Shown one piece after another: positions 1 through 42,184 of a stretch of 42,184 nucleotides of DNA. The notes beneath the pieces are model-generated. The model saw only the letters and a program-made list of their open reading frames with translations. It was not told the DNA's origin and ran no database searches. This DNA comes from Candidatus Gastranaerophilales bacterium. GTDB lineage: Bacteria; Cyanobacteriota; Vampirovibrionia; Gastranaerophilales; Gastranaerophilaceae. The stretch covers positions 1 through 42,184 of the forward strand of contig CALVCA010000013.1 of NCBI GenBank assembly GCA_944325895.1, read 5' to 3'. The position numbers were made by a program, and so were the translations under genes. Numbering within the stretch: position 1 is the stretch's first letter; every line of letters begins with the position of its first letter.

Positions 1-221
1 CCTGCTTTCTATACTTTTCGGTAATACCGAGTAAAAAAAGCCGCTGCTTTTGGCTTTCCAATAGCGGCGGCTTAATTGTAAAGGAACACATGGTTTGATT
101 TCTTGTTACAGATGGTTTGATTATTTTGGGACACTTTGTGTTGGGGTAGAATGAAATGTCCCCCTAAAAATGTAATCGGTCAGTAGGCAAGTTTTCGAAT
201 ATAATAAAAAAAGGAGGAAGA

Positions 222-311
222 ATGAGAAAACAAAAAAGCCTTACTGAAAAACAAATAGAAGAATTGTTAAAATCGAAATACATACACAAAAGCATTAAAA
301 AAGGGCTCTAG
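222..311 (+). CDS. 29-codon ORF with strong RBS, possible gene remnant
   Basis: A GGAGG-type ribosome binding site sits a few bases before this ATG, and the 29-residue product (MRKQKSLTEKQIEELLKSKY, then a short basic tail) stops inside the hairpin that follows the truncated tRNA. The LTEKQIEELLKS pattern recalls the N-terminus of small HTH/transposase OrfA proteins, so it may be the start of a gene whose remainder is lost. It lies on the chromosome side of the att repeat, outside the mobile element. It could equally be a genuine micro-ORF; function unknown. Upstream bases 1-200 hold an imperfect inverted repeat (40-45 with 63-68, preceded by seven A) and otherwise no gene that I can see. Confidence 0.3.
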   Translation: MRKQKSLTEKQIEELLKSKYIHKSIKKGL

Positions 312-330
312 CTAAAAAGCTGAAACCCTT
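295..330 (-). terminator. Probable original terminator of tRNA-fMet, now separated from it
   Basis: Read on the minus strand, arms AAGGG...CCCTT close a long stem (about 12 of 13 pairs counting wobbles) followed by a T run. It lies directly beyond the displaced 3' fragment of the tRNA, so it was probably the tRNA terminator before the element inserted. Confidence 0.55.
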
Positions 331-335
331 ATAAA

Positions 336-385
336 CAATTGGTTGCGGGAGCTGGATTTGAACCAACGACCTTCGGGTTATGAGC
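336..385. repeat. Distal att site: 50-bp copy of the tRNA-fMet 3' half
   Basis: These 50 bases are identical to 11842-11891, which covers the 3' end of the intact tRNA-fMet gene. Here only the tRNA 3' half (T arm, variable loop, anticodon region) is present and the 5' half is replaced by unrelated sequence. This is the classic footprint of site-specific integration into a tRNA gene, with this copy being the end far from the functional tRNA. Confidence 0.9.
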
Positions 386-519
386 AGTCCTTCGGGTTGA
401 CTACACTCTAACTTTTTTGCACGATTTACCACTACTTGGCACTAATTTTTATGAGAATTTACTTTGTTTAACGAAGTTAATTATAATTTGTTAAACTCAT
501 GCGTAGTAGAATGTGTTGT

Positions 520-2994
520 TTATCTAATATGGTATTGCAGTTCAAAATCTAAAATTGGATTTTCTTGTTCTTGTAACATTAATTCTTTTATATCTCCATT
601 AATTTCAACAATCTCATTATTAGGAATATCTAGTTTCAAATAGGGTAAATATTTTTCTTGAGTTAAACATTCAGTTAATTCAATAGAAAAACCGTTTTTG
701 AGCAAACAAATTTTTACTGGGTCGGTACTGCCATATTTTATTGCATTATATAAATTTAAACAAACTAGATTTAAGTCATTTAAAACTTCTACATATTTAA
801 TTAAAAAATTATCAACAAAATCTTGTTCTTCTTTAATTCTTAATATAGCAATATTAACTCTTTGTTGAGGTGTCTTTTTAGAAATGTCAATATGCAAAGG
901 GAAAATGCCGGTATTTGCATCTTTTTTAATTTCTCCCCACTTTTGTCCAACATATACTATTGGTTGCTCATTTTCTTTTAATTTCCAATAATGTAAAAAC
1001 AATGAAATCATTTCTTTGAAAGCTTTTCCATCAGCACGCCATTCTAAAAATTTTGCATAAAATTTTCTAGTTTCTTCATTATTGAAACGATTAATATTTG
1101 CGTTTTCAATTTTTATATTACTAAAGAATAAAAAATAAATTGTTTCTAATAAATCCCAGGTATTATTTAGTTGTAAATTTTTATCTAATTTTTCATAATT
1201 TTCAATTAGTGTTTTTTCATTTTCTTTGATATTAAAATCATGAACATTATGCTTATAACATAATTTTCCTATTTCTGATTGAATTAAAGTAATAACAACA
1301 TTAGGTATTGTTCCAGGTTCTGTATTTTCTATATAGTCTACAATATTATTTATGATTTCCTTGTTTTTAGCATTAATTTCACACTTTTCTAATAAAACAT
1401 TGTTTATATCGTCTTTTATTTCTTTTATATCTAAAGAACTTTTTAAAAAACTTTCTAAATTTCGTCTTTTACCCATTATTGGATTATCAATAATGAATAT
1501 TTCAGGACATAATAATTTTAAATTCCCATTAGAATTATTAAATATTTCACTAAAACGGCATACCCTACCTATTAAATTTTTAAATTGAGATTTTGTTAAT
1601 TTATTTGTTCCTTTTTTATACGATAATAAAAACATTTTTTCTGCAGGAATATTTACCCCTTCTAGAAGCGTTGAAGTTGTTATTATATATTTAAAATTTG
1701 GATTTTTACTAAATATTTTTTCTACATATAATTTTATAATGTCAGGCATACTCGCATGATGATAGACTACTCCTTTTTTTAAACAATTTAAAAGTTTATA
1801 ATCCCTATGTGAATAATTTCGAATTGCTTTGTAATCATTATCATTTTCTATATCAGGAATATTCGGTAATGTATCTATAAATTCTAAAACAAATGTTTCT
1901 ACATCTCTAGGCTTATTTATATACAATATATTTTTGTTACCCGCATGATTTTTTATAAACTCTATATAGTTAGAATCTTTTTTATCTAAATCCATATCAA
2001 AAAAAGCATTTGTTGATTGGTCAAATAATTTAAAATCAAGACCATTAAAACTATTTAATACATAAAATTTTTCAGACTTTAAATTTTCTGATATTTTACT
2101 TGAACTTATTGAAATATTGGAATATTTGAGTTTTAAGTTATTTGTATCAGATATAAAGGGGCTAAAATAACTAAATTTAGTGTTTGGGTTGCGTTTATTT
2201 AAAATTAGTTGAACTTGTCCAAGCAAGGTCGCCCTATCATCGTCAGAAAAAATATTGTGAGCTTCATCTATAAAAATGCAATCAAAATATACATTTCTAT
2301 GTTTATTCATCAAAGCTTGTAGCCTTTCTTGAGTTAATACTGCAATTAGATTTTCTTCATTTCCTTTATATAATTCTGGGTGGGTAATAATTTTTCTAAA
2401 AGCTCTACAAATATCATCGTGTTTTATTAGTCTACGTTTAGTTTGTGCTAATAGTGCTTTGCTAGGTACTATTATACAAATTCTTTTATCCAAGTTCTCT
2501 TTGACTTTTGCTATTATAAGTTCTGATTTACCGTATGATGTTGGAGCAATAACTGCAATGTTATTTGATTGATCTTGTGTAAAATCTTCAAATAACCTTT
2601 TTTGTTGGCAAGATAGATAAATATCACCTCTTTTAAAATTTTCATTAAATGAAGATAACCAAGTTAAAAAAAAGTTACTATCTATTTGTTCTTTACTGAG
2701 ATAATGTTTTTCTATGAATTTTACAATAGGAATATAACCTTGATTTATAGCAGTTTCGTATAATGGCTCATAATCAGAAAATTTTGTAGAATATTCTAAA
2801 ATTATTCTATAACCAAGTTTATTTATATTACTATCATCTTGATTTAAGAATATAATAGCTAATTTAAGTAAAAACAGCTTCTCTCCAATGGATAATGTTG
2901 GTATTTCTTTAGTTATCAATTCTTTATACAATCGATAAAAGTCATCTTGTCTATAAGCAGAGTTTCTTAGTTTATTTAAAGTTAAACATTGCAT
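520..2994 (-). CDS. hamB: HamB-like superfamily 2 helicase of a Hachiman defence system
   Basis: Predicted ATP-dependent helicase/translocase of 824 residues. Visible motifs are Walker A APTSYGKS (about 150-157), the DEAH box in FIDEAHNIF (about 243-246), motif V TSTLLEGVNIPA (about 440-451) and motif VI NLIGRVCR (about 473-480), in the order expected of superfamily 2. Its start overlaps the end of the upstream nuclease gene by 13 bases, which suggests translational coupling and a joint complex. In the Hachiman family, HamB is a helicase sensing damaged or phage DNA and releasing the HamA nuclease. The long C-terminal part after about 500 has no motif I recognise. The pairing with a DUF1837-like gene is what distinguishes it from other DEAH helicases. 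Confidence 0.85.
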   Translation of the reverse strand: MQCLTLNKLRNSAYRQDDFYRLYKELITKEIPTLSIGEKLFLLKLAIIFLNQDDSNINKLGYRIILEYSTKFSDYEPLYETAINQGYIPIVKFIEKHYLSKEQIDSNFFLTWLSSFNENFKRGDIYLSCQQKRLFEDFTQDQSNNIAVIAPTSYGKSELIIAKVKENLDKRICIIVPSKALLAQTKRRLIKHDDICRAFRKIITHPELYKGNEENLIAVLTQERLQALMNKHRNVYFDCIFIDEAHNIFSDDDRATLLGQVQLILNKRNPNTKFSYFSPFISDTNNLKLKYSNISISSSKISENLKSEKFYVLNSFNGLDFKLFDQSTNAFFDMDLDKKDSNYIEFIKNHAGNKNILYINKPRDVETFVLEFIDTLPNIPDIENDNDYKAIRNYSHRDYKLLNCLKKGVVYHHASMPDIIKLYVEKIFSKNPNFKYIITTSTLLEGVNIPAEKMFLLSYKKGTNKLTKSQFKNLIGRVCRFSEIFNNSNGNLKLLCPEIFIIDNPIMGKRRNLESFLKSSLDIKEIKDDINNVLLEKCEINAKNKEIINNIVDYIENTEPGTIPNVVITLIQSEIGKLCYKHNVHDFNIKENEKTLIENYEKLDKNLQLNNTWDLLETIYFLFFSNIKIENANINRFNNEETRKFYAKFLEWRADGKAFKEMISLFLHYWKLKENEQPIVYVGQKWGEIKKDANTGIFPLHIDISKKTPQQRVNIAILRIKEEQDFVDNFLIKYVEVLNDLNLVCLNLYNAIKYGSTDPVKICLLKNGFSIELTECLTQEKYLPYLKLDIPNNEIVEINGDIKELMLQEQENPILDFELQYHIR

Positions 2995-3794
2995 TTTTCA
3001 TACTCCTCATTAAAAAATTGTTCAATTTTTTGAAAAGTACTCTTTTGTATAGAAAATATTATTGTATCGGAAAAATTATTACGTTGGCAATGTCTTGCAT
3101 AATAATTTTTAGTTTCCTGTAAATTAATTCTATCATTTATATCACTAAAACAGACTGAAATTAATATAACTTTTTTATCATTGGACCTATGAGAGTTTCT
3201 ATCGTTTTGTAGCAACGAGTGTAAGTTTATATAATTTTGAGTTACTGCGCTTTTCATATATGCATTTGCATCACATTTAGCACAGTCCCATATAACTGTT
3301 CTAGTTGAATCTGTCAATTTTTCTTTTAAATCACTTTCTGCATCATATAATAATCCATTATTATATTGGCTGACTGTTTCATTTGGAAGTTTTTCTCCAG
3401 ATTTAACTTCTCCATATCTAATACAATTATGCAAAGTATCTATATATAAAATATCAAAACCTTTTCGAATACTAGATTCTTCCTTATTGAAATATTGAGA
3501 AAATACTTTTAAATTATCTGAATATAAATTTATAAGAACATGAGCAAGTAACTCTCCTAACATTCCTTTTTTGGTTTTTGCTGTTTTACAATCGTACCTT
3601 TCTTTAAAACTTTTAATAGTATCTTTAAATGGATAATACTTTATATCTTCGGAATTCTTGATTGTTGGGCCGTAACATACAATAGTCAAAACATCTTTGA
3701 TATGCTTTTTAAAATTATCAGAAAAATCTTTAATATAACAAATAGTTATATTATCGTCTTTTATAAAATCGATTTCATTAGATAAATCCACCAT
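2982..3794 (-). CDS. hamA: HamA-like DUF1837 nuclease of a Hachiman defence system
   Basis: A 270-residue protein with the features of the DUF1837/HamA family: GMLGELLAHVLINLY (E81), RKGFDILYID (D114) and RYGEVKSGE (E129-V-K131), which together read as a PD-(D/E)xK nuclease active site. In known Hachiman systems HamA is the effector nuclease that destroys DNA in the infected cell when HamB is triggered. The gene starts at an ATG preceded by AAAAGGATC and is followed at once by hamB, overlapping by 13 bases, in the canonical hamA-hamB order. No third component is adjacent. Family assignment rests on recognised motifs and gene order, not on a search. Confidence 0.85.
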   Translation of the reverse strand: MVDLSNEIDFIKDDNITICYIKDFSDNFKKHIKDVLTIVCYGPTIKNSEDIKYYPFKDTIKSFKERYDCKTAKTKKGMLGELLAHVLINLYSDNLKVFSQYFNKEESSIRKGFDILYIDTLHNCIRYGEVKSGEKLPNETVSQYNNGLLYDAESDLKEKLTDSTRTVIWDCAKCDANAYMKSAVTQNYINLHSLLQNDRNSHRSNDKKVILISVCFSDINDRINLQETKNYYARHCQRNNFSDTIIFSIQKSTFQKIEQFFNEEYEKCNV

Positions 3795-3857
3795 TCTACG
3801 ATCCTTTTCTCGATTATATTTAAAATTAAAGAAAAATACAAATTTGTTAAGTATTTA

Positions 3858-3873
3858 ATAGCCACATGGCTAT
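3858..3873. repeat. Short perfect inverted repeat between integrase and hamA
   Basis: ATAGCC-acat-GGCTAT forms a six-pair hairpin just after the integrase stop and before the hamA leader. It has no clear T tract on either strand, so it could be an operator or a weak terminator. Confidence 0.3.
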
Positions 3874-3876
3874 ATT

Positions 3877-5067
3877 TCAGACATAGATATCCTCCATTTT
3901 TTCTAACTCTTGTTCTGCAAAGTCGGGAATTACATGTCCGTAAATGTCCATAGTGATTTGAATACTTGCGTGTCCGAGTAGTCTTGATACTACTATTGGT
4001 AAAATTCCACTTTCTAATGCCCTTGTGGCAAATGTATGCCGCATTGCATGAACATTCCTGTGTGGAATTCCTAATTTTCTTTGGATTCTACTAAAGGCAT
4101 CTAAAAAAGTTCCTGTATCTGTAAAATATCCGTCCTGACGTGGAAATACAAGGTTGAGTTTACTGTAATAGTCCGGTCCTAATTTCTTTTTGGTAATATC
4201 CTGCTGTATTTTATATTGAGCTAACTCATTCATCATTGCTGGCAAAACACTAACAACCCGATTAGAAGTTTTTGTTTTCGTATTATATACAAAACCTAAA
4301 ATTGTTTTTGCGTCAGTATTTTTACTAAAATTTTTATTCCTTTGCACCTGTTTATTTATTCTTACGGTATTTCTATCAAAATTTACACAATCCCAAGTCA
4401 AACCAAGTAATTCACCGGCTCTAAGTCCAGTGAAAAAGTCAAATTTAATAGCCATACCATAATAATGTTTGGAACATTCTGCCATGATTCGTTCTTGTTC
4501 TTCTCTAGTAAAGACCTCTATTTCTTTTTTACCTTCGCGTATTAATTTTACAGTTGATAATGGATTTCGAATAATTTCTCCTCTTTTTAGTGCAAAATTA
4601 AGGCAACTACTCATAACTAGATGTATATTTTCAACAGTTTTTTTTGATAAACCTCCTTTTCCTGTTAATTTTCCATATCGGTAGAGATAATTATAAAAGG
4701 TCTGAATATCATCTCCTGTTAAATTTACTAATGGAATATTCCCTAGATGTGGTATTATATGTCTACGAATAATCATCTCATAACTTTGACTTGTTGATTC
4801 TCTTAATCCATAGATTGCAGTTCCATAAAACCATTTTTCAAAATACTCTCCAACCTTAATACTCTTTGAACTTATATCAATTCCAGCATGATGTTTTTCC
4901 ATTAAATCTTTTAAGAGTAGTCTTGCTTCTTTTTCGGTTTTTGCCCTGCAAGATTTAAAAACTCTGTTGCCTTTAACGTCATAACCTATTTGAAATTTCG
5001 CAATCCATTTCCCGCTTCGTGATTCTTTAAAAATGCTACCTTCTCCATTACTTCTTCTTTTTGCCAT
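3877..5067 (-). CDS. int: Tyrosine-recombinase integrase of the element
   Basis: A phage-type integrase of 396 residues. The N-terminus (about 8-60) resembles an AP2-like arm-binding domain (GEGSIFKESRSGKWIAKF), the middle (about 70-170) a SAM-like core-binding domain, and the C-terminus the catalytic domain with R216 (TGLRAGELLGL), H340-A-M-R343, H366 (LLGHAS) and nucleophile Y376 (MDIYGHV). It would catalyse recombination between the element and the tRNA-fMet att site seen at both ends. Unusually, it lies 3.5 kb from the distal att copy and 6.8 kb from the tRNA, because hamAB sits between it and the near end. Its ATG overlaps the stop of the serine recombinase by one base (TAATG), implying coupled translation. 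Confidence 0.93.
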   Translation of the reverse strand: MAKRRSNGEGSIFKESRSGKWIAKFQIGYDVKGNRVFKSCRAKTEKEARLLLKDLMEKHHAGIDISSKSIKVGEYFEKWFYGTAIYGLRESTSQSYEMIIRRHIIPHLGNIPLVNLTGDDIQTFYNYLYRYGKLTGKGGLSKKTVENIHLVMSSCLNFALKRGEIIRNPLSTVKLIREGKKEIEVFTREEQERIMAECSKHYYGMAIKFDFFTGLRAGELLGLTWDCVNFDRNTVRINKQVQRNKNFSKNTDAKTILGFVYNTKTKTSNRVVSVLPAMMNELAQYKIQQDITKKKLGPDYYSKLNLVFPRQDGYFTDTGTFLDAFSRIQRKLGIPHRNVHAMRHTFATRALESGILPIVVSRLLGHASIQITMDIYGHVIPDFAEQELEKMEDIYV

Positions 5068-5648
5068 TACGCAATTTCCTTTCTTTCCTCTTTTACAAAA
5101 TTGTAGAACGTATTAGTTTTTAGTTTTAATAATTCACACGCCTTTTTGGCAGTAATTTTGCGACAAGACCAATCATTATAAATATCTTGCCAATTATCAG
5201 GCTTTTTGATTTTCTTTCGACCTTTGTATTTACCTTCTTTTTTCGCAACTGCAATCCCATCTTTTTGACGTTCTAAAAGATTTGCTCGTTCAAATTCATA
5301 AATTGCACCAAGCATTGTAACCATTAATTTGCCAGCAGGTGTGCTTGTGTCTAATTTTTCTTTTATACTTATAAGTTTTACTTTTTTAGATTCAAGAATA
5401 TCTATAATATTGAGTAAATCTTTTGTACTTCTTGCAAGTCTTGAAAAATCTTTAACATAAACCGTATCTCCTTCTCTAACATAATCAAGCATATTTTGAA
5501 GTTCTGGACGATTGGTATCTTTTGCACTTCGTTTTTCGGTAAAAATTTTTGCAAATTCTAAATCTTTCATTGCTTCCATTTGACTTTCAAAGTTTTGTTC
5601 TTCGGTGCTTACTCTGATGTAAGCAAAGTTAAATCCTGTATTAGTCAT
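5067..5648 (-). CDS. Serine recombinase (resolvase/invertase family)
   Basis: A 193-residue small serine recombinase. The catalytic N-terminal domain shows AYIRVSTEEQ (nucleophile S14), DFSRLARS and the YEFERANLLERQKDGI helix; the C-terminus (about 150-190) is a short HTH of the Hin/resolvase type. It could resolve multimers or invert a segment, or assist the integrase. It is translated just before the integrase with a one-base overlap, so the two recombinases are made together. No inverted gene segment with matching repeats was recognised, so its target site is unknown. Confidence 0.9.
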   Translation of the reverse strand: MTNTGFNFAYIRVSTEEQNFESQMEAMKDLEFAKIFTEKRSAKDTNRPELQNMLDYVREGDTVYVKDFSRLARSTKDLLNIIDILESKKVKLISIKEKLDTSTPAGKLMVTMLGAIYEFERANLLERQKDGIAVAKKEGKYKGRKKIKKPDNWQDIYNDWSCRKITAKKACELLKLKTNTFYNFVKEERKEIA

Positions 5649-6009
5649 TGTTTCATCTCCTTTTGTTGTAACTTTTGCATTATTGGATATTGATGTTTAA
5701 TTGTAAAGACTTCCACAAATATTTATTGGAAAATTAAAAAATTAACCCTAAATAAATACATTTAAAACGGTTTCAAAATGTTGCTTTAGAGCATAACCTA
5801 TTTAAAGACATTTCTTAATCAAGTTTTATAAATTGGTGTAACAAAAATAGACACACTCTCTGACTCATTGTTCCAATTTATATTTCGTTAGTATATCTAC
5901 TAATGAATTAGAATGTCTGCTTCTTCTTACACCAATCAATAAGTTGATATTTGCTTTTAAATAATAGTTGACTAAAAAATAACAAGTCTTGAAGAATTGG
6001 TAGATTTTT
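5649..6009. other. Noncoding gap with nested inverted repeats, candidate origin
   Basis: This 361-base stretch lies between the rep-like gene and the recombinase gene. It contains ATTGGTGTAA at 5832-5841 and its exact complement TTACACCAAT at 5937-5946, with a smaller hairpin TTAGTA-tatc-TACTAA at 5888-5903 inside. Such nested repeats next to a HUH Rep gene are typical of a replication or transfer origin, but no nick motif was identified. A 66-codon reading frame here overlaps the end of rep and has no support. Confidence 0.4.
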
Positions 6010-6786
6010 CTACCAAATTTCCTGTGGAGTACCGTCTTCATTGAGTACGAAGATGTTTTCTTCATTTTCTTCCGTATCAGAGTCTGTACACAACTTGGTG
6101 TTTATTATATCTCTTTTTAAATAAGCAAGCTTATTACAATTACTCTTTAATTTAGACTTACACCAATTATGATATTTCTCAACAGGTTCAAGGTAATTTT
6201 TACGCATTTTTTTGTGAAAATAAGTGCGTTCATTAACAACTTTTAATGCAAGTTTTGTTTGTCCTTTAAAATCAAAATCAATTTGCTCGGTATAATCTTC
6301 AACATATCTTATAGAACTTGATTGGCGGACAACATACTTAATATAATACAGTGGGTCATTAATGGTATAATAATCCGCTGAATCATTATAGCCTCGTTGT
6401 TCAATGTCATCAGCATAAATATGCCAATCAGGTGTAGAACTTTTAAACCGCTCTTGGATTCTTGTAATAAGATATTTGGACAATTTAGTATATCCACTTG
6501 GACATAGCAGTATAATATGTAAATGCGGTTGTATTTTTTCAGGTTTAGCAGCTCGCTTAACTTTTGAAACAATTTTTCTTGCAGGTCTGCACTTGCCATT
6601 TTTTACTAATACAACTTCAGCATTTCTTATATTTATTTCGCTAATTCCTATCATCGCAGTACAAGGTATTTTTACCCTTTTACAGTAGCGTATAATGTTC
6701 ATTCTTAATGTGTCAGCTTCCCTTGTTGCTTCTTTCATTGTTTTAAATTTCACAGAATGTTCAATTCTTATAAACGTAAGAGCCAT
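6010..6786 (-). CDS. HUH-type Rep-like replication initiator
   Basis: A 258-residue protein with QPHLHIILL (H88, H90), the metal-binding HUH motif of rolling-circle Rep proteins and relaxases, followed by PLYYIKYVVRQ (Y147/Y148, K150), which fits the catalytic tyrosine motif. It would nick and join single-stranded DNA to replicate or mobilise the excised circle. It starts inside the end of the 130-residue gene (19-base overlap) and is followed by a gap with inverted repeats that could be its origin. Its length fits small Rep_1-like initiators better than large mobilisation relaxases. Confidence 0.7.
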   Translation of the reverse strand: MALTFIRIEHSVKFKTMKEATREADTLRMNIIRYCKRVKIPCTAMIGISEINIRNAEVVLVKNGKCRPARKIVSKVKRAAKPEKIQPHLHIILLCPSGYTKLSKYLITRIQERFKSSTPDWHIYADDIEQRGYNDSADYYTINDPLYYIKYVVRQSSSIRYVEDYTEQIDFDFKGQTKLALKVVNERTYFHKKMRKNYLEPVEKYHNWCKSKLKSNCNKLAYLKRDIINTKLCTDSDTEENEENIFVLNEDGTPQEIW

Positions 6787-7160
6787 AAATCAATCTCCTT
6801 CTTTTTAATATTCTCAAGTCTAAAAATTTTTTTATTAGCTTTCGCATATTTTAAATAATTTTTATAAGTTACATACCAACGCCCAAATTCATCTTGTACA
6901 AATATTCCATAAAAGCCTTTTAAATTATCTATGAAAGTTTTTATAGTTTGGTAAAGATGCTTTCCATTAATCTCGCTTAAAGCATAGATAACTTGCCAAC
7001 ATGAAATTTTATCTTCCATTGTAACTGTTTTAGAAAACTTCCAAGGTATTTCATTATATAACCTTGAGTAATCAAACAGGCAGGATGTTCGTTTTGTATG
7101 ATATCCAAAGTAATGTCCATAATATTGTTCCCCAAATTCCATAAATTCATCAACATTCAT
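6768..7160 (-). CDS. Uncharacterised 130-residue element protein
   Basis: I do not recognise this protein. It has many aromatic residues (EQYYGHYFGYHTKRTS near the start) and a basic C-terminus rich in Lys, with no membrane segment or Cys motif. It begins with an ATGA overlap at the stop of the excisionase-like gene and its end overlaps the Rep-like gene, so the three form one tightly coupled operon. By position it is probably a replication or excision accessory protein; that is inference only. Confidence 0.65.
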   Translation of the reverse strand: MNVDEFMEFGEQYYGHYFGYHTKRTSCLFDYSRLYNEIPWKFSKTVTMEDKISCWQVIYALSEINGKHLYQTIKTFIDNLKGFYGIFVQDEFGRWYVTYKNYLKYAKANKKIFRLENIKKKEIDLWLLRL

Positions 7161-7420
7161 AATTCAATCACCTTCCCTACATTTTTCATAACCCATTCAT
7201 TAAAATCATTAGCAACGATATATTTCTTACCGCCAATTTGAATAACTGGAAAATCCTTTGTTTTACATAACTTATAAACTGTATTTATACCAATATTAAA
7301 AGTTTTTGAAAATTCTTTGACCGTAAACATATTGGCATAAAGCCTTCCATTACAGTTTCTTCTGATATCTTCCATTGTTTCAAGCGTTCTAAGCCTGTTT
7401 GGGGGCATCCGATTCTGCAT
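7157..7420 (-). CDS. Excisionase-like HTH DNA-binding protein
   Basis: An 87-residue protein with a MerR/excisionase-type winged HTH: MFTVKEFSKTFNIGINTVYK, then KTKDFPVIQIGGKKYIVANDFNEWV, the usual pattern of the HTH_17 family that recruits or regulates recombinases. The start is supported by AAAGGAGA upstream. It is the first gene of the coupled set xis-orf130-rep and is followed downstream by the recombinases, so it is likely the directionality factor or regulator of excision. A shorter product starting at MFTVKEF is possible. Confidence 0.8.
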   Translation of the reverse strand: MQNRMPPNRLRTLETMEDIRRNCNGRLYANMFTVKEFSKTFNIGINTVYKLCKTKDFPVIQIGGKKYIVANDFNEWVMKNVGKVIEL

Positions 7421-8126
7421 AAAATGTCTCCTTTCTTATTCATCGCCCGAGTAGTAACAACTAAACTCCGATAGAAAGGATTTAAACTTTTTTCAAATAT
7501 ATATAAACTAAATATTAGTGGGCGAAAATTATACACATACTTAAAACCTCTCTATAGAAGTGACTTCTGTTTTATTACCTAGCATGAAGTCTACGGCTGG
7601 GTGGTATTTAAGTAAGGGAAATACCCAAAATCTAATATTCAGTTTTCATTGTACGAATTGCAGTTTTATACTAGCAGTATAAAATTCATTAGTCAAGGTG
7701 TAAAACCCGAAGGTATATTGTGAAAATAAATCTATGAATTACTGCCTATAATGTGTTCGATATAATTGAAAATTTTACATTACTTCACATTTTGCTACTC
7801 ATTTTAACATTTAATGTCTGGCTAGATATATCATGACATTCTATTAAAATAATAGCTTTAGTTTAATTTAAAATCTTTTGCGATAATATTTTCAATATTT
7901 TCGACAATATAAATATATTAAATTTTGCTTATTCCCTCACCAAACAGGGCTTTTTTTTTCTGCTAAAATTCAAATCTTAACACTCCTAAAAAATTGTTTT
8001 CATAGATGCTTCGATACTATCACCAGGATTTTTGTATCTTCCTATATTGTTTATACTATTACTACTAGAATATTTAATTAAAAAACATATATTTTTATTT
8101 TTTCTTGCCGCCGCCTTTACAAATTT
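7421..8126. other. 0.7-kb gap with hairpins, possible RNA or cis site
   Basis: No convincing coding region is present. It holds an inverted pair GACTTC (7562-7567) and GAAGTC (7586-7591), then a hairpin GGTATTT/AAATACC (7603-7609 with 7619-7625), then a perfect inverted repeat TTTTATACT-agc-AGTATAAAA (7664-7684). A weak CCCT/AGGG stem followed by nine T at 7934-7959 could terminate plus-strand transcription. The clustering of stems upstream of the excision/replication operon suggests a structured leader RNA, an operator region or an origin. Confidence 0.4.
7664..7684. promoter_or_regulatory. Perfect inverted repeat, possible operator
   Basis: TTTTATACT and AGTATAAAA flank a three-base centre. 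A 9-bp dyad of this size is a plausible dimeric repressor site, for example for the element's XRE protein, though no second copy was found to support that. Confidence 0.35.
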
Positions 8127-8396
8127 TTAACACTTATTGCGCCGGCTCCATTTCTTAATTTTTTCTAATTCTTCTCTTTTCTTTTTATCTTCTTGCGATT
8201 CGCTTTTGTATTTTAACTCTTTTATAACTTCTAAAATTATCATATATGTTACAAATAAAAAGGCTAGAATAAGAATAATTAATATAAAATTTTTGCTTAC
8301 TAGTTTAAAGATAGATACCGTGTCTTCTAATATTTCAAAAATCATTGCAAAAACTAATATTAAAAACCAACTTATTACTGCGACAACTATCGGCAT
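8127..8396 (-). CDS. Small two-segment membrane protein
   Basis: An 89-residue protein with two hydrophobic segments, about residues 2-20 (VVAVISWFLILVFAMIFEI) and 33-56 (FILIILILAFLFVTYMIILE), and a highly charged cytoplasmic-looking tail rich in Lys and Glu (about 60-89). I do not recognise a family. It follows the 93-residue gene by about a dozen bases and ends the run of minus-strand genes that begins with the glycosylase-like gene. By analogy with small membrane effectors in defence islands it could be a partner of those genes, but nothing in the sequence proves it. Confidence 0.6.
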   Translation of the reverse strand: MPIVVAVISWFLILVFAMIFEILEDTVSIFKLVSKNFILIILILAFLFVTYMIILEVIKELKYKSESQEDKKKREELEKIKKWSRRNKC

Positions 8397-8407
8397 ATTT
8401 TCCTCTT

Positions 8408-8689
8408 TTATAATTTCTTTCTTCTTAAATTATGTTCAACTGTTCCATTGTGAGTATAGTTTTTACCTACATATTTATACTTTCCTCTTTTGATATAGAG
8501 AAAATAATGCGGTTGTTTATCATAATTTATGCCGTCATTTTTACGGTTATAACAATAATCAGATGGAATATAACTATCTTCAGAACGATTATACTTTTTA
8601 CTCAATTCTGTTTTAAACCATTTTGTTGAAAATTCATAATCTAATGGCATTGATTTTACAAATTCTTCTATTTCCTTTATTACTGACAT
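8408..8689 (-). CDS. Small 93-residue hypothetical protein
   Basis: A soluble basic protein with conserved-looking patches IPSDYCYNRKNDGI and YIKRGKYKYVGKNYTHNG, a Tyr/Lys-rich pattern I associate with small domains found beside or inside endonuclease-type proteins; I cannot name the family with confidence. Its start lies 10 bases inside the end of the glycosylase-like gene, so the two are probably translated together. A DNA-related role is suggested only by that coupling. Confidence 0.6.
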   Translation of the reverse strand: MSVIKEIEEFVKSMPLDYEFSTKWFKTELSKKYNRSEDSYIPSDYCYNRKNDGINYDKQPHYFLYIKRGKYKYVGKNYTHNGTVEHNLRRKKL

Positions 8690-9444
8690 TTTTCTTCCCT
8701 AGCACAAAATTTTTTAATTACACATTGACCGCATTTTGGATTCGCAGAACAGATGTTACAAAAATTTTCAGAACAAAAATGCCATAGTAAAAAGTCAATT
8801 TTTGCTACTGAAATGTTGGATTCTAAACTTATTCTTTCTAAAATATCAATAGCTTGCTTTTCTTCATTACCAAGTTTATTAAGCAATCCAAGCCGTTTTA
8901 AAATTCTTACGATATGGACATCCGGCTTTGCTGTATCAATTCCAACATTTCTTAAATATTCAAGAACTAAGGCGAATTTCATCTGTTTTAATTTATATGG
9001 GCTTTCTGCACACGCAAATAAAACCGCAACCGCAGTAGGCTTTAAAGCAGTAATAAAATAATCAAGTGAAAGGTATTCTTTTTCTATCTGCTCAAAAACT
9101 TCAATATTGTATTTTAAGTTCTTCATTTGGTCATTGATAGACCTGTTAGCAAGTTTCCTTGATCTTAAAGCATTAACAAAATAGGTATAATCGGTATTTT
9201 TAAGTTTATCTTTGTCAAAATTAAAAAATATTTGCTCTATAACTTTTTTATTTTTGTATATTGCACCCCAATCCCTTTGATTACTAAGCAAAGAAAATAT
9301 CATGCCTCTAATATGTTCTTCAATACTAAAATGCTTGCCCTTTTTGCGTGCTTCTACTGCTTCTAAAATTGATATATCCAATTGGGGATAATCTTTTAAA
9401 AACTCTGAAAGTGTATATAGAATTTGTGAATATTTATTAGCCAT
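8680..9444 (-). CDS. Endonuclease III-like HhH protein with Fe-S cluster Cys
   Basis: A 254-residue protein resembling the HhH-GPD DNA glycosylase superfamily. The segment NVGIDTAKPDVHIVRILKRLGL (about 167-188) matches the region carrying the catalytic Asp (D175), and the C-terminus has C232-X5-C238-X2-C241-X5-C247, close to the 4Fe-4S loop of endonuclease III. The usual LPGVGxKTA hairpin is not obvious, so substrate and activity are uncertain. The ATG at 9444 is chosen because AAGGTAAGA precedes it; an upstream in-frame start adds 34 residues without an RBS. It is divergent from the XRE regulator and heads a three-gene coupled set. A base-excision role or a defence role against modified phage DNA are both possible. 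Confidence 0.7.
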   Translation of the reverse strand: MANKYSQILYTLSEFLKDYPQLDISILEAVEARKKGKHFSIEEHIRGMIFSLLSNQRDWGAIYKNKKVIEQIFFNFDKDKLKNTDYTYFVNALRSRKLANRSINDQMKNLKYNIEVFEQIEKEYLSLDYFITALKPTAVAVLFACAESPYKLKQMKFALVLEYLRNVGIDTAKPDVHIVRILKRLGLLNKLGNEEKQAIDILERISLESNISVAKIDFLLWHFCSENFCNICSANPKCGQCVIKKFCAREEKCQ

Positions 9445-9610
9445 TCTTACCTTGTGAGCAGATAAATTTCTGTAAATTAAGTATAAAATCAAGAAAAATT
9501 TACCTATCTCATAGTGAATTATACCAAATACGTAAATTTTAGTCAAATACTTACCTAATTTCCCATTTTGAATATTCTACAAAGTTAATAAAATCAAGAT
9601 AGAGGTTTAA

Positions 9611-9934
9611 ATGGTTAATATTAAAAATTTATTCGGACGAAAAATAAAGGAATATCGCAAAAAGAAAAATCTAACGCAAGCACAACTTGCAGAATTGGTT
9701 AATGTTGATGATAAACATATAAGCTGTATAGAGAGTGGCAAAAATTTTCCTTCGCCGGATTTAATTGAGCGATTAGCAATATCTTTAAATGTTGAACCTA
9801 AAGACTTATTTGAATTTTATTACCTGCAAGATACAAAAGATTTAAAATCAGATATTATAACAATGCTTGATAAACTAAATAAAGATGAATTATCCCTTGC
9901 ACATAAGTATGTGCGGACATTTTTGCTAAAATAA
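9611..9934 (+). CDS. XRE-family transcriptional regulator
   Basis: A 107-residue protein with an N-terminal Cro/C1-type HTH: KIKEYRKKKNLTQAQLAELV, then VDDKHISCIESGKNFPSPD, then LIERLAISLNVEPKDLF (about 10-72). The C-terminal 35 residues are helical and probably dimerise. It is the only confident plus-strand gene in the element, divergent from the glycosylase-like gene across 166 bases, and its stop directly abuts the stop of the KAP gene. It likely represses itself and the divergent operon, or controls element excision. The start follows AGAGGT at a suitable distance. Confidence 0.88.
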   Translation: MVNIKNLFGRKIKEYRKKKNLTQAQLAELVNVDDKHISCIESGKNFPSPDLIERLAISLNVEPKDLFEFYYLQDTKDLKSDIITMLDKLNKDELSLAHKYVRTFLLK

Positions 9935-11458
9935 TTACGAGCAAGTTGTAGAGTACAACGTTTCAGGATTTTGAACAATATTAATATATGCTTGCCTTCT
10001 TATAGAATCATAGTCGTCAGAACCATACTTTGCTTGATATTTTTCTATTATTGCTTTTTCATTTAGAATTACATCTTTTAGTTCTCCTATTTTTCTCATC
10101 ACAACTCTTTCCATATTCACTGAATCTTCAATATTTTTTATATCTATAAGAATATTTTCAAGCAAATCATAAACATCAGAATATTTTTTTATATTAGGAA
10201 GTGCTTTATATTTAGTAACAAAATCAAAATATTTTTGCCTTAACTTATTATTATGCTGAAAAACAAAAGGTTCAACTGAACTAAAACTTTTTAAAGAAGA
10301 AACTAATGCAGGTAATCTCAAAATGTTTTGTTTTCCATTAGAACTATCTTCAAGCATTTTGTACTTTTCGCAATAAAAACAATGCTCCTTAGATATTGGA
10401 TAAACGTAGTATGCATCTTTTGAAATATTTTTATTAACAAAAACGCAAGCTAGCCATTCTACACGTATTGGTTCATAAAAATTATTGCATATACGAGCCA
10501 ATTCTATAGAAAAATCTTTCAATTCCCTAATCGATAAGCCTGCATTATAACTAAATGAGGAAAACCAATTTCTTAGTAAAACAATACTATTATAACAATT
10601 TTTATCTTCTGACAATAGTTTTTTTGATAAAGCTTCTTCTAATCGAGTATTTGTTAGATATTGACTTACAATATACAAGTAATCTTTATCAATGGGTCTT
10701 TTTAAAATTCTTTCATCATTAAAAAATTTTTGAAAATAATTCTCTTTATTACTATATCTGTTTTGATTATCAATTCCATATAACGATTTTATGCAATCAT
10801 TTAGAGCCGTCTTATTTGTGGGAACAATAATAAACAAGCCTTCAATATCAAAAAAATGTTTTATGCATTCTAAAGTTTTCATTGCATAATCTGGTCTACA
10901 TCGATCTAGTTCATCTACAATGAGTATAAGTTTCTTTTTACTAATTTTATTTATAAAGGATGTTAGCTGTTTCCTAAATTCAATAATTGGGTCTATTTTA
11001 GTTTTAAAAGTATCTATAAGTTGTTCTGCAGATAAAGAAATTCCAAACCTACAAGAAAATGTTACTGAGCTAACAATGTTTTGTGTAATATCAAATAATT
11101 TTGCGACATTAGCTTTATATCTTTCTGCGTTAAATTTGTTATGAATATAACTTACTATAGCCTTGGAAAATGCAATAAAAGGTTCTTGTAGATAGTCATT
11201 TTCCCACGCACTAAAATAAATAACGTCATATCGATTGTTTCTAAGATACTGTGCAAATCTTGTACTAAAGAAAGTTTTACCCATTCCATAATCTGCAGAT
11301 AATAATAACGAATGGGGAGTTTCTTTTGTATCAATATCATTTTTTAATGATTTGGCAAAATCCTTTGTACTTTCAAAACAATCTAGAAAAGGATCTGTTT
11401 TATAATTTTCAAAATCTTTGTTGTCTAGTTTAAAAATATTTGCTTTATCTAATCCCAT
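9935..11458 (-). CDS. KAP-family P-loop NTPase
   Basis: A 507-residue KAP NTPase: Walker A SADYGMGKTFF (about 55-64), the family motif YFSAWENDY (about 81-89) and Walker B LILIVDELDRCRPDYA (about 177-192, D182/E183), followed by IIVPTNKTAL. KAP proteins are STAND-like signalling ATPases, often with membrane helices between Walker A and B; here that stretch (about 95-165) shows no clear membrane segment, so this member looks soluble. In mobile elements such proteins are frequent candidates for anti-phage sensors. It is the gene nearest the tRNA end, opposite in direction to the XRE gene. The ATG at 11458 is preferred; a TTG two codons earlier is possible. Confidence 0.85.
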   Translation of the reverse strand: MGLDKANIFKLDNKDFENYKTDPFLDCFESTKDFAKSLKNDIDTKETPHSLLLSADYGMGKTFFSTRFAQYLRNNRYDVIYFSAWENDYLQEPFIAFSKAIVSYIHNKFNAERYKANVAKLFDITQNIVSSVTFSCRFGISLSAEQLIDTFKTKIDPIIEFRKQLTSFINKISKKKLILIVDELDRCRPDYAMKTLECIKHFFDIEGLFIIVPTNKTALNDCIKSLYGIDNQNRYSNKENYFQKFFNDERILKRPIDKDYLYIVSQYLTNTRLEEALSKKLLSEDKNCYNSIVLLRNWFSSFSYNAGLSIRELKDFSIELARICNNFYEPIRVEWLACVFVNKNISKDAYYVYPISKEHCFYCEKYKMLEDSSNGKQNILRLPALVSSLKSFSSVEPFVFQHNNKLRQKYFDFVTKYKALPNIKKYSDVYDLLENILIDIKNIEDSVNMERVVMRKIGELKDVILNEKAIIEKYQAKYGSDDYDSIRRQAYINIVQNPETLYSTTCS

Positions 11459-11841
11459 AATCAATAATCCTTAAATGAATATTAACATAAAAATATTTCT
11501 CAGTAATTTTATACCTGACTGTCAATAAACTTTTCATCATCAACTAGAAAATGCTCTCATTCTTTTTAATTATAACCAGGGATTTTGACGCCGAGAAAAA
11601 TCTCTCAACCGAAAACTTGTGTCCACGGCTAAGAAAGCGTATAAGACGCTCAAACGGGCTGTATGGGGTGGTAAAATATATTGGAATAATTAAATACTAC
11701 AAAATTTATGCTATAAAAATTTTTTACTGTTCTTATTCAAGCAGTGAGAGAGTTTTCAGCTTTTTTATTCCAATGTGTAGTGAAATGTGTTGCAAAAACT
11801 AAAAAAGTGACTTTTAGAATACCTCTAAAAGTCACTTATAT

Positions 11842-11845
<4 letters not shown>
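11459..11845. other. Right-end gap of the element; possible degraded transposase scrap
   Basis: About 390 bases without a convincing gene. The plus-strand frame around 11551-11802 encodes RDFDAEKNLSTENLCPRLRK, faintly like the C-terminal DRDxNAxxNL region of TnpB nucleases, but it lacks the upstream domain, so at most it is a scrap. GTAGTGAAATGTGTTG at 11777-11792 matches GTAGTAGAATGTGTTG at 503-518 at 14 of 16 bases, near the opposite end, and may be an integrase arm site. Confidence 0.35.
11801..11837 (-). terminator. Terminator of tRNA-fMet supplied by the element
   Basis: AAGTGACTTTTAGA and TCTAAAAGTCACTT form a perfect 14-bp stem with a short loop; on the minus strand a T run follows. 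It lies immediately 3' of the tRNA on the element side. Confidence 0.85.
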
Positions 11846-11922
<77 letters not shown>

Positions 11923-12155
11923 ATATTTAATTTGCTACAATTACATTATTAAACGCTGAAAAACAAAAATCAAGTACTGTCGCAACTCTTTTTTTATAAC
12001 GAATAATTGATAATAATAATCAGTTACCTGAGAATAACAATAATTGCTAACAAATTAACAAAAATAATACTATCAACAACCAGTAATTACAAATATCTAT
12101 TACAATGTTATTAAATTTCTATTAGCAATACATTTAAATTTTCATAAAACCGTCT

Positions 12156-12674
12156 TTACAAACTTTTAATTGCTCCCCAAGCACGTACTGCACCACGTTC
12201 ATATTTTATCAAAAAATAATTTCCTTCTTTTATATACTCTATAGAAGCTTCCATATGAACCTTTTCTTCATCAGGCGGCATACCGATTTGTGCTCGTTTT
12301 CTGTTCGTTTCTTCACGTTTTTGTTCCTGCTTTTGTTTTATTTTGTCATATTTTTTTGAATGTTTATCCGTATTTTTATCATATTCAACCTTGAAAACAG
12401 GAATAATTGCTATAGGCTTTTTTGTCTGCATTAAAATTAAAAAATCATGTTCATCTGATAAAGCTAATTCATAGTGCCCCGCAGGAATAATATCTCCTTC
12501 TGTGTCAGAAATTTTATCAATAATTGTTAAAACCGGATAATCAGAATCTCTTAACGAATATCTGTAAATTTCTTGAGAGCCCATTGTAATACCGGATGTT
12601 TCTTGAGGATGCACAGGGTATTCACGAATTTTAGGGTATGACAAAATTTTTTCCGCATAAACACCCTCTAACAC
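12156..12674 (-). CDS. Conserved-looking hypothetical protein downstream of rnpA
   Basis: A 172-residue protein of unknown function. It starts with an overlap of one base at the rnpA stop and so belongs to the rpmH-rnpA transcript. The first 100 residues look like a beta-rich fold (PVLTIIDKI, HYELALSDEHDFLILMQ), then comes a charged Lys/Gln/Glu-rich probable coiled coil (about 105-140), then a short C-terminal beta segment (FLIKYERGAVRAWGAIKSL). There is no signal peptide or membrane segment. The usual yidD/yidC genes are not at this position, so this protein takes their place; a lineage-specific gene is likely. Confidence 0.75.
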   Translation of the reverse strand: MLEGVYAEKILSYPKIREYPVHPQETSGITMGSQEIYRYSLRDSDYPVLTIIDKISDTEGDIIPAGHYELALSDEHDFLILMQTKKPIAIIPVFKVEYDKNTDKHSKKYDKIKQKQEQKREETNRKRAQIGMPPDEEKVHMEASIEYIKEGNYFLIKYERGAVRAWGAIKSL

Positions 12675-13027
12675 TATTGAAGCTCCTTTAACAGATTTGT
12701 CACCGAGGAATAGATTTCATTAAAGTTTTTACCCAAAGCCTTTTCCGTTCCGACAAAAACTAATGAGATATATTTTTGAGAGTTATAAAGATTATTTTCT
12801 TTTAACATTAATCGATAACTTTCCCGCATCAAGCGTTTTAAACGATTTCTTTTAACCGCCCGTTTATGAACTTTTTTGCTTACCACAAAACCGACTTTTG
12901 TAATAGAATCATCTGTTTTCATTTTTCCTGCAAACAAAGTTACTCCACCCTGATGGGAGGAGTTTTTAACTTTATATGTTGCTTTAAATGCGGATCTGTT
13001 TTTTAATCTATATGGTTTGGGTAACAT
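12674..13027 (-). CDS. rnpA: Ribonuclease P protein component
   Basis: The 117-residue protein subunit that helps the RNase P RNA mature tRNA 5' ends. It has the family start LPKPYRLKNRSAFKATY and the signature VSKKVHKRAVKRNRLKRLMRES (RNR motif, about 50-70). It sits 19 bases after rpmH in the order found in nearly all bacteria, and its stop overlaps the start of the next gene. Length is normal. Confidence 0.96.
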   Translation of the reverse strand: MLPKPYRLKNRSAFKATYKVKNSSHQGGVTLFAGKMKTDDSITKVGFVVSKKVHKRAVKRNRLKRLMRESYRLMLKENNLYNSQKYISLVFVGTEKALGKNFNEIYSSVTNLLKELQ

Positions 13028-13046
13028 TTATCCTCATTTTTAAGTG

Positions 13047-13199
13047 CTAAGCAAGTTTTTTAGCAGAAATTGCTAATTTGTGACGGCCCTTAGCACGACG
13101 TCTATTCAAGACTTCACGACCACCGGGGGTTGCCATTCTAGCTCTAAAGCCGCTTACGTGTTGTCTTTTTACTTTTGTTCCTTCTAGTGTACGTCTCAT
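13047..13199 (-). CDS. rpmH: 50S ribosomal protein L34
   Basis: A 50-residue basic protein ([20 protein letters not shown], then [20 protein letters not shown] and [10 protein letters not shown]), an unmistakable L34. It follows AAGGAATTAAAAA and is the first gene of the rpmH-rnpA transcript. The N-terminus has [11 protein letters not shown] rather than the common KRTxQPSxRKR, a known variant. Confidence 0.97.
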
Positions 13200-13240
13200 T
13201 TTTTTAATTCCTTTTTATTTATATTTGTCGTATGATTTTA

Positions 13241-13269
13241 ATGTTAGATGAAAAAAAAATATTAGTCAA
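13241..13269 (-). promoter_or_regulatory. Promoter of rpmH-rnpA
   Basis: On the minus strand TTGACT (13264-13269) and TAACAT (13241-13246) are separated by exactly 17 bases that include a nine-T run. It lies about 40 bases upstream of rpmH in the intergenic space shared with proC. Confidence 0.6.
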
Positions 13270-13297
13270 TATAAATGTAAAGGAGAGGTTAAATAAT

Positions 13298-14095
13298 ATG
13301 AACAAAAAAATAGGTTTTATCGGATGCGGCAAAATGGCAAGTGCAATTATCAAAGGTATAATGTCATGTTCTGAAAAATACGATATTAAAGGTTCTGAAA
13401 TAAATTGCGAAATAGCAGAAGCTGCACAAAAAAGACTCGGTATTCCAGTTTTAACAGACAACAGAATGCTTGTTATGGATAGCGATGTAATATTTTTAGC
13501 CGTAAAGCCTAATTATGTATTACAAATATTAGAAGAAATTAAAAAAGAAATTACACCCGAAAAATTAATTGTTTCAATAGCTGCAGGAGTGAATACAACA
13601 AAAATTGAAAAAGCAGCCGGCAATATTCGTGTTATACGGGTAATGCCAAACACACCGGCTCTTGTTTTAGAAGGAATGAGCGGCATTTGCAAGGGTGAAT
13701 TTGCATTTGATGAAGATGCTGCTTTTGTTATGAAATTATTATCCAATATAGGAAAATGTATTGAAGTAAAAGAAAGCCAAATGGACATTGTAACAGCAAT
13801 CTCAGGCTCAGGACCGGCTTTTTTCTATAAAGTAATAGAAGATATGGCTCGTGCAGGCGAAAAGTTAGGTCTTGATTATGATAAATCTTTAATGCTTGCA
13901 ACGCAAACAGCTTTAGGTTCAGCAAAAATGGTATTCAACAAAGGAGAATTATCTGTCAAAACACTTATAGATAATGTGGCAACAAAAGGAGGATGCACGT
14001 TTGAAGGCATCGCAGTTATGAACGAAGAACATTCTGACAAATTATTCAATGATGTAATCCAAGCAACAGCTAAAAAAGCACATGAATTAGGTTAG
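13298..14095 (+). CDS. proC: Pyrroline-5-carboxylate reductase
   Basis: The last step of proline synthesis: NAD(P)H reduction of pyrroline-5-carboxylate. The 265-residue protein opens with the Rossmann motif IGFIGCGKMASAIIKG and carries VIRVMPNTPALV and the family signature region ISGSGPAFFYKVIEDMARAG through KGGCTFEGI. The start at 13298 follows GGAGAGG; an upstream in-frame start would add 22 residues that include promoter sequence, so it is rejected. The gene is divergent from rpmH and monocistronic, followed by tRNA-Cys. Confidence 0.95.
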   Translation: MNKKIGFIGCGKMASAIIKGIMSCSEKYDIKGSEINCEIAEAAQKRLGIPVLTDNRMLVMDSDVIFLAVKPNYVLQILEEIKKEITPEKLIVSIAAGVNTTKIEKAAGNIRVIRVMPNTPALVLEGMSGICKGEFAFDEDAAFVMKLLSNIGKCIEVKESQMDIVTAISGSGPAFFYKVIEDMARAGEKLGLDYDKSLMLATQTALGSAKMVFNKGELSVKTLIDNVATKGGCTFEGIAVMNEEHSDKLFNDVIQATAKKAHELG

Positions 14096-14135
14096 CTCTT
14101 GACAACAAAGCATGTCTTTTTTATTATAACATTAC

Positions 14136-14206
14136 GGCGACATGGCCAAGTGGTAAGGCAGAAGCCTGCAAAGCTTTTACCCCCGGTTCGAATCCGGGTG
14201 TCGCCT
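14136..14206 (+). tRNA. tRNA-Cys (GCA)
   Basis: A 71-base cloverleaf with acceptor GGCGACA/TGTCGCC, T arm CCGGTTCGAATCCGG and anticodon GCA. The CCA end is not encoded, unlike tRNA-fMet in this window. Confidence 0.93.
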
Positions 14207-14223
14207 TTTTAAAATTTTATGTT

Positions 14224-14251
14224 CAGGTTTTATAATTATAAAACCTGTTTT
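14224..14251 (+). terminator. Terminator after tRNA-Cys
   Basis: A perfect 24-base palindrome (CAGGTTTTATAA mirrored) followed by four T. It may act in both directions. Confidence 0.6.
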
Positions 14252-14326
14252 GAAAACATTTAAAACCCCGTGATGATATTAAAAGATTTAGGTATAGATT
14301 ATTCTGATACCCAATTTTAACAAAAA

Positions 14327-14399
14327 TGGACGATACAAGGCTCGAACTTGTGACCCCTTGAATGTCGTTCAAGTGCTCTACCAACTGAGCTAATCGTCC
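14327..14399 (-). tRNA. tRNA-Val (GAC)
   Basis: A 73-base cloverleaf on the minus strand with acceptor GGACGAT/ATCGTCC, D arm TTAGCTCAGTTGGTAGAGC, T arm GTTCGAGC and anticodon GAC. CCA is not encoded. It lies 12 bases after gcvPA on the same strand and may be cotranscribed with the gcv genes. Confidence 0.93.
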
Positions 14400-14411
14400 A
14401 TACAAATAATT

Positions 14412-15647
14412 TTACAAAGAACTTACGTACAAGTCAATATCCGCATCGGAAATCATTTCTGTTACGGCAACCAAAATTTTTGTATTATCTAATCTTAAAC
14501 CGCCTATAATATTATTTTTCTTTAATTTTGAAAGTACTTCGCTAGAATCTTTGACTTCAATTACAAACTCATTAAAGAAATTTTTATTCAAAGTTTTAAT
14601 ACCTTTTTTTGAAAGTTTTTCAGATAATTTATGGGCTTGAAGGGTTGATAAATATCCTGCTTGCTTAAATCCTTTTTCTCCCATTACACTCAAATACAAT
14701 GTAGCACAAAGACCTATAAGAGCCTGATTAGAACAGATATTACTTGTTGCTTTTTCACGTTTTATATGCTGTTCACGAGTTTGTATGGTTAATGTAAAAG
14801 CCTGCTTCCCGTCTGCATCAACCGTACGTCCGGCAAGACGCCCGGGAAGCTGCCTTAAATATTTTTCTTTACATGCCATAAACCCGGCACTTGGACCACC
14901 GAAATTCATAGGTATTCCTAATGTTTGAACATCCCCTACCATAATATCACAATCTACAGGTTTTAACACCGAAAGAGATGAAATATCAACGCATACAACA
15001 AGCAAAGTTTCTACAGCTTTTACATTTAAAATTTCACCGTAAAAATTCGGGGTTTGTATTAATACACAAGAATATTCATTAGTTTTTTCAGGGATTTCGT
15101 CAAACCACACAACTTCTATTTTATTTGCATTTGTATAAGTTTCAATAACTCTTTTATATTCGGGATTTATAGAATTAGCAATCAATACTTTATTAATTTT
15201 TTTAATTCTGACAGCCATTAATATTGCCTCAGCACAAGCAGTAGCAGCATCATAAACTGTTGCATTCGCAACATCCATATTAGTAAGCCTGCAAATCATG
15301 GTTTGGAACTCATACATAACCTGCAGTGTACCTTGCGAAATTTCAGGCTGATAAGGTGTATATGCCGTATTAAATTCAAATCTTTGAGCAACTTGATTAA
15401 TACATGCAGGAATAAATTTGTTATAACAACCGGCACCTAAAAAACTTATATAATCCGTTTTATTTTTTCGGGCAAGAGATTTAATATGTTTTTGTACATC
15501 CATTTCACTCAAAGCATCATTTAAATCAAATTTTTGAATTAAAGCCTGCTTTGGAATTTGTTTAAACAAATCTTCAATACGGTTTACACCGATAGATTTG
15601 CACATTTCTTTTTTTACTTCATCGCTGTGTACTAAAAAATTTTTCAT
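14412..15647 (-). CDS. gcvPA: Glycine dehydrogenase (decarboxylating) subunit 1
   Basis: The N-terminal half of split P-protein, which decarboxylates glycine and passes the aminomethyl group to lipoyl-GcvH. The 411-residue length and motifs SFLGAGCYNKFIPA, TAYTPYQPEISQGTLQ and NFGGPSAGFMACKEKYLRQLPGR are typical of the alpha subunit. The pyridoxal-phosphate lysine resides in subunit 2 (gcvPB), which should follow but is not here; a tRNA gene follows instead. The gene starts one base into the gcvH stop, completing the gcvT-gcvH-gcvPA operon. Confidence 0.95.
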   Translation of the reverse strand: MKNFLVHSDEVKKEMCKSIGVNRIEDLFKQIPKQALIQKFDLNDALSEMDVQKHIKSLARKNKTDYISFLGAGCYNKFIPACINQVAQRFEFNTAYTPYQPEISQGTLQVMYEFQTMICRLTNMDVANATVYDAATACAEAILMAVRIKKINKVLIANSINPEYKRVIETYTNANKIEVVWFDEIPEKTNEYSCVLIQTPNFYGEILNVKAVETLLVVCVDISSLSVLKPVDCDIMVGDVQTLGIPMNFGGPSAGFMACKEKYLRQLPGRLAGRTVDADGKQAFTLTIQTREQHIKREKATSNICSNQALIGLCATLYLSVMGEKGFKQAGYLSTLQAHKLSEKLSKKGIKTLNKNFFNEFVIEVKDSSEVLSKLKKNNIIGGLRLDNTKILVAVTEMISDADIDLYVSSL

Positions 15648-16027
15648 TATTCAATTTCTTCTTTATAATCTTCGTATTCTAAAAGATCAGCTAATTCTGA
15701 ATCGTCGCTTGTTTTTTCTATTTTAACAAGCCAACCTTTTTCATAACAATCTTCATTTAAAATTTCAGGGGAATTTACAACATTTTCATTTATTTCAACA
15801 ATTTTTCCGCTTACCGGCATGTAAATTTCTGAAGCCGCCTTAACTGATTCAATGGTTGCAAAGGTTTCTCCTTTTTTAAATTCCGTTCCGGTATCAGGCA
15901 TCTCAACAAATACTATATCTCCCAACTGTTCTATAGCATAATCAGTAAGCCCTATGAAATATTCATTATTTTCCTCCAATAAATATTCATGAGTTTTAGA
16001 ACATAAAATTTTTTCGGTAATACTCAT
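15647..16027 (-). CDS. gcvH: Glycine cleavage system H protein
   Basis: The lipoylated shuttle of the glycine cleavage complex, 126 residues. The lipoyl lysine is K63 in ATIESVKAASEIYMPVSG, with GDIVFVEMPDTG before it, as in the whole family. It is packed between gcvT (adjacent, no gap) and gcvPA (one-base overlap). Length is normal. Confidence 0.97.
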   Translation of the reverse strand: MSITEKILCSKTHEYLLEENNEYFIGLTDYAIEQLGDIVFVEMPDTGTEFKKGETFATIESVKAASEIYMPVSGKIVEINENVVNSPEILNEDCYEKGWLVKIEKTSDDSELADLLEYEDYKEEIE

Positions 16028-17131
16028 TTATTTTCTCCTTATAACTTTATTCCTTTTTGGTATAAATGGTAGTTTTACTATTTCAGCATCGTGCAATTTT
16101 TCTCTTATCATAACCTGAACAACAGAACCAGTGCAAATTTCTTTAACATTTTTTACATAAGCCAATGCAATATTTGCATTTAACATCAAAGATACACCGC
16201 CGCTTGTAACACAACCGGCTTTTTCACCGTTAAAATAAATATCGTAGCCATGCCTTGCAACAGACTTATCTAACATTTTTAATCCAACCAATTTCTTTTC
16301 CACTCCGTTTTCAAGCTGCTGCAAAATAATAGTTTTCCCGTTATAATTTGAAAATTTATCATCCGGAATAGACCAAGACAAACCGGCTTCTACAGGAGTC
16401 GTATTTTCATCCAATTCATTACCATATAAAGGCATAGAAGCCTCAAGCCTTAAAGTATCACGTGCTCCTAATCCTGCAGGCTTAATATTAAATTCTTTAC
16501 CGGCATCCAATATTTTATCCCAAAGATATTCAACATATTCATTTATAACCAGTAATTCAAATCCATCTTCACCGGTATAGCCTGTTCTTGAAATATACAT
16601 AGGAATATTCAAAAGATTTGATTCTATTATTGTAAAAGATTCCTGATCCGCTGAATACCCTAATTTATGAAGTAAATCAATAGCTTTAGGACCTTGAACA
16701 GCAATTAAAGAAAGGTTATGTGACTGATTATCAAGATTAATGTTATACCCTCTTTGGTTTAAAGACATCCAATTTATATCTTCACTAACACGTGAAGCAT
16801 TACAAATCACTAAATATGTTGTATCTTTAAGTTTGTACACTATCAAATCATCAATAATACCGCCTTTATGATTGGTCATTTGGCAGTAAACAGCCTTGCC
16901 TTCAGTAAGTTTTGAAATATCCTGCGGTACAATTTTATTTAAAAATTCTTCAGCATCTTTTCCTATAACAAAAATTTCACCCATATGAGAAACATCAAAC
17001 ACCCCGACATTTTCCCGAACATTTTTGTGTTCTTCGATAATTGAAGTGTATTGAACAGGCATGTCCCAACCGGCAAAATTTACCATTTTAGCTTTTAGTG
17101 CAATGTGTTTTTCGTGCAGATATGTTTCCAT
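16028..17131 (-). CDS. gcvT: Aminomethyltransferase (glycine cleavage T protein)
   Basis: Transfers the one-carbon unit from aminomethyl-lipoyl GcvH to tetrahydrofolate, releasing ammonia. About 367 residues, with LHEKHIALKAKMVNFAGWDMPVQY, NVGVFDVSHMGEI, SRTGYTGEDGFELL and GLGARDTLRLEASMPLYGNEL, all hallmark GcvT segments. The ATG at 17131 is preceded by a GGGGGT stretch; a TTG four codons earlier is less likely. It is the first gene of the gcv operon. Confidence 0.95.
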   Translation of the reverse strand: METYLHEKHIALKAKMVNFAGWDMPVQYTSIIEEHKNVRENVGVFDVSHMGEIFVIGKDAEEFLNKIVPQDISKLTEGKAVYCQMTNHKGGIIDDLIVYKLKDTTYLVICNASRVSEDINWMSLNQRGYNINLDNQSHNLSLIAVQGPKAIDLLHKLGYSADQESFTIIESNLLNIPMYISRTGYTGEDGFELLVINEYVEYLWDKILDAGKEFNIKPAGLGARDTLRLEASMPLYGNELDENTTPVEAGLSWSIPDDKFSNYNGKTIILQQLENGVEKKLVGLKMLDKSVARHGYDIYFNGEKAGCVTSGGVSLMLNANIALAYVKNVKEICTGSVVQVMIREKLHDAEIVKLPFIPKRNKVIRRK

Positions 17132-17191
17132 AGATACCCCCAACTCTTATTGTGCTATTTTTCACAAAAAAAGTCAATAGGCAAAAAAATA

Positions 17192-18208
17192 TTATTCTAA
17201 CTCTGCTAATTTTTTATATAACTCAATTTGTTTTTCGGATAAATTTTTCGGAATAACAATTTTTATATGGAGATTTAAATTACCAAAACCGCCTGCTTTT
17301 TTAGGCAAACCTAAATCTTTAAGTCTCAAAGTCTGTCCTGAAGAAGTTTTTGGCGGAATTTTGATACCTATTTTCCCGTGTAATGTCTGAATATCCTTTT
17401 TTGTGCCTAAAACAGCCTCTGACGGTGTAATTTCAATATCTTTAGTTAAATCACTACCATCCATTTTATATTCTTTATCTTTAAGATGAATTATCAAATA
17501 CAAATCACCCTTACGGCCGTATTCATCTTTTTTCCCTTCATTTTTAACTCTGACCTTTTGACCTTCTTTTACATCGGAAGGAATTTTTACTTTAATAGAT
17601 TTTTGTTCGGATTTTATACCGGTGCCGCCGCAAGCACTGCAAAAGCCGCCATTTGGAGGACACTGCGTACATTTCTCCATTTGATTAAAGCGGACACTTA
17701 TCGGTTTTTGCTCAAACAAATCTTTTGCGGTGATATTAAGAGTCATTGTAACATCAAGATTTTCAGCTTTTGGCTGTTGGCGACGTGTTTTAGTCTGTTG
17801 AGCCGATGTACCAAAATCAAATCCGCCAAAATCCATTCGGCGACCGGAAGATTGACCTGACATCATGTCGCCGAACAATGAACTAAAAAAGTCTGAAAAT
17901 CCGCCGAAATCCTGACCGCCAAAGTTAAATGCTTGACCGCCAAAATTAAACTGTTCAAATCCCGGCGGCGGAGTATACTCTGCACCGCCTTGCCAGTTAG
18001 CACCCAAACTGTCATATCTTTGACGTTTTTGTTTATCACTCAATACTTCATAAGCTTCGTTTATATCTTTAAATTTAGCTTCCGCCTCTTTTGTTTTATT
18101 TACATCAGGGTGATATTTACGTGCAAGCTTTCTGTAAGCTGATTTGATTTCCGCTTCCGTAGCTCCTCGTTTTACTCCCAATATTTCATAATAATCTTTG
18201 TATTGCAT
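17192..18208 (-). CDS. dnaJ: DnaJ-family co-chaperone with reduced zinc region
   Basis: A 338-residue Hsp40: J domain (about 4-67) with the HPD motif in RKYHPDVNK, a Gly/Phe-rich linker (about 75-145; repeated FNFGGQ/FGG units), then C-terminal substrate-binding domains. Instead of four CxxCxGxG repeats it has only CTQC and CSACGGTG within about 20 residues, so it would bind at most one zinc ion. It is intermediate between canonical DnaJ and CbpA-type proteins. It stands alone, without grpE or dnaK, between the gcv operon and clpC. A start after AGGGGA is well placed. Confidence 0.9.
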
Positions 18209-18305
18209 ATTTATCCCCTATTATTATAATAATATAAAATTCTTTAATCTTTAATTTTTTAATTATTTTTTAATTTTATTACACTAAATTTTCAATAAAT
18301 AAGCA

Positions 18306-18338
18306 ACAAAAAAATAAGAGGTTTATTAACCTCTTATT
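18306..18338 (-). terminator. Terminator of clpC
   Basis: AATAAGAGGTT and AACCTCTTATT form a perfect 11-bp stem with a four-base loop; on the minus strand it is followed by seven T. It overlaps the clpC stop codon. Confidence 0.9.
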
Positions 18339-20835
18339 CTGCAGAAACTTCTACCTCTTCTTTTGCTTTTGATTTACGCTTTGTCCCGCCTTTTTCAAAC
18401 GCAATTTTACCGTCTTTTATAACGATTTTTACAGTATCACCGTTAGCATACTTGCCGGAGAGAATTTCTTCTGCGAGTTCGTCCTCAATCTTACGTTGAA
18501 TTAAACGTCTTAACGGCCTTGCACCATATGCTTCGGAATAACCGTTTTCCGCCAAATGATCTTTTACCTCATCAGTAACTTCAACAGACAGTTCACGTTC
18601 TTGTAAACGTTTGAATAAATCTTTAAGCATCAAATCAACAATTTGTCTTATTTCTTCTTTACTCAAATGAGAGAATACAATTGTTTCATCAATACGGTTT
18701 AAGAATTCAGGTCTGAAGGCTTTTTTCATTTCTTCAGTAACAGTTTCTTTAAGTTTTTCGTATTTATCTTTAGATTCGTCATCTCCAACAGAAAAACCTA
18801 ATTTTGCGGTATTTGTAATCATGCTGGCACCGACATTTGACGTCATAATTATAATGGTATTTTTGAAATTAATATGACGTCCTTTAGAATCAGTCAATCT
18901 GCCGTCATCAAGAATTTGCAACATAATATTAAACACATCAGGATGAGCTTTTTCTATTTCATCAAAAAGCACAACCGAATAAGGTTTTTTACGAATCAAT
19001 TCAGTCAAATGACCGCCATCATCATATCCGACATATCCCGGAGGAGATCCTATAAGTTTTGCAGTTGAATGTTTTTCCATAAATTCAGACATATCAACTC
19101 TTATCATATTATCTTCCGAACCGAATACGGCTTCTGCTAAAGCTTTTGCCAGCTCAGTCTTACCTACACCGGTAGGACCGCAGAATATAAAGCTACCAAT
19201 AGGTCTGTTAGGTGATTTTAAACCGACTCGTGCCCGGCGAATTGCTTTAGAAATTGCTACAACTGCATCGTTTTGACCTATTACACGAGCATGAAGAGTT
19301 TCTTCAAGCTTTAACAGTCTTTCACTTTCACCTTCAGTCAATTTAGTAACCGGTACACCCGTCATTGTTGCAATTACCTCCGCAACATTTTCCGCTGTAA
19401 CCGTCGGTTTGTTAGCTTCATGTTCTTCTTTCCATTTAGCTGACATTTCACGAATACGATCACGCATATCAGCTTCTTCATCTCTTAATTGAGAAGCCTT
19501 TTCAAATTCTTGATTTCTTATTGCATCTTCTTTTTCTTTTATTAAAGTACGCAATTCTTTTTCCATCATTTTACCTTCGGGAGAAAGAGTGGAAACCTTT
19601 AATCTGACTTTAGAACTTGCTTCATCCAAAACATCAATGGCTTTATCCGGCAAAAATCTGTCAGTAATATACTTATTTGACAGTTTTACTGCGGCAACAA
19701 CAGCCTCATCGGATATAATCAAATTATGGTGTTCTTCATATTTATTTTTGATACCTTTTATAATTTCTATAGATTCATCTTCAGTAGGTTCATCAATCAT
19801 AACCGGCTGAAAACGTCTTTCTAAAGCAGAATCTTTTTCGACATATTTTCTATATTCATCTAAAGTTGTCGCACCTATAACTTGAATTTCACCTCTTGAT
19901 AATGCCGGTTTCAAAATATTTGCGGCATCAATAGCTCCTTCAGCCGCCCCTGCACCGATAAGAGTATGCATTTCATCAATTACTAAAATAATATTTCCGG
20001 CTTGTCTTATTTCGTCCATGATTTTTTTAAGACGTTCTTCAAATTCACCTCTATATTTTGTACCGGCAACCAAAAGCCCCATATCAAGCTGAATAACTTT
20101 TTTGCCATCCAAAATATCAGGAACCTCTGCATTCACAATTCTTATAGCAAGACCTTCTGCTACTGCGGTTTTACCGACACCGGGTTCACCTATTAAAACA
20201 GGGTTATTTTTAGTTCTTCTAGCAAGAATTTGAATAACACGTTCTATTTCTTTTTCTCTGCCTACAACAGGATCCAGTCTTAATTCTTGAGCTGCCAGCG
20301 TCAAATCCCGTCCGAACTCATCCAAACTAGGTGTCTTTGTTTTTCCGCCTGAAGAACTGCTTGAAGATGTTGTCGAAGAACTTGTTGTTTGAGGTTTTGA
20401 TTCTCCAAGCATTTTAATAACATTGCTTCTGATTTTATTCAAATCAACACCTAAATTTTCTAATACTCTAGCCGCAACACCTTCGCCTTCTCTTATCAAA
20501 CCCAAAAGCAGATGTTCTGTTCCTATATAATTATGACCTAATTGTCTTGCCTCATCCCAGGACAATTCCAAAACTCTTTTAGCACGGGGAGTAAACGGTA
20601 TTTCTACTGCAACAAAACCTGAGCCTCTGCCTATTATTTTTTCGACTTCAGCCCTGGCATCTTTAAGAGTAACACCCATAGCCTTAAGCGTTTTTGCTGC
20701 AACACCGGTACCTTCGCCTATCAAACCCAATAAGACCTGTTCAGTACCGACAAAATTATGCCCCAGCCTGCGTGCTTCTTCTTGTGCCAGCATTATTACC
20801 TTTATTGCCTTTTCGGTAAAACGTTCAAACATCAT
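18334..20835 (-). CDS. clpC: ATP-dependent Clp protease ATPase subunit ClpC
   Basis: An 833-residue Hsp100 unfoldase that feeds substrates to ClpP. Two N-terminal Clp-N repeats (about 2-70 and 78-145: [21 protein letters not shown] and [20 protein letters not shown]), a Ser-rich linker, ATPase 1 with GEPGVGKTA and [11 protein letters not shown], a UVR-type coiled region (about 420-475), ATPase 2 with GPTGVGKTE and [12 protein letters not shown], and a C-terminal D2 small domain. The basic Lys-rich tail is lineage-variable. ClpC with the UVR middle is typical of Cyanobacteria and Firmicutes. Two adjacent ATGs follow GGGAG; either may start. Confidence 0.97.
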
Positions 20836-20974
20836 TTCTCCCTTCTTTTATTAAAAATTATATAACAAAACATAAAAACATTCAAGCCTGAATAATATAA
20901 ATAGTTTAATACTTGCTTTTTTGGCTTTAGCACATAAAATTAATTCATGTATAGATTAAGAGAGGATTAGGGAA

Positions 20975-22048
20975 TTGGATTTTACAACACTGACTATAGA
21001 ATTTTTAGGTAAACTTGCCTCAATTGTAGGAAATTACGGTTGGGCTATTATAGTATTGACAATAATTGTAAGGATTTGTTTATGGCCGCTGAATGTATCA
21101 CAACAGCGTTCAATGCGTATGATGCAAACCTTACAGCCCAAACTAAAAGCTATTCAAGATCGCTATAAAAATAACCCGCAAGTTATGCAGCAAAAAATGA
21201 TGGAATTTTACAAAGAACATAAATTTAATCCAATGGGCGGCTGTTTGCCTTTATTAATTCAAATGCCTATATTTATACTTTTATATTCGGCATTAATGAG
21301 TCCTCAATTTATACAAACAGCAGGTAATGCTAATTTTTTATTTATAAACAGACTTGATACAACCCTAAGGGCTTCTGCAGGTATTTCAAACGACGGAGTA
21401 ATGGGAACATCCAAATATGACCGATTTATTTCAGGAAAAACAGCAACTGTTTATTTGCCTGACGAAACCTTAAATAATGTTAAAATAACAAAGCCAAATC
21501 AGGCTTTAGAAATTCAAGGCGAGCTTATTCCGGGTGAAAATATTGATTTTAAAATAAGCCTGGATAATTTAAATTTAAAATTCTCACAGCTTCAAAAAAT
21601 AGAAAAAGCTGAAGTTACAATAACAGATGTAAACACAAAAGAAACCGAAAAAGTAACTTTTAACCGTCAGGGTGAAATTTTAGCAGCATCGGTTCCGTCA
21701 ATTGAAGTTAAACAATCATTCCATTTTGACGTACTTTTATTAATAGCTCTGTTTGGTTTAACAATGTACATATCACAAAAGGTTATGATGACAACAAATA
21801 ATCAAAAAGAACAAGATCCGGCACAGGCTGCTATTCAAAAGTCCATGGGAACATTTATGCCGATAATGATTATTGCAACATTTGTTATTATTCCTATTCC
21901 TGCAGGTGTACTTTTATATCTTGTCACAAGCAACATTTTCCAAATAGCACAATCCATTATAGTTAATAAACAAATGGACATAGAACATGCTTCAAAAGTT
22001 GCAGACATTGAAATAGACAATGCAAAAAAAATTGACAATAAGGAGTAA
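20975..22048 (+). CDS. yidC: YidC/Oxa1-family membrane protein insertase
   Basis: Inserts and folds inner-membrane proteins. 357 residues from a TTG start following GAGGATTAGGG. The core is present: GNYGWAIIVLTIIVRICLWPL (membrane helix with the conserved groove Arg), the cytoplasmic hairpin QRSMRMMQTLQPKLKAIQ through EFYKEHKFNPMGGCLPLLIQMPIF, and two C-terminal helices (about 235-255 and 290-320). A soluble insert (about 120-230) separates the first helices from the rest, as in cyanobacterial-type YidC. It is unlinked from rpmH-rnpA, and queA follows five bases after its stop, so the two are cotranscribed. Confidence 0.93.
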   Translation: MDFTTLTIEFLGKLASIVGNYGWAIIVLTIIVRICLWPLNVSQQRSMRMMQTLQPKLKAIQDRYKNNPQVMQQKMMEFYKEHKFNPMGGCLPLLIQMPIFILLYSALMSPQFIQTAGNANFLFINRLDTTLRASAGISNDGVMGTSKYDRFISGKTATVYLPDETLNNVKITKPNQALEIQGELIPGENIDFKISLDNLNLKFSQLQKIEKAEVTITDVNTKETEKVTFNRQGEILAASVPSIEVKQSFHFDVLLLIALFGLTMYISQKVMMTTNNQKEQDPAQAAIQKSMGTFMPIMIIATFVIIPIPAGVLLYLVTSNIFQIAQSIIVNKQMDIEHASKVADIEIDNAKKIDNKE

Positions 22049-22053
22049 ATCAA

Positions 22054-23094
22054 TTGTTACAGCTCAAAGACTTTGATTATGACCTTCCAAAAGAGCTTGT
22101 AGCACAAATGCCTGCTGACAAACGAGAAGATTCTCGTATGATGATTTTAGATCGTCAGCTCCAAACGATTGAGCACAAACATTTTTACGATATAGAAAAT
22201 TTTTTGGATAAAAACACTCTTTTAGTATTAAATAATACAAAAGTACTACCTGCACGACTTTTTGGAACTAAAGACACAGGAGCAAAAATCGAAATTTTTC
22301 TATTAAAACAGGTAAAAAATAATCAGTGGAAATGTCTTATAAAACCGTCCAAACGGGTAAAGCAAAATATGATTATATTTATAAGCAATGAATTATCCGT
22401 AAAAATAATAGAAAAACAAGACGATGAATGGCTGGTTGAATTAATTTATCAAGGAGATTTATACGACACACTTCATAAAATCGGGAATATTCCGCTCCCG
22501 CCGTATATAGAAAGAAAAATACAATCAGACGATATAAAAAAATTTGATTTAGAAAGATACCAAACAGTATACGCAAAAGACGAAGGTTCTGTTGCTGCAC
22601 CTACAGCAGGGCTGCATTTTACAAAAGAAATTTTAGAAAATCTTAAACAAAAAGGTGTAGAGATAGCATATGTAACATTGAATGTAGGCTTGGGGACCTT
22701 TAAGCCCGTTAAATGCGAAAACATAACCGAACACAAAATGCATTCGGAAGACTTTGAAATTTCAAAAGAAACAGCCGATGCCATCAATAATGCCAAAAAA
22801 TCAGGCAAAAAAATTGTTGCAGTCGGAACTACTACTGTCAGGACATTAGAAACCGCCTTTCAAAAATACGGATGTATCAAAGCATGCCGGGACAGCTCCG
22901 AATTATTTATATATCCGCCTTATGAATTTAAAGTAATTGACAGCCTGTTAACCAATTTTCATCTTCCAAAATCAACACTTTTAATGCTTGTATCAGCTTT
23001 TGCAGGAAAAGATTTCATATTCAAAGCCTACAAAGAAGCAGTTGAAAACAGATACCGATTTTTTAGCTACGGCGATTGCATGTTTATCCGTTAA
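22054..23094 (+). CDS. queA: tRNA preQ1(34) S-adenosylmethionine ribosyltransferase-isomerase
   Basis: Adds the ribosyl moiety of SAM to preQ1 in tRNA anticodons to form epoxyqueuosine. 346 residues, normal for the family, with FDYDLPKELVAQMPADKREDSRMM, LVLNNTKVLPARLFG, GSVAAPTAGLHFT, THVGLGTF-equivalent LNVGLGTFKPV and IDSLLTNFHLPKSTLLMLVSAF. A TTG start follows AAGGAGT. It is directly downstream of yidC, and its stop overlaps the converging kinase-like gene by four bases. Confidence 0.96.
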   Translation: MLQLKDFDYDLPKELVAQMPADKREDSRMMILDRQLQTIEHKHFYDIENFLDKNTLLVLNNTKVLPARLFGTKDTGAKIEIFLLKQVKNNQWKCLIKPSKRVKQNMIIFISNELSVKIIEKQDDEWLVELIYQGDLYDTLHKIGNIPLPPYIERKIQSDDIKKFDLERYQTVYAKDEGSVAAPTAGLHFTKEILENLKQKGVEIAYVTLNVGLGTFKPVKCENITEHKMHSEDFEISKETADAINNAKKSGKKIVAVGTTTVRTLETAFQKYGCIKACRDSSELFIYPPYEFKVIDSLLTNFHLPKSTLLMLVSAFAGKDFIFKAYKEAVENRYRFFSYGDCMFIR

Positions 23095-24485
23095 AAATTT
23101 TTGTCAATATTTATTTTAAATTTTTCAAGAGTATCAATAAGTTTTTTGTATTGATAAAGATCAATATAGTCATCAAATGTTCTTAAATAATAGAAGTTAT
23201 ACTCATCTTTGTTATAAACTTTAAAAACTTCATCAAAATCCTTTTTGCCTTTATATGTTTCTATAATATTTTTATAAGCTTCGTCATCATTTGTTCTGAT
23301 AGCCTTATTCAGCAGCCTGTAATACTTATACTTTTCTTTTGAATCCGCTACCGGAATATAATTATGTTTGACTTTAAATGCATCAATCGCAGACACTAAA
23401 TTAAAATTTTGATAACGTTCCTCATAATTGCCGTATTTTATCATGTCTTCCACTTCGTTTTTAAACTCATTAATAGCGGCATTAAAATCTTCTTTACTAT
23501 AAGAATCCGAAATCGAATTAAATTTTTTGAAATCATTATTATCTACAGCTTCGGTAATTAGACGTTTAATTTTATATTGAGTATTATTTTTTAAATTATT
23601 AGGAACAACGGCACCATAATCATATATTGTATCCAATACCATATTTGTTCCGTAAAATTTATCACCGCAGAATACTTTTACACCCATATCTCTCAAAATA
23701 GGATTTTGAATATTGCTTAAATCAGCATTATAAAAATCTAAAAATTTTGTTACCATAAAGCCATCATTGTCATTTTCTTTTGCAAATTTACCAAAATAAA
23801 ACTTGGCATAATCATTTTTGCGGGCATTTTTTGATGCAAAAACGGCATTCAAAATCTCAGCACCTTTTCCATGAGTAGAATGATAACCAAAAGTTTCAGG
23901 GTCAGGATAAAAAGTTTTTATAACAAAGCTGTCACCATCTGCATTTAATTTAAAAGTTCGCCCTATGCTGCCTTTTCCGAGATATGAAATATCGGCATCT
24001 TTTCCCGTAACTTTTTTAAACTTTTCGACAAAAACGTTTATAGCTTCTTCAAAAATTTCTGCAGGAGATTTTTGTTCTACAACTTCATTTTTATTAAATA
24101 AGTCACTGCCAAAGTTTTTTATTTTACCGATAAAATTAGCATTTTGTACAGGTTGCCCTTTGTGTGGGACAGAAACAGTTTTTGCAAAATCCGTAAATAA
24201 CCGATTAATGGCATGAGTAAACAGACCTCTGTTTTCTTTAGGCACATTCATAATCCATTTATCCGGCAATGCACCTATATAACTGCTTGTATTAGGACAA
24301 TTGTTAAGAATTTTTTCAACATGCCTTGGAGAACAATAATTCTTTTTCAAATACCCTGTCAAAGCACGATGTTTTAGCACCTCGTGTTTTGAATATTCTT
24401 CTTCTTTTAACAACTCAGTGCAAAATTTTAAACCTTTTTTTATGCTTCTTGAAGCAAAATTATTTTTGGGAAATGTAATTTTCAT
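23091..24485 (-). CDS. Protein-kinase-fold-like hypothetical protein
   Basis: A protein of about 464 residues. Around 167-195 it reads ISYLGKGSIGRTFKL followed by FVIKTF, resembling the glycine-rich loop (GKGSIG, about 170-175) and ATP-binding lysine (K190) of protein kinase-like folds; DMGVKVF and the acidic residues after it are less clear. The N-terminus (about 1-140) is a basic helical extension and the C-terminus (about 330-464) is helical, neither recognised. There is no membrane segment. The ATG at 24485 is preferred over a TTG eight codons upstream, where a TATAAT box overlaps the extension. It converges on queA and is divergent from the transglycosylase gene. Confidence 0.55.
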   Translation of the reverse strand: MKITFPKNNFASRSIKKGLKFCTELLKEEEYSKHEVLKHRALTGYLKKNYCSPRHVEKILNNCPNTSSYIGALPDKWIMNVPKENRGLFTHAINRLFTDFAKTVSVPHKGQPVQNANFIGKIKNFGSDLFNKNEVVEQKSPAEIFEEAINVFVEKFKKVTGKDADISYLGKGSIGRTFKLNADGDSFVIKTFYPDPETFGYHSTHGKGAEILNAVFASKNARKNDYAKFYFGKFAKENDNDGFMVTKFLDFYNADLSNIQNPILRDMGVKVFCGDKFYGTNMVLDTIYDYGAVVPNNLKNNTQYKIKRLITEAVDNNDFKKFNSISDSYSKEDFNAAINEFKNEVEDMIKYGNYEERYQNFNLVSAIDAFKVKHNYIPVADSKEKYKYYRLLNKAIRTNDDEAYKNIIETYKGKKDFDEVFKVYNKDEYNFYYLRTFDDYIDLYQYKKLIDTLEKFKINIDKNF

Positions 24486-24584
24486 ATCTATATAACAATT
24501 ATAAAACAAAAATTTGCTATTTAAACAAAAATCCTTAATTTATATGATAACAAATAAAAATTCAATGTGTAAAATTGAGGTGTT

Positions 24585-25298
24585 ATGTTTTCAGAGATGT
24601 TACAAAAAATGTTAAACAGTACAGGGCAAGCAGCGGCAATGCAGCGTGCCATGCAAATGAATAAATATATAGATAACTTCTATAAAAACCAAGCCGTACA
24701 AAATATTCAGCCACCTGCAAACCCTAATGTACAATCTTTTGAAAAAGTTTTATCAGCCTCCCAAAAAGTTAATTTCGGCAGCTTGCTTTTAAATCCGGAA
24801 TCTTTAAAAGTAAAAGCGGAATTAGCAAAACCCGCTGAAGACACAGATACTACACCAGCTAATATAAAAAGCATAACAAATACTAATATTCCAATCATTA
24901 ATAACGGATATACAACCCCGTCGAAAAACCAGCTTATGAATATGATATCTGAGATATCCGAAAAGCACGGAGTAGATGAAAAGCTTGTAAAAGCACTCAT
25001 AAGACAGGAATCCGGCTTCAACCCCAAAGCCAAATCAAAAGCCGGAGCGATGGGTTTAATGCAACTAATGCCGGCAACGGCAAAGGGCTTGGGTGTAACA
25101 GATGCTTACAACCCTGTTCAAAACGTAGACGGCGGCGTCAGGTATTTAAAGTCAATGCTTGAAAAATATAACGGAAACGTTATACTTGCTTTAGCCGCCT
25201 ACAATGCAGGCCCCGGGGCAGTTGATAAATATGACGGTGTGCCGCCTTATAAAGAAACCCAAAATTACGTAAAAAATATTTTAGCAAATTATTTATAA
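24585..25298 (+). CDS. Lytic transglycosylase (SLT domain)
   Basis: Cleaves peptidoglycan glycan strands. 237 residues with a C-terminal Slt-type lysozyme-like domain (about 118-237): KALIRQESGFNPKAKSKAGA with catalytic E142, MGLMQLMPATAKGLG, and LALAAYNAGPGAVDKYDG. The N-terminal about 110 residues are low-complexity, rich in Gln/Asn/Met, and have no classical signal peptide, so export may use a pilus/flagellum-like assembly route or be missed. It sits just upstream of the first prepilin cassette, consistent with a role in passing pilus or secretion structures through the wall (inference). Confidence 0.92.
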   Translation: MFSEMLQKMLNSTGQAAAMQRAMQMNKYIDNFYKNQAVQNIQPPANPNVQSFEKVLSASQKVNFGSLLLNPESLKVKAELAKPAEDTDTTPANIKSITNTNIPIINNGYTTPSKNQLMNMISEISEKHGVDEKLVKALIRQESGFNPKAKSKAGAMGLMQLMPATAKGLGVTDAYNPVQNVDGGVRYLKSMLEKYNGNVILALAAYNAGPGAVDKYDGVPPYKETQNYVKNILANYL

Positions 25299-25318
25299 AT
25301 ATTTTAATTTTCTATAAC

Positions 25319-25348
25319 AAAAAAGGCTGTTTGCATACGGCCTTTTTT
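25319..25348 (+). terminator. Terminator of the transglycosylase gene
   Basis: An A-rich arm with GGCTGT pairs with ACGGCC (one wobble) across a six-base loop and is followed by TTTTTT. Confidence 0.8.
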
Positions 25349-25471
25349 AGCTAAAAAGATTTTTCTTATTATTTTAAATTCTTTTTTATATACACCCGGG
25401 TAGTTTACCTATTATAAATTTATTAGTTTAATATAATTAAATCTTTTTCATACTTCCAGCTATTCTTGATC

Positions 25472-25496
25472 GAGCCTGTTTCAGGCTCTTTTTTTT
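25472..25496 (+). terminator. Strong terminator just before prepilin cassette 1
   Basis: GAGCCTG-ttt-CAGGCTC with an eight-T tract. It ends two bases before the TTGACA of the cassette promoter, isolating the cassette from upstream transcription. Confidence 0.88.
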
Positions 25497-25498
25497 GC

Positions 25499-25548
25499 TT
25501 GACAAATTCAAAAAAATAGTATTTAATTAAGAAAAAAGGAGTTAAGAG
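25499..25548 (+). promoter_or_regulatory. Cassette 1 promoter P1 and RBS
   Basis: TTGACA (25499-25504), 17 bases, TTTAAT (25522-25527), then AAGGAGTTAAGAG before the leader ATG. The same spacing and RBS recur in all four cassettes. Confidence 0.8.
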
Positions 25549-25608
25549 ATGAAAACAATTGAAGAATTAGCGGATAAGATGGTCGCCCCCCCCCTACAGC
25601 CTGCTTGA
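25549..25608 (+). CDS. 19-codon leader ORF with C9 tract, cassette 1
   Basis: Encodes MKTIEELADKMVAPPLQPA from an ATG with a strong RBS. Codons 13-16 span nine consecutive C (25586-25594). The stop TGA lies 11 bases after the tract. With one more C (or a -1 slip) the frame bypasses that stop and runs without interruption into the long prepilin ORF that starts nominally at the TTG at 25605. With eight C it stops at a TAG a little further on. Sequence after the tract differs from the other three cassettes, yet the frame relation is the same. It may be a regulatory leader peptide, or the true first codons of a phase-variable gene. Confidence 0.6.
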   Translation: MKTIEELADKMVAPPLQPA

Positions 25609-26684
25609 TTAGAGCCTTTCGGGCTGTTTTTGGTAGTTTATTTTACTCTATACATCATTTTGGACAAAAAAATTATTTTAATAAAGTTACTAAGGCATTA
25701 TGCCAAAATAACTTTTTAACGAACTTATTCCACTCAACCCGTCATTCTGAGCGGAGCGAAGGTGCTACGCAGCGGATTTGGACAAGAGTGAGCGAAGCTA
25801 AACTCGTCCCGAAAACCACGCTTTTGCGAACTGTACAAATCCAAGACCGTAGACATACTGAGTTTTGCATAGCATTTCACGGCTGCAAGATCCTGAAACA
25901 AGTTCAGGATGACAGTGCTACGCACGTAGACACATTAGATTTTGCATTGTCTTCTACACGTCATTCTGAGCGGAGCGAAGAATCTCTTAATGAGATCCTT
26001 CGGCTGAAGCCTCAGGGTGCTACGCACGTAGGTATGTCTAACAACAATCGTCGTGCCGCCTTCACGCTCGCCGAGGTTCTTATCACCCTCGGGATTATTG
26101 GGGTTGTCGCTGCTTTGACTATCCCGACTTTAATTTCCAAATATCAGGATATTCAATTTAAAACCGCTTATAAAAAAGCTTTTTCCGATTTTAATCAAGT
26201 GCTTTTATACGCCATGGCAAATAATGAAATGCCTTACAGATCAAGCACCTTTAATCCAAATACAACTTCTAAAGAATTTGAAATGATAAAAGCCGGTTTT
26301 AAAGTCGCAAAAGAATGTGACAGCGATACGTTTTACGAATGCTGGGCTAAAGGTGACGCTATTTGCGGAGGTTCCGGAAACCCTGACGAGTGCCAACCAA
26401 AACCTGAAGCTTCTGTAAATCCATTTATTGATATATCGGGCAGAAGCTGGGGATCTTATGATAGCTCTGAAAATATTTTTATTGTTGATACTAATGGTTT
26501 ATCAGAACCAAATATGTTTGGTAAAGACAGGTGGATTTTTACTTTAGCTGATGAAAAAGGTCAAAGAGTATCTGTCGGATACCCTGTTCAAGTTAAACCT
26601 TACCGAAATACCGATATTACAACTGTAAACTCGCTCTGTAAACAACCGCCTTGTTATTATCATTCCTGGCTTTATAAAAAATAG
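25605..26684 (+). CDS. Type IV prepilin-like protein, cassette 1
   Basis: The open frame is 359 residues from a TTG. The recognisable prepilin begins at MSNNNRRAA/FTLAEVLITL (internal ATG at 26034), giving a normal nine-residue leader, E5 of the mature protein and a 20-odd-residue hydrophobic helix ending AALTIPTLI; the mature protein would be about 207 residues with Cys pairs in its globular part. The residue before the cleavage site is Ala, not the usual Gly. The upstream about 140 codons are built from palindromic repeat modules that remain open. The last 122 bases before the C-terminal codons (26507-26628) are identical to cassette 2. Likely a pseudopilin of a pilus or type II secretion-like machine, processed by a prepilin peptidase. 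Confidence 0.8.
   Translation: MIRAFRAVFGSLFYSIHHFGQKNYFNKVTKALCQNNFLTNLFHSTRHSERSEGATQRIWTRVSEAKLVPKTTLLRTVQIQDRRHTEFCIAFHGCKILKQVQDDSATHVDTLDFALSSTRHSERSEESLNEILRLKPQGATHVGMSNNNRRAAFTLAEVLITLGIIGVVAALTIPTLISKYQDIQFKTAYKKAFSDFNQVLLYAMANNEMPYRSSTFNPNTTSKEFEMIKAGFKVAKECDSDTFYECWAKGDAICGGSGNPDECQPKPEASVNPFIDISGRSWGSYDSSENIFIVDTNGLSEPNMFGKDRWIFTLADEKGQRVSVGYPVQVKPYRNTDITTVNSLCKQPPCYYHSWLYKK
25740..26031 (+). repeat. Palindromic repeat modules inside cassette 1
   Basis: Order: short CGTCATTCTGAG half-hairpin (25740), a 145-base module (25771-25915) nearly identical to 28716-28860, a palindrome CTACGCACGTAG (25918-25929), a second CGTCATTCTGAG hairpin (25959 onward) and another CTACGCACGTAG (26020-26031). 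All keep the reading frame open into the prepilin. Confidence 0.8.
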
Positions 26685-26702
26685 CGGGATTTTAACCCGC
26701 TT
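26675..26702 (-). terminator. Terminator of lysS, shared with prepilin 1
   Basis: AGCGGG and CCCGCT form a stem between the two converging stop codons; on the minus strand a six-T run follows, serving lysS. Confidence 0.7.
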
Positions 26703-28197
26703 TATCACGTTTTTTTAATGTCGGGAATGCTATCACATCACGAATTGACGGAGAATTTGTCAACAGCATAATAAGTCTGTCGATACCTATACCCAAACCG
26801 CCCATAGGAGGAACACCGTGTTCCAAAGCACAGATATAATCTTCATCAATAGGCATAGCTTCCTCATCACCGTTTGCCTTAGCCTGCATTTGTGCTTCAA
26901 AACGCATCCTTTGATCAATCGGATCTGTTAATTCAGAAAATGCATTTGCAATTTCCCAGCCGTTAACACGTGTTTCAAAACGTTCGGTTAAACGATCGTT
27001 ATCTCTGTGAACTTTTGCCAAAGGTGAAATATCTCTAGGATAATCAAGGATATGAACAGGTTGAATTAATGAAGGTTCAATTTTTTCTTCAAAAACACGT
27101 TCTACAACCTGACCCCAGTTATCGCAATCATCAGCATTAACTCCAACAGATTTTGCTTTATTCTTTGCATCTTCAACCGTATATATCGTATTAAAATCAA
27201 TACCTGTTGCATCCTTTACAGAGCCTAACATAGTTTTTCTGTCCCATGGCGGGGTGAGATCAAGTACATTTTCACCGTATTGGATTTTCATTGTACCCAA
27301 AACTTCCTGAGCAATTGTCGAAACCAAATTTTCAGTCAAAACCATCATTTCATTATAATCAACATATGCCTGATAAAGTTCCATCATGGTAAATTCCGGA
27401 TTATGGCGGGTATCAATACCTTCATTTCTAAAAGATCTGTTAATTTCAAATATTTTTTCGGAAACACCGCCGACCATTAATCTTTTCAAATAAAGTTCCG
27501 GAGCTATTCTTAAATACATATCCATATCAAGCGTATTATGATGTGTAATAAACGGTCTTGCATTAGCTCCGCCTGCTTGCGGCTGCAGCATCGGAGTTTC
27601 GACTTCCATAAACCCTTGATTTGTAAGATATTCTCTTATCTTTTGAATAATTTGACTTCTTGTCCTGAAAGTTTTTCTGACATCTTCGTTAATAATCATA
27701 TCAACATATCTTTGACGATATCTTGTTTCAACATCAGTCAAACCGTGAAATTTTTCAGGCAAAGGAAGCAATGATTTTGAAAGCAGCTTCAATTTAGTTG
27801 ACTTAACAGAAAGTTCACCTCTCGGGGTTCTTCGGACAGACCCGTAAAAACCGACAATATCACCAATATCTAACAGTTTCAATATTTTCATTTGATCTTC
27901 GGACAAGTTTTCCTTGTGAGAAAAAACTTGAATTTTTCCCGAGGCATCCATCAAGTCAATAAACATGCCTGTATTTCTGATTGCCATAACACGACCTGCC
28001 ACAGAATAAAAATCCTGAGTTTCTTCGCCTGCCGGTAAATCCGCATATTTTTTTTGCAAATCAGCTGCATCAATATTTTTATCAAACGAATAAGGATAAG
28101 GATTAACCCCCTTATCGGCTAAGTCAGCTAATTTTTGAATTCTGTTTTGTCTTATTTGTCCACCTGCAGTAACAGGTTCATGAATTTGTTGTGTCAT
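26692..28197 (-). CDS. lysS: Lysyl-tRNA synthetase (class II)
   Basis: Charges tRNA-Lys. 501 residues: an N-terminal OB-fold anticodon-binding domain (about 60-170, YSVAGRVMAIRNTGMFIDL) and the class II catalytic core with motif 1 (FMEVETPMLQ), motif 2 (FEINRSFRNEGIDTRHNPEFTMME) and motif 3 (GLGIGIDRLIMLLTN). Normal length, ATG after AAAGAGGATATAA. It lies between prepilin cassettes 1 and 2 on the opposite strand, so recombination between those direct repeats would delete an essential gene. Confidence 0.97.
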   Translation of the reverse strand: MTQQIHEPVTAGGQIRQNRIQKLADLADKGVNPYPYSFDKNIDAADLQKKYADLPAGEETQDFYSVAGRVMAIRNTGMFIDLMDASGKIQVFSHKENLSEDQMKILKLLDIGDIVGFYGSVRRTPRGELSVKSTKLKLLSKSLLPLPEKFHGLTDVETRYRQRYVDMIINEDVRKTFRTRSQIIQKIREYLTNQGFMEVETPMLQPQAGGANARPFITHHNTLDMDMYLRIAPELYLKRLMVGGVSEKIFEINRSFRNEGIDTRHNPEFTMMELYQAYVDYNEMMVLTENLVSTIAQEVLGTMKIQYGENVLDLTPPWDRKTMLGSVKDATGIDFNTIYTVEDAKNKAKSVGVNADDCDNWGQVVERVFEEKIEPSLIQPVHILDYPRDISPLAKVHRDNDRLTERFETRVNGWEIANAFSELTDPIDQRMRFEAQMQAKANGDEEAMPIDEDYICALEHGVPPMGGLGIGIDRLIMLLTNSPSIRDVIAFPTLKKRDKAG

Positions 28198-28226
28198 ATT
28201 TATATCCTCTTTTTACTTCTGATAAA

Positions 28227-28232
28227 ATTATA
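28227..28232 (-). promoter_or_regulatory. Extended -10 of the lysS promoter
   Basis: TGTTATAAT on the minus strand, about 30 bases upstream of the lysS ATG. The -35 region is weak. Confidence 0.45.
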
Positions 28233-28282
28233 ACATGAAAAAATATTCACAGCCGGATAAAAAATATTTTTTACAGATATAC

Positions 28283-28331
28283 TTGACAAAATTTAAAAAA
28301 TAATTTTTAATTAAGAAAAAGGAGTTAAGAG
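28283..28331 (+). promoter_or_regulatory. Cassette 2 promoter P1 and RBS
   Basis: TTGACA (28283-28288), 17 bases, TTTAAT (28306-28311), then AAAAGGAGTTAAGAG directly before the leader ATG. Confidence 0.8.
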
Positions 28332-28391
28332 ATGAGAACGATTGAAATATCAGCGGATAAGATAGTCGCCCCCCCCCTGAAATTAACGTAG
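28332..28391 (+). CDS. 19-codon leader ORF with C9 tract, cassette 2
   Basis: Encodes MRTIEISADKIVAPPLKLT. The C9 tract is at 28369-28377 and the zero-frame stop TAG at 28389-28391. Loss of one C gives an immediate TGA; gain of one C opens the frame through the hairpin and second promoter to the ATG at 28460 and the prepilin. The distance from leader ATG to that ATG is 128 bases, identical in cassettes 2, 3 and 4. Confidence 0.6.
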   Translation: MRTIEISADKIVAPPLKLT

Positions 28392-28393
28392 CT

Positions 28394-28414
28394 AAATGCT
28401 TTCCGGCATTTTTT
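28394..28414 (+). terminator. Attenuator-like hairpin, cassette 2
   Basis: AAATGC-tttccg-GCATTT followed by TTT, directly after the leader stop. Cassettes 3 and 4 have the same element with one mismatch in the stem; cassette 1 has an unrelated AGCC/GGCT hairpin with a T run at the same place. Confidence 0.5.
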
Positions 28415-28421
28415 AAGTTTA

Positions 28422-28450
28422 TTGACTTCTTTTTTATTCCAAACTATAAT
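28422..28450 (+). promoter_or_regulatory. Cassette 2 second promoter P2
   Basis: TTGACT (28422-28427), 17 bases, consensus TATAAT (28445-28450). The predicted transcript start is only a few bases before the ATG at 28460, leaving almost no 5' untranslated region. Confidence 0.7.
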
Positions 28451-28459
28451 TCTAGTATT

Positions 28460-29548
28460 ATGAATTATAAAAGGGTGAATTGGGTTAAAAAAATAAAGGA
28501 CAACTTTTTTAACAAAGTTACTACGGCATTATGCCAAAATAACTTATTCCCTTATTTCCTAATTCCCTCATTCCCTTCCATCCGTCATTCTGAGCGGAGC
28601 GAAGGTGCTACGCACGTAGACACATTAGATTTTGCATTGTCTTCTACACGTCATTCTGAGCGTAGCGAAGAATCTTTTAATGAGATCCTTCGGCTAAAGC
28701 CTCAGGGTGCTACGCAGCGGATTTGTACAAGAGTGAGCGAAGCTAAACTCGTCCCGAAAACCACGCTTTTGCGAACTGTACAAATCCAAGACCGTAGACA
28801 TACTGAGTTTTGCATAGCATTTCACGGCTGCAAGATCCTGAAACAAGTTCAGGATGACAGTATTGTAAAGACATTTGACAAAAATCGTCGTGCTGCCTTC
28901 ACTTTGGCAGAGGTTCTAATCACCCTCGGGATTATCGGGGTTGTTGCCGCTTTAACTATTCCGACATTAATTTCCAAATATCAAGATATTCAATTTAAAA
29001 CCGCTTATAAAAAAGCTTTTTCCGATTTTAATCAAGTGCTTTTATCATCCATGGCAAACAATGAAATGCCTTATCGGACAAATCGATATGATTCAAATGC
29101 GACTGCTAAAGAATTTAAAATTATAAAAGCCGGCTTTAAAATTGCAAAAGAATGCAATAACGATACATTTTATGAATGCTGGGCTCAAGGTGATACTGTT
29201 TGCGGAGGTACCTGTTCCTCAGGTAATCCTGATGACGGCATAGATTTAGATAACGGAATGCCTCAACCATACAACTCGGGAAAGCCATTTATTGATATGT
29301 CAGGCAGAAGCTGGGTACCGTATTTTTATACCGAAAATATATATTTAGTTGACACTAACGGTTTAGCAAAACCAAATATGTTTGGTAAAGACAGGTGGAT
29401 TTTTACTTTAGCTGATGAAAAAGGTCAAAGAGTATCTGTCGGATACCCTGTTCAAGTTAAACCTTACCGAAATACCGATATTACAACTGTAAGCTCGTAC
29501 TGTAAACAACCGCCTTGTTATTATTATTCCTGGCTTTATAAAAAATAA
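28460..29548 (+). CDS. Type IV prepilin-like protein, cassette 2
   Basis: The open frame is 362 residues. The prepilin part (KTFDKNRRAA/FTLAEVLITL onward) is closely related to cassette 1, with the same Ala before the cleavage site. Unlike cassettes 1 and 3 there is no ATG at the expected place: ACA replaces it, and the nearest in-frame candidates (a GTG and a TTG in repeat modules, or the ATG at 28460) are far upstream. Either this protein is made with a long N-terminal extension encoded by repeats, or its short-form start has been lost. Its ORF ends four bases before the converging pilT gene. Confidence 0.75.
   Translation: MNYKRVNWVKKIKDNFFNKVTTALCQNNLFPYFLIPSFPSIRHSERSEGATHVDTLDFALSSTRHSERSEESFNEILRLKPQGATQRICTRVSEAKLVPKTTLLRTVQIQDRRHTEFCIAFHGCKILKQVQDDSIVKTFDKNRRAAFTLAEVLITLGIIGVVAALTIPTLISKYQDIQFKTAYKKAFSDFNQVLLSSMANNEMPYRTNRYDSNATAKEFKIIKAGFKIAKECNNDTFYECWAQGDTVCGGTCSSGNPDDGIDLDNGMPQPYNSGKPFIDMSGRSWVPYFYTENIYLVDTNGLAKPNMFGKDRWIFTLADEKGQRVSVGYPVQVKPYRNTDITTVSSYCKQPPCYYYSWLYKK
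28583..28860 (+). repeat. Palindromic repeat modules inside cassette 2
   Basis: The modules of cassette 1 occur in a different order: CGTCATTCTGAG half-hairpin (28583), CTACGCACGTAG (28608-28619), the CGTCATTCTGAG hairpin (28649 onward), then the 145-base module (28716-28860), which differs from 25771-25915 at one base that I can see. That module itself contains GGATTTGTACA and its complement, and a CCTGAA/TTCAGG hairpin. Confidence 0.8.
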
Positions 29549-29552
29549 TTTT

Positions 29553-30623
29553 TTAAGAAGTTTGTATTTGACGTTTTAATTCATCAGGTCTTGACGAACG
29601 AGAAAGAGCATCTTCAAGTGTAACAAGCTTATTTTTATACAAATTAGCCAGTGACATTTCAAGAGTTTGCATGCCGGCACCTTGGCTTGTTTGAATTGTA
29701 GAATATATTTGTGCTGCTTTTGCTTCACGTATAAGGTTTGCAACGGCAGGAGTAACCACCATAATCTCTTGAGCCATAACACGACCTTTTTTTGTACCGT
29801 CGGGTTGTAATTTTTGTAAAAGGGTTTGTGAAAAAACCGCAACAAGTGAATTACCCAGCTGAACACGGATTTGCTGCTGTTGTCCTTCCGGGAAAACGTC
29901 TATAATACGGTCAATAGTTTGAGAAGCAGAAGATGTGTGCAAGGTGCCAAAAACTAAGTGACCTGTTTCTGCTGCAGTAAGAGCCAATGCTATTGTTTCA
30001 TGATCTCTCATCTCACCTACAAGAATAATATCAGGGTCTTCACGAAGTGCAGCTTTTAGGGCATTCGCAAATGAACGGGTGTCTGCCCCTAATTCACGCT
30101 GGTGAATAATACTTTTTTTAGATGTATGAACAAATTCAATAGGGTCTTCAATTGTCAAAATATGCTCGGCTCTAGTTCTGTTAATATAATCTACCATAGC
30201 CGCCAAAGTAGTTGATTTACCGGAACCGGTAGGCCCTGTTACCAAAACCAAACCTCTTGGTTTTTCGGCAATTTTTTTAACAATATCCGGCATACCTAAA
30301 CTTTCCAATTGCGGAGCTGTAGAGCTGATTGTTCTGAATGCAGCGGCATAACAGCCTTTATCTTTATAAAAGTTAACCCTGAAACGTCCTACATCGTCTA
30401 TACCGTAAGAAAAATCCAATTCCCAATCCTGCTCTAGACGTCTTCTTTGCTCGTTTGACAGCATAGGAAACAACAATGCTTCAACGTCTTCAGGCGTTAA
30501 AGGTTTAGATTCATATCTTGTTAACTGTCCATCTATACGGGCTACAGGAGGTAATGCATTAGATATATGCAAGTCACTGCCTCCATCTTTTACCAAACGT
30601 CTTAATAATTCTTCTATTGCCAT
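29553..30623 (-). CDS. pilT: Type IV pilus twitching/retraction ATPase PilT
   Basis: A hexameric ATPase that depolymerises pili. 356 residues: N-terminal PAS-like domain with SDLHISNALPPVARIDG, Walker A GPTGSGKS (about 130-137), Asp box and Walker B (REDPDIILVGEMRDHET), His box GHLVFGTLHTSSA, and the retraction motif near VANLIREAK. It lies beside the prepilin cassettes on the opposite strand, three bases after a small upstream gene. Normal length. Confidence 0.96.
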   Translation of the reverse strand: MAIEELLRRLVKDGGSDLHISNALPPVARIDGQLTRYESKPLTPEDVEALLFPMLSNEQRRRLEQDWELDFSYGIDDVGRFRVNFYKDKGCYAAAFRTISSTAPQLESLGMPDIVKKIAEKPRGLVLVTGPTGSGKSTTLAAMVDYINRTRAEHILTIEDPIEFVHTSKKSIIHQRELGADTRSFANALKAALREDPDIILVGEMRDHETIALALTAAETGHLVFGTLHTSSASQTIDRIIDVFPEGQQQQIRVQLGNSLVAVFSQTLLQKLQPDGTKKGRVMAQEIMVVTPAVANLIREAKAAQIYSTIQTSQGAGMQTLEMSLANLYKNKLVTLEDALSRSSRPDELKRQIQTS

Positions 30624-30626
30624 AAT

Positions 30627-30878
30627 CTACTCCACAAAGTTCATTAATGCGTCATTTTCTTTTGCTGCCATCTCTATTAAAAGATATGTCATATATGCAC
30701 CTAAAGCCACAGCTTTTGGATCCAAATCCGTTTTATTCGCAGCTTCTATGATAGCCGTATTAATCTCCGGATTCTCTTCTTTTAAATAATGTATCATTTT
30801 TTTTCGCCACGCAGGCATATCTTTAAATATTTCTTCAAATGCTTTTAAAGCTGTGTCTTCTGATATTATTGGTAACAT
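30627..30878 (-). CDS. Small acidic protein upstream of pilT
   Basis: An 83-residue helical protein (ALKAFEEIFKDMPAWRKKMIHYLKEENPEINTAI onward) with no recognised domain, membrane segment or Cys. The ATG follows GTGAGGA and the stop is three bases before the pilT start, so the pair is one operon. It could be a PilT partner or an unrelated small protein; only the context suggests a link to pili. Confidence 0.7.
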   Translation of the reverse strand: MLPIISEDTALKAFEEIFKDMPAWRKKMIHYLKEENPEINTAIIEAANKTDLDPKAVALGAYMTYLLIEMAAKENDALMNFVE

Positions 30879-30938
30879 ACATTCCTCACGATATTATTAT
30901 ATTACACTGTATAAAATGTATAAATACTGTATTTGTAG

Positions 30939-30951
30939 TATAATTTTTTAT
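30939..30951 (+). promoter_or_regulatory. -10 box of a near-leaderless recF transcript
   Basis: Consensus TATAAT (30939-30944) lies seven bases before the recF ATG, so transcription would begin at or next to the start codon. No RBS is present. The -35 region is poor. Confidence 0.5.
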
Positions 30952-32067
30952 ATGAAACTTTTAAATTTAGAGCTGAAAAATTACAGGAATTGTCATAATT
31001 TAAAAATCAATTTCAACTCGGCTAAAATTTTGATAATCGGTAAAAACGCTCAGGGTAAAACGAATATTTTGGAAAGTATTTATTTTTTATCTGCATTAAA
31101 AAGCCCGAGGACGTCCAATATTACTGAATTGATAAACTTTAACTCCGAAAAATTTGAAATAAACGCCGAAATCATCAAATCAAATACAGAAATTACTCTT
31201 AAATATTCATATGATAATAATAAAAACAAAAATATTCAAATAAACGGTGTTAAATCACGTCCCAAAGATTTTAAACAAATTTTAAAAACCGTTTTGTTCT
31301 CAACGGCAGATTTGCTTTTATTAAGAGGAAACCCTCAGGACAGACGTGATTGGCTTGATAGAGCAATATCACAAATTTATCCTGCCTATGATGAAAGATT
31401 ATCAAAATACGATAAAATCAGAATTCAAAAAAATAATTTACTGAAAGATGCCGTAAAAAACGGAAATTTAAACGAAACATTGCTTGAAGTATACAATGAA
31501 CAACTTGTAATAACAGGCAGTAACATAATTTATTTAAGAAAAAAATTTCTCAAAGAGATTGAAAAAATCGCCAAAGAAAAACACCAAACAATAAGTGAAA
31601 CTGAAAATTTAGAGATAAAATATGACTGTTCTTTTTTAACAGGTGAAGAAAATGAAATTGATGAAATAGCCCAAAAATTCCAACATTCATTAAAAGAAAG
31701 ACAACTTGAAGAAATAAGACGTTGTCAAGCATGTATTGGTCCCCACAGAGATGACATCATTTTTTACATAAACGGTAATGAAGCCGTAAAATATGCTTCT
31801 CAAGGACAGCAAAGGACAATTGTTCTTGCACTTAAGTTATCTGAAATTGATATTATCACCCAAAAAACCGGTGACGAACCATTATTGCTTTTAGATGACG
31901 TTTTAGCCGAACTTGATGATATAAGACAAAACTACCTGCTTAAATCAATCGATTCAAATATTCAAACTATTATAACTTCTGTTGATACAGTATTATTTGA
32001 AGATGAGTTTTTAAAAGATGTCAAAATCTATAAGATTGAAGGCGGAATGATTATTCCAAATTCTTAA
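30952..32067 (+). CDS. recF: DNA replication and repair protein RecF
   Basis: An SMC-like ATPase that loads RecA at gaps with RecO and RecR. 371 residues: MKLLNLELKNYRNCHNLKI start, Walker A IIGKNAQGKTN (about 28-38), signature ASQGQQRTIVLALK and Walker B LLLLDDVLAELD near the C-terminus. An upstream in-frame extension of 33 codons is rejected because it crosses the promoter and the divergent gene start. It is not next to dnaA-dnaN-gyrB, so the chromosomal origin arrangement is not conserved. The 3' end overlaps the converging DUF475 gene by 17 bases. Confidence 0.95.
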   Translation: MKLLNLELKNYRNCHNLKINFNSAKILIIGKNAQGKTNILESIYFLSALKSPRTSNITELINFNSEKFEINAEIIKSNTEITLKYSYDNNKNKNIQINGVKSRPKDFKQILKTVLFSTADLLLLRGNPQDRRDWLDRAISQIYPAYDERLSKYDKIRIQKNNLLKDAVKNGNLNETLLEVYNEQLVITGSNIIYLRKKFLKEIEKIAKEKHQTISETENLEIKYDCSFLTGEENEIDEIAQKFQHSLKERQLEEIRRCQACIGPHRDDIIFYINGNEAVKYASQGQQRTIVLALKLSEIDIITQKTGDEPLLLLDDVLAELDDIRQNYLLKSIDSNIQTIITSVDTVLFEDEFLKDVKIYKIEGGMIIPNS

Positions 32068-33091
32068 TTTTTCTATTATGCAGCAGGGAAGATATAAATG
32101 CAGCTGCAATAAAACCAAAGCCTATTAAACCGGTTATGACTTCAGGGACTTCTTTTACTGTTGAAATAAACATAATCAATGCCAAAGCCCCTATTGCCCA
32201 ATGAGCACCGTGTTCTAAATAAATAAATTTTGCCAAAGTTTTCTTTTCAACAAGCATTATTGTCAATGATCTGACAAACATTGCTCCTATAGCAAGTCCG
32301 ATTGTAATTATTATAATATCCTTACTTAAAGCAAAAGCACCTAAAACCCCGTCTAAAGAAAACGATGCATCAATTAATTCCAAATAAATAAAACTGACTA
32401 ATCCCGTACACTTAGCACCTTCAGCACATTTGGCAAGCCGCATTTGTTCATGATGTTCTAAATAATGAGTCAAGCCATCTATCATCAAATAAACAAGTAT
32501 CCCGAACACACCTGAAATCACAACACTCAAAGCCTGCTCTTTCGGAACAACATAATGTAATGTTATTAAAATTGCTAAAGATAAAATAACTTCAATTCCT
32601 CTTACGTGATCTAAATGAGCAAGAGGTTCCTCAATTTTTTTAATCCAGTGTACATTTTTTTCATGATTAAAGAAATAATGTAAAAACAACATCATTAAAA
32701 ACATTCCGCCGAAAGAAACAATCGGTGCATGAGTTTGGTGCAGATAATAAGCATATTTATCAACATTTGTAAGTGCAATTTTTGTAACCTCAACCATACT
32801 CAGCTTTGCAAAAACTGCAACAACTAATATCGGGAATAAAAACCTCATACCAAAAACAGCAATTGCAATACCCCACGTTAAAAATCTATGACGCCAAACC
32901 GGTGTCATTTTTTCCAACTTCATCGCATTAACAACTGCATTATCAAACGATAAACTTACTTCCAATACCCCTAAAATTACCGCAATAAAAACACACAGCC
33001 ATCCTGTTCCCTGATGTACATGTTCACCCCAAAAATAAGCTCCCAAAAGACCGGTTACAGTCACTATATATGAGCCTAAAAAATAATCCAT
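32051..33091 (-). CDS. DUF475/TerC-like integral membrane protein
   Basis: A polytopic membrane protein of 346 residues with about nine hydrophobic segments. GVLEVSLSFDNAVVNAMKLEKM (about 40-62) and YLELIDASFSLDGVLGAFAL (about 235-254) are the paired acidic membrane motifs of the TerC/DUF475 family, associated with metal (manganese, calcium) export or tellurium-stress phenotypes. A His-rich loop (HHYFFNHEKNVHW area) and MYLEHGAHW-type end are typical. Single gene, convergent with recF. The precise substrate cannot be told from sequence. Confidence 0.88.
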   Translation of the reverse strand: MDYFLGSYIVTVTGLLGAYFWGEHVHQGTGWLCVFIAVILGVLEVSLSFDNAVVNAMKLEKMTPVWRHRFLTWGIAIAVFGMRFLFPILVVAVFAKLSMVEVTKIALTNVDKYAYYLHQTHAPIVSFGGMFLMMLFLHYFFNHEKNVHWIKKIEEPLAHLDHVRGIEVILSLAILITLHYVVPKEQALSVVISGVFGILVYLMIDGLTHYLEHHEQMRLAKCAEGAKCTGLVSFIYLELIDASFSLDGVLGAFALSKDIIIITIGLAIGAMFVRSLTIMLVEKKTLAKFIYLEHGAHWAIGALALIMFISTVKEVPEVITGLIGFGFIAAAFISSLLHNRKIKNLE

Positions 33092-33203
33092 AACAAAATC
33101 TCCTTAAAATCATTTATAACATAAAAATCAGTGTCTTGTCCAGCAAAAATATCCTTGTAAAAATATTTTGACGTGACATAATATAATTATCGGAAGGGAA
33201 GAC

Positions 33204-33821
33204 ATGACAAATACACTTGCGTACTTATTAGACGGCAAAATTTATATAAATCTGACTAACAGATGTACAAATTCTTGTATATTCTGTCTTCGCAATGACA
33301 AAGATGATGTTTGCGGTAAAAATATGTGGCTGGATACAGAAAATTTTACAGCACAAGATGTAATTAAACAAATTGAACAGCTTCCCTTATCTAAAGAAAT
33401 AACGTTTTGCGGATACGGTGAACCGCTTTTAAAACTCGATATACTAAAAGAAGTTGCAAGATATCTGAAAGAAAAACACCCCGAAATTAAACTTCGAATA
33501 AACACAAACGGTCACGCAAATTTTGTTTATAAAAAAAACGTATGTGAAGAATTAAAGGGACTAATTGATACAATTTCCGTAAGCTTAAACGGAGCGACGG
33601 AAGAAGAATATAATGAACTTTCCAAGCCATCGTTTAAAGGTGCTTATGATGAAGTCAAAAAATTTATAAAAGCATCTTCCGATGCAGGCATAACTACCGT
33701 TGCTACAATAGTTGAAGGTTATAAAGGCCGGCATTTAAACATAAAAGCTTGCGAAGAAATTGCACAAAATTTAGGGGCAACCCTCAGAGTTCGTGAATGG
33801 ATTAAAAATGGATACGAATAA
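33204..33821 (+). CDS. TatD-associated radical SAM protein
   Basis: A short radical SAM enzyme of 205 residues. The cluster motif is C21-TNS-C25-IF-C28 (CxxxCxxC), followed by EITFCGYGEPLL (the GGE-like motif), RINTNGHA and ISVSLNGATEEEY. The size and pattern match the family usually linked to TatD nucleases, but no tatD gene is next to it here; an acyl-CoA synthetase gene follows after 16 bases. Substrate unknown. Confidence 0.85.
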   Translation: MTNTLAYLLDGKIYINLTNRCTNSCIFCLRNDKDDVCGKNMWLDTENFTAQDVIKQIEQLPLSKEITFCGYGEPLLKLDILKEVARYLKEKHPEIKLRINTNGHANFVYKKNVCEELKGLIDTISVSLNGATEEEYNELSKPSFKGAYDEVKKFIKASSDAGITTVATIVEGYKGRHLNIKACEEIAQNLGATLRVREWIKNGYE

Positions 33822-33837
33822 AAGAAAGGAACAAACA

Positions 33838-35997
33838 ATGAGCAGCAATTTAGACAAAATCATGAAACCAAAATCAATAGCTGTAATCGGTGCTTCAACA
33901 AAAGAACACACCATTGGCTCTGATTTAATGAAAAGGTTACAGGAATACAAATTCAACGGAAAAATTTATCCGGTAAACCCTAAAGGCGGAATTATTGAAG
34001 GAATTCAAGCATATCCGACTATTTTGGATGTACCGGGCGAAGTTGATCTTGCAATAATAGTTGTTAATGCAAAATTTGTTTTATCAACAATAGATCAATG
34101 CCACGAAAAAGGCATTAAAGGACTTTGCATTATAACAGCCGGTTTTAAAGAAACAGGTGCAGAAGGTGCAGAGCTTGAAAAACAATTATTGTCAAAAGTT
34201 AAAGAATACGGTATGAGATGTGTAGGTCCGAACTGCTTAGGTGTTGTAAACACTCACCCTGATATAAGAATGGACGGATGCTTTGCAGAATCTTTACCTG
34301 AACGCGGCAACATCGGTTTTGTATCACAATCCGGTGCATTAGGCGGCGGTATCTTAAATATACTAAAAGACTTAAACTTAGGATTTGCTCAATTCATATC
34401 AATAGGCAACCAGGCTGATGTTAATGCTGAAACAGCCATGGAATACTGGGAAAATGATGATGACGTTGAACAAATTCTGCTTTATATGGAATCAATTCAA
34501 AACCCTGCTAACTTCAGAAATTTAGCATCAAGAATATCCAAGAAAAAACCGATTTTAGCATTGAAAGCAGGAAGATCAGCCGCAGGTGCATCAGCAGCAT
34601 CTTCACACACTGGATCATTGGCAGGTGCTGATAAAGCAGCAAACGCTCTTTTGCAGCAATCAGGTGTCATCAGAGAATACTCTTTGAAAAACCTTTTTGC
34701 AACAGCAAAAGTTTTTGCAAACTGCCCTGTTCCCAAAGGCGACAGAGTAGCAATCATCACAAACTCAGGAGGTCCCGGAATCATGGCAACAGATGCTGTT
34801 TGTGAATATGGTATGCAAATGGCTAAAATTTCTGATTCTACAAAAGAAAAATTAAGAAGCTTTTTACCATCAGCAGCTTCTGTCAAAAACCCGATAGACA
34901 TGATTGCATCAGCACCAATTGAACACTACAAACAAACTCTTGAAACAGTAATTGCTGATGAAAATGTTGATATGATTATGGTAATTTATCTGCCGTTCTT
35001 AGGCTTAAAAGATATTGACGTTGCAAAAGCCGTTATGGAAATCAAAGCACAATATCCGCACAAACCGGTTATCGGTGTATTTATGACAAAGAACGAATTC
35101 TTTACAAAACTTTCAGATATGGATGTAAATATGCCGTTCTTTATGTATGCAGAAGAGGCTGCTGACGGATTTAACAGATTAAATCAACAAAGATTATGGA
35201 TGGAAAGACCGCAAGGCAAAGTACCATGCTATGATGTTGACAAAGCTAAAGTTGAAAAAATCATTAAATCAGCTCTTTTGGAAGGCAGAGATCAATTAAC
35301 AACATTAGAATCAATTGACGTTTTACAGGCATACGGTATAAGAGCTTGCAAATACGGTCTTGCTACAAATGAAGAAGAAGTGGTTACTTTAGGGAATTCA
35401 ATCGGATACCCTGTTGTTATGAAAATGACATCAAAAACCACATCACACAAAACAGATGTCGGCGGTGTAAGAGTAAACATACAATCAGAAAAACAACTTC
35501 GTGCCGAATACCAAGACTTGATTGCCAAATTAACAGAAAAAGGACTTATTGAAGGACTTGAAGGAGTAATAATTCAAGAAATGGTAAAAGGCAACCGTGA
35601 AATGGTTTGCGGCATTGCAACAGACCCTCAATACGGTCCTATGATGATGTTCGGCTTAGGCGGAGTATTTGTTGAAGCTTTAAAAGACGTAACTTTCAGA
35701 ATTGCACCTTTAACAGATCAAGATGCAAAAGAAATGGTTAAATCAGTTAAGGCATACAAATTACTTCAAGGAGCAAGAGGAACAAAACCTGCTGATATGG
35801 AACAAATTGAAGAAACACTGCTTCGTTTATCACAATTGGTTAATGACTTCAAATTCATTGATGAACTTGATATTAACCCGTTGTTAATCAGTGAAAAAAC
35901 AGGTGAAGGTATTGCTGTTGACGGCAGAATTAAGGTAAGACTTAATGAAGCAAAAGAAGCTTTAGGCTGTCAATGTGCAACAGCTTGCTGCCACTAG
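33838..35997 (+). CDS. acdAB: Acetate-CoA ligase (ADP-forming), fused subunits
   Basis: Converts acyl-CoA, ADP and phosphate to the acid, CoA and ATP, giving substrate-level ATP in anaerobes. 719 residues: CoA-binding domain (about 1-130, PKSIAVIGASTKEHTIG), succinyl-CoA-ligase-like domains (about 145-440) with the phosphohistidine in ASSHTGSLAGADKA, and an ATP-grasp domain (about 490-710, GYPVVMKMTSKTTSHKTDVGGV). Start chosen at MSSNLDKIM after AAAGGAAC; upstream codons overlap the radical SAM gene. A fused alpha-beta arrangement fits energy conservation by acetate fermentation. It has Cys-rich end CQCATACCH. Confidence 0.92.
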   Translation: MSSNLDKIMKPKSIAVIGASTKEHTIGSDLMKRLQEYKFNGKIYPVNPKGGIIEGIQAYPTILDVPGEVDLAIIVVNAKFVLSTIDQCHEKGIKGLCIITAGFKETGAEGAELEKQLLSKVKEYGMRCVGPNCLGVVNTHPDIRMDGCFAESLPERGNIGFVSQSGALGGGILNILKDLNLGFAQFISIGNQADVNAETAMEYWENDDDVEQILLYMESIQNPANFRNLASRISKKKPILALKAGRSAAGASAASSHTGSLAGADKAANALLQQSGVIREYSLKNLFATAKVFANCPVPKGDRVAIITNSGGPGIMATDAVCEYGMQMAKISDSTKEKLRSFLPSAASVKNPIDMIASAPIEHYKQTLETVIADENVDMIMVIYLPFLGLKDIDVAKAVMEIKAQYPHKPVIGVFMTKNEFFTKLSDMDVNMPFFMYAEEAADGFNRLNQQRLWMERPQGKVPCYDVDKAKVEKIIKSALLEGRDQLTTLESIDVLQAYGIRACKYGLATNEEEVVTLGNSIGYPVVMKMTSKTTSHKTDVGGVRVNIQSEKQLRAEYQDLIAKLTEKGLIEGLEGVIIQEMVKGNREMVCGIATDPQYGPMMMFGLGGVFVEALKDVTFRIAPLTDQDAKEMVKSVKAYKLLQGARGTKPADMEQIEETLLRLSQLVNDFKFIDELDINPLLISEKTGEGIAVDGRIKVRLNEAKEALGCQCATACCH

Positions 35998-36017
35998 TAG
36001 TTTATTAATAAAGACCT

Positions 36018-36048
36018 AAAAAAGACCTGAGATATTCAGGTCTTTTTT
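36018..36048 (+). terminator. Terminator of the acyl-CoA synthetase gene
   Basis: GACCTGA-gatat-TCAGGTC with A and T tracts on both sides. It ends ten bases before the promoter of cassette 3. Confidence 0.88.
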
Positions 36049-36057
36049 ATTAACCAC

Positions 36058-36106
36058 TTGACAAAACAGAGAAAATAATTTTTAATAATAGAAAAGGAGT
36101 TAAGAG
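36058..36106 (+). promoter_or_regulatory. Cassette 3 promoter P1 and RBS
   Basis: TTGACA (36058-36063), 17 bases, TTTAAT (36081-36086), then AAAAGGAGTTAAGAG before the leader ATG. Confidence 0.8.
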
Positions 36107-36166
36107 ATGAAAAATATTGATTATAAAGCGGATAAAATAGTCGCCCCCCCCCTGAAATTAACGTAG
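36107..36166 (+). CDS. 19-codon leader ORF with C9 tract, cassette 3
   Basis: Encodes MKNIDYKADKIVAPPLKLT, identical to cassette 4. C9 tract at 36144-36152, stop TAG at 36164-36166. One extra C reads through 23 further codons without a stop to the ATG at 36235 of the prepilin ORF. Confidence 0.6.
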   Translation: MKNIDYKADKIVAPPLKLT

Positions 36167-36196
36167 CTGAACGCTTTCCGGCATTTTTTAAGTTTA

Positions 36197-36225
36197 TTGA
36201 CTTCTTTTTTATTCCAAACTATAAT
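36197..36225 (+). promoter_or_regulatory. Cassette 3 second promoter P2
   Basis: TTGACT (36197-36202), 17 bases, TATAAT (36220-36225), nine bases before the ATG at 36235. A weak hairpin with a T run (about 36168-36189) lies between the leader and this promoter. Confidence 0.7.
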
Positions 36226-36234
36226 TCTAGTATT

Positions 36235-37254
36235 ATGAATTATAAAAGGGTGAATTGGGTTGAAAAAATAAAGGGTAGATTTTTTAATAAAGTTACTATG
36301 GCATTATGCCAAAATAACTTATTAACGAACTTATTCCACACAACCCGTCATTCTGAGCAAAGCGGTGCTACGCAGCGGATTTGTACAAGAGTGAGCGAAG
36401 CGAAACTCGTCCCAGCGAGCAAAACCACGCTTTTGCGAGCCGTACAAATCCAAGACCATAGACACATTAATTTTGCATTGTCTTCTACACGTCATTCTGA
36501 GCGGTGCGAAGGTGCTACGCACGTAGGTATGTTTGACAAAAATCGTCGTGCTGCCTTCACGTTAGCCGAAATTCTAATCACCCTCGGGATTATCGGGGTT
36601 GTCGCTGCTTTGACTATCCCGACTTTGGTTAAAAACTACAGAATTAAAGTTTTAAAAACACGATACACGCAGACATATGCAATTCTATCAGAGGCAACCA
36701 TTAAAACTCGCATGGAACTTGGCGAAAATCTTTATGAAAACTGTTTTATAAACAACTCAATTAATTCCGTATTTAGCCGGAAATTCGAGGAAACTTTTTT
36801 AAAAAACTGTAATTACATTCAAAAATCTACAGAAGACTATACGATAACGAATTATACGGGCACACAATCCTATTCAACAACAGAGCAAGGTGATTCAGAC
36901 TATCCGGCACCGTTATATATGTTAAAAAACGGATCTTCGGTAGATATAAGAGTAAACGGCTCAACAATAAGAATATTTGCAGATACTAACGGACCGAAAT
37001 CAGGGCCAAACAGACTTGGCTATGATATTTTCCGATTTCATTTAAAAAATGACTTGTTAGCACCGGTAAAAATGTACAAAAAATATACATCCGAAGAAGA
37101 ATTGGAAGATGTACTATATCCTTTTGTTGATGGGTATCCATGCACCAAAGATTCGCCTCAAATTTTGAACGGAACAGGATGCAGCTGGTATGCACACCAC
37201 GATATGAATCCAGATGATGAAACCAAAGGTTATTGGGAAAGTCTAAAATTTTGA
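36235..37254 (+). CDS. Type IV prepilin-like protein, cassette 3
   Basis: The open frame is 339 residues; the recognisable prepilin starts at MFDKNRRAA/FTLAEILITL (ATG at 36529) and gives about 232 mature residues. The globular part differs completely from cassettes 1 and 2 (TYAILSEATIKTRMELGENLYE, then ADTNGPKSGPNRLGYDIFRF), retaining the D-x-N-G-x-K-x-P-N-x-x-G-x-D-x-F-x-F pattern common to these pseudopilins. Upstream codons are again repeat modules in frame. The stop is about 35 bases before spmA. Confidence 0.8.
   Translation: MNYKRVNWVEKIKGRFFNKVTMALCQNNLLTNLFHTTRHSEQSGATQRICTRVSEAKLVPASKTTLLRAVQIQDHRHINFALSSTRHSERCEGATHVGMFDKNRRAAFTLAEILITLGIIGVVAALTIPTLVKNYRIKVLKTRYTQTYAILSEATIKTRMELGENLYENCFINNSINSVFSRKFEETFLKNCNYIQKSTEDYTITNYTGTQSYSTTEQGDSDYPAPLYMLKNGSSVDIRVNGSTIRIFADTNGPKSGPNRLGYDIFRFHLKNDLLAPVKMYKKYTSEEELEDVLYPFVDGYPCTKDSPQILNGTGCSWYAHHDMNPDDETKGYWESLKF
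36346..36526 (+). repeat. Palindromic repeat modules inside cassette 3
   Basis: Contains CGTCATTCTGAG at 36346 and 36490, a shortened hybrid of the 145-base module with a small in-frame insertion, and CTACGCACGTAG at 36515-36526 immediately before the prepilin ATG. Confidence 0.75.
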
Positions 37255-37289
37255 TTGACCGAATAACTCTTTAATGTTTTAATTAATTT

Positions 37290-37934
37290 ATGAACTATAT
37301 ATTTTATTTATTAATTTTGGTTTCAATAATATTTGGTGCAATAAACGGAAAATTAACGGACGTTGTTAACGCAATTTTATCAGGAGCGGAATTATCGGTA
37401 AAGGTTGCGTTTTCTTTAATTGGTATAATGGCATTTTGGCTCGGAATGATGAAAATAGCGGAAAAATGCGGTCTTATAGAAATTATATCTAAGATTATAA
37501 AGCCGGTAACTAAAAAATTATTCAATGAAATACCTGAAAACAGTCCTGCAATAGGTGATATAGCAATGAATTTTTCAGCAAATGCACTTGGTTTAACAAA
37601 TGCCGCAACACCTATAGGCATAAAAGCCATGGAAGAATTACAAAAGCATAATATAGATAAAACATCAGCTTCAAATGCTATGTGTATGCTTTTGGCAATA
37701 AATACAGCAGGATTTCAACTTATACCAGCAACAGTAATAGCAATTCTAATCGGAATAGGTTATAAAAACCCGACAAATATAATAGCTCCGACGCTTTTAG
37801 TTACTACAATTGCTTTTATATCGGCAATTATCTTAGCTAAAATTTTTGAAAAAATTTGGACAAAACAAACGGCTACAAGCGATTATGCAAACAAAATACA
37901 GGTCAAAGGCGGTGAAACATGTTCCAGCAAGTAA
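37290..37934 (+). CDS. spmA: Spore maturation protein A-like (nucleoside recognition domain)
   Basis: A 214-residue membrane protein of the Gate/SpmA family: NYIFYLLILVSIIFGAINGK start, KVAFSLIGIMAFWLGMMKIAE, DIAMNFSANALGLTNAATPIGIKAMEEL and AMCMLLAINTAGFQLIP. In Bacillus SpmA and SpmB help dehydrate the spore core, but homologues are common in non-spore-forming bacteria, probably as paired transporters. It overlaps spmB by 16 bases. No other sporulation genes are in view. Confidence 0.9.
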   Translation: MNYIFYLLILVSIIFGAINGKLTDVVNAILSGAELSVKVAFSLIGIMAFWLGMMKIAEKCGLIEIISKIIKPVTKKLFNEIPENSPAIGDIAMNFSANALGLTNAATPIGIKAMEELQKHNIDKTSASNAMCMLLAINTAGFQLIPATVIAILIGIGYKNPTNIIAPTLLVTTIAFISAIILAKIFEKIWTKQTATSDYANKIQVKGGETCSSK

Positions 37935-38443
37935 TGAATTTTTTATCGCTTTGGGCATTACCGGCAATAATTTTGCTAATTCTGACAATGGGATTAATCA
38001 AAAAAATTCCGATATATGAAGTTTTTACAGACGGAGCAAAAGACGGATTTAAAGTTGCTGTAAATATAATACCGTATTTGGTAGCAATAATAGTTGCAAT
38101 ATCAATGTTTAGAGCATCGGGAATAATTGAATCAGCAGAAATATTATTTTCGGGTATATTATCTAAATTACACATTCCTGCGGATGTTTTGCCGCTAATG
38201 ATAGTAAGACCGTTGTCGGGTTCAGCTGCATTGGGAGTTTTTTCAGATATAGCAAATGGAGCAGACAGTTATGCAACAAAACTGGCAGCTGTAATGGTAG
38301 GTTCCAGCGAAACAACTTTTTACGTATTAGCGGTATATTTTGGAGCTATAGGTATTTCAAAGATACGATATGCTTTAATTGTCGGACTTTTAGCGGATAT
38401 CATCGGATTTGCTGCAGCAATTTGTGTGTGCAATTTTCTTTAA
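37919..38443 (+). CDS. spmB: Spore maturation protein B-like (nucleoside recognition domain)
   Basis: A 174-residue membrane partner of SpmA with KDGFKVAVNIIPYLVAIIVAISMFRASG, LPLMIVRPLSGSAALGVFSDI and MVGSSETTFYVLAVYFGAIGI, the family signature. The ATG is inside the end of spmA with an upstream GGCGG, so it is translationally coupled. Its 3' end overlaps the converging zinc-ribbon gene by 44 bases. Confidence 0.9.
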   Translation: MFQQVMNFLSLWALPAIILLILTMGLIKKIPIYEVFTDGAKDGFKVAVNIIPYLVAIIVAISMFRASGIIESAEILFSGILSKLHIPADVLPLMIVRPLSGSAALGVFSDIANGADSYATKLAAVMVGSSETTFYVLAVYFGAIGISKIRYALIVGLLADIIGFAAAICVCNFL

Positions 38444-38774
38444 CATCTGTCCAGGTTTGAGTATAGGGTTTTATTTCATTTGGAATAACTGTTTTTACAA
38501 GCACAGCATAATTTATATCAATAAAATTAATTTTATCAATTCTTTCTGCGACAAAATTTTTACAACCGCAGTTATGACAAAATTTCTCATTAGCAAGAAC
38601 AGCACCATTTTTTAAAACAGCCTTAATTTTAACACCGCAGCATGCACACCTCATAATAAACCAGCGGTTTTCGATTAATTCACCGCAATCAGGACAATAG
38701 CCTATATCCTTTTCAGGTGTGAATTTATCATGGGAACAAGAATGCCTTTTAATAAAAAAATCAACTAACAACAT
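38400..38774 (-). CDS. Zinc-ribbon hypothetical protein
   Basis: A 124-residue protein with three Cys pairs: YCPDCGEL, RCACCGVK and FCHNCGCK (about residues 27-75), suggesting one or two zinc ribbons, followed by a basic tail. No enzymatic domain seen. It converges with spmB, overlapping by 44 bases, and its upstream region leads to cassette 4. Possibly an RNA- or DNA-binding accessory protein; unknown. Confidence 0.65.
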   Translation of the reverse strand: MLLVDFFIKRHSCSHDKFTPEKDIGYCPDCGELIENRWFIMRCACCGVKIKAVLKNGAVLANEKFCHNCGCKNFVAERIDKINFIDINYAVLVKTVIPNEIKPYTQTWTDVKENCTHKLLQQIR

Positions 38775-38817
38775 ACAAAATTATTAATAGATTTTTCAAA
38801 AAAGTCAAAATAAATCC

Positions 38818-38866
38818 TTGACAAAAACAGGAAAATAATATTTAATTAAGAAAAAGGAGTTAAGAG
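38818..38866 (+). promoter_or_regulatory. Cassette 4 promoter P1 and RBS
   Basis: TTGACA (38818-38823), 17 bases, TTTAAT (38841-38846), then AAAAGGAGTTAAGAG before the leader ATG. Confidence 0.8.
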
Positions 38867-38926
38867 ATGAAAAATATTGATTATAAAGCGGATAAGATAG
38901 TCGCCCCCCCCCTGAAATTGACGTAG
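38867..38926 (+). CDS. 19-codon leader ORF with C9 tract, cassette 4
   Basis: Encodes MKNIDYKADKIVAPPLKLT. C9 tract at 38904-38912, stop TAG at 38924-38926. The +1 C frame is open to the ATG at 38995 as in cassettes 2 and 3. Confidence 0.6.
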   Translation: MKNIDYKADKIVAPPLKLT

Positions 38927-38956
38927 CTGAACGCTTTCCGGCATTTTTTAAGTTTA

Positions 38957-38985
38957 TTGACTTCTTTTTTATTCCAAACTATAAT
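38957..38985 (+). promoter_or_regulatory. Cassette 4 second promoter P2
   Basis: TTGACT (38957-38962), 17 bases, TATAAT (38980-38985), nine bases before the ATG at 38995. Confidence 0.7.
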
Positions 38986-38994
38986 TCTAGTATT

Positions 38995-39948
38995 ATGAAT
39001 TATAGAAAGATAAATAAGATTAAGGGACGGATTTTTAATAAAGTTACTAGGGCATTACACCAAAATAACTTATTAATGAACTTATTCCACACAACACGTC
39101 ATTCTGAGCGGAGCGAAGAATCTTTTAATGAGATTCTTCGGGCTAAAGCCCTCAGAATGACGAATACAAATATAACTACTTGCATAGCGTCACACCATAA
39201 TCACTTTTTAACGAACTTATTCCCTTATTCCCCGTCTAAAAAGAAAGCCGCTTTCACCCTTGCAGAGGTTCTTATCACCCTCGGAATTATTGGGGTTGTC
39301 GCTGCTTTGACTATACCGACTTTAACAGCGAATTATAAGAAAAAAGTACTTATAAACCAAAACAAACAGGCATATTCCTTAATAATAAATGCTTTAGATA
39401 GGACTAAAACAGACTCACAAACATATTCATATGATATATTTGCATCAGATAAAACAGTTGATGAAGTTACAGAACTTTTCAGTAAATATTTTAAAACCAC
39501 AGGTGAAGAAGTTGATAGCTATAAATATAAACAAATGCGACCGACTATAAATATAAGTGATGCCAATAAATATGATACAGGAAAAACATTTCCTCGAAAT
39601 AATTTCAGAACAACAAACGGTATGCTGGTCGGAATAACAAAATTTGATGGTTGCATACAACAGGCTGACAGATATGTCTACAACCCTGACGGTACCGTAG
39701 CAAGAGATGAAAATGGTATAGCAATAACAGAGTCATATGAAAGAGAAGCTTGTGCGGATATTATTATTGATGTTAACGGTGAAAAAGAGCCGAATCAGGC
39801 CGGCAAAGATATATTTAGATTTACAATTCAAAGAAACACATACGAAATCTCTAATACTTCTGCATACGGAAACATAAAATATATAATACAGCACAATGAC
39901 TTTGATCCAAATATTATTGATTATGAACTTGGCGGCGATAAAAGTTAA
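38995..39948 (+). CDS. Type IV prepilin-like protein, cassette 4
   Basis: The open frame is 317 residues. The prepilin core is SPSKKKAA/FTLAEVLITLGII, with a possible internal start at the ATG at 39157 (MTNTNITT). The mature part has KKKVLINQNKQAYSLIINALDRTKTDSQTY and a C-terminal DVNGEKEPNQAGKDIFRFTI, matching the pattern of cassette 3. Only one repeat hairpin lies upstream, and the frame is still open through it. It converges with the 156-residue membrane-anchored gene, overlapping by four bases. Confidence 0.8.
   Translation: MNYRKINKIKGRIFNKVTRALHQNNLLMNLFHTTRHSERSEESFNEILRAKALRMTNTNITTCIASHHNHFLTNLFPYSPSKKKAAFTLAEVLITLGIIGVVAALTIPTLTANYKKKVLINQNKQAYSLIINALDRTKTDSQTYSYDIFASDKTVDEVTELFSKYFKTTGEEVDSYKYKQMRPTINISDANKYDTGKTFPRNNFRTTNGMLVGITKFDGCIQQADRYVYNPDGTVARDENGIAITESYEREACADIIIDVNGEKEPNQAGKDIFRFTIQRNTYEISNTSAYGNIKYIIQHNDFDPNIIDYELGGDKS
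39097..39162 (+). repeat. Complete palindromic hairpin element in cassette 4
   Basis: CGTCATTCTGAG (39097-39108) pairs perfectly with CTCAGAATGACG (39151-39162), and inside it GAAGAATCT pairs with AGATTCTTC around a seven-base loop. This is the intact form of the element that is degraded in cassettes 1-3. It is inserted in frame: its translation reads RHSERSEESFNEILRAKALRMT. Confidence 0.9.
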
Positions 39949-40376
39949 AATGCTTTTACAAGAAAAATTTGAATATTTTTATTCAGTCTTTCCACTCTTT
40001 TTACATACCTCAAATCAGTCCAATTTTTTAAAATCAAGACCACAGCGGGTTTTTTATGAGTAAGCTCCGCATAATAAAGAGATTGTCCGACACTTTCAGC
40101 CCATTTTTTAGCAAAATCAAACTCTATAGCATAATCTTTTGTTAAACAATCAACACGAGTCATATCCCATAAAACCGCTTCTTTTCTGCCGAAATCCGTT
40201 TTACACCACTGGGTTACATAAAAATCTTCGGTTTTATCCGCCGGCATAGTCTGTGTGTCATACAATTCCAACGGTACATAGCTTAATCCCAAATAATAAA
40301 ACCCTGTAAACATTAATAAAAAAGTAACAGCAAACGTTATGAATTTATTTTGATACTTATTAGACTTCCTGCCCAT
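39945..40376 (-). CDS. Membrane-anchored conserved hypothetical protein
   Basis: A protein of about 143 residues: basic N-terminus, one membrane helix (about 12-33, FITFAVTFLLMFTGFYYLGLSYV), then an extracytoplasmic domain with RVDCLTKDYAIEFDFAKKWAESVGQSLYYAELTHKKPAVVLILKN, a segment I recall from short nuclease-fold-like conserved proteins of many bacteria. Function unknown. The start MGRKSN at 40376 is chosen because a promoter -10 box occupies the codons of a longer alternative; there is no RBS, so the message would be nearly leaderless. Confidence 0.75.
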   Translation of the reverse strand: MGRKSNKYQNKFITFAVTFLLMFTGFYYLGLSYVPLELYDTQTMPADKTEDFYVTQWCKTDFGRKEAVLWDMTRVDCLTKDYAIEFDFAKKWAESVGQSLYYAELTHKKPAVVLILKNWTDLRYVKRVERLNKNIQIFLVKAF

Positions 40377-40382
40377 AAAATT

Positions 40383-40411
40383 ATTATACAGAATCTGAAA
40401 AGTAAAAGCAA
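40383..40411 (-). promoter_or_regulatory. Promoter for a near-leaderless transcript
   Basis: On the minus strand TTGCTT (40406-40411), 17 bases, TATAAT (40383-40388), six bases before the ATG at 40376. Confidence 0.65.
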
Positions 40412-40434
40412 CCAAAAGTTTTTATATGAAAATT

Positions 40435-40465
40435 AAAAAGCGACAGAATTATTCTATCGCTTTTT
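40435..40465 (-). terminator. Terminator of the 318-residue hypothetical gene
   Basis: AAAAAGCGA and TCGCTTTTT flank an AGAAT/ATTCT inner stem; T tracts occur on both strands, so it may be bidirectional. Confidence 0.8.
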
Positions 40466-40524
40466 ACGGTAAACAACATTAAAATTTATACTTTTTAGAC
40501 AAAAATTATTATACAGAACTTAAA

Positions 40525-41481
40525 TTAAGCGGACAATCTATACTCTGCTTGTTCTTTATGTCCTGAAACTAAAGTTCCGACAAGAGCACCGGCTGCCAAA
40601 AAAGCAGAACCGACAAGTGCCCACTTACCCTTTAAAGATTTTTTAACTTTTGCAGCTGAATCTACCGGCAATCTTTCGGGAGCTTTTTGCATAAACACCT
40701 CAAATGATTCTTTTGCTGATTTATTACTTAGTTTAGGTTCAGCAATAACAACTTTTGACGGTTTTGACAATTGTGCCTTTACTTTATTATAAGCTTTACG
40801 TGCTTTACTTGTCATAATACCGTTTTCAGTACAATATTTTTTGTTTCTGTTAGTTTTAAATTGTTCTGCACGAGCTTTGCGGTGTTCATTTTTACTTTTT
40901 ATTTCCAACTCCTTTTTAATTTTTCTCTGCTTTTTACTAGAAATATATTCTTCAGGAGGTTCAATTGCTGCCATTTCTTTTTCAACTTTGCGAAGTTCTT
41001 CAATATTGCCGGCAGCTTTTAAATTTTTAATATGTTCATCTAAACTTGCCGGTCCGTTTTGGCTTAAATCTTTTGTACCTTCTATTAATGAAGCTTTTCG
41101 AGATGCATTATTATTTTTCCGAGGCCTATCTTTAGGAACTCTTTGCACATTCTCTTTAGTCATATTATGATTTTCAGTCATTTTAGGGGAATAGCCTGTG
41201 GATTTATAAGAATCTACAGCATTTGATTCGTTTAATTTTTTAACTGCTTTATCTGCAGTTTTTGTATGATTTGTTATAAAATTAGCTTTTAATTGTTCTG
41301 TATTAGCATTACAAACCATTCCTTGAGCTTTTGCTATTTCCCTAGGACTAACCTTTGTTCCATTCTTATTAAGCTCCTGCAGCCCATCTTTGACTTTAAC
41401 TTTCAAATCTTGCTGCGTTGCATTAGGATTTTGAGCTTTAACATTATTAACAAACGCAACTAAATCGATTCTTGGGGACAT
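40525..41481 (-). CDS. Lys-rich hypothetical protein with C-terminal membrane segment
   Basis: A basic protein of 318 residues. The first 50 residues are a helical segment (PRIDLVAFVNNVKAQNPNAT, DGLQELNK), the middle (about 90-260) is strongly charged and rich in Lys, Asn and Glu with likely coiled coil, and the end has one hydrophobic segment (WALVGSAFLAAGALVGTLVSG) before a short tail. It could be tail-anchored. The ATG at 41481 follows GTGAGGT; an upstream start 29 codons earlier has no RBS. No family recognised; such proteins are common lineage-specific genes. Confidence 0.7.
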   Translation of the reverse strand: MSPRIDLVAFVNNVKAQNPNATQQDLKVKVKDGLQELNKNGTKVSPREIAKAQGMVCNANTEQLKANFITNHTKTADKAVKKLNESNAVDSYKSTGYSPKMTENHNMTKENVQRVPKDRPRKNNNASRKASLIEGTKDLSQNGPASLDEHIKNLKAAGNIEELRKVEKEMAAIEPPEEYISSKKQRKIKKELEIKSKNEHRKARAEQFKTNRNKKYCTENGIMTSKARKAYNKVKAQLSKPSKVVIAEPKLSNKSAKESFEVFMQKAPERLPVDSAAKVKKSLKGKWALVGSAFLAAGALVGTLVSGHKEQAEYRLSA

Positions 41482-41680
41482 AAATACCTCACTTTCATAT
41501 TCTATACACGTATTTATAAAAACAAAAGCCGGAAAATATTTGCTACACGCATAGTTCAGACATAACATACAGCATTATACCTGAGTTTCAGCCATTTTAA
41601 ATTCATTTTTACATTTCGTTACATTTGTTTCTAATAACATAATTTTTATTATTTACAAATCCAAATTATATTTATTCATG

Positions 41681-41715
41681 AAAAAATTAGGAATGATAAA
41701 AGTCATTCCTAATTT
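41681..41715 (-). terminator. Second rRNA-type terminator
   Basis: AAATTAGGAATGA and TCATTCCTAATTT form a perfect 13-bp stem followed on the minus strand by a T run. It lies beside the partial 5S copy and mirrors the arrangement at 41846-41879. Confidence 0.85.
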
Positions 41716-41720
41716 AGATA

Positions 41721-41751
41721 CTGGCATCAGGCTATCTTCCCGGGCGGTGGC
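41721..41751 (-). pseudogene. Fragment of the 5S rRNA 3' end
   Basis: Thirty-one bases match 41890-41920 (the 5S rRNA 3' end) with two differences. The match breaks off at the palindrome CTACGCACGTAG, which is also found in the prepilin cassettes. It has its own terminator, so it looks like the leftover of a duplicated 5S gene. Confidence 0.85.
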
Positions 41752-41762
41752 TACGCACGTAG
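41751..41762. repeat. CTACGCACGTAG palindrome beside the 5S fragment
   Basis: This 12-base palindrome also occurs at 25918-25929, 26020-26031, 28608-28619 and 36515-36526. Here it is followed by AGACAC, as at 25929 and 28619, suggesting a shared mobile module end. Confidence 0.8.
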
Positions 41763-41845
41763 ACACGACGCCTTGAATTCTTGCTAAATAAACTCTACAG
41801 AATAAAATTATTAATCATTTTTTTATAATAAGATATTTTCTCACT

Positions 41846-41879
41846 AAAAAAGAGGAACAACTATTGTCATTCCTCTTTT
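41846..41879 (-). terminator. Terminator of the rRNA operon
   Basis: AAAAGAGGAA and TTCCTCTTTT form a stem followed on the minus strand by a T run, just after the 5S gene. Confidence 0.85.
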
Positions 41880-41887
41880 AAAATAGA

Positions 41888-42004
41888 TGCTGGCATCGGG
41901 CTATCTTCCCAGGCGGTGGCCCGCCAAGTATTTTCACTGAAATGAGTCTTTACGACCGTGTTCGGGATGGGAACGGGTGGTTTCCTCACTCTTGGACACC
42001 AGCG
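41888..42004 (-). rRNA. rrf: 5S ribosomal RNA
   Basis: About 117 bases on the minus strand. The terminal helix GCTGGTGTC/GATGCCAGC closes the molecule, and CCACCCGTTCCCATCCCGAA with the downstream GAACACGG is the universal 5S core. It follows the 23S gene after a spacer of about 108 bases. Confidence 0.93.
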
Positions 42005-42112
42005 AATTTTTTACGTACTCGCTGTACCTTGAAAGTTGCATAACGATTATAAGCTATACGCTATCATCAATATCCTGTACTCCTGATTTAGGAGATAAAC
42101 ATAAAGTTTTAG

Positions 42113-42184
42113 GAAAAGCCCTCGTCCGATTAGTATCAGTCGACTGAAAATGTTGCCATTCTTACATCTCTGACCTATCAACCA
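42113..42184 (-). rRNA. rrl: 23S ribosomal RNA, 3' end only
   Basis: The minus strand reads GATGTAAGAATGGCAACA onward to GATACTAATCGGACGAGGGC, the conserved last part of 23S rRNA. The gene continues beyond the window edge. Confidence 0.9.

What the first reader, a model, noticed from the sequence alone, without database searches (positions are those of the whole stretch)
39097..39162. Palindromic elements inserted in frame inside prepilin leaders
A perfect hairpin (12-bp outer and 9-bp inner stems) lies within the open reading frame of cassette 4, and degraded or rearranged versions lie in frame in cassettes 1-3. Rickettsia palindromic elements are a known precedent for selfish palindromes living in frame inside genes. 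Here they accumulate in the segment just upstream of the prepilin cleavage site, where extra residues would be removed by the peptidase and so tolerated.
Basis: partly seen in the sequence, partly recalled or inferred. Interest (0 to 1): 0.75.

Follow-up and report, generated by a model that had tools for sequence, protein, structure and literature searches.

The report
In-frame palindromes in switchable prepilin leaders
In this gut bacterium (close to Candidatus Gastranaerophilales) and its sister species, dozens of pilus-subunit genes carry short palindromic DNA repeats, read in frame, in the part of the protein expected to be cut off before assembly, and a run of C or G near the start of most of these genes probably switches each one on or off.

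Summary
The hairpin at 39097-39162 is real (RNA fold -34.5 kcal/mol, z -7.1). Its 12-nt arm occurs 78 times in the 1.69-Mb genome and its reversed control 0 times. 41 copies lie in prepilin leaders, all in the one fully open frame; 2 lie in leaders cut by contig ends; 35 are elsewhere, mostly intergenic. None lies in the mature parts of the 29 run-bearing prepilins examined.

Leaders run 50-200 codons and are mosaics of CGTC-tagged REP-like elements. Where a C/G run precedes the prepilin core by at least 40 codons, 61 of 63 leaders in three species are open in the core frame and 0 of 63 in either other frame. A fourth species gives 8 of 9. Sister species carry different repeat families at the same place.

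All four window cassettes are C9, off by one. 18 own-genome leaders also embed a TTGACT-17-TATAAT-ATG start.

Best reading: a large phase-variable prepilin repertoire whose disposable leaders collect in-frame palindromes. Transposition and actual switching are not shown.

The parts
39097..39162 (+). 66-nt head-to-head CGTC-tagged palindrome, translated RHSERSEESFNEILRAKALRMT in the prepilin frame (cassette 4)
   Evidence: Exact arms; fold z -7.1; phase 0 in the prepilin frame
38818..38846 (+). Outer promoter-like sequence TTGACA-17-TTTAAT of cassette 4
   Evidence: Read from the sequence; the block is repeated before the other three cassettes (D7 and D12)
38855..38869 (+). Shine-Dalgarno AGGAG and ATG (38867) of cassette 4
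   Evidence: Sequence; SD score 5-6 before 87 of 89 runs against 1.5% of random positions
38904..38912 (+). C9 run of cassette 4; ATG 38867 would be in frame with the prepilin at C10
38957..38997 (+). Embedded TTGACT-17-TATAAT followed 9 nt later by an in-frame ATG (38995)
38995..39948 (+). Cassette 4 ORF from the embedded ATG; mature prepilin from F at 39253
   Evidence: PF07963 over cut-off; translation
25549..26684 (+). Cassette 1: SD-ATG 25549, C9 at 25586-25594, palindrome heads at 25740 and 25959, mature part from 26061
28332..29548 (+). Cassette 2: SD-ATG 28332, C9 at 28369-28377, heads at 28583 and 28649; same repeat blocks as cassette 1 in another order
   Evidence: (D8, D10)
36107..37254 (+). 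Cassette 3: SD-ATG 36107, C9 at 36144-36152, heads at 36346 and 36490, mature part from 36556

Best explanation
The four cassettes belong to a large family of type IV prepilin-like genes, most of them likely contingency loci. A Shine-Dalgarno/ATG start lies just before a run of C or G, and slippage of the run puts that start in or out of frame with the prepilin (anatomy shown; slippage inferred from run lengths). Between run and core is a leader that stays in the cytoplasm and would be removed by the genome's single prepilin peptidase (inferred from the conserved A/G^FTLAE site). Because nothing of the leader remains in the pilus, it tolerates added residues, so CGTC-tagged REP-like palindromes and other repeats accumulate there, provided they enter in a reading frame without a stop (accumulation and openness shown; tolerance inferred). 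Arrival is probably by recombination or gene conversion with intergenic repeat mosaics and between cassettes. Whether the elements also transpose is unknown.
For: 61 of 63 leaders open in the core frame, 0 of 63 in each other frame, in three species, 8 of 9 in a fourth. REP heads in leaders but none in mature parts, 50 and 0, 9 and 0. Open frame around leader copies median 362 aa against 31 aa elsewhere. Nearly neutral amino-acid change in leaders. Different repeat families in frame in sister species, and empty and filled leaders. SD-ATG before 87 of 89 runs, 1.5% at random positions. Run lengths G8-G13 and C8-C10, differing among paralogs with near-identical flanks. In-frame examples with repeats: C3:100108 and C2:73019. 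Relative L147 in frame at C10, run-free L146 reads through. One Peptidase_A24 gene.
Against: No reads, transcripts or proteins. The 18 C-class runs counted at C9 in this genome do not vary in length with their flanks, and two run-broken copies (C6:46952, C16:24839) are fixed out of frame yet still open. Only 14 of 107 are in frame. 18 leaders have an embedded promoter and ATG that could bypass the run. Paralogs share ancestry, so counts are not independent. Sister genome G003 does not follow the rule (1 of 6 open). The pilin fold was not confirmed.
Confidence: 0.62

Rival explanations
1. The leaders are untranslated: real translation starts at the ATG next to the prepilin core, and the palindromes are 5'-UTR repeats that look in frame by annotation.
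For: 15 of 29 long leaders have an ATG within 16 codons of the core. Di Nocera et al. (PMC3733652) warn that REPs at N termini are often extragenic because of misannotation.
Against: None of those ATGs has an SD and 14 of 29 leaders have no such ATG. 61 of 63 leaders are open against 0 of 63 in each other frame. Intergenic copies of the same repeats have frequent stops in that frame.
Confidence: 0.08
2. The run is not a slippage switch. A programmed -1 ribosomal frameshift or transcriptional slippage on C9/G9 makes a fixed share of full-length product, so genes one base short are the expressed form.
For: 73 of 107 genes are exactly one base short of in-frame, and the C class of this genome is almost all C9.
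Against: 19 genes are off the other way, including most of this genome's G class (G10, in frame at G9), which a -1 shift cannot rescue; lengths vary among paralogs with near-identical flanks; in-frame and run-free homologues exist.
Confidence: 0.15
3. Expression comes mainly from the embedded TTGACT-17-TATAAT promoter and its ATG after the run, giving a leaderless transcript; the upstream SD-ATG and run are secondary. The palindromes are still translated.
For: 18 own-genome leaders, 5 in G006, 4 in G002 and L147 have it with a 17-nt spacer and an in-frame ATG 6 or 9 nt after the -10; 11 of 12 consensus bases in cassette 4.
Against: Many run-bearing leaders lack it, including cassette 1, 31 of 35 in G002 and all in G013, while the SD-ATG and run are near universal.
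Confidence: 0.15

Closest known systems
Rickettsia palindromic elements (RPE-4 and RPE-6; Ogata et al., as cited in PMC3733652)
   Same: Palindromes read in frame inside ORFs that probably encode working proteins; RPE-4 and RPE-6 also end in CGTC (PMC3733652).
   Different: RPEs lie in many unrelated genes, including inside mature proteins. Here the in-frame copies are confined to prepilin leaders, 0 in mature parts.
CGTC-tagged REP superfamily (Di Nocera et al. 2013, PMC3733652)
   Same: CGTC tag, stem starting with AT, head-to-head dimers, intergenic mosaics, intragenic copies.
   Different: Longer interrupted arms and no CCA tail; in the paper CGTC repeats were found in five phyla that do not include Cyanobacteria-like lineages by name; strong concentration in one gene family is not described there.
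Homopolymer contingency loci of Neisseria, Campylobacter and Helicobacter (PMC5084427, PMC4085013)
   Same: C or G run near the 5' end of the coding frame; length sets the frame; surface proteins.
   Different: Dozens of prepilin genes at once, with the run placed before a long disposable leader; no paper on this in Gastranaerophilales was found.

Membership tests
CGTC-tagged REP superfamily | CGTC (or TGTC, CCTC) at one end and head-to-head dimers | tested here: met
   The 66-nt element has CGTC outward at both ends
CGTC-tagged REP superfamily | Stem of 8-9 bp, loop of 4-5 nt, tail near CCA | tested here: not met
   Monomer arms are longer and interrupted and no CCA tail is seen in the copies, so it is called CGTC-like, not a member of families 1-4
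CGTC-tagged REP superfamily | No dedicated transposase nearby | not tested
   Transposase genes were not searched for
Rickettsia palindromic elements | Palindrome in frame within ORFs | tested here: met
   41 of 78 copies in open prepilin frames
Rickettsia palindromic elements | Found inside many unrelated genes, including mature protein | tested here: not met
   0 heads in mature parts; other copies mostly intergenic or over short doubtful ORFs
Homopolymer contingency locus | Run whose length sets the frame between start and gene | tested here: met
Homopolymer contingency locus | Length varies at one locus within a population | not testable with these tools
   One genome per species and no reads; only variation among paralogs was seen
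Type IV prepilin | N_methyl motif with the F-T-L-x-E site, and a prepilin peptidase in the genome | tested here: met
   PF07963 over cut-off in all four; one PF01478 hit
Type IV prepilin | Pilin fold | tested here: inconclusive
   Long N-terminal helix then strands, mean pLDDT 66; Foldseek rank 5 is PAK pilin at E 0.73, not significant

The most novel reading that the evidence does not exclude
The repeat-built leaders are more than tolerated junk: they give shared homology across many loci by which prepilin heads and run switches are shuffled, making an antigenic-variation system of phase-variable prepilins in a gut cyanobacterial relative, with repeats maintained because they drive recombination.
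Probability: 0.2. Interest if true: 0.88.

Novelty: new variant of a known kind. Interest (0 to 1): 0.7.

Why it matters
In-frame palindromes are usually seen scattered among unrelated genes, so it is hard to say why they are tolerated. Here the tolerated place is specific (a leader expected to be cut off), recurs in four species with different repeat families, and has empty and filled versions, so the idea that disposable protein segments collect repeat DNA becomes testable. The same genes appear to form a very large phase-variable surface repertoire for the genome size (46-114 N_methyl hits per genome in most genus mates of about 1.5-2.2 Mb) in a gut lineage with little known biology.

Tried and rejected
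A first count of stops in leaders was circular because leaders were chosen for being open; it was replaced by the unbiased count. The bias to one frame is not independent evidence, because the element carries TGA in its other frames. The BLAST body control was wrong until mature parts were masked. Gap lengths in leader alignments showed no multiple-of-three bias, so they do not support selection on indels. GC skew against run orientation was weak. The structure search was not informative.

Full report
Observation. The palindrome at 39097-39162 is exact at its 12-nt arms and folds to -34.5 kcal/mol, z -7.1. The window lies in a 1.69-Mb, 47-contig genome.

Copies in the genome. CGTCATTCTGAG occurs 78 times, its reversed control 0 times. 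41 copies are inside the stop-free frame of a prepilin, all upstream of the core and all in the RHSE frame (or LRMT when reversed); 2 more are in leaders cut by contig ends; 35 are elsewhere, mostly in intergenic repeat mosaics. Inspection of the element shows TGA in the other frames, so only one frame can be fully open. The informative test is whether the whole leader is open.

Leaders are open. For every prepilin core with a run of at least 8 C or G within 700 nt and at least 40 codons between, 61 of 63 leaders in three species are open in the core frame and none in either other frame. A fourth species, G013, gives 8 of 9, 0 and 0. A fifth, G003, does not follow the rule (1 of 6); most of its sampled runs are not linked to prepilins. 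Around copies elsewhere the same frame is open for a median of 31 codons, against 362 in leaders.

Leaders are repeats. 64% of leader bases here and 47% in G002 have a copy in non-prepilin DNA of the same genome. The mature parts of the same genes have 19% (probably raised by prepilin fragments that escaped masking) and 0%. REP heads number 50 in leaders against 0 in mature parts here, and 9 against 0 in G002. Sister species use other families at the same place: RHPEAKPKDLKRFFATAQND, CHCEERSDVAIA, EILKQVQDD, NPLPLGEG. In G013 the leader TSLSSHRAGFGVFWSK is followed directly by GFTLAEV in L236 but by a repeat mosaic and then AAFTLAEV in L241 and L246. Leader amino acids drift nearly neutrally (synonymous fraction 0.28 against 0.23 expected here, 0.21 against 0.23 in G002). 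Several leaders show a duplicated core start (AFTLAEGATHVG...AAFTLAEV). A string shared by repeat and core (TTAGCCGAAG, by inspection) suggests microhomology-driven recombination (inference). Cassettes 1 and 2 carry the same blocks in a different order (D8 and D10).

The switch. Upstream of the runs lies an ATG with SD score 5-6 in 87 of 89 cases (one of them in G003; 1.5% of random positions reach that), 12-54 nt before the run. Counting the frame from that ATG, 14 of 107 genes are in frame, 73 are one base short, 19 one base long and 1 has no ATG (14 of 107 against one third, p about 3e-6). In this genome the C class is in frame at C10 but sits at C9, while the G class is in frame at G9 but sits mostly at G10: the in-frame length is avoided in both, which fits a mostly silent repertoire better than programmed frameshifting. 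Lengths differ among paralogs with near-identical flanks: G10, G12 and G13 before CKSASRAEHSSLITPKVKSA-type leaders. In-frame, repeat-carrying forms exist: C3:100108, whose open leader is about 200 codons, and C2:73019. A relative's L147 is in frame at C10, and L146, without a run, reads through. This genome's 29 long run-bearing leaders contain no SD-preceded start of their own.

Embedded promoter. 18 own-genome leaders, and some in G006, G002 and L147, contain TTGAC-17-TATAAT followed 6 or 9 nt later by an in-frame ATG (cassette 4 at 38957-38985). This could give a leaderless transcript past the run. Even then the palindromes are translated, so it changes the switch model, not the in-frame model.

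Known context. Di Nocera et al. (PMC3733652) define CGTC-tagged REPs, include RPE-4 and RPE-6 of Rickettsia among them, report no dedicated transposase, and warn that N-terminal copies may be misannotated. The element here shares the tag and the dimer layout but not the stem, loop and tail rules, so it is CGTC-like rather than a member of families 1-4. No paper found describes pilin phase variation in this lineage; the library lacks most subscription journals.

Limits. No reads, transcripts or proteins were available; paralogs share ancestry, so counts are not independent; run states rest on the chosen SD-ATG; the mature domain's fold was not confirmed.

Noticed in passing
window 38957-38997 and 18 own-genome leaders: A near-perfect sigma-70-like promoter (TTGACT-17-TATAAT) lies inside the coding leader with an in-frame ATG 6 or 9 nt after the -10, suggesting leaderless transcripts.
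   Followed up: partly
own genome, 36 runs of at least 8 C: 33 of 36 C-runs are on the + strand of the contigs whichever way the gene points (G-run genes on -, C-run genes on +); other genomes are more even. The cause is unknown; GC-skew support is weak.
   Followed up: partly
G003 loci L178-L207: This genus mate has 118 C-runs, mostly preceded by A, and nearly all sampled ones are not linked to prepilins; another switchable gene family may be there.
   Followed up: no
C7:81904, C15:23996, C8:36179, C22:20231 (own genome); L151, L247, L248: Duplicated FTLAE core starts separated by repeat DNA, giving two possible peptidase cleavage sites in one protein.
   Followed up: partly
C4:6490, C4:19391, C10:27067 (own genome): Three near-identical short-leader prepilins (MTKRFGFTLAEV) have a G9 run about 215 nt upstream that is not in an open frame with the core.
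   Followed up: no
window 41710-41775: A stretch 88% identical to 41879-41920 (looks like a 5S rRNA end, from memory) is fused to the repeat GTGGCTACGCACGTAGACAC.
   Followed up: no

Follow-up and report, generated by a model that had tools for sequence, protein, structure and literature searches.

Organization of the rrn tail

The end of the rRNA operon in this Gastranaerophilales genome raises the question of how a fragment of the 5S rRNA gene, equipped with a terminator of its own, came to be joined to a short palindrome (here called P) that also recurs among prepilin genes. A first-pass annotation proposed that P marks points of recombination or insertion and that it truncates an extra 5S gene here. 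The window, the whole stretch of 42,184 nucleotides that was analyzed, carries the following features at this end.

41684 to 41715, minus strand: perfect 13-bp terminator hairpin of the partial 5S copy (arms 41684-41696 and 41703-41715, then a T-run in the 5S-sense direction)
41720 to 41750, minus strand: partial copy of the 5S 3' end, identical at 28 of 31 positions to 41889-41919 of the 5S gene
41751 to 41762, plus strand: P core, CTACGCACGTAG, from reading of the sequence and from counts in the window and genome
41763 to 41766, plus strand: ACAC, an instance of the NYAY motif that follows most P copies (79 of the 84 counted in this genome)
41769 to 41772, minus strand: CGCC, from comparison with relatives a likely remnant of the other half of a 5S helix, longer (TACTTGGCG) in genomes G008, G010, and G013
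about 41848 to 41879, minus strand: the 5S gene's own terminator hairpin, an inverted repeat plus T-run read in the sequence
41888 to 42003, minus strand: 5S rRNA gene (Rfam RF00001, 77.4 bits), the only 5S found in the assembly

In the 5S-sense direction the order is the 5S gene, its terminator, about 80 mostly AT-rich bases, P-ACAC (as read on the plus strand), the 31-nucleotide copy, and the second terminator, with P lying antisense to the rRNA. The annotation rightly described the copy, its perfect terminator hairpin, and the direct abutment of the copy's other end on P. The copy and the gene disagree at 3 of 31 positions, too many for a very recent duplication. Its terminator hairpin differs from that of the 5S gene itself, and may serve to back up the rrn terminator.

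The rrn tail in related genomes

A 5S match is present in 9 of the 16 genus genomes searched, one in each, and none of the nine contains the second full 5S gene that truncation of an extra copy would lead one to look for; these are draft assemblies in which rRNA operons may be collapsed. Behind the 5S gene, P or a form of it with one or two changes is found in five of the nine (G000, which is the genome studied here, and G008, G009, G010, and G013), and is absent from the stretch read behind 5S in G002, G006, G007, and G012. Comparison of these sequences shows both flanks of P to be 5S derived in G008 (in two copies), in G010, and in the inner of the G013 copies. One flank is TACTTGGCG, and the opposite flank is CGCCTGG, which has diverged in G010. 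The partial copy consists of roughly the last 50 nucleotides of 5S plus a terminator, and within it the 5S helix GGCGG-GCCA-CCGCC thus has P in place of its loop. In our genome the second 5S-derived piece beside P has shrunk to CGCC.

Since both flanks are 5S derived in three relatives, P lies within the partial copy and the 5S sequence is not truncated at P, contrary to the first-pass annotation; the 5S copy is a partial duplication of an ordinary kind that contains a repeat. On its left the rrn-tail P has 5S sequence in G000, G008, G010, and the inner copy of G013, whereas in G009 and in the outer copy of G013 an unrelated gene ends there. The partial 5S copy would thus have received P, with later changes removing one flank or the other. 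That several separate assemblies show P in the 5S copy argues against an assembly artifact. When five 5S loci are compared with Rfam, rRNA matches alone reach the gathering score. We note that in G008 (locus L087) three terminators stand in a row behind the rrn operon, owing to two partial 5S copies, each with P, that lie 131 bp apart.

Sequence, copy number, and distribution of P

P is an imperfect palindrome (CTACG-CA-CGTAG), and the conserved core, GTGCTACGCACGTAG, is longer than the 12-mer. The window contains five exact copies of the 12-mer. Allowing up to two mismatches raises the count to 11 strand-matches, where 0.65 would be expected and none of 100 shuffles gets as high. As the annotation noted, P also occurs in the prepilin cassettes, where the four further exact copies lie in pro-leaders or before prepilin starts.

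25918 to 25929, plus strand: P copy in a prepilin pro-leader, exact 12-mer match
26020 to 26031, plus strand: P copy immediately preceding a prepilin start (GTATG), exact 12-mer match
28608 to 28619, plus strand: P copy in a prepilin pro-leader, exact 12-mer match, reading GATHVD in frame
28707 to 28801, plus strand: P hairpin whose loop holds a nested palindrome; a second complete example starts at 25762
36515 to 36526, plus strand: P copy directly before a prepilin start, exact 12-mer match

The annotation had P followed by the same AGACAC; ACAC follows three of the five window copies, and GTATG follows the two that directly precede prepilin starts. In the rrn-tail copy GTGG precedes CTACG.

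The genome as a whole (a draft of 1.686 Mb in 47 contigs, the window being contig C13) contains 109 exact copies of P, 69 forward and 40 reverse, compared with none of the reversed control. The 15-mer GTGCTACGCACGTAG, searched with up to three mismatches, gives 154 matches compared with 6 for its control, and all of the places listed have no mismatches. Allowing one mismatch, P is found in 11 of 15 other genus genomes and in 5 of 24 more distant ones, and outside the genus it is mostly at low copy number or absent. The extended motif is present in 57 stretches of metagenome-assembled genomes (MAGs), titled Melainabacteria, Gastranaerophilales, cyanobacterium, or (uncultured) bacterium only, and has no match in viral contigs. 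Rfam searches of 18 P-bearing loci return nothing but tRNA matches. The 12-mer was not found in the literature text searched, a body of text that leaves most subscription papers outside its scope, and none of the titles and opening lines of abstracts listed for Gastranaerophilales, Melainabacteria, or Vampirovibrionia mentions such a repeat.

The P hairpin is weak in isolation (-5.4 kcal/mol, z -1.6), and the GTAT variant folds differently. There is also a competing fold, GTGC-TAC-GCAC, with GTAG standing 3' of it and able to pair with the internal CTAC as well.

P in prepilin reading frames

Prepilin loci start with a short open reading frame containing a poly-C tract, and in these loci, the ones examined for reading frame, P reads in frame with the protein. 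In 64 of the 69 P copies near a prepilin motif the frame encoding GATHV is open into that motif: 38 of 43 in this genome (the copies with a prepilin motif within 700 nucleotides downstream), 18 of 18 in genus relatives, and 8 of 8 in other MAGs. In the five exceptions a different frame is open. Junctions typically read FTLAE-GATHV-DMSDNIRRVAFTLAEVLITLG and KKKA-GATHV-DMSGNIRCAAFTLAEVLITLA.

Among 16 poly-C leaders of this genome, all 16 have exactly one of the three tested frames free of stops through the repeats into the prepilin: the frame as assembled for 1 tract, with one base fewer for none, and with two fewer for 15. The C7 tract of G010 reads straight through into the prepilin. This looks like a large phase-variable prepilin family, in which the tracts would presumably switch the frame. 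Leaders with C9-C10 tracts are seen at at least 16 prepilin loci (L032-L085), and poly-C tracts occur in the window at 25579, 28362, 36137, and 38897.

Relative to G012, G010 has an insertion of 1,360 bp that comprises a complete prepilin locus, the one with the C7 tract, together with its repeat tail (L222 6906-8265 compared with L223 5539-5582), within flanks that are otherwise about 97-99% identical. P lies about 107 bp inside the right edge of this insert and not at its junction, which does not agree with the idea that P marks insertion points.

One reading of these loci is that the palindromic modules, with P as a recurring head, are protein-coding material that is shuffled in frame into long, variable, phase-switched prepilin pro-leaders, the module in the 5S tail being a by-product of the shuffling. 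We regard this as a tentative proposal that is possible but would more probably turn out wrong than right.

P as the head of a mosaic repeat unit

The first-pass annotation called for the genomic copies of P to be listed with their flanks, and 103 of the 109 exact copies could be read in this way; totals for this genome vary between analyses (103, 99, 95, 94, 92, or 84 of 109) as duplicate contexts and copies near the ends of stretches are dropped. The P core has 2.0 bits throughout, by construction of the search. To its left, the first outside base has 1.1, 1.3, and 0.5 bits in three sets of copies and positions beyond it mostly have no more than 0.7 bits, while the right side is conserved as NYAYRYT in all three. 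The search pattern for the MAG loci itself required RYAYRYT, such that the NYAY count there (57 of 69) is not independent; the independent counts are those for this genome, listed above, and 21 of 22 in genus relatives. The sharp left edge (GTG) and conserved right side together indicate that P is the left end, or head, of a mosaic repeat unit.

Pairs of P copies agree with this: 1,111 are similar in the right flank alone, 122 in the left flank alone, and 233 in both, and the flanks are combinatorial among the genomic copies. Adjacent P copies within 500 bp are in the same orientation in 38 cases and opposite in 4, the smallest spacing being 55 bp. Heads appear to be exchanged between units: of two terminators in G002, one (L166) has P and the other (L202) has GTGCCAAAGGCAC before bodies of the same kind.

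It is against this background that P as a specific recombination or breakpoint site is to be weighed. The sharp left edge, the different left partners at the rrn tail, and the combinatorial flanks are what such a site would leave, and the left edge is indeed a module boundary. However, one-sided similarity is 0.84 for P, while two GTCAT anchors score 0.84 and 0.89 and a further eleven anchors 0.26-0.81, and since the GTCAT-type modules are equally one-sided, P is not a special breakpoint, nor more breakpoint prone than they are. The conserved right side makes P one end of a unit and not a two-sided crossover site, and no recombinase was identified. A dedicated breakpoint role for P is thus unlikely, and we prefer to see P as the head of a repeat unit.

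Many copies of P have a palindrome of about 80-93 bp (GCGGATTTGTACAAG...TGTACAAATCCAAGAC) in the loop, a hairpin nested in a hairpin. Such sites are at 25762, 28707, and 36365 in the window and in L052, L061, L072, L075, L078, L079, and L083.

P at gene ends and the question of mobility

In the two sets of copies from outside this species, a T-run adjoins P at 12 of 71 and 3 of 24, and a stop codon at 7 of 71 and 0 of 24; random positions give about 0.5-1%. P there often supplies the G of a TAG stop. Within this species, none of 95 P copies is at a stop codon or T-run. At a terminator common to all 16 genus genomes, P comes immediately after the T-run in G010, G012, and G009, and in G008 with one mismatch; the G006 locus ends before this point, and the remaining genomes continue differently. 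Behind one conserved gene, loci L113, L122, and L102 have P after the stop codon; among the 30 nearest relatives read at that same stop codon it is present in none, with a polypurine hairpin preceding a similar body in 5, which again looks like an exchange of heads. These five (L244, L256, L263, L264, and L267) have a hairpin of the GTTACTTTTTCTTTACTAAAAAGAAAAAGTAAC type at the stop codon before a body resembling the one found after P elsewhere.

Such positions recall GTAG-tagged REPs moved by a RAYT (Y1 tyrosine transposase), since P contains GTAG, adjoins gene ends and terminator T-runs above random outside this species, and often gives the G of a TAG stop; REPs that lie downstream of genes and supply TAG stops are among those described in the portions of the literature consulted (PMC3733652). 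Open reading frames of RAYT size are also present in relatives. Nonetheless, the Y1_Tnp family (PF01797), which matches in 16 of the 40 genomes searched, has no match in this genome, which has more P copies than any other, or in G002 and G008. Exact P is at none of 12 Y1_Tnp loci read, which offer two distant look-alikes only; neighboring P copies are direct and not inverted (38 compared with 4), and, reading along the P strand, GTAG comes on the hairpin's 3' side. With its own genome negative and no exact P at the Y1 loci, mobilization of P by a RAYT is not supported, and we consider it improbable. RAYT-like open reading frames of about 170-200 amino acids are seen in several relatives (L187-L194) and not in this genome.

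The positions at gene ends could also reflect retention of P for an RNA hairpin function at transcript ends or starts, in stability, termination, or translation. P is sense oriented directly after stop codons and T-runs outside this species, and its GTG and YAY are compatible with G-U pairing, but the lack of any of the 95 copies of this species from such places, the weak folding, and the antisense orientation at the rrn tail make this explanation rather improbable too. Very improbable is the reading of P as the terminus of a one-ended, rolling-circle-like element capturing neighbors (antisense 5S here, prepilin starts elsewhere). A left end that stays constant while the right bodies vary greatly from genome to genome would suit it, but NYAYRYT is common to the bodies, no intermediate was seen, and no enzyme for it was found, the search among HUH enzymes having covered Y1_Tnp.

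A general insertion of P into hairpin loops was also considered and rejected: flanking stems of at least 4 are found at 30 of 84, 7 of 22, and 20 of 69 copies, compared with means of 26.5, 5.4, and 22.6 for shuffled flanks. Two cases do fit loop insertion, namely, P in the 5S loop and the 80-93-bp palindrome in the P loop. Insertion of P itself is not proven, since no empty site was found that has exact ends together with a target duplication, and no dedicated enzyme for its spread was found either. The missing support for a RAYT, the lack of enrichment of flanking stems, and the absence of the motif from viral contigs lead us to favor, with moderate confidence, recombination and slippage plus rare insertion.

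A repeat family and its probable footprint behind 5S

The explanation that we prefer, and think reasonably probable, is that P is the head of a set of mosaic palindromic repeats, that its hairpin came into a duplicated partial 5S copy, and that the repeats spread by recombination or slippage with occasional insertion. The data show the identity, distribution, and edges of P, its reading frame in the prepilin loci, and the rrn arrangement shared with relatives, whereas we infer the order of events, the movement of P, and any benefit from it. P (GTGCTACGCACGTAG then NYAYRYT) is the hairpin head module of a mosaic, palindrome-rich family in gut Gastranaerophilales, a unit having a hairpin head, a body of about 30-45 bp, and often a GTCAT-type palindrome. 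Heads and bodies appear to be swapped, and units often follow one another in head-to-tail order. The family has expanded in this species to more than 100 copies, many of them in prepilin loci and in frame with the prepilin. In the rrn operon, the 3' part of 5S and the terminator would have been partially duplicated, and the P hairpin would then have entered the loop of the copied 5S helix before several species of the genus split, so that the tail in the window is probably an eroded descendant of a P-bearing 5S copy. The repeats most likely spread by recombining with one another and by slipping during replication, with an occasional insertion by some further activity. The odd rrn tail is accordingly to be understood as the footprint of a repeat family and not as a cut 5S gene.

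Relation to known systems

BIMEs, REPs, and Rickettsia palindromic elements (RPEs) are the closest known relatives of the P family, which is best filed with BIME/RPE-like palindromic mosaic repeats. In the portions of the sources consulted, BIMEs and REPs are described as high-copy short palindromes joined with other motifs into composite units, many of them downstream of genes (PMC2817692, PMC3733652), with some REPs inside open reading frames (PMC3733652). The P family is like BIMEs in its high copy number and its mosaic combination with other repeats, but P copies are direct and do not alternate in orientation, there is no linked RAYT, and many P copies form open reading frame within prepilin leaders. 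RPEs are described, again in the portion consulted, as small palindromic repeats of about 150 bp lying in frame within protein genes (PMC10969869). P shares with them the in-frame presence inside coding sequences, but it is far shorter than 150 bp, is one module of a mosaic, and is seen in frame in one gene family, the prepilins, whose loci are those examined.

Homopolymer-switched contingency loci and pilin variation systems are a further kind with which the prepilin loci can be compared. The poly-C leader tract and the single open frame of the three tested are shared features, whereas here the leader is built from palindromic repeats and is presumed to switch. It is the link of the P family to these apparently switchable prepilins that is worth following. 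They look like a prepilin family not described before, built from repeats and switched by poly-C tracts, in a gut lineage represented here by MAGs alone. Many P copies are only tens of bases from contig ends (e.g., on C10, C18, C30, and C38 of this genome and on C72, C83, C91, and C94 of G009), and the prepilin and P arrays seem to break assemblies.
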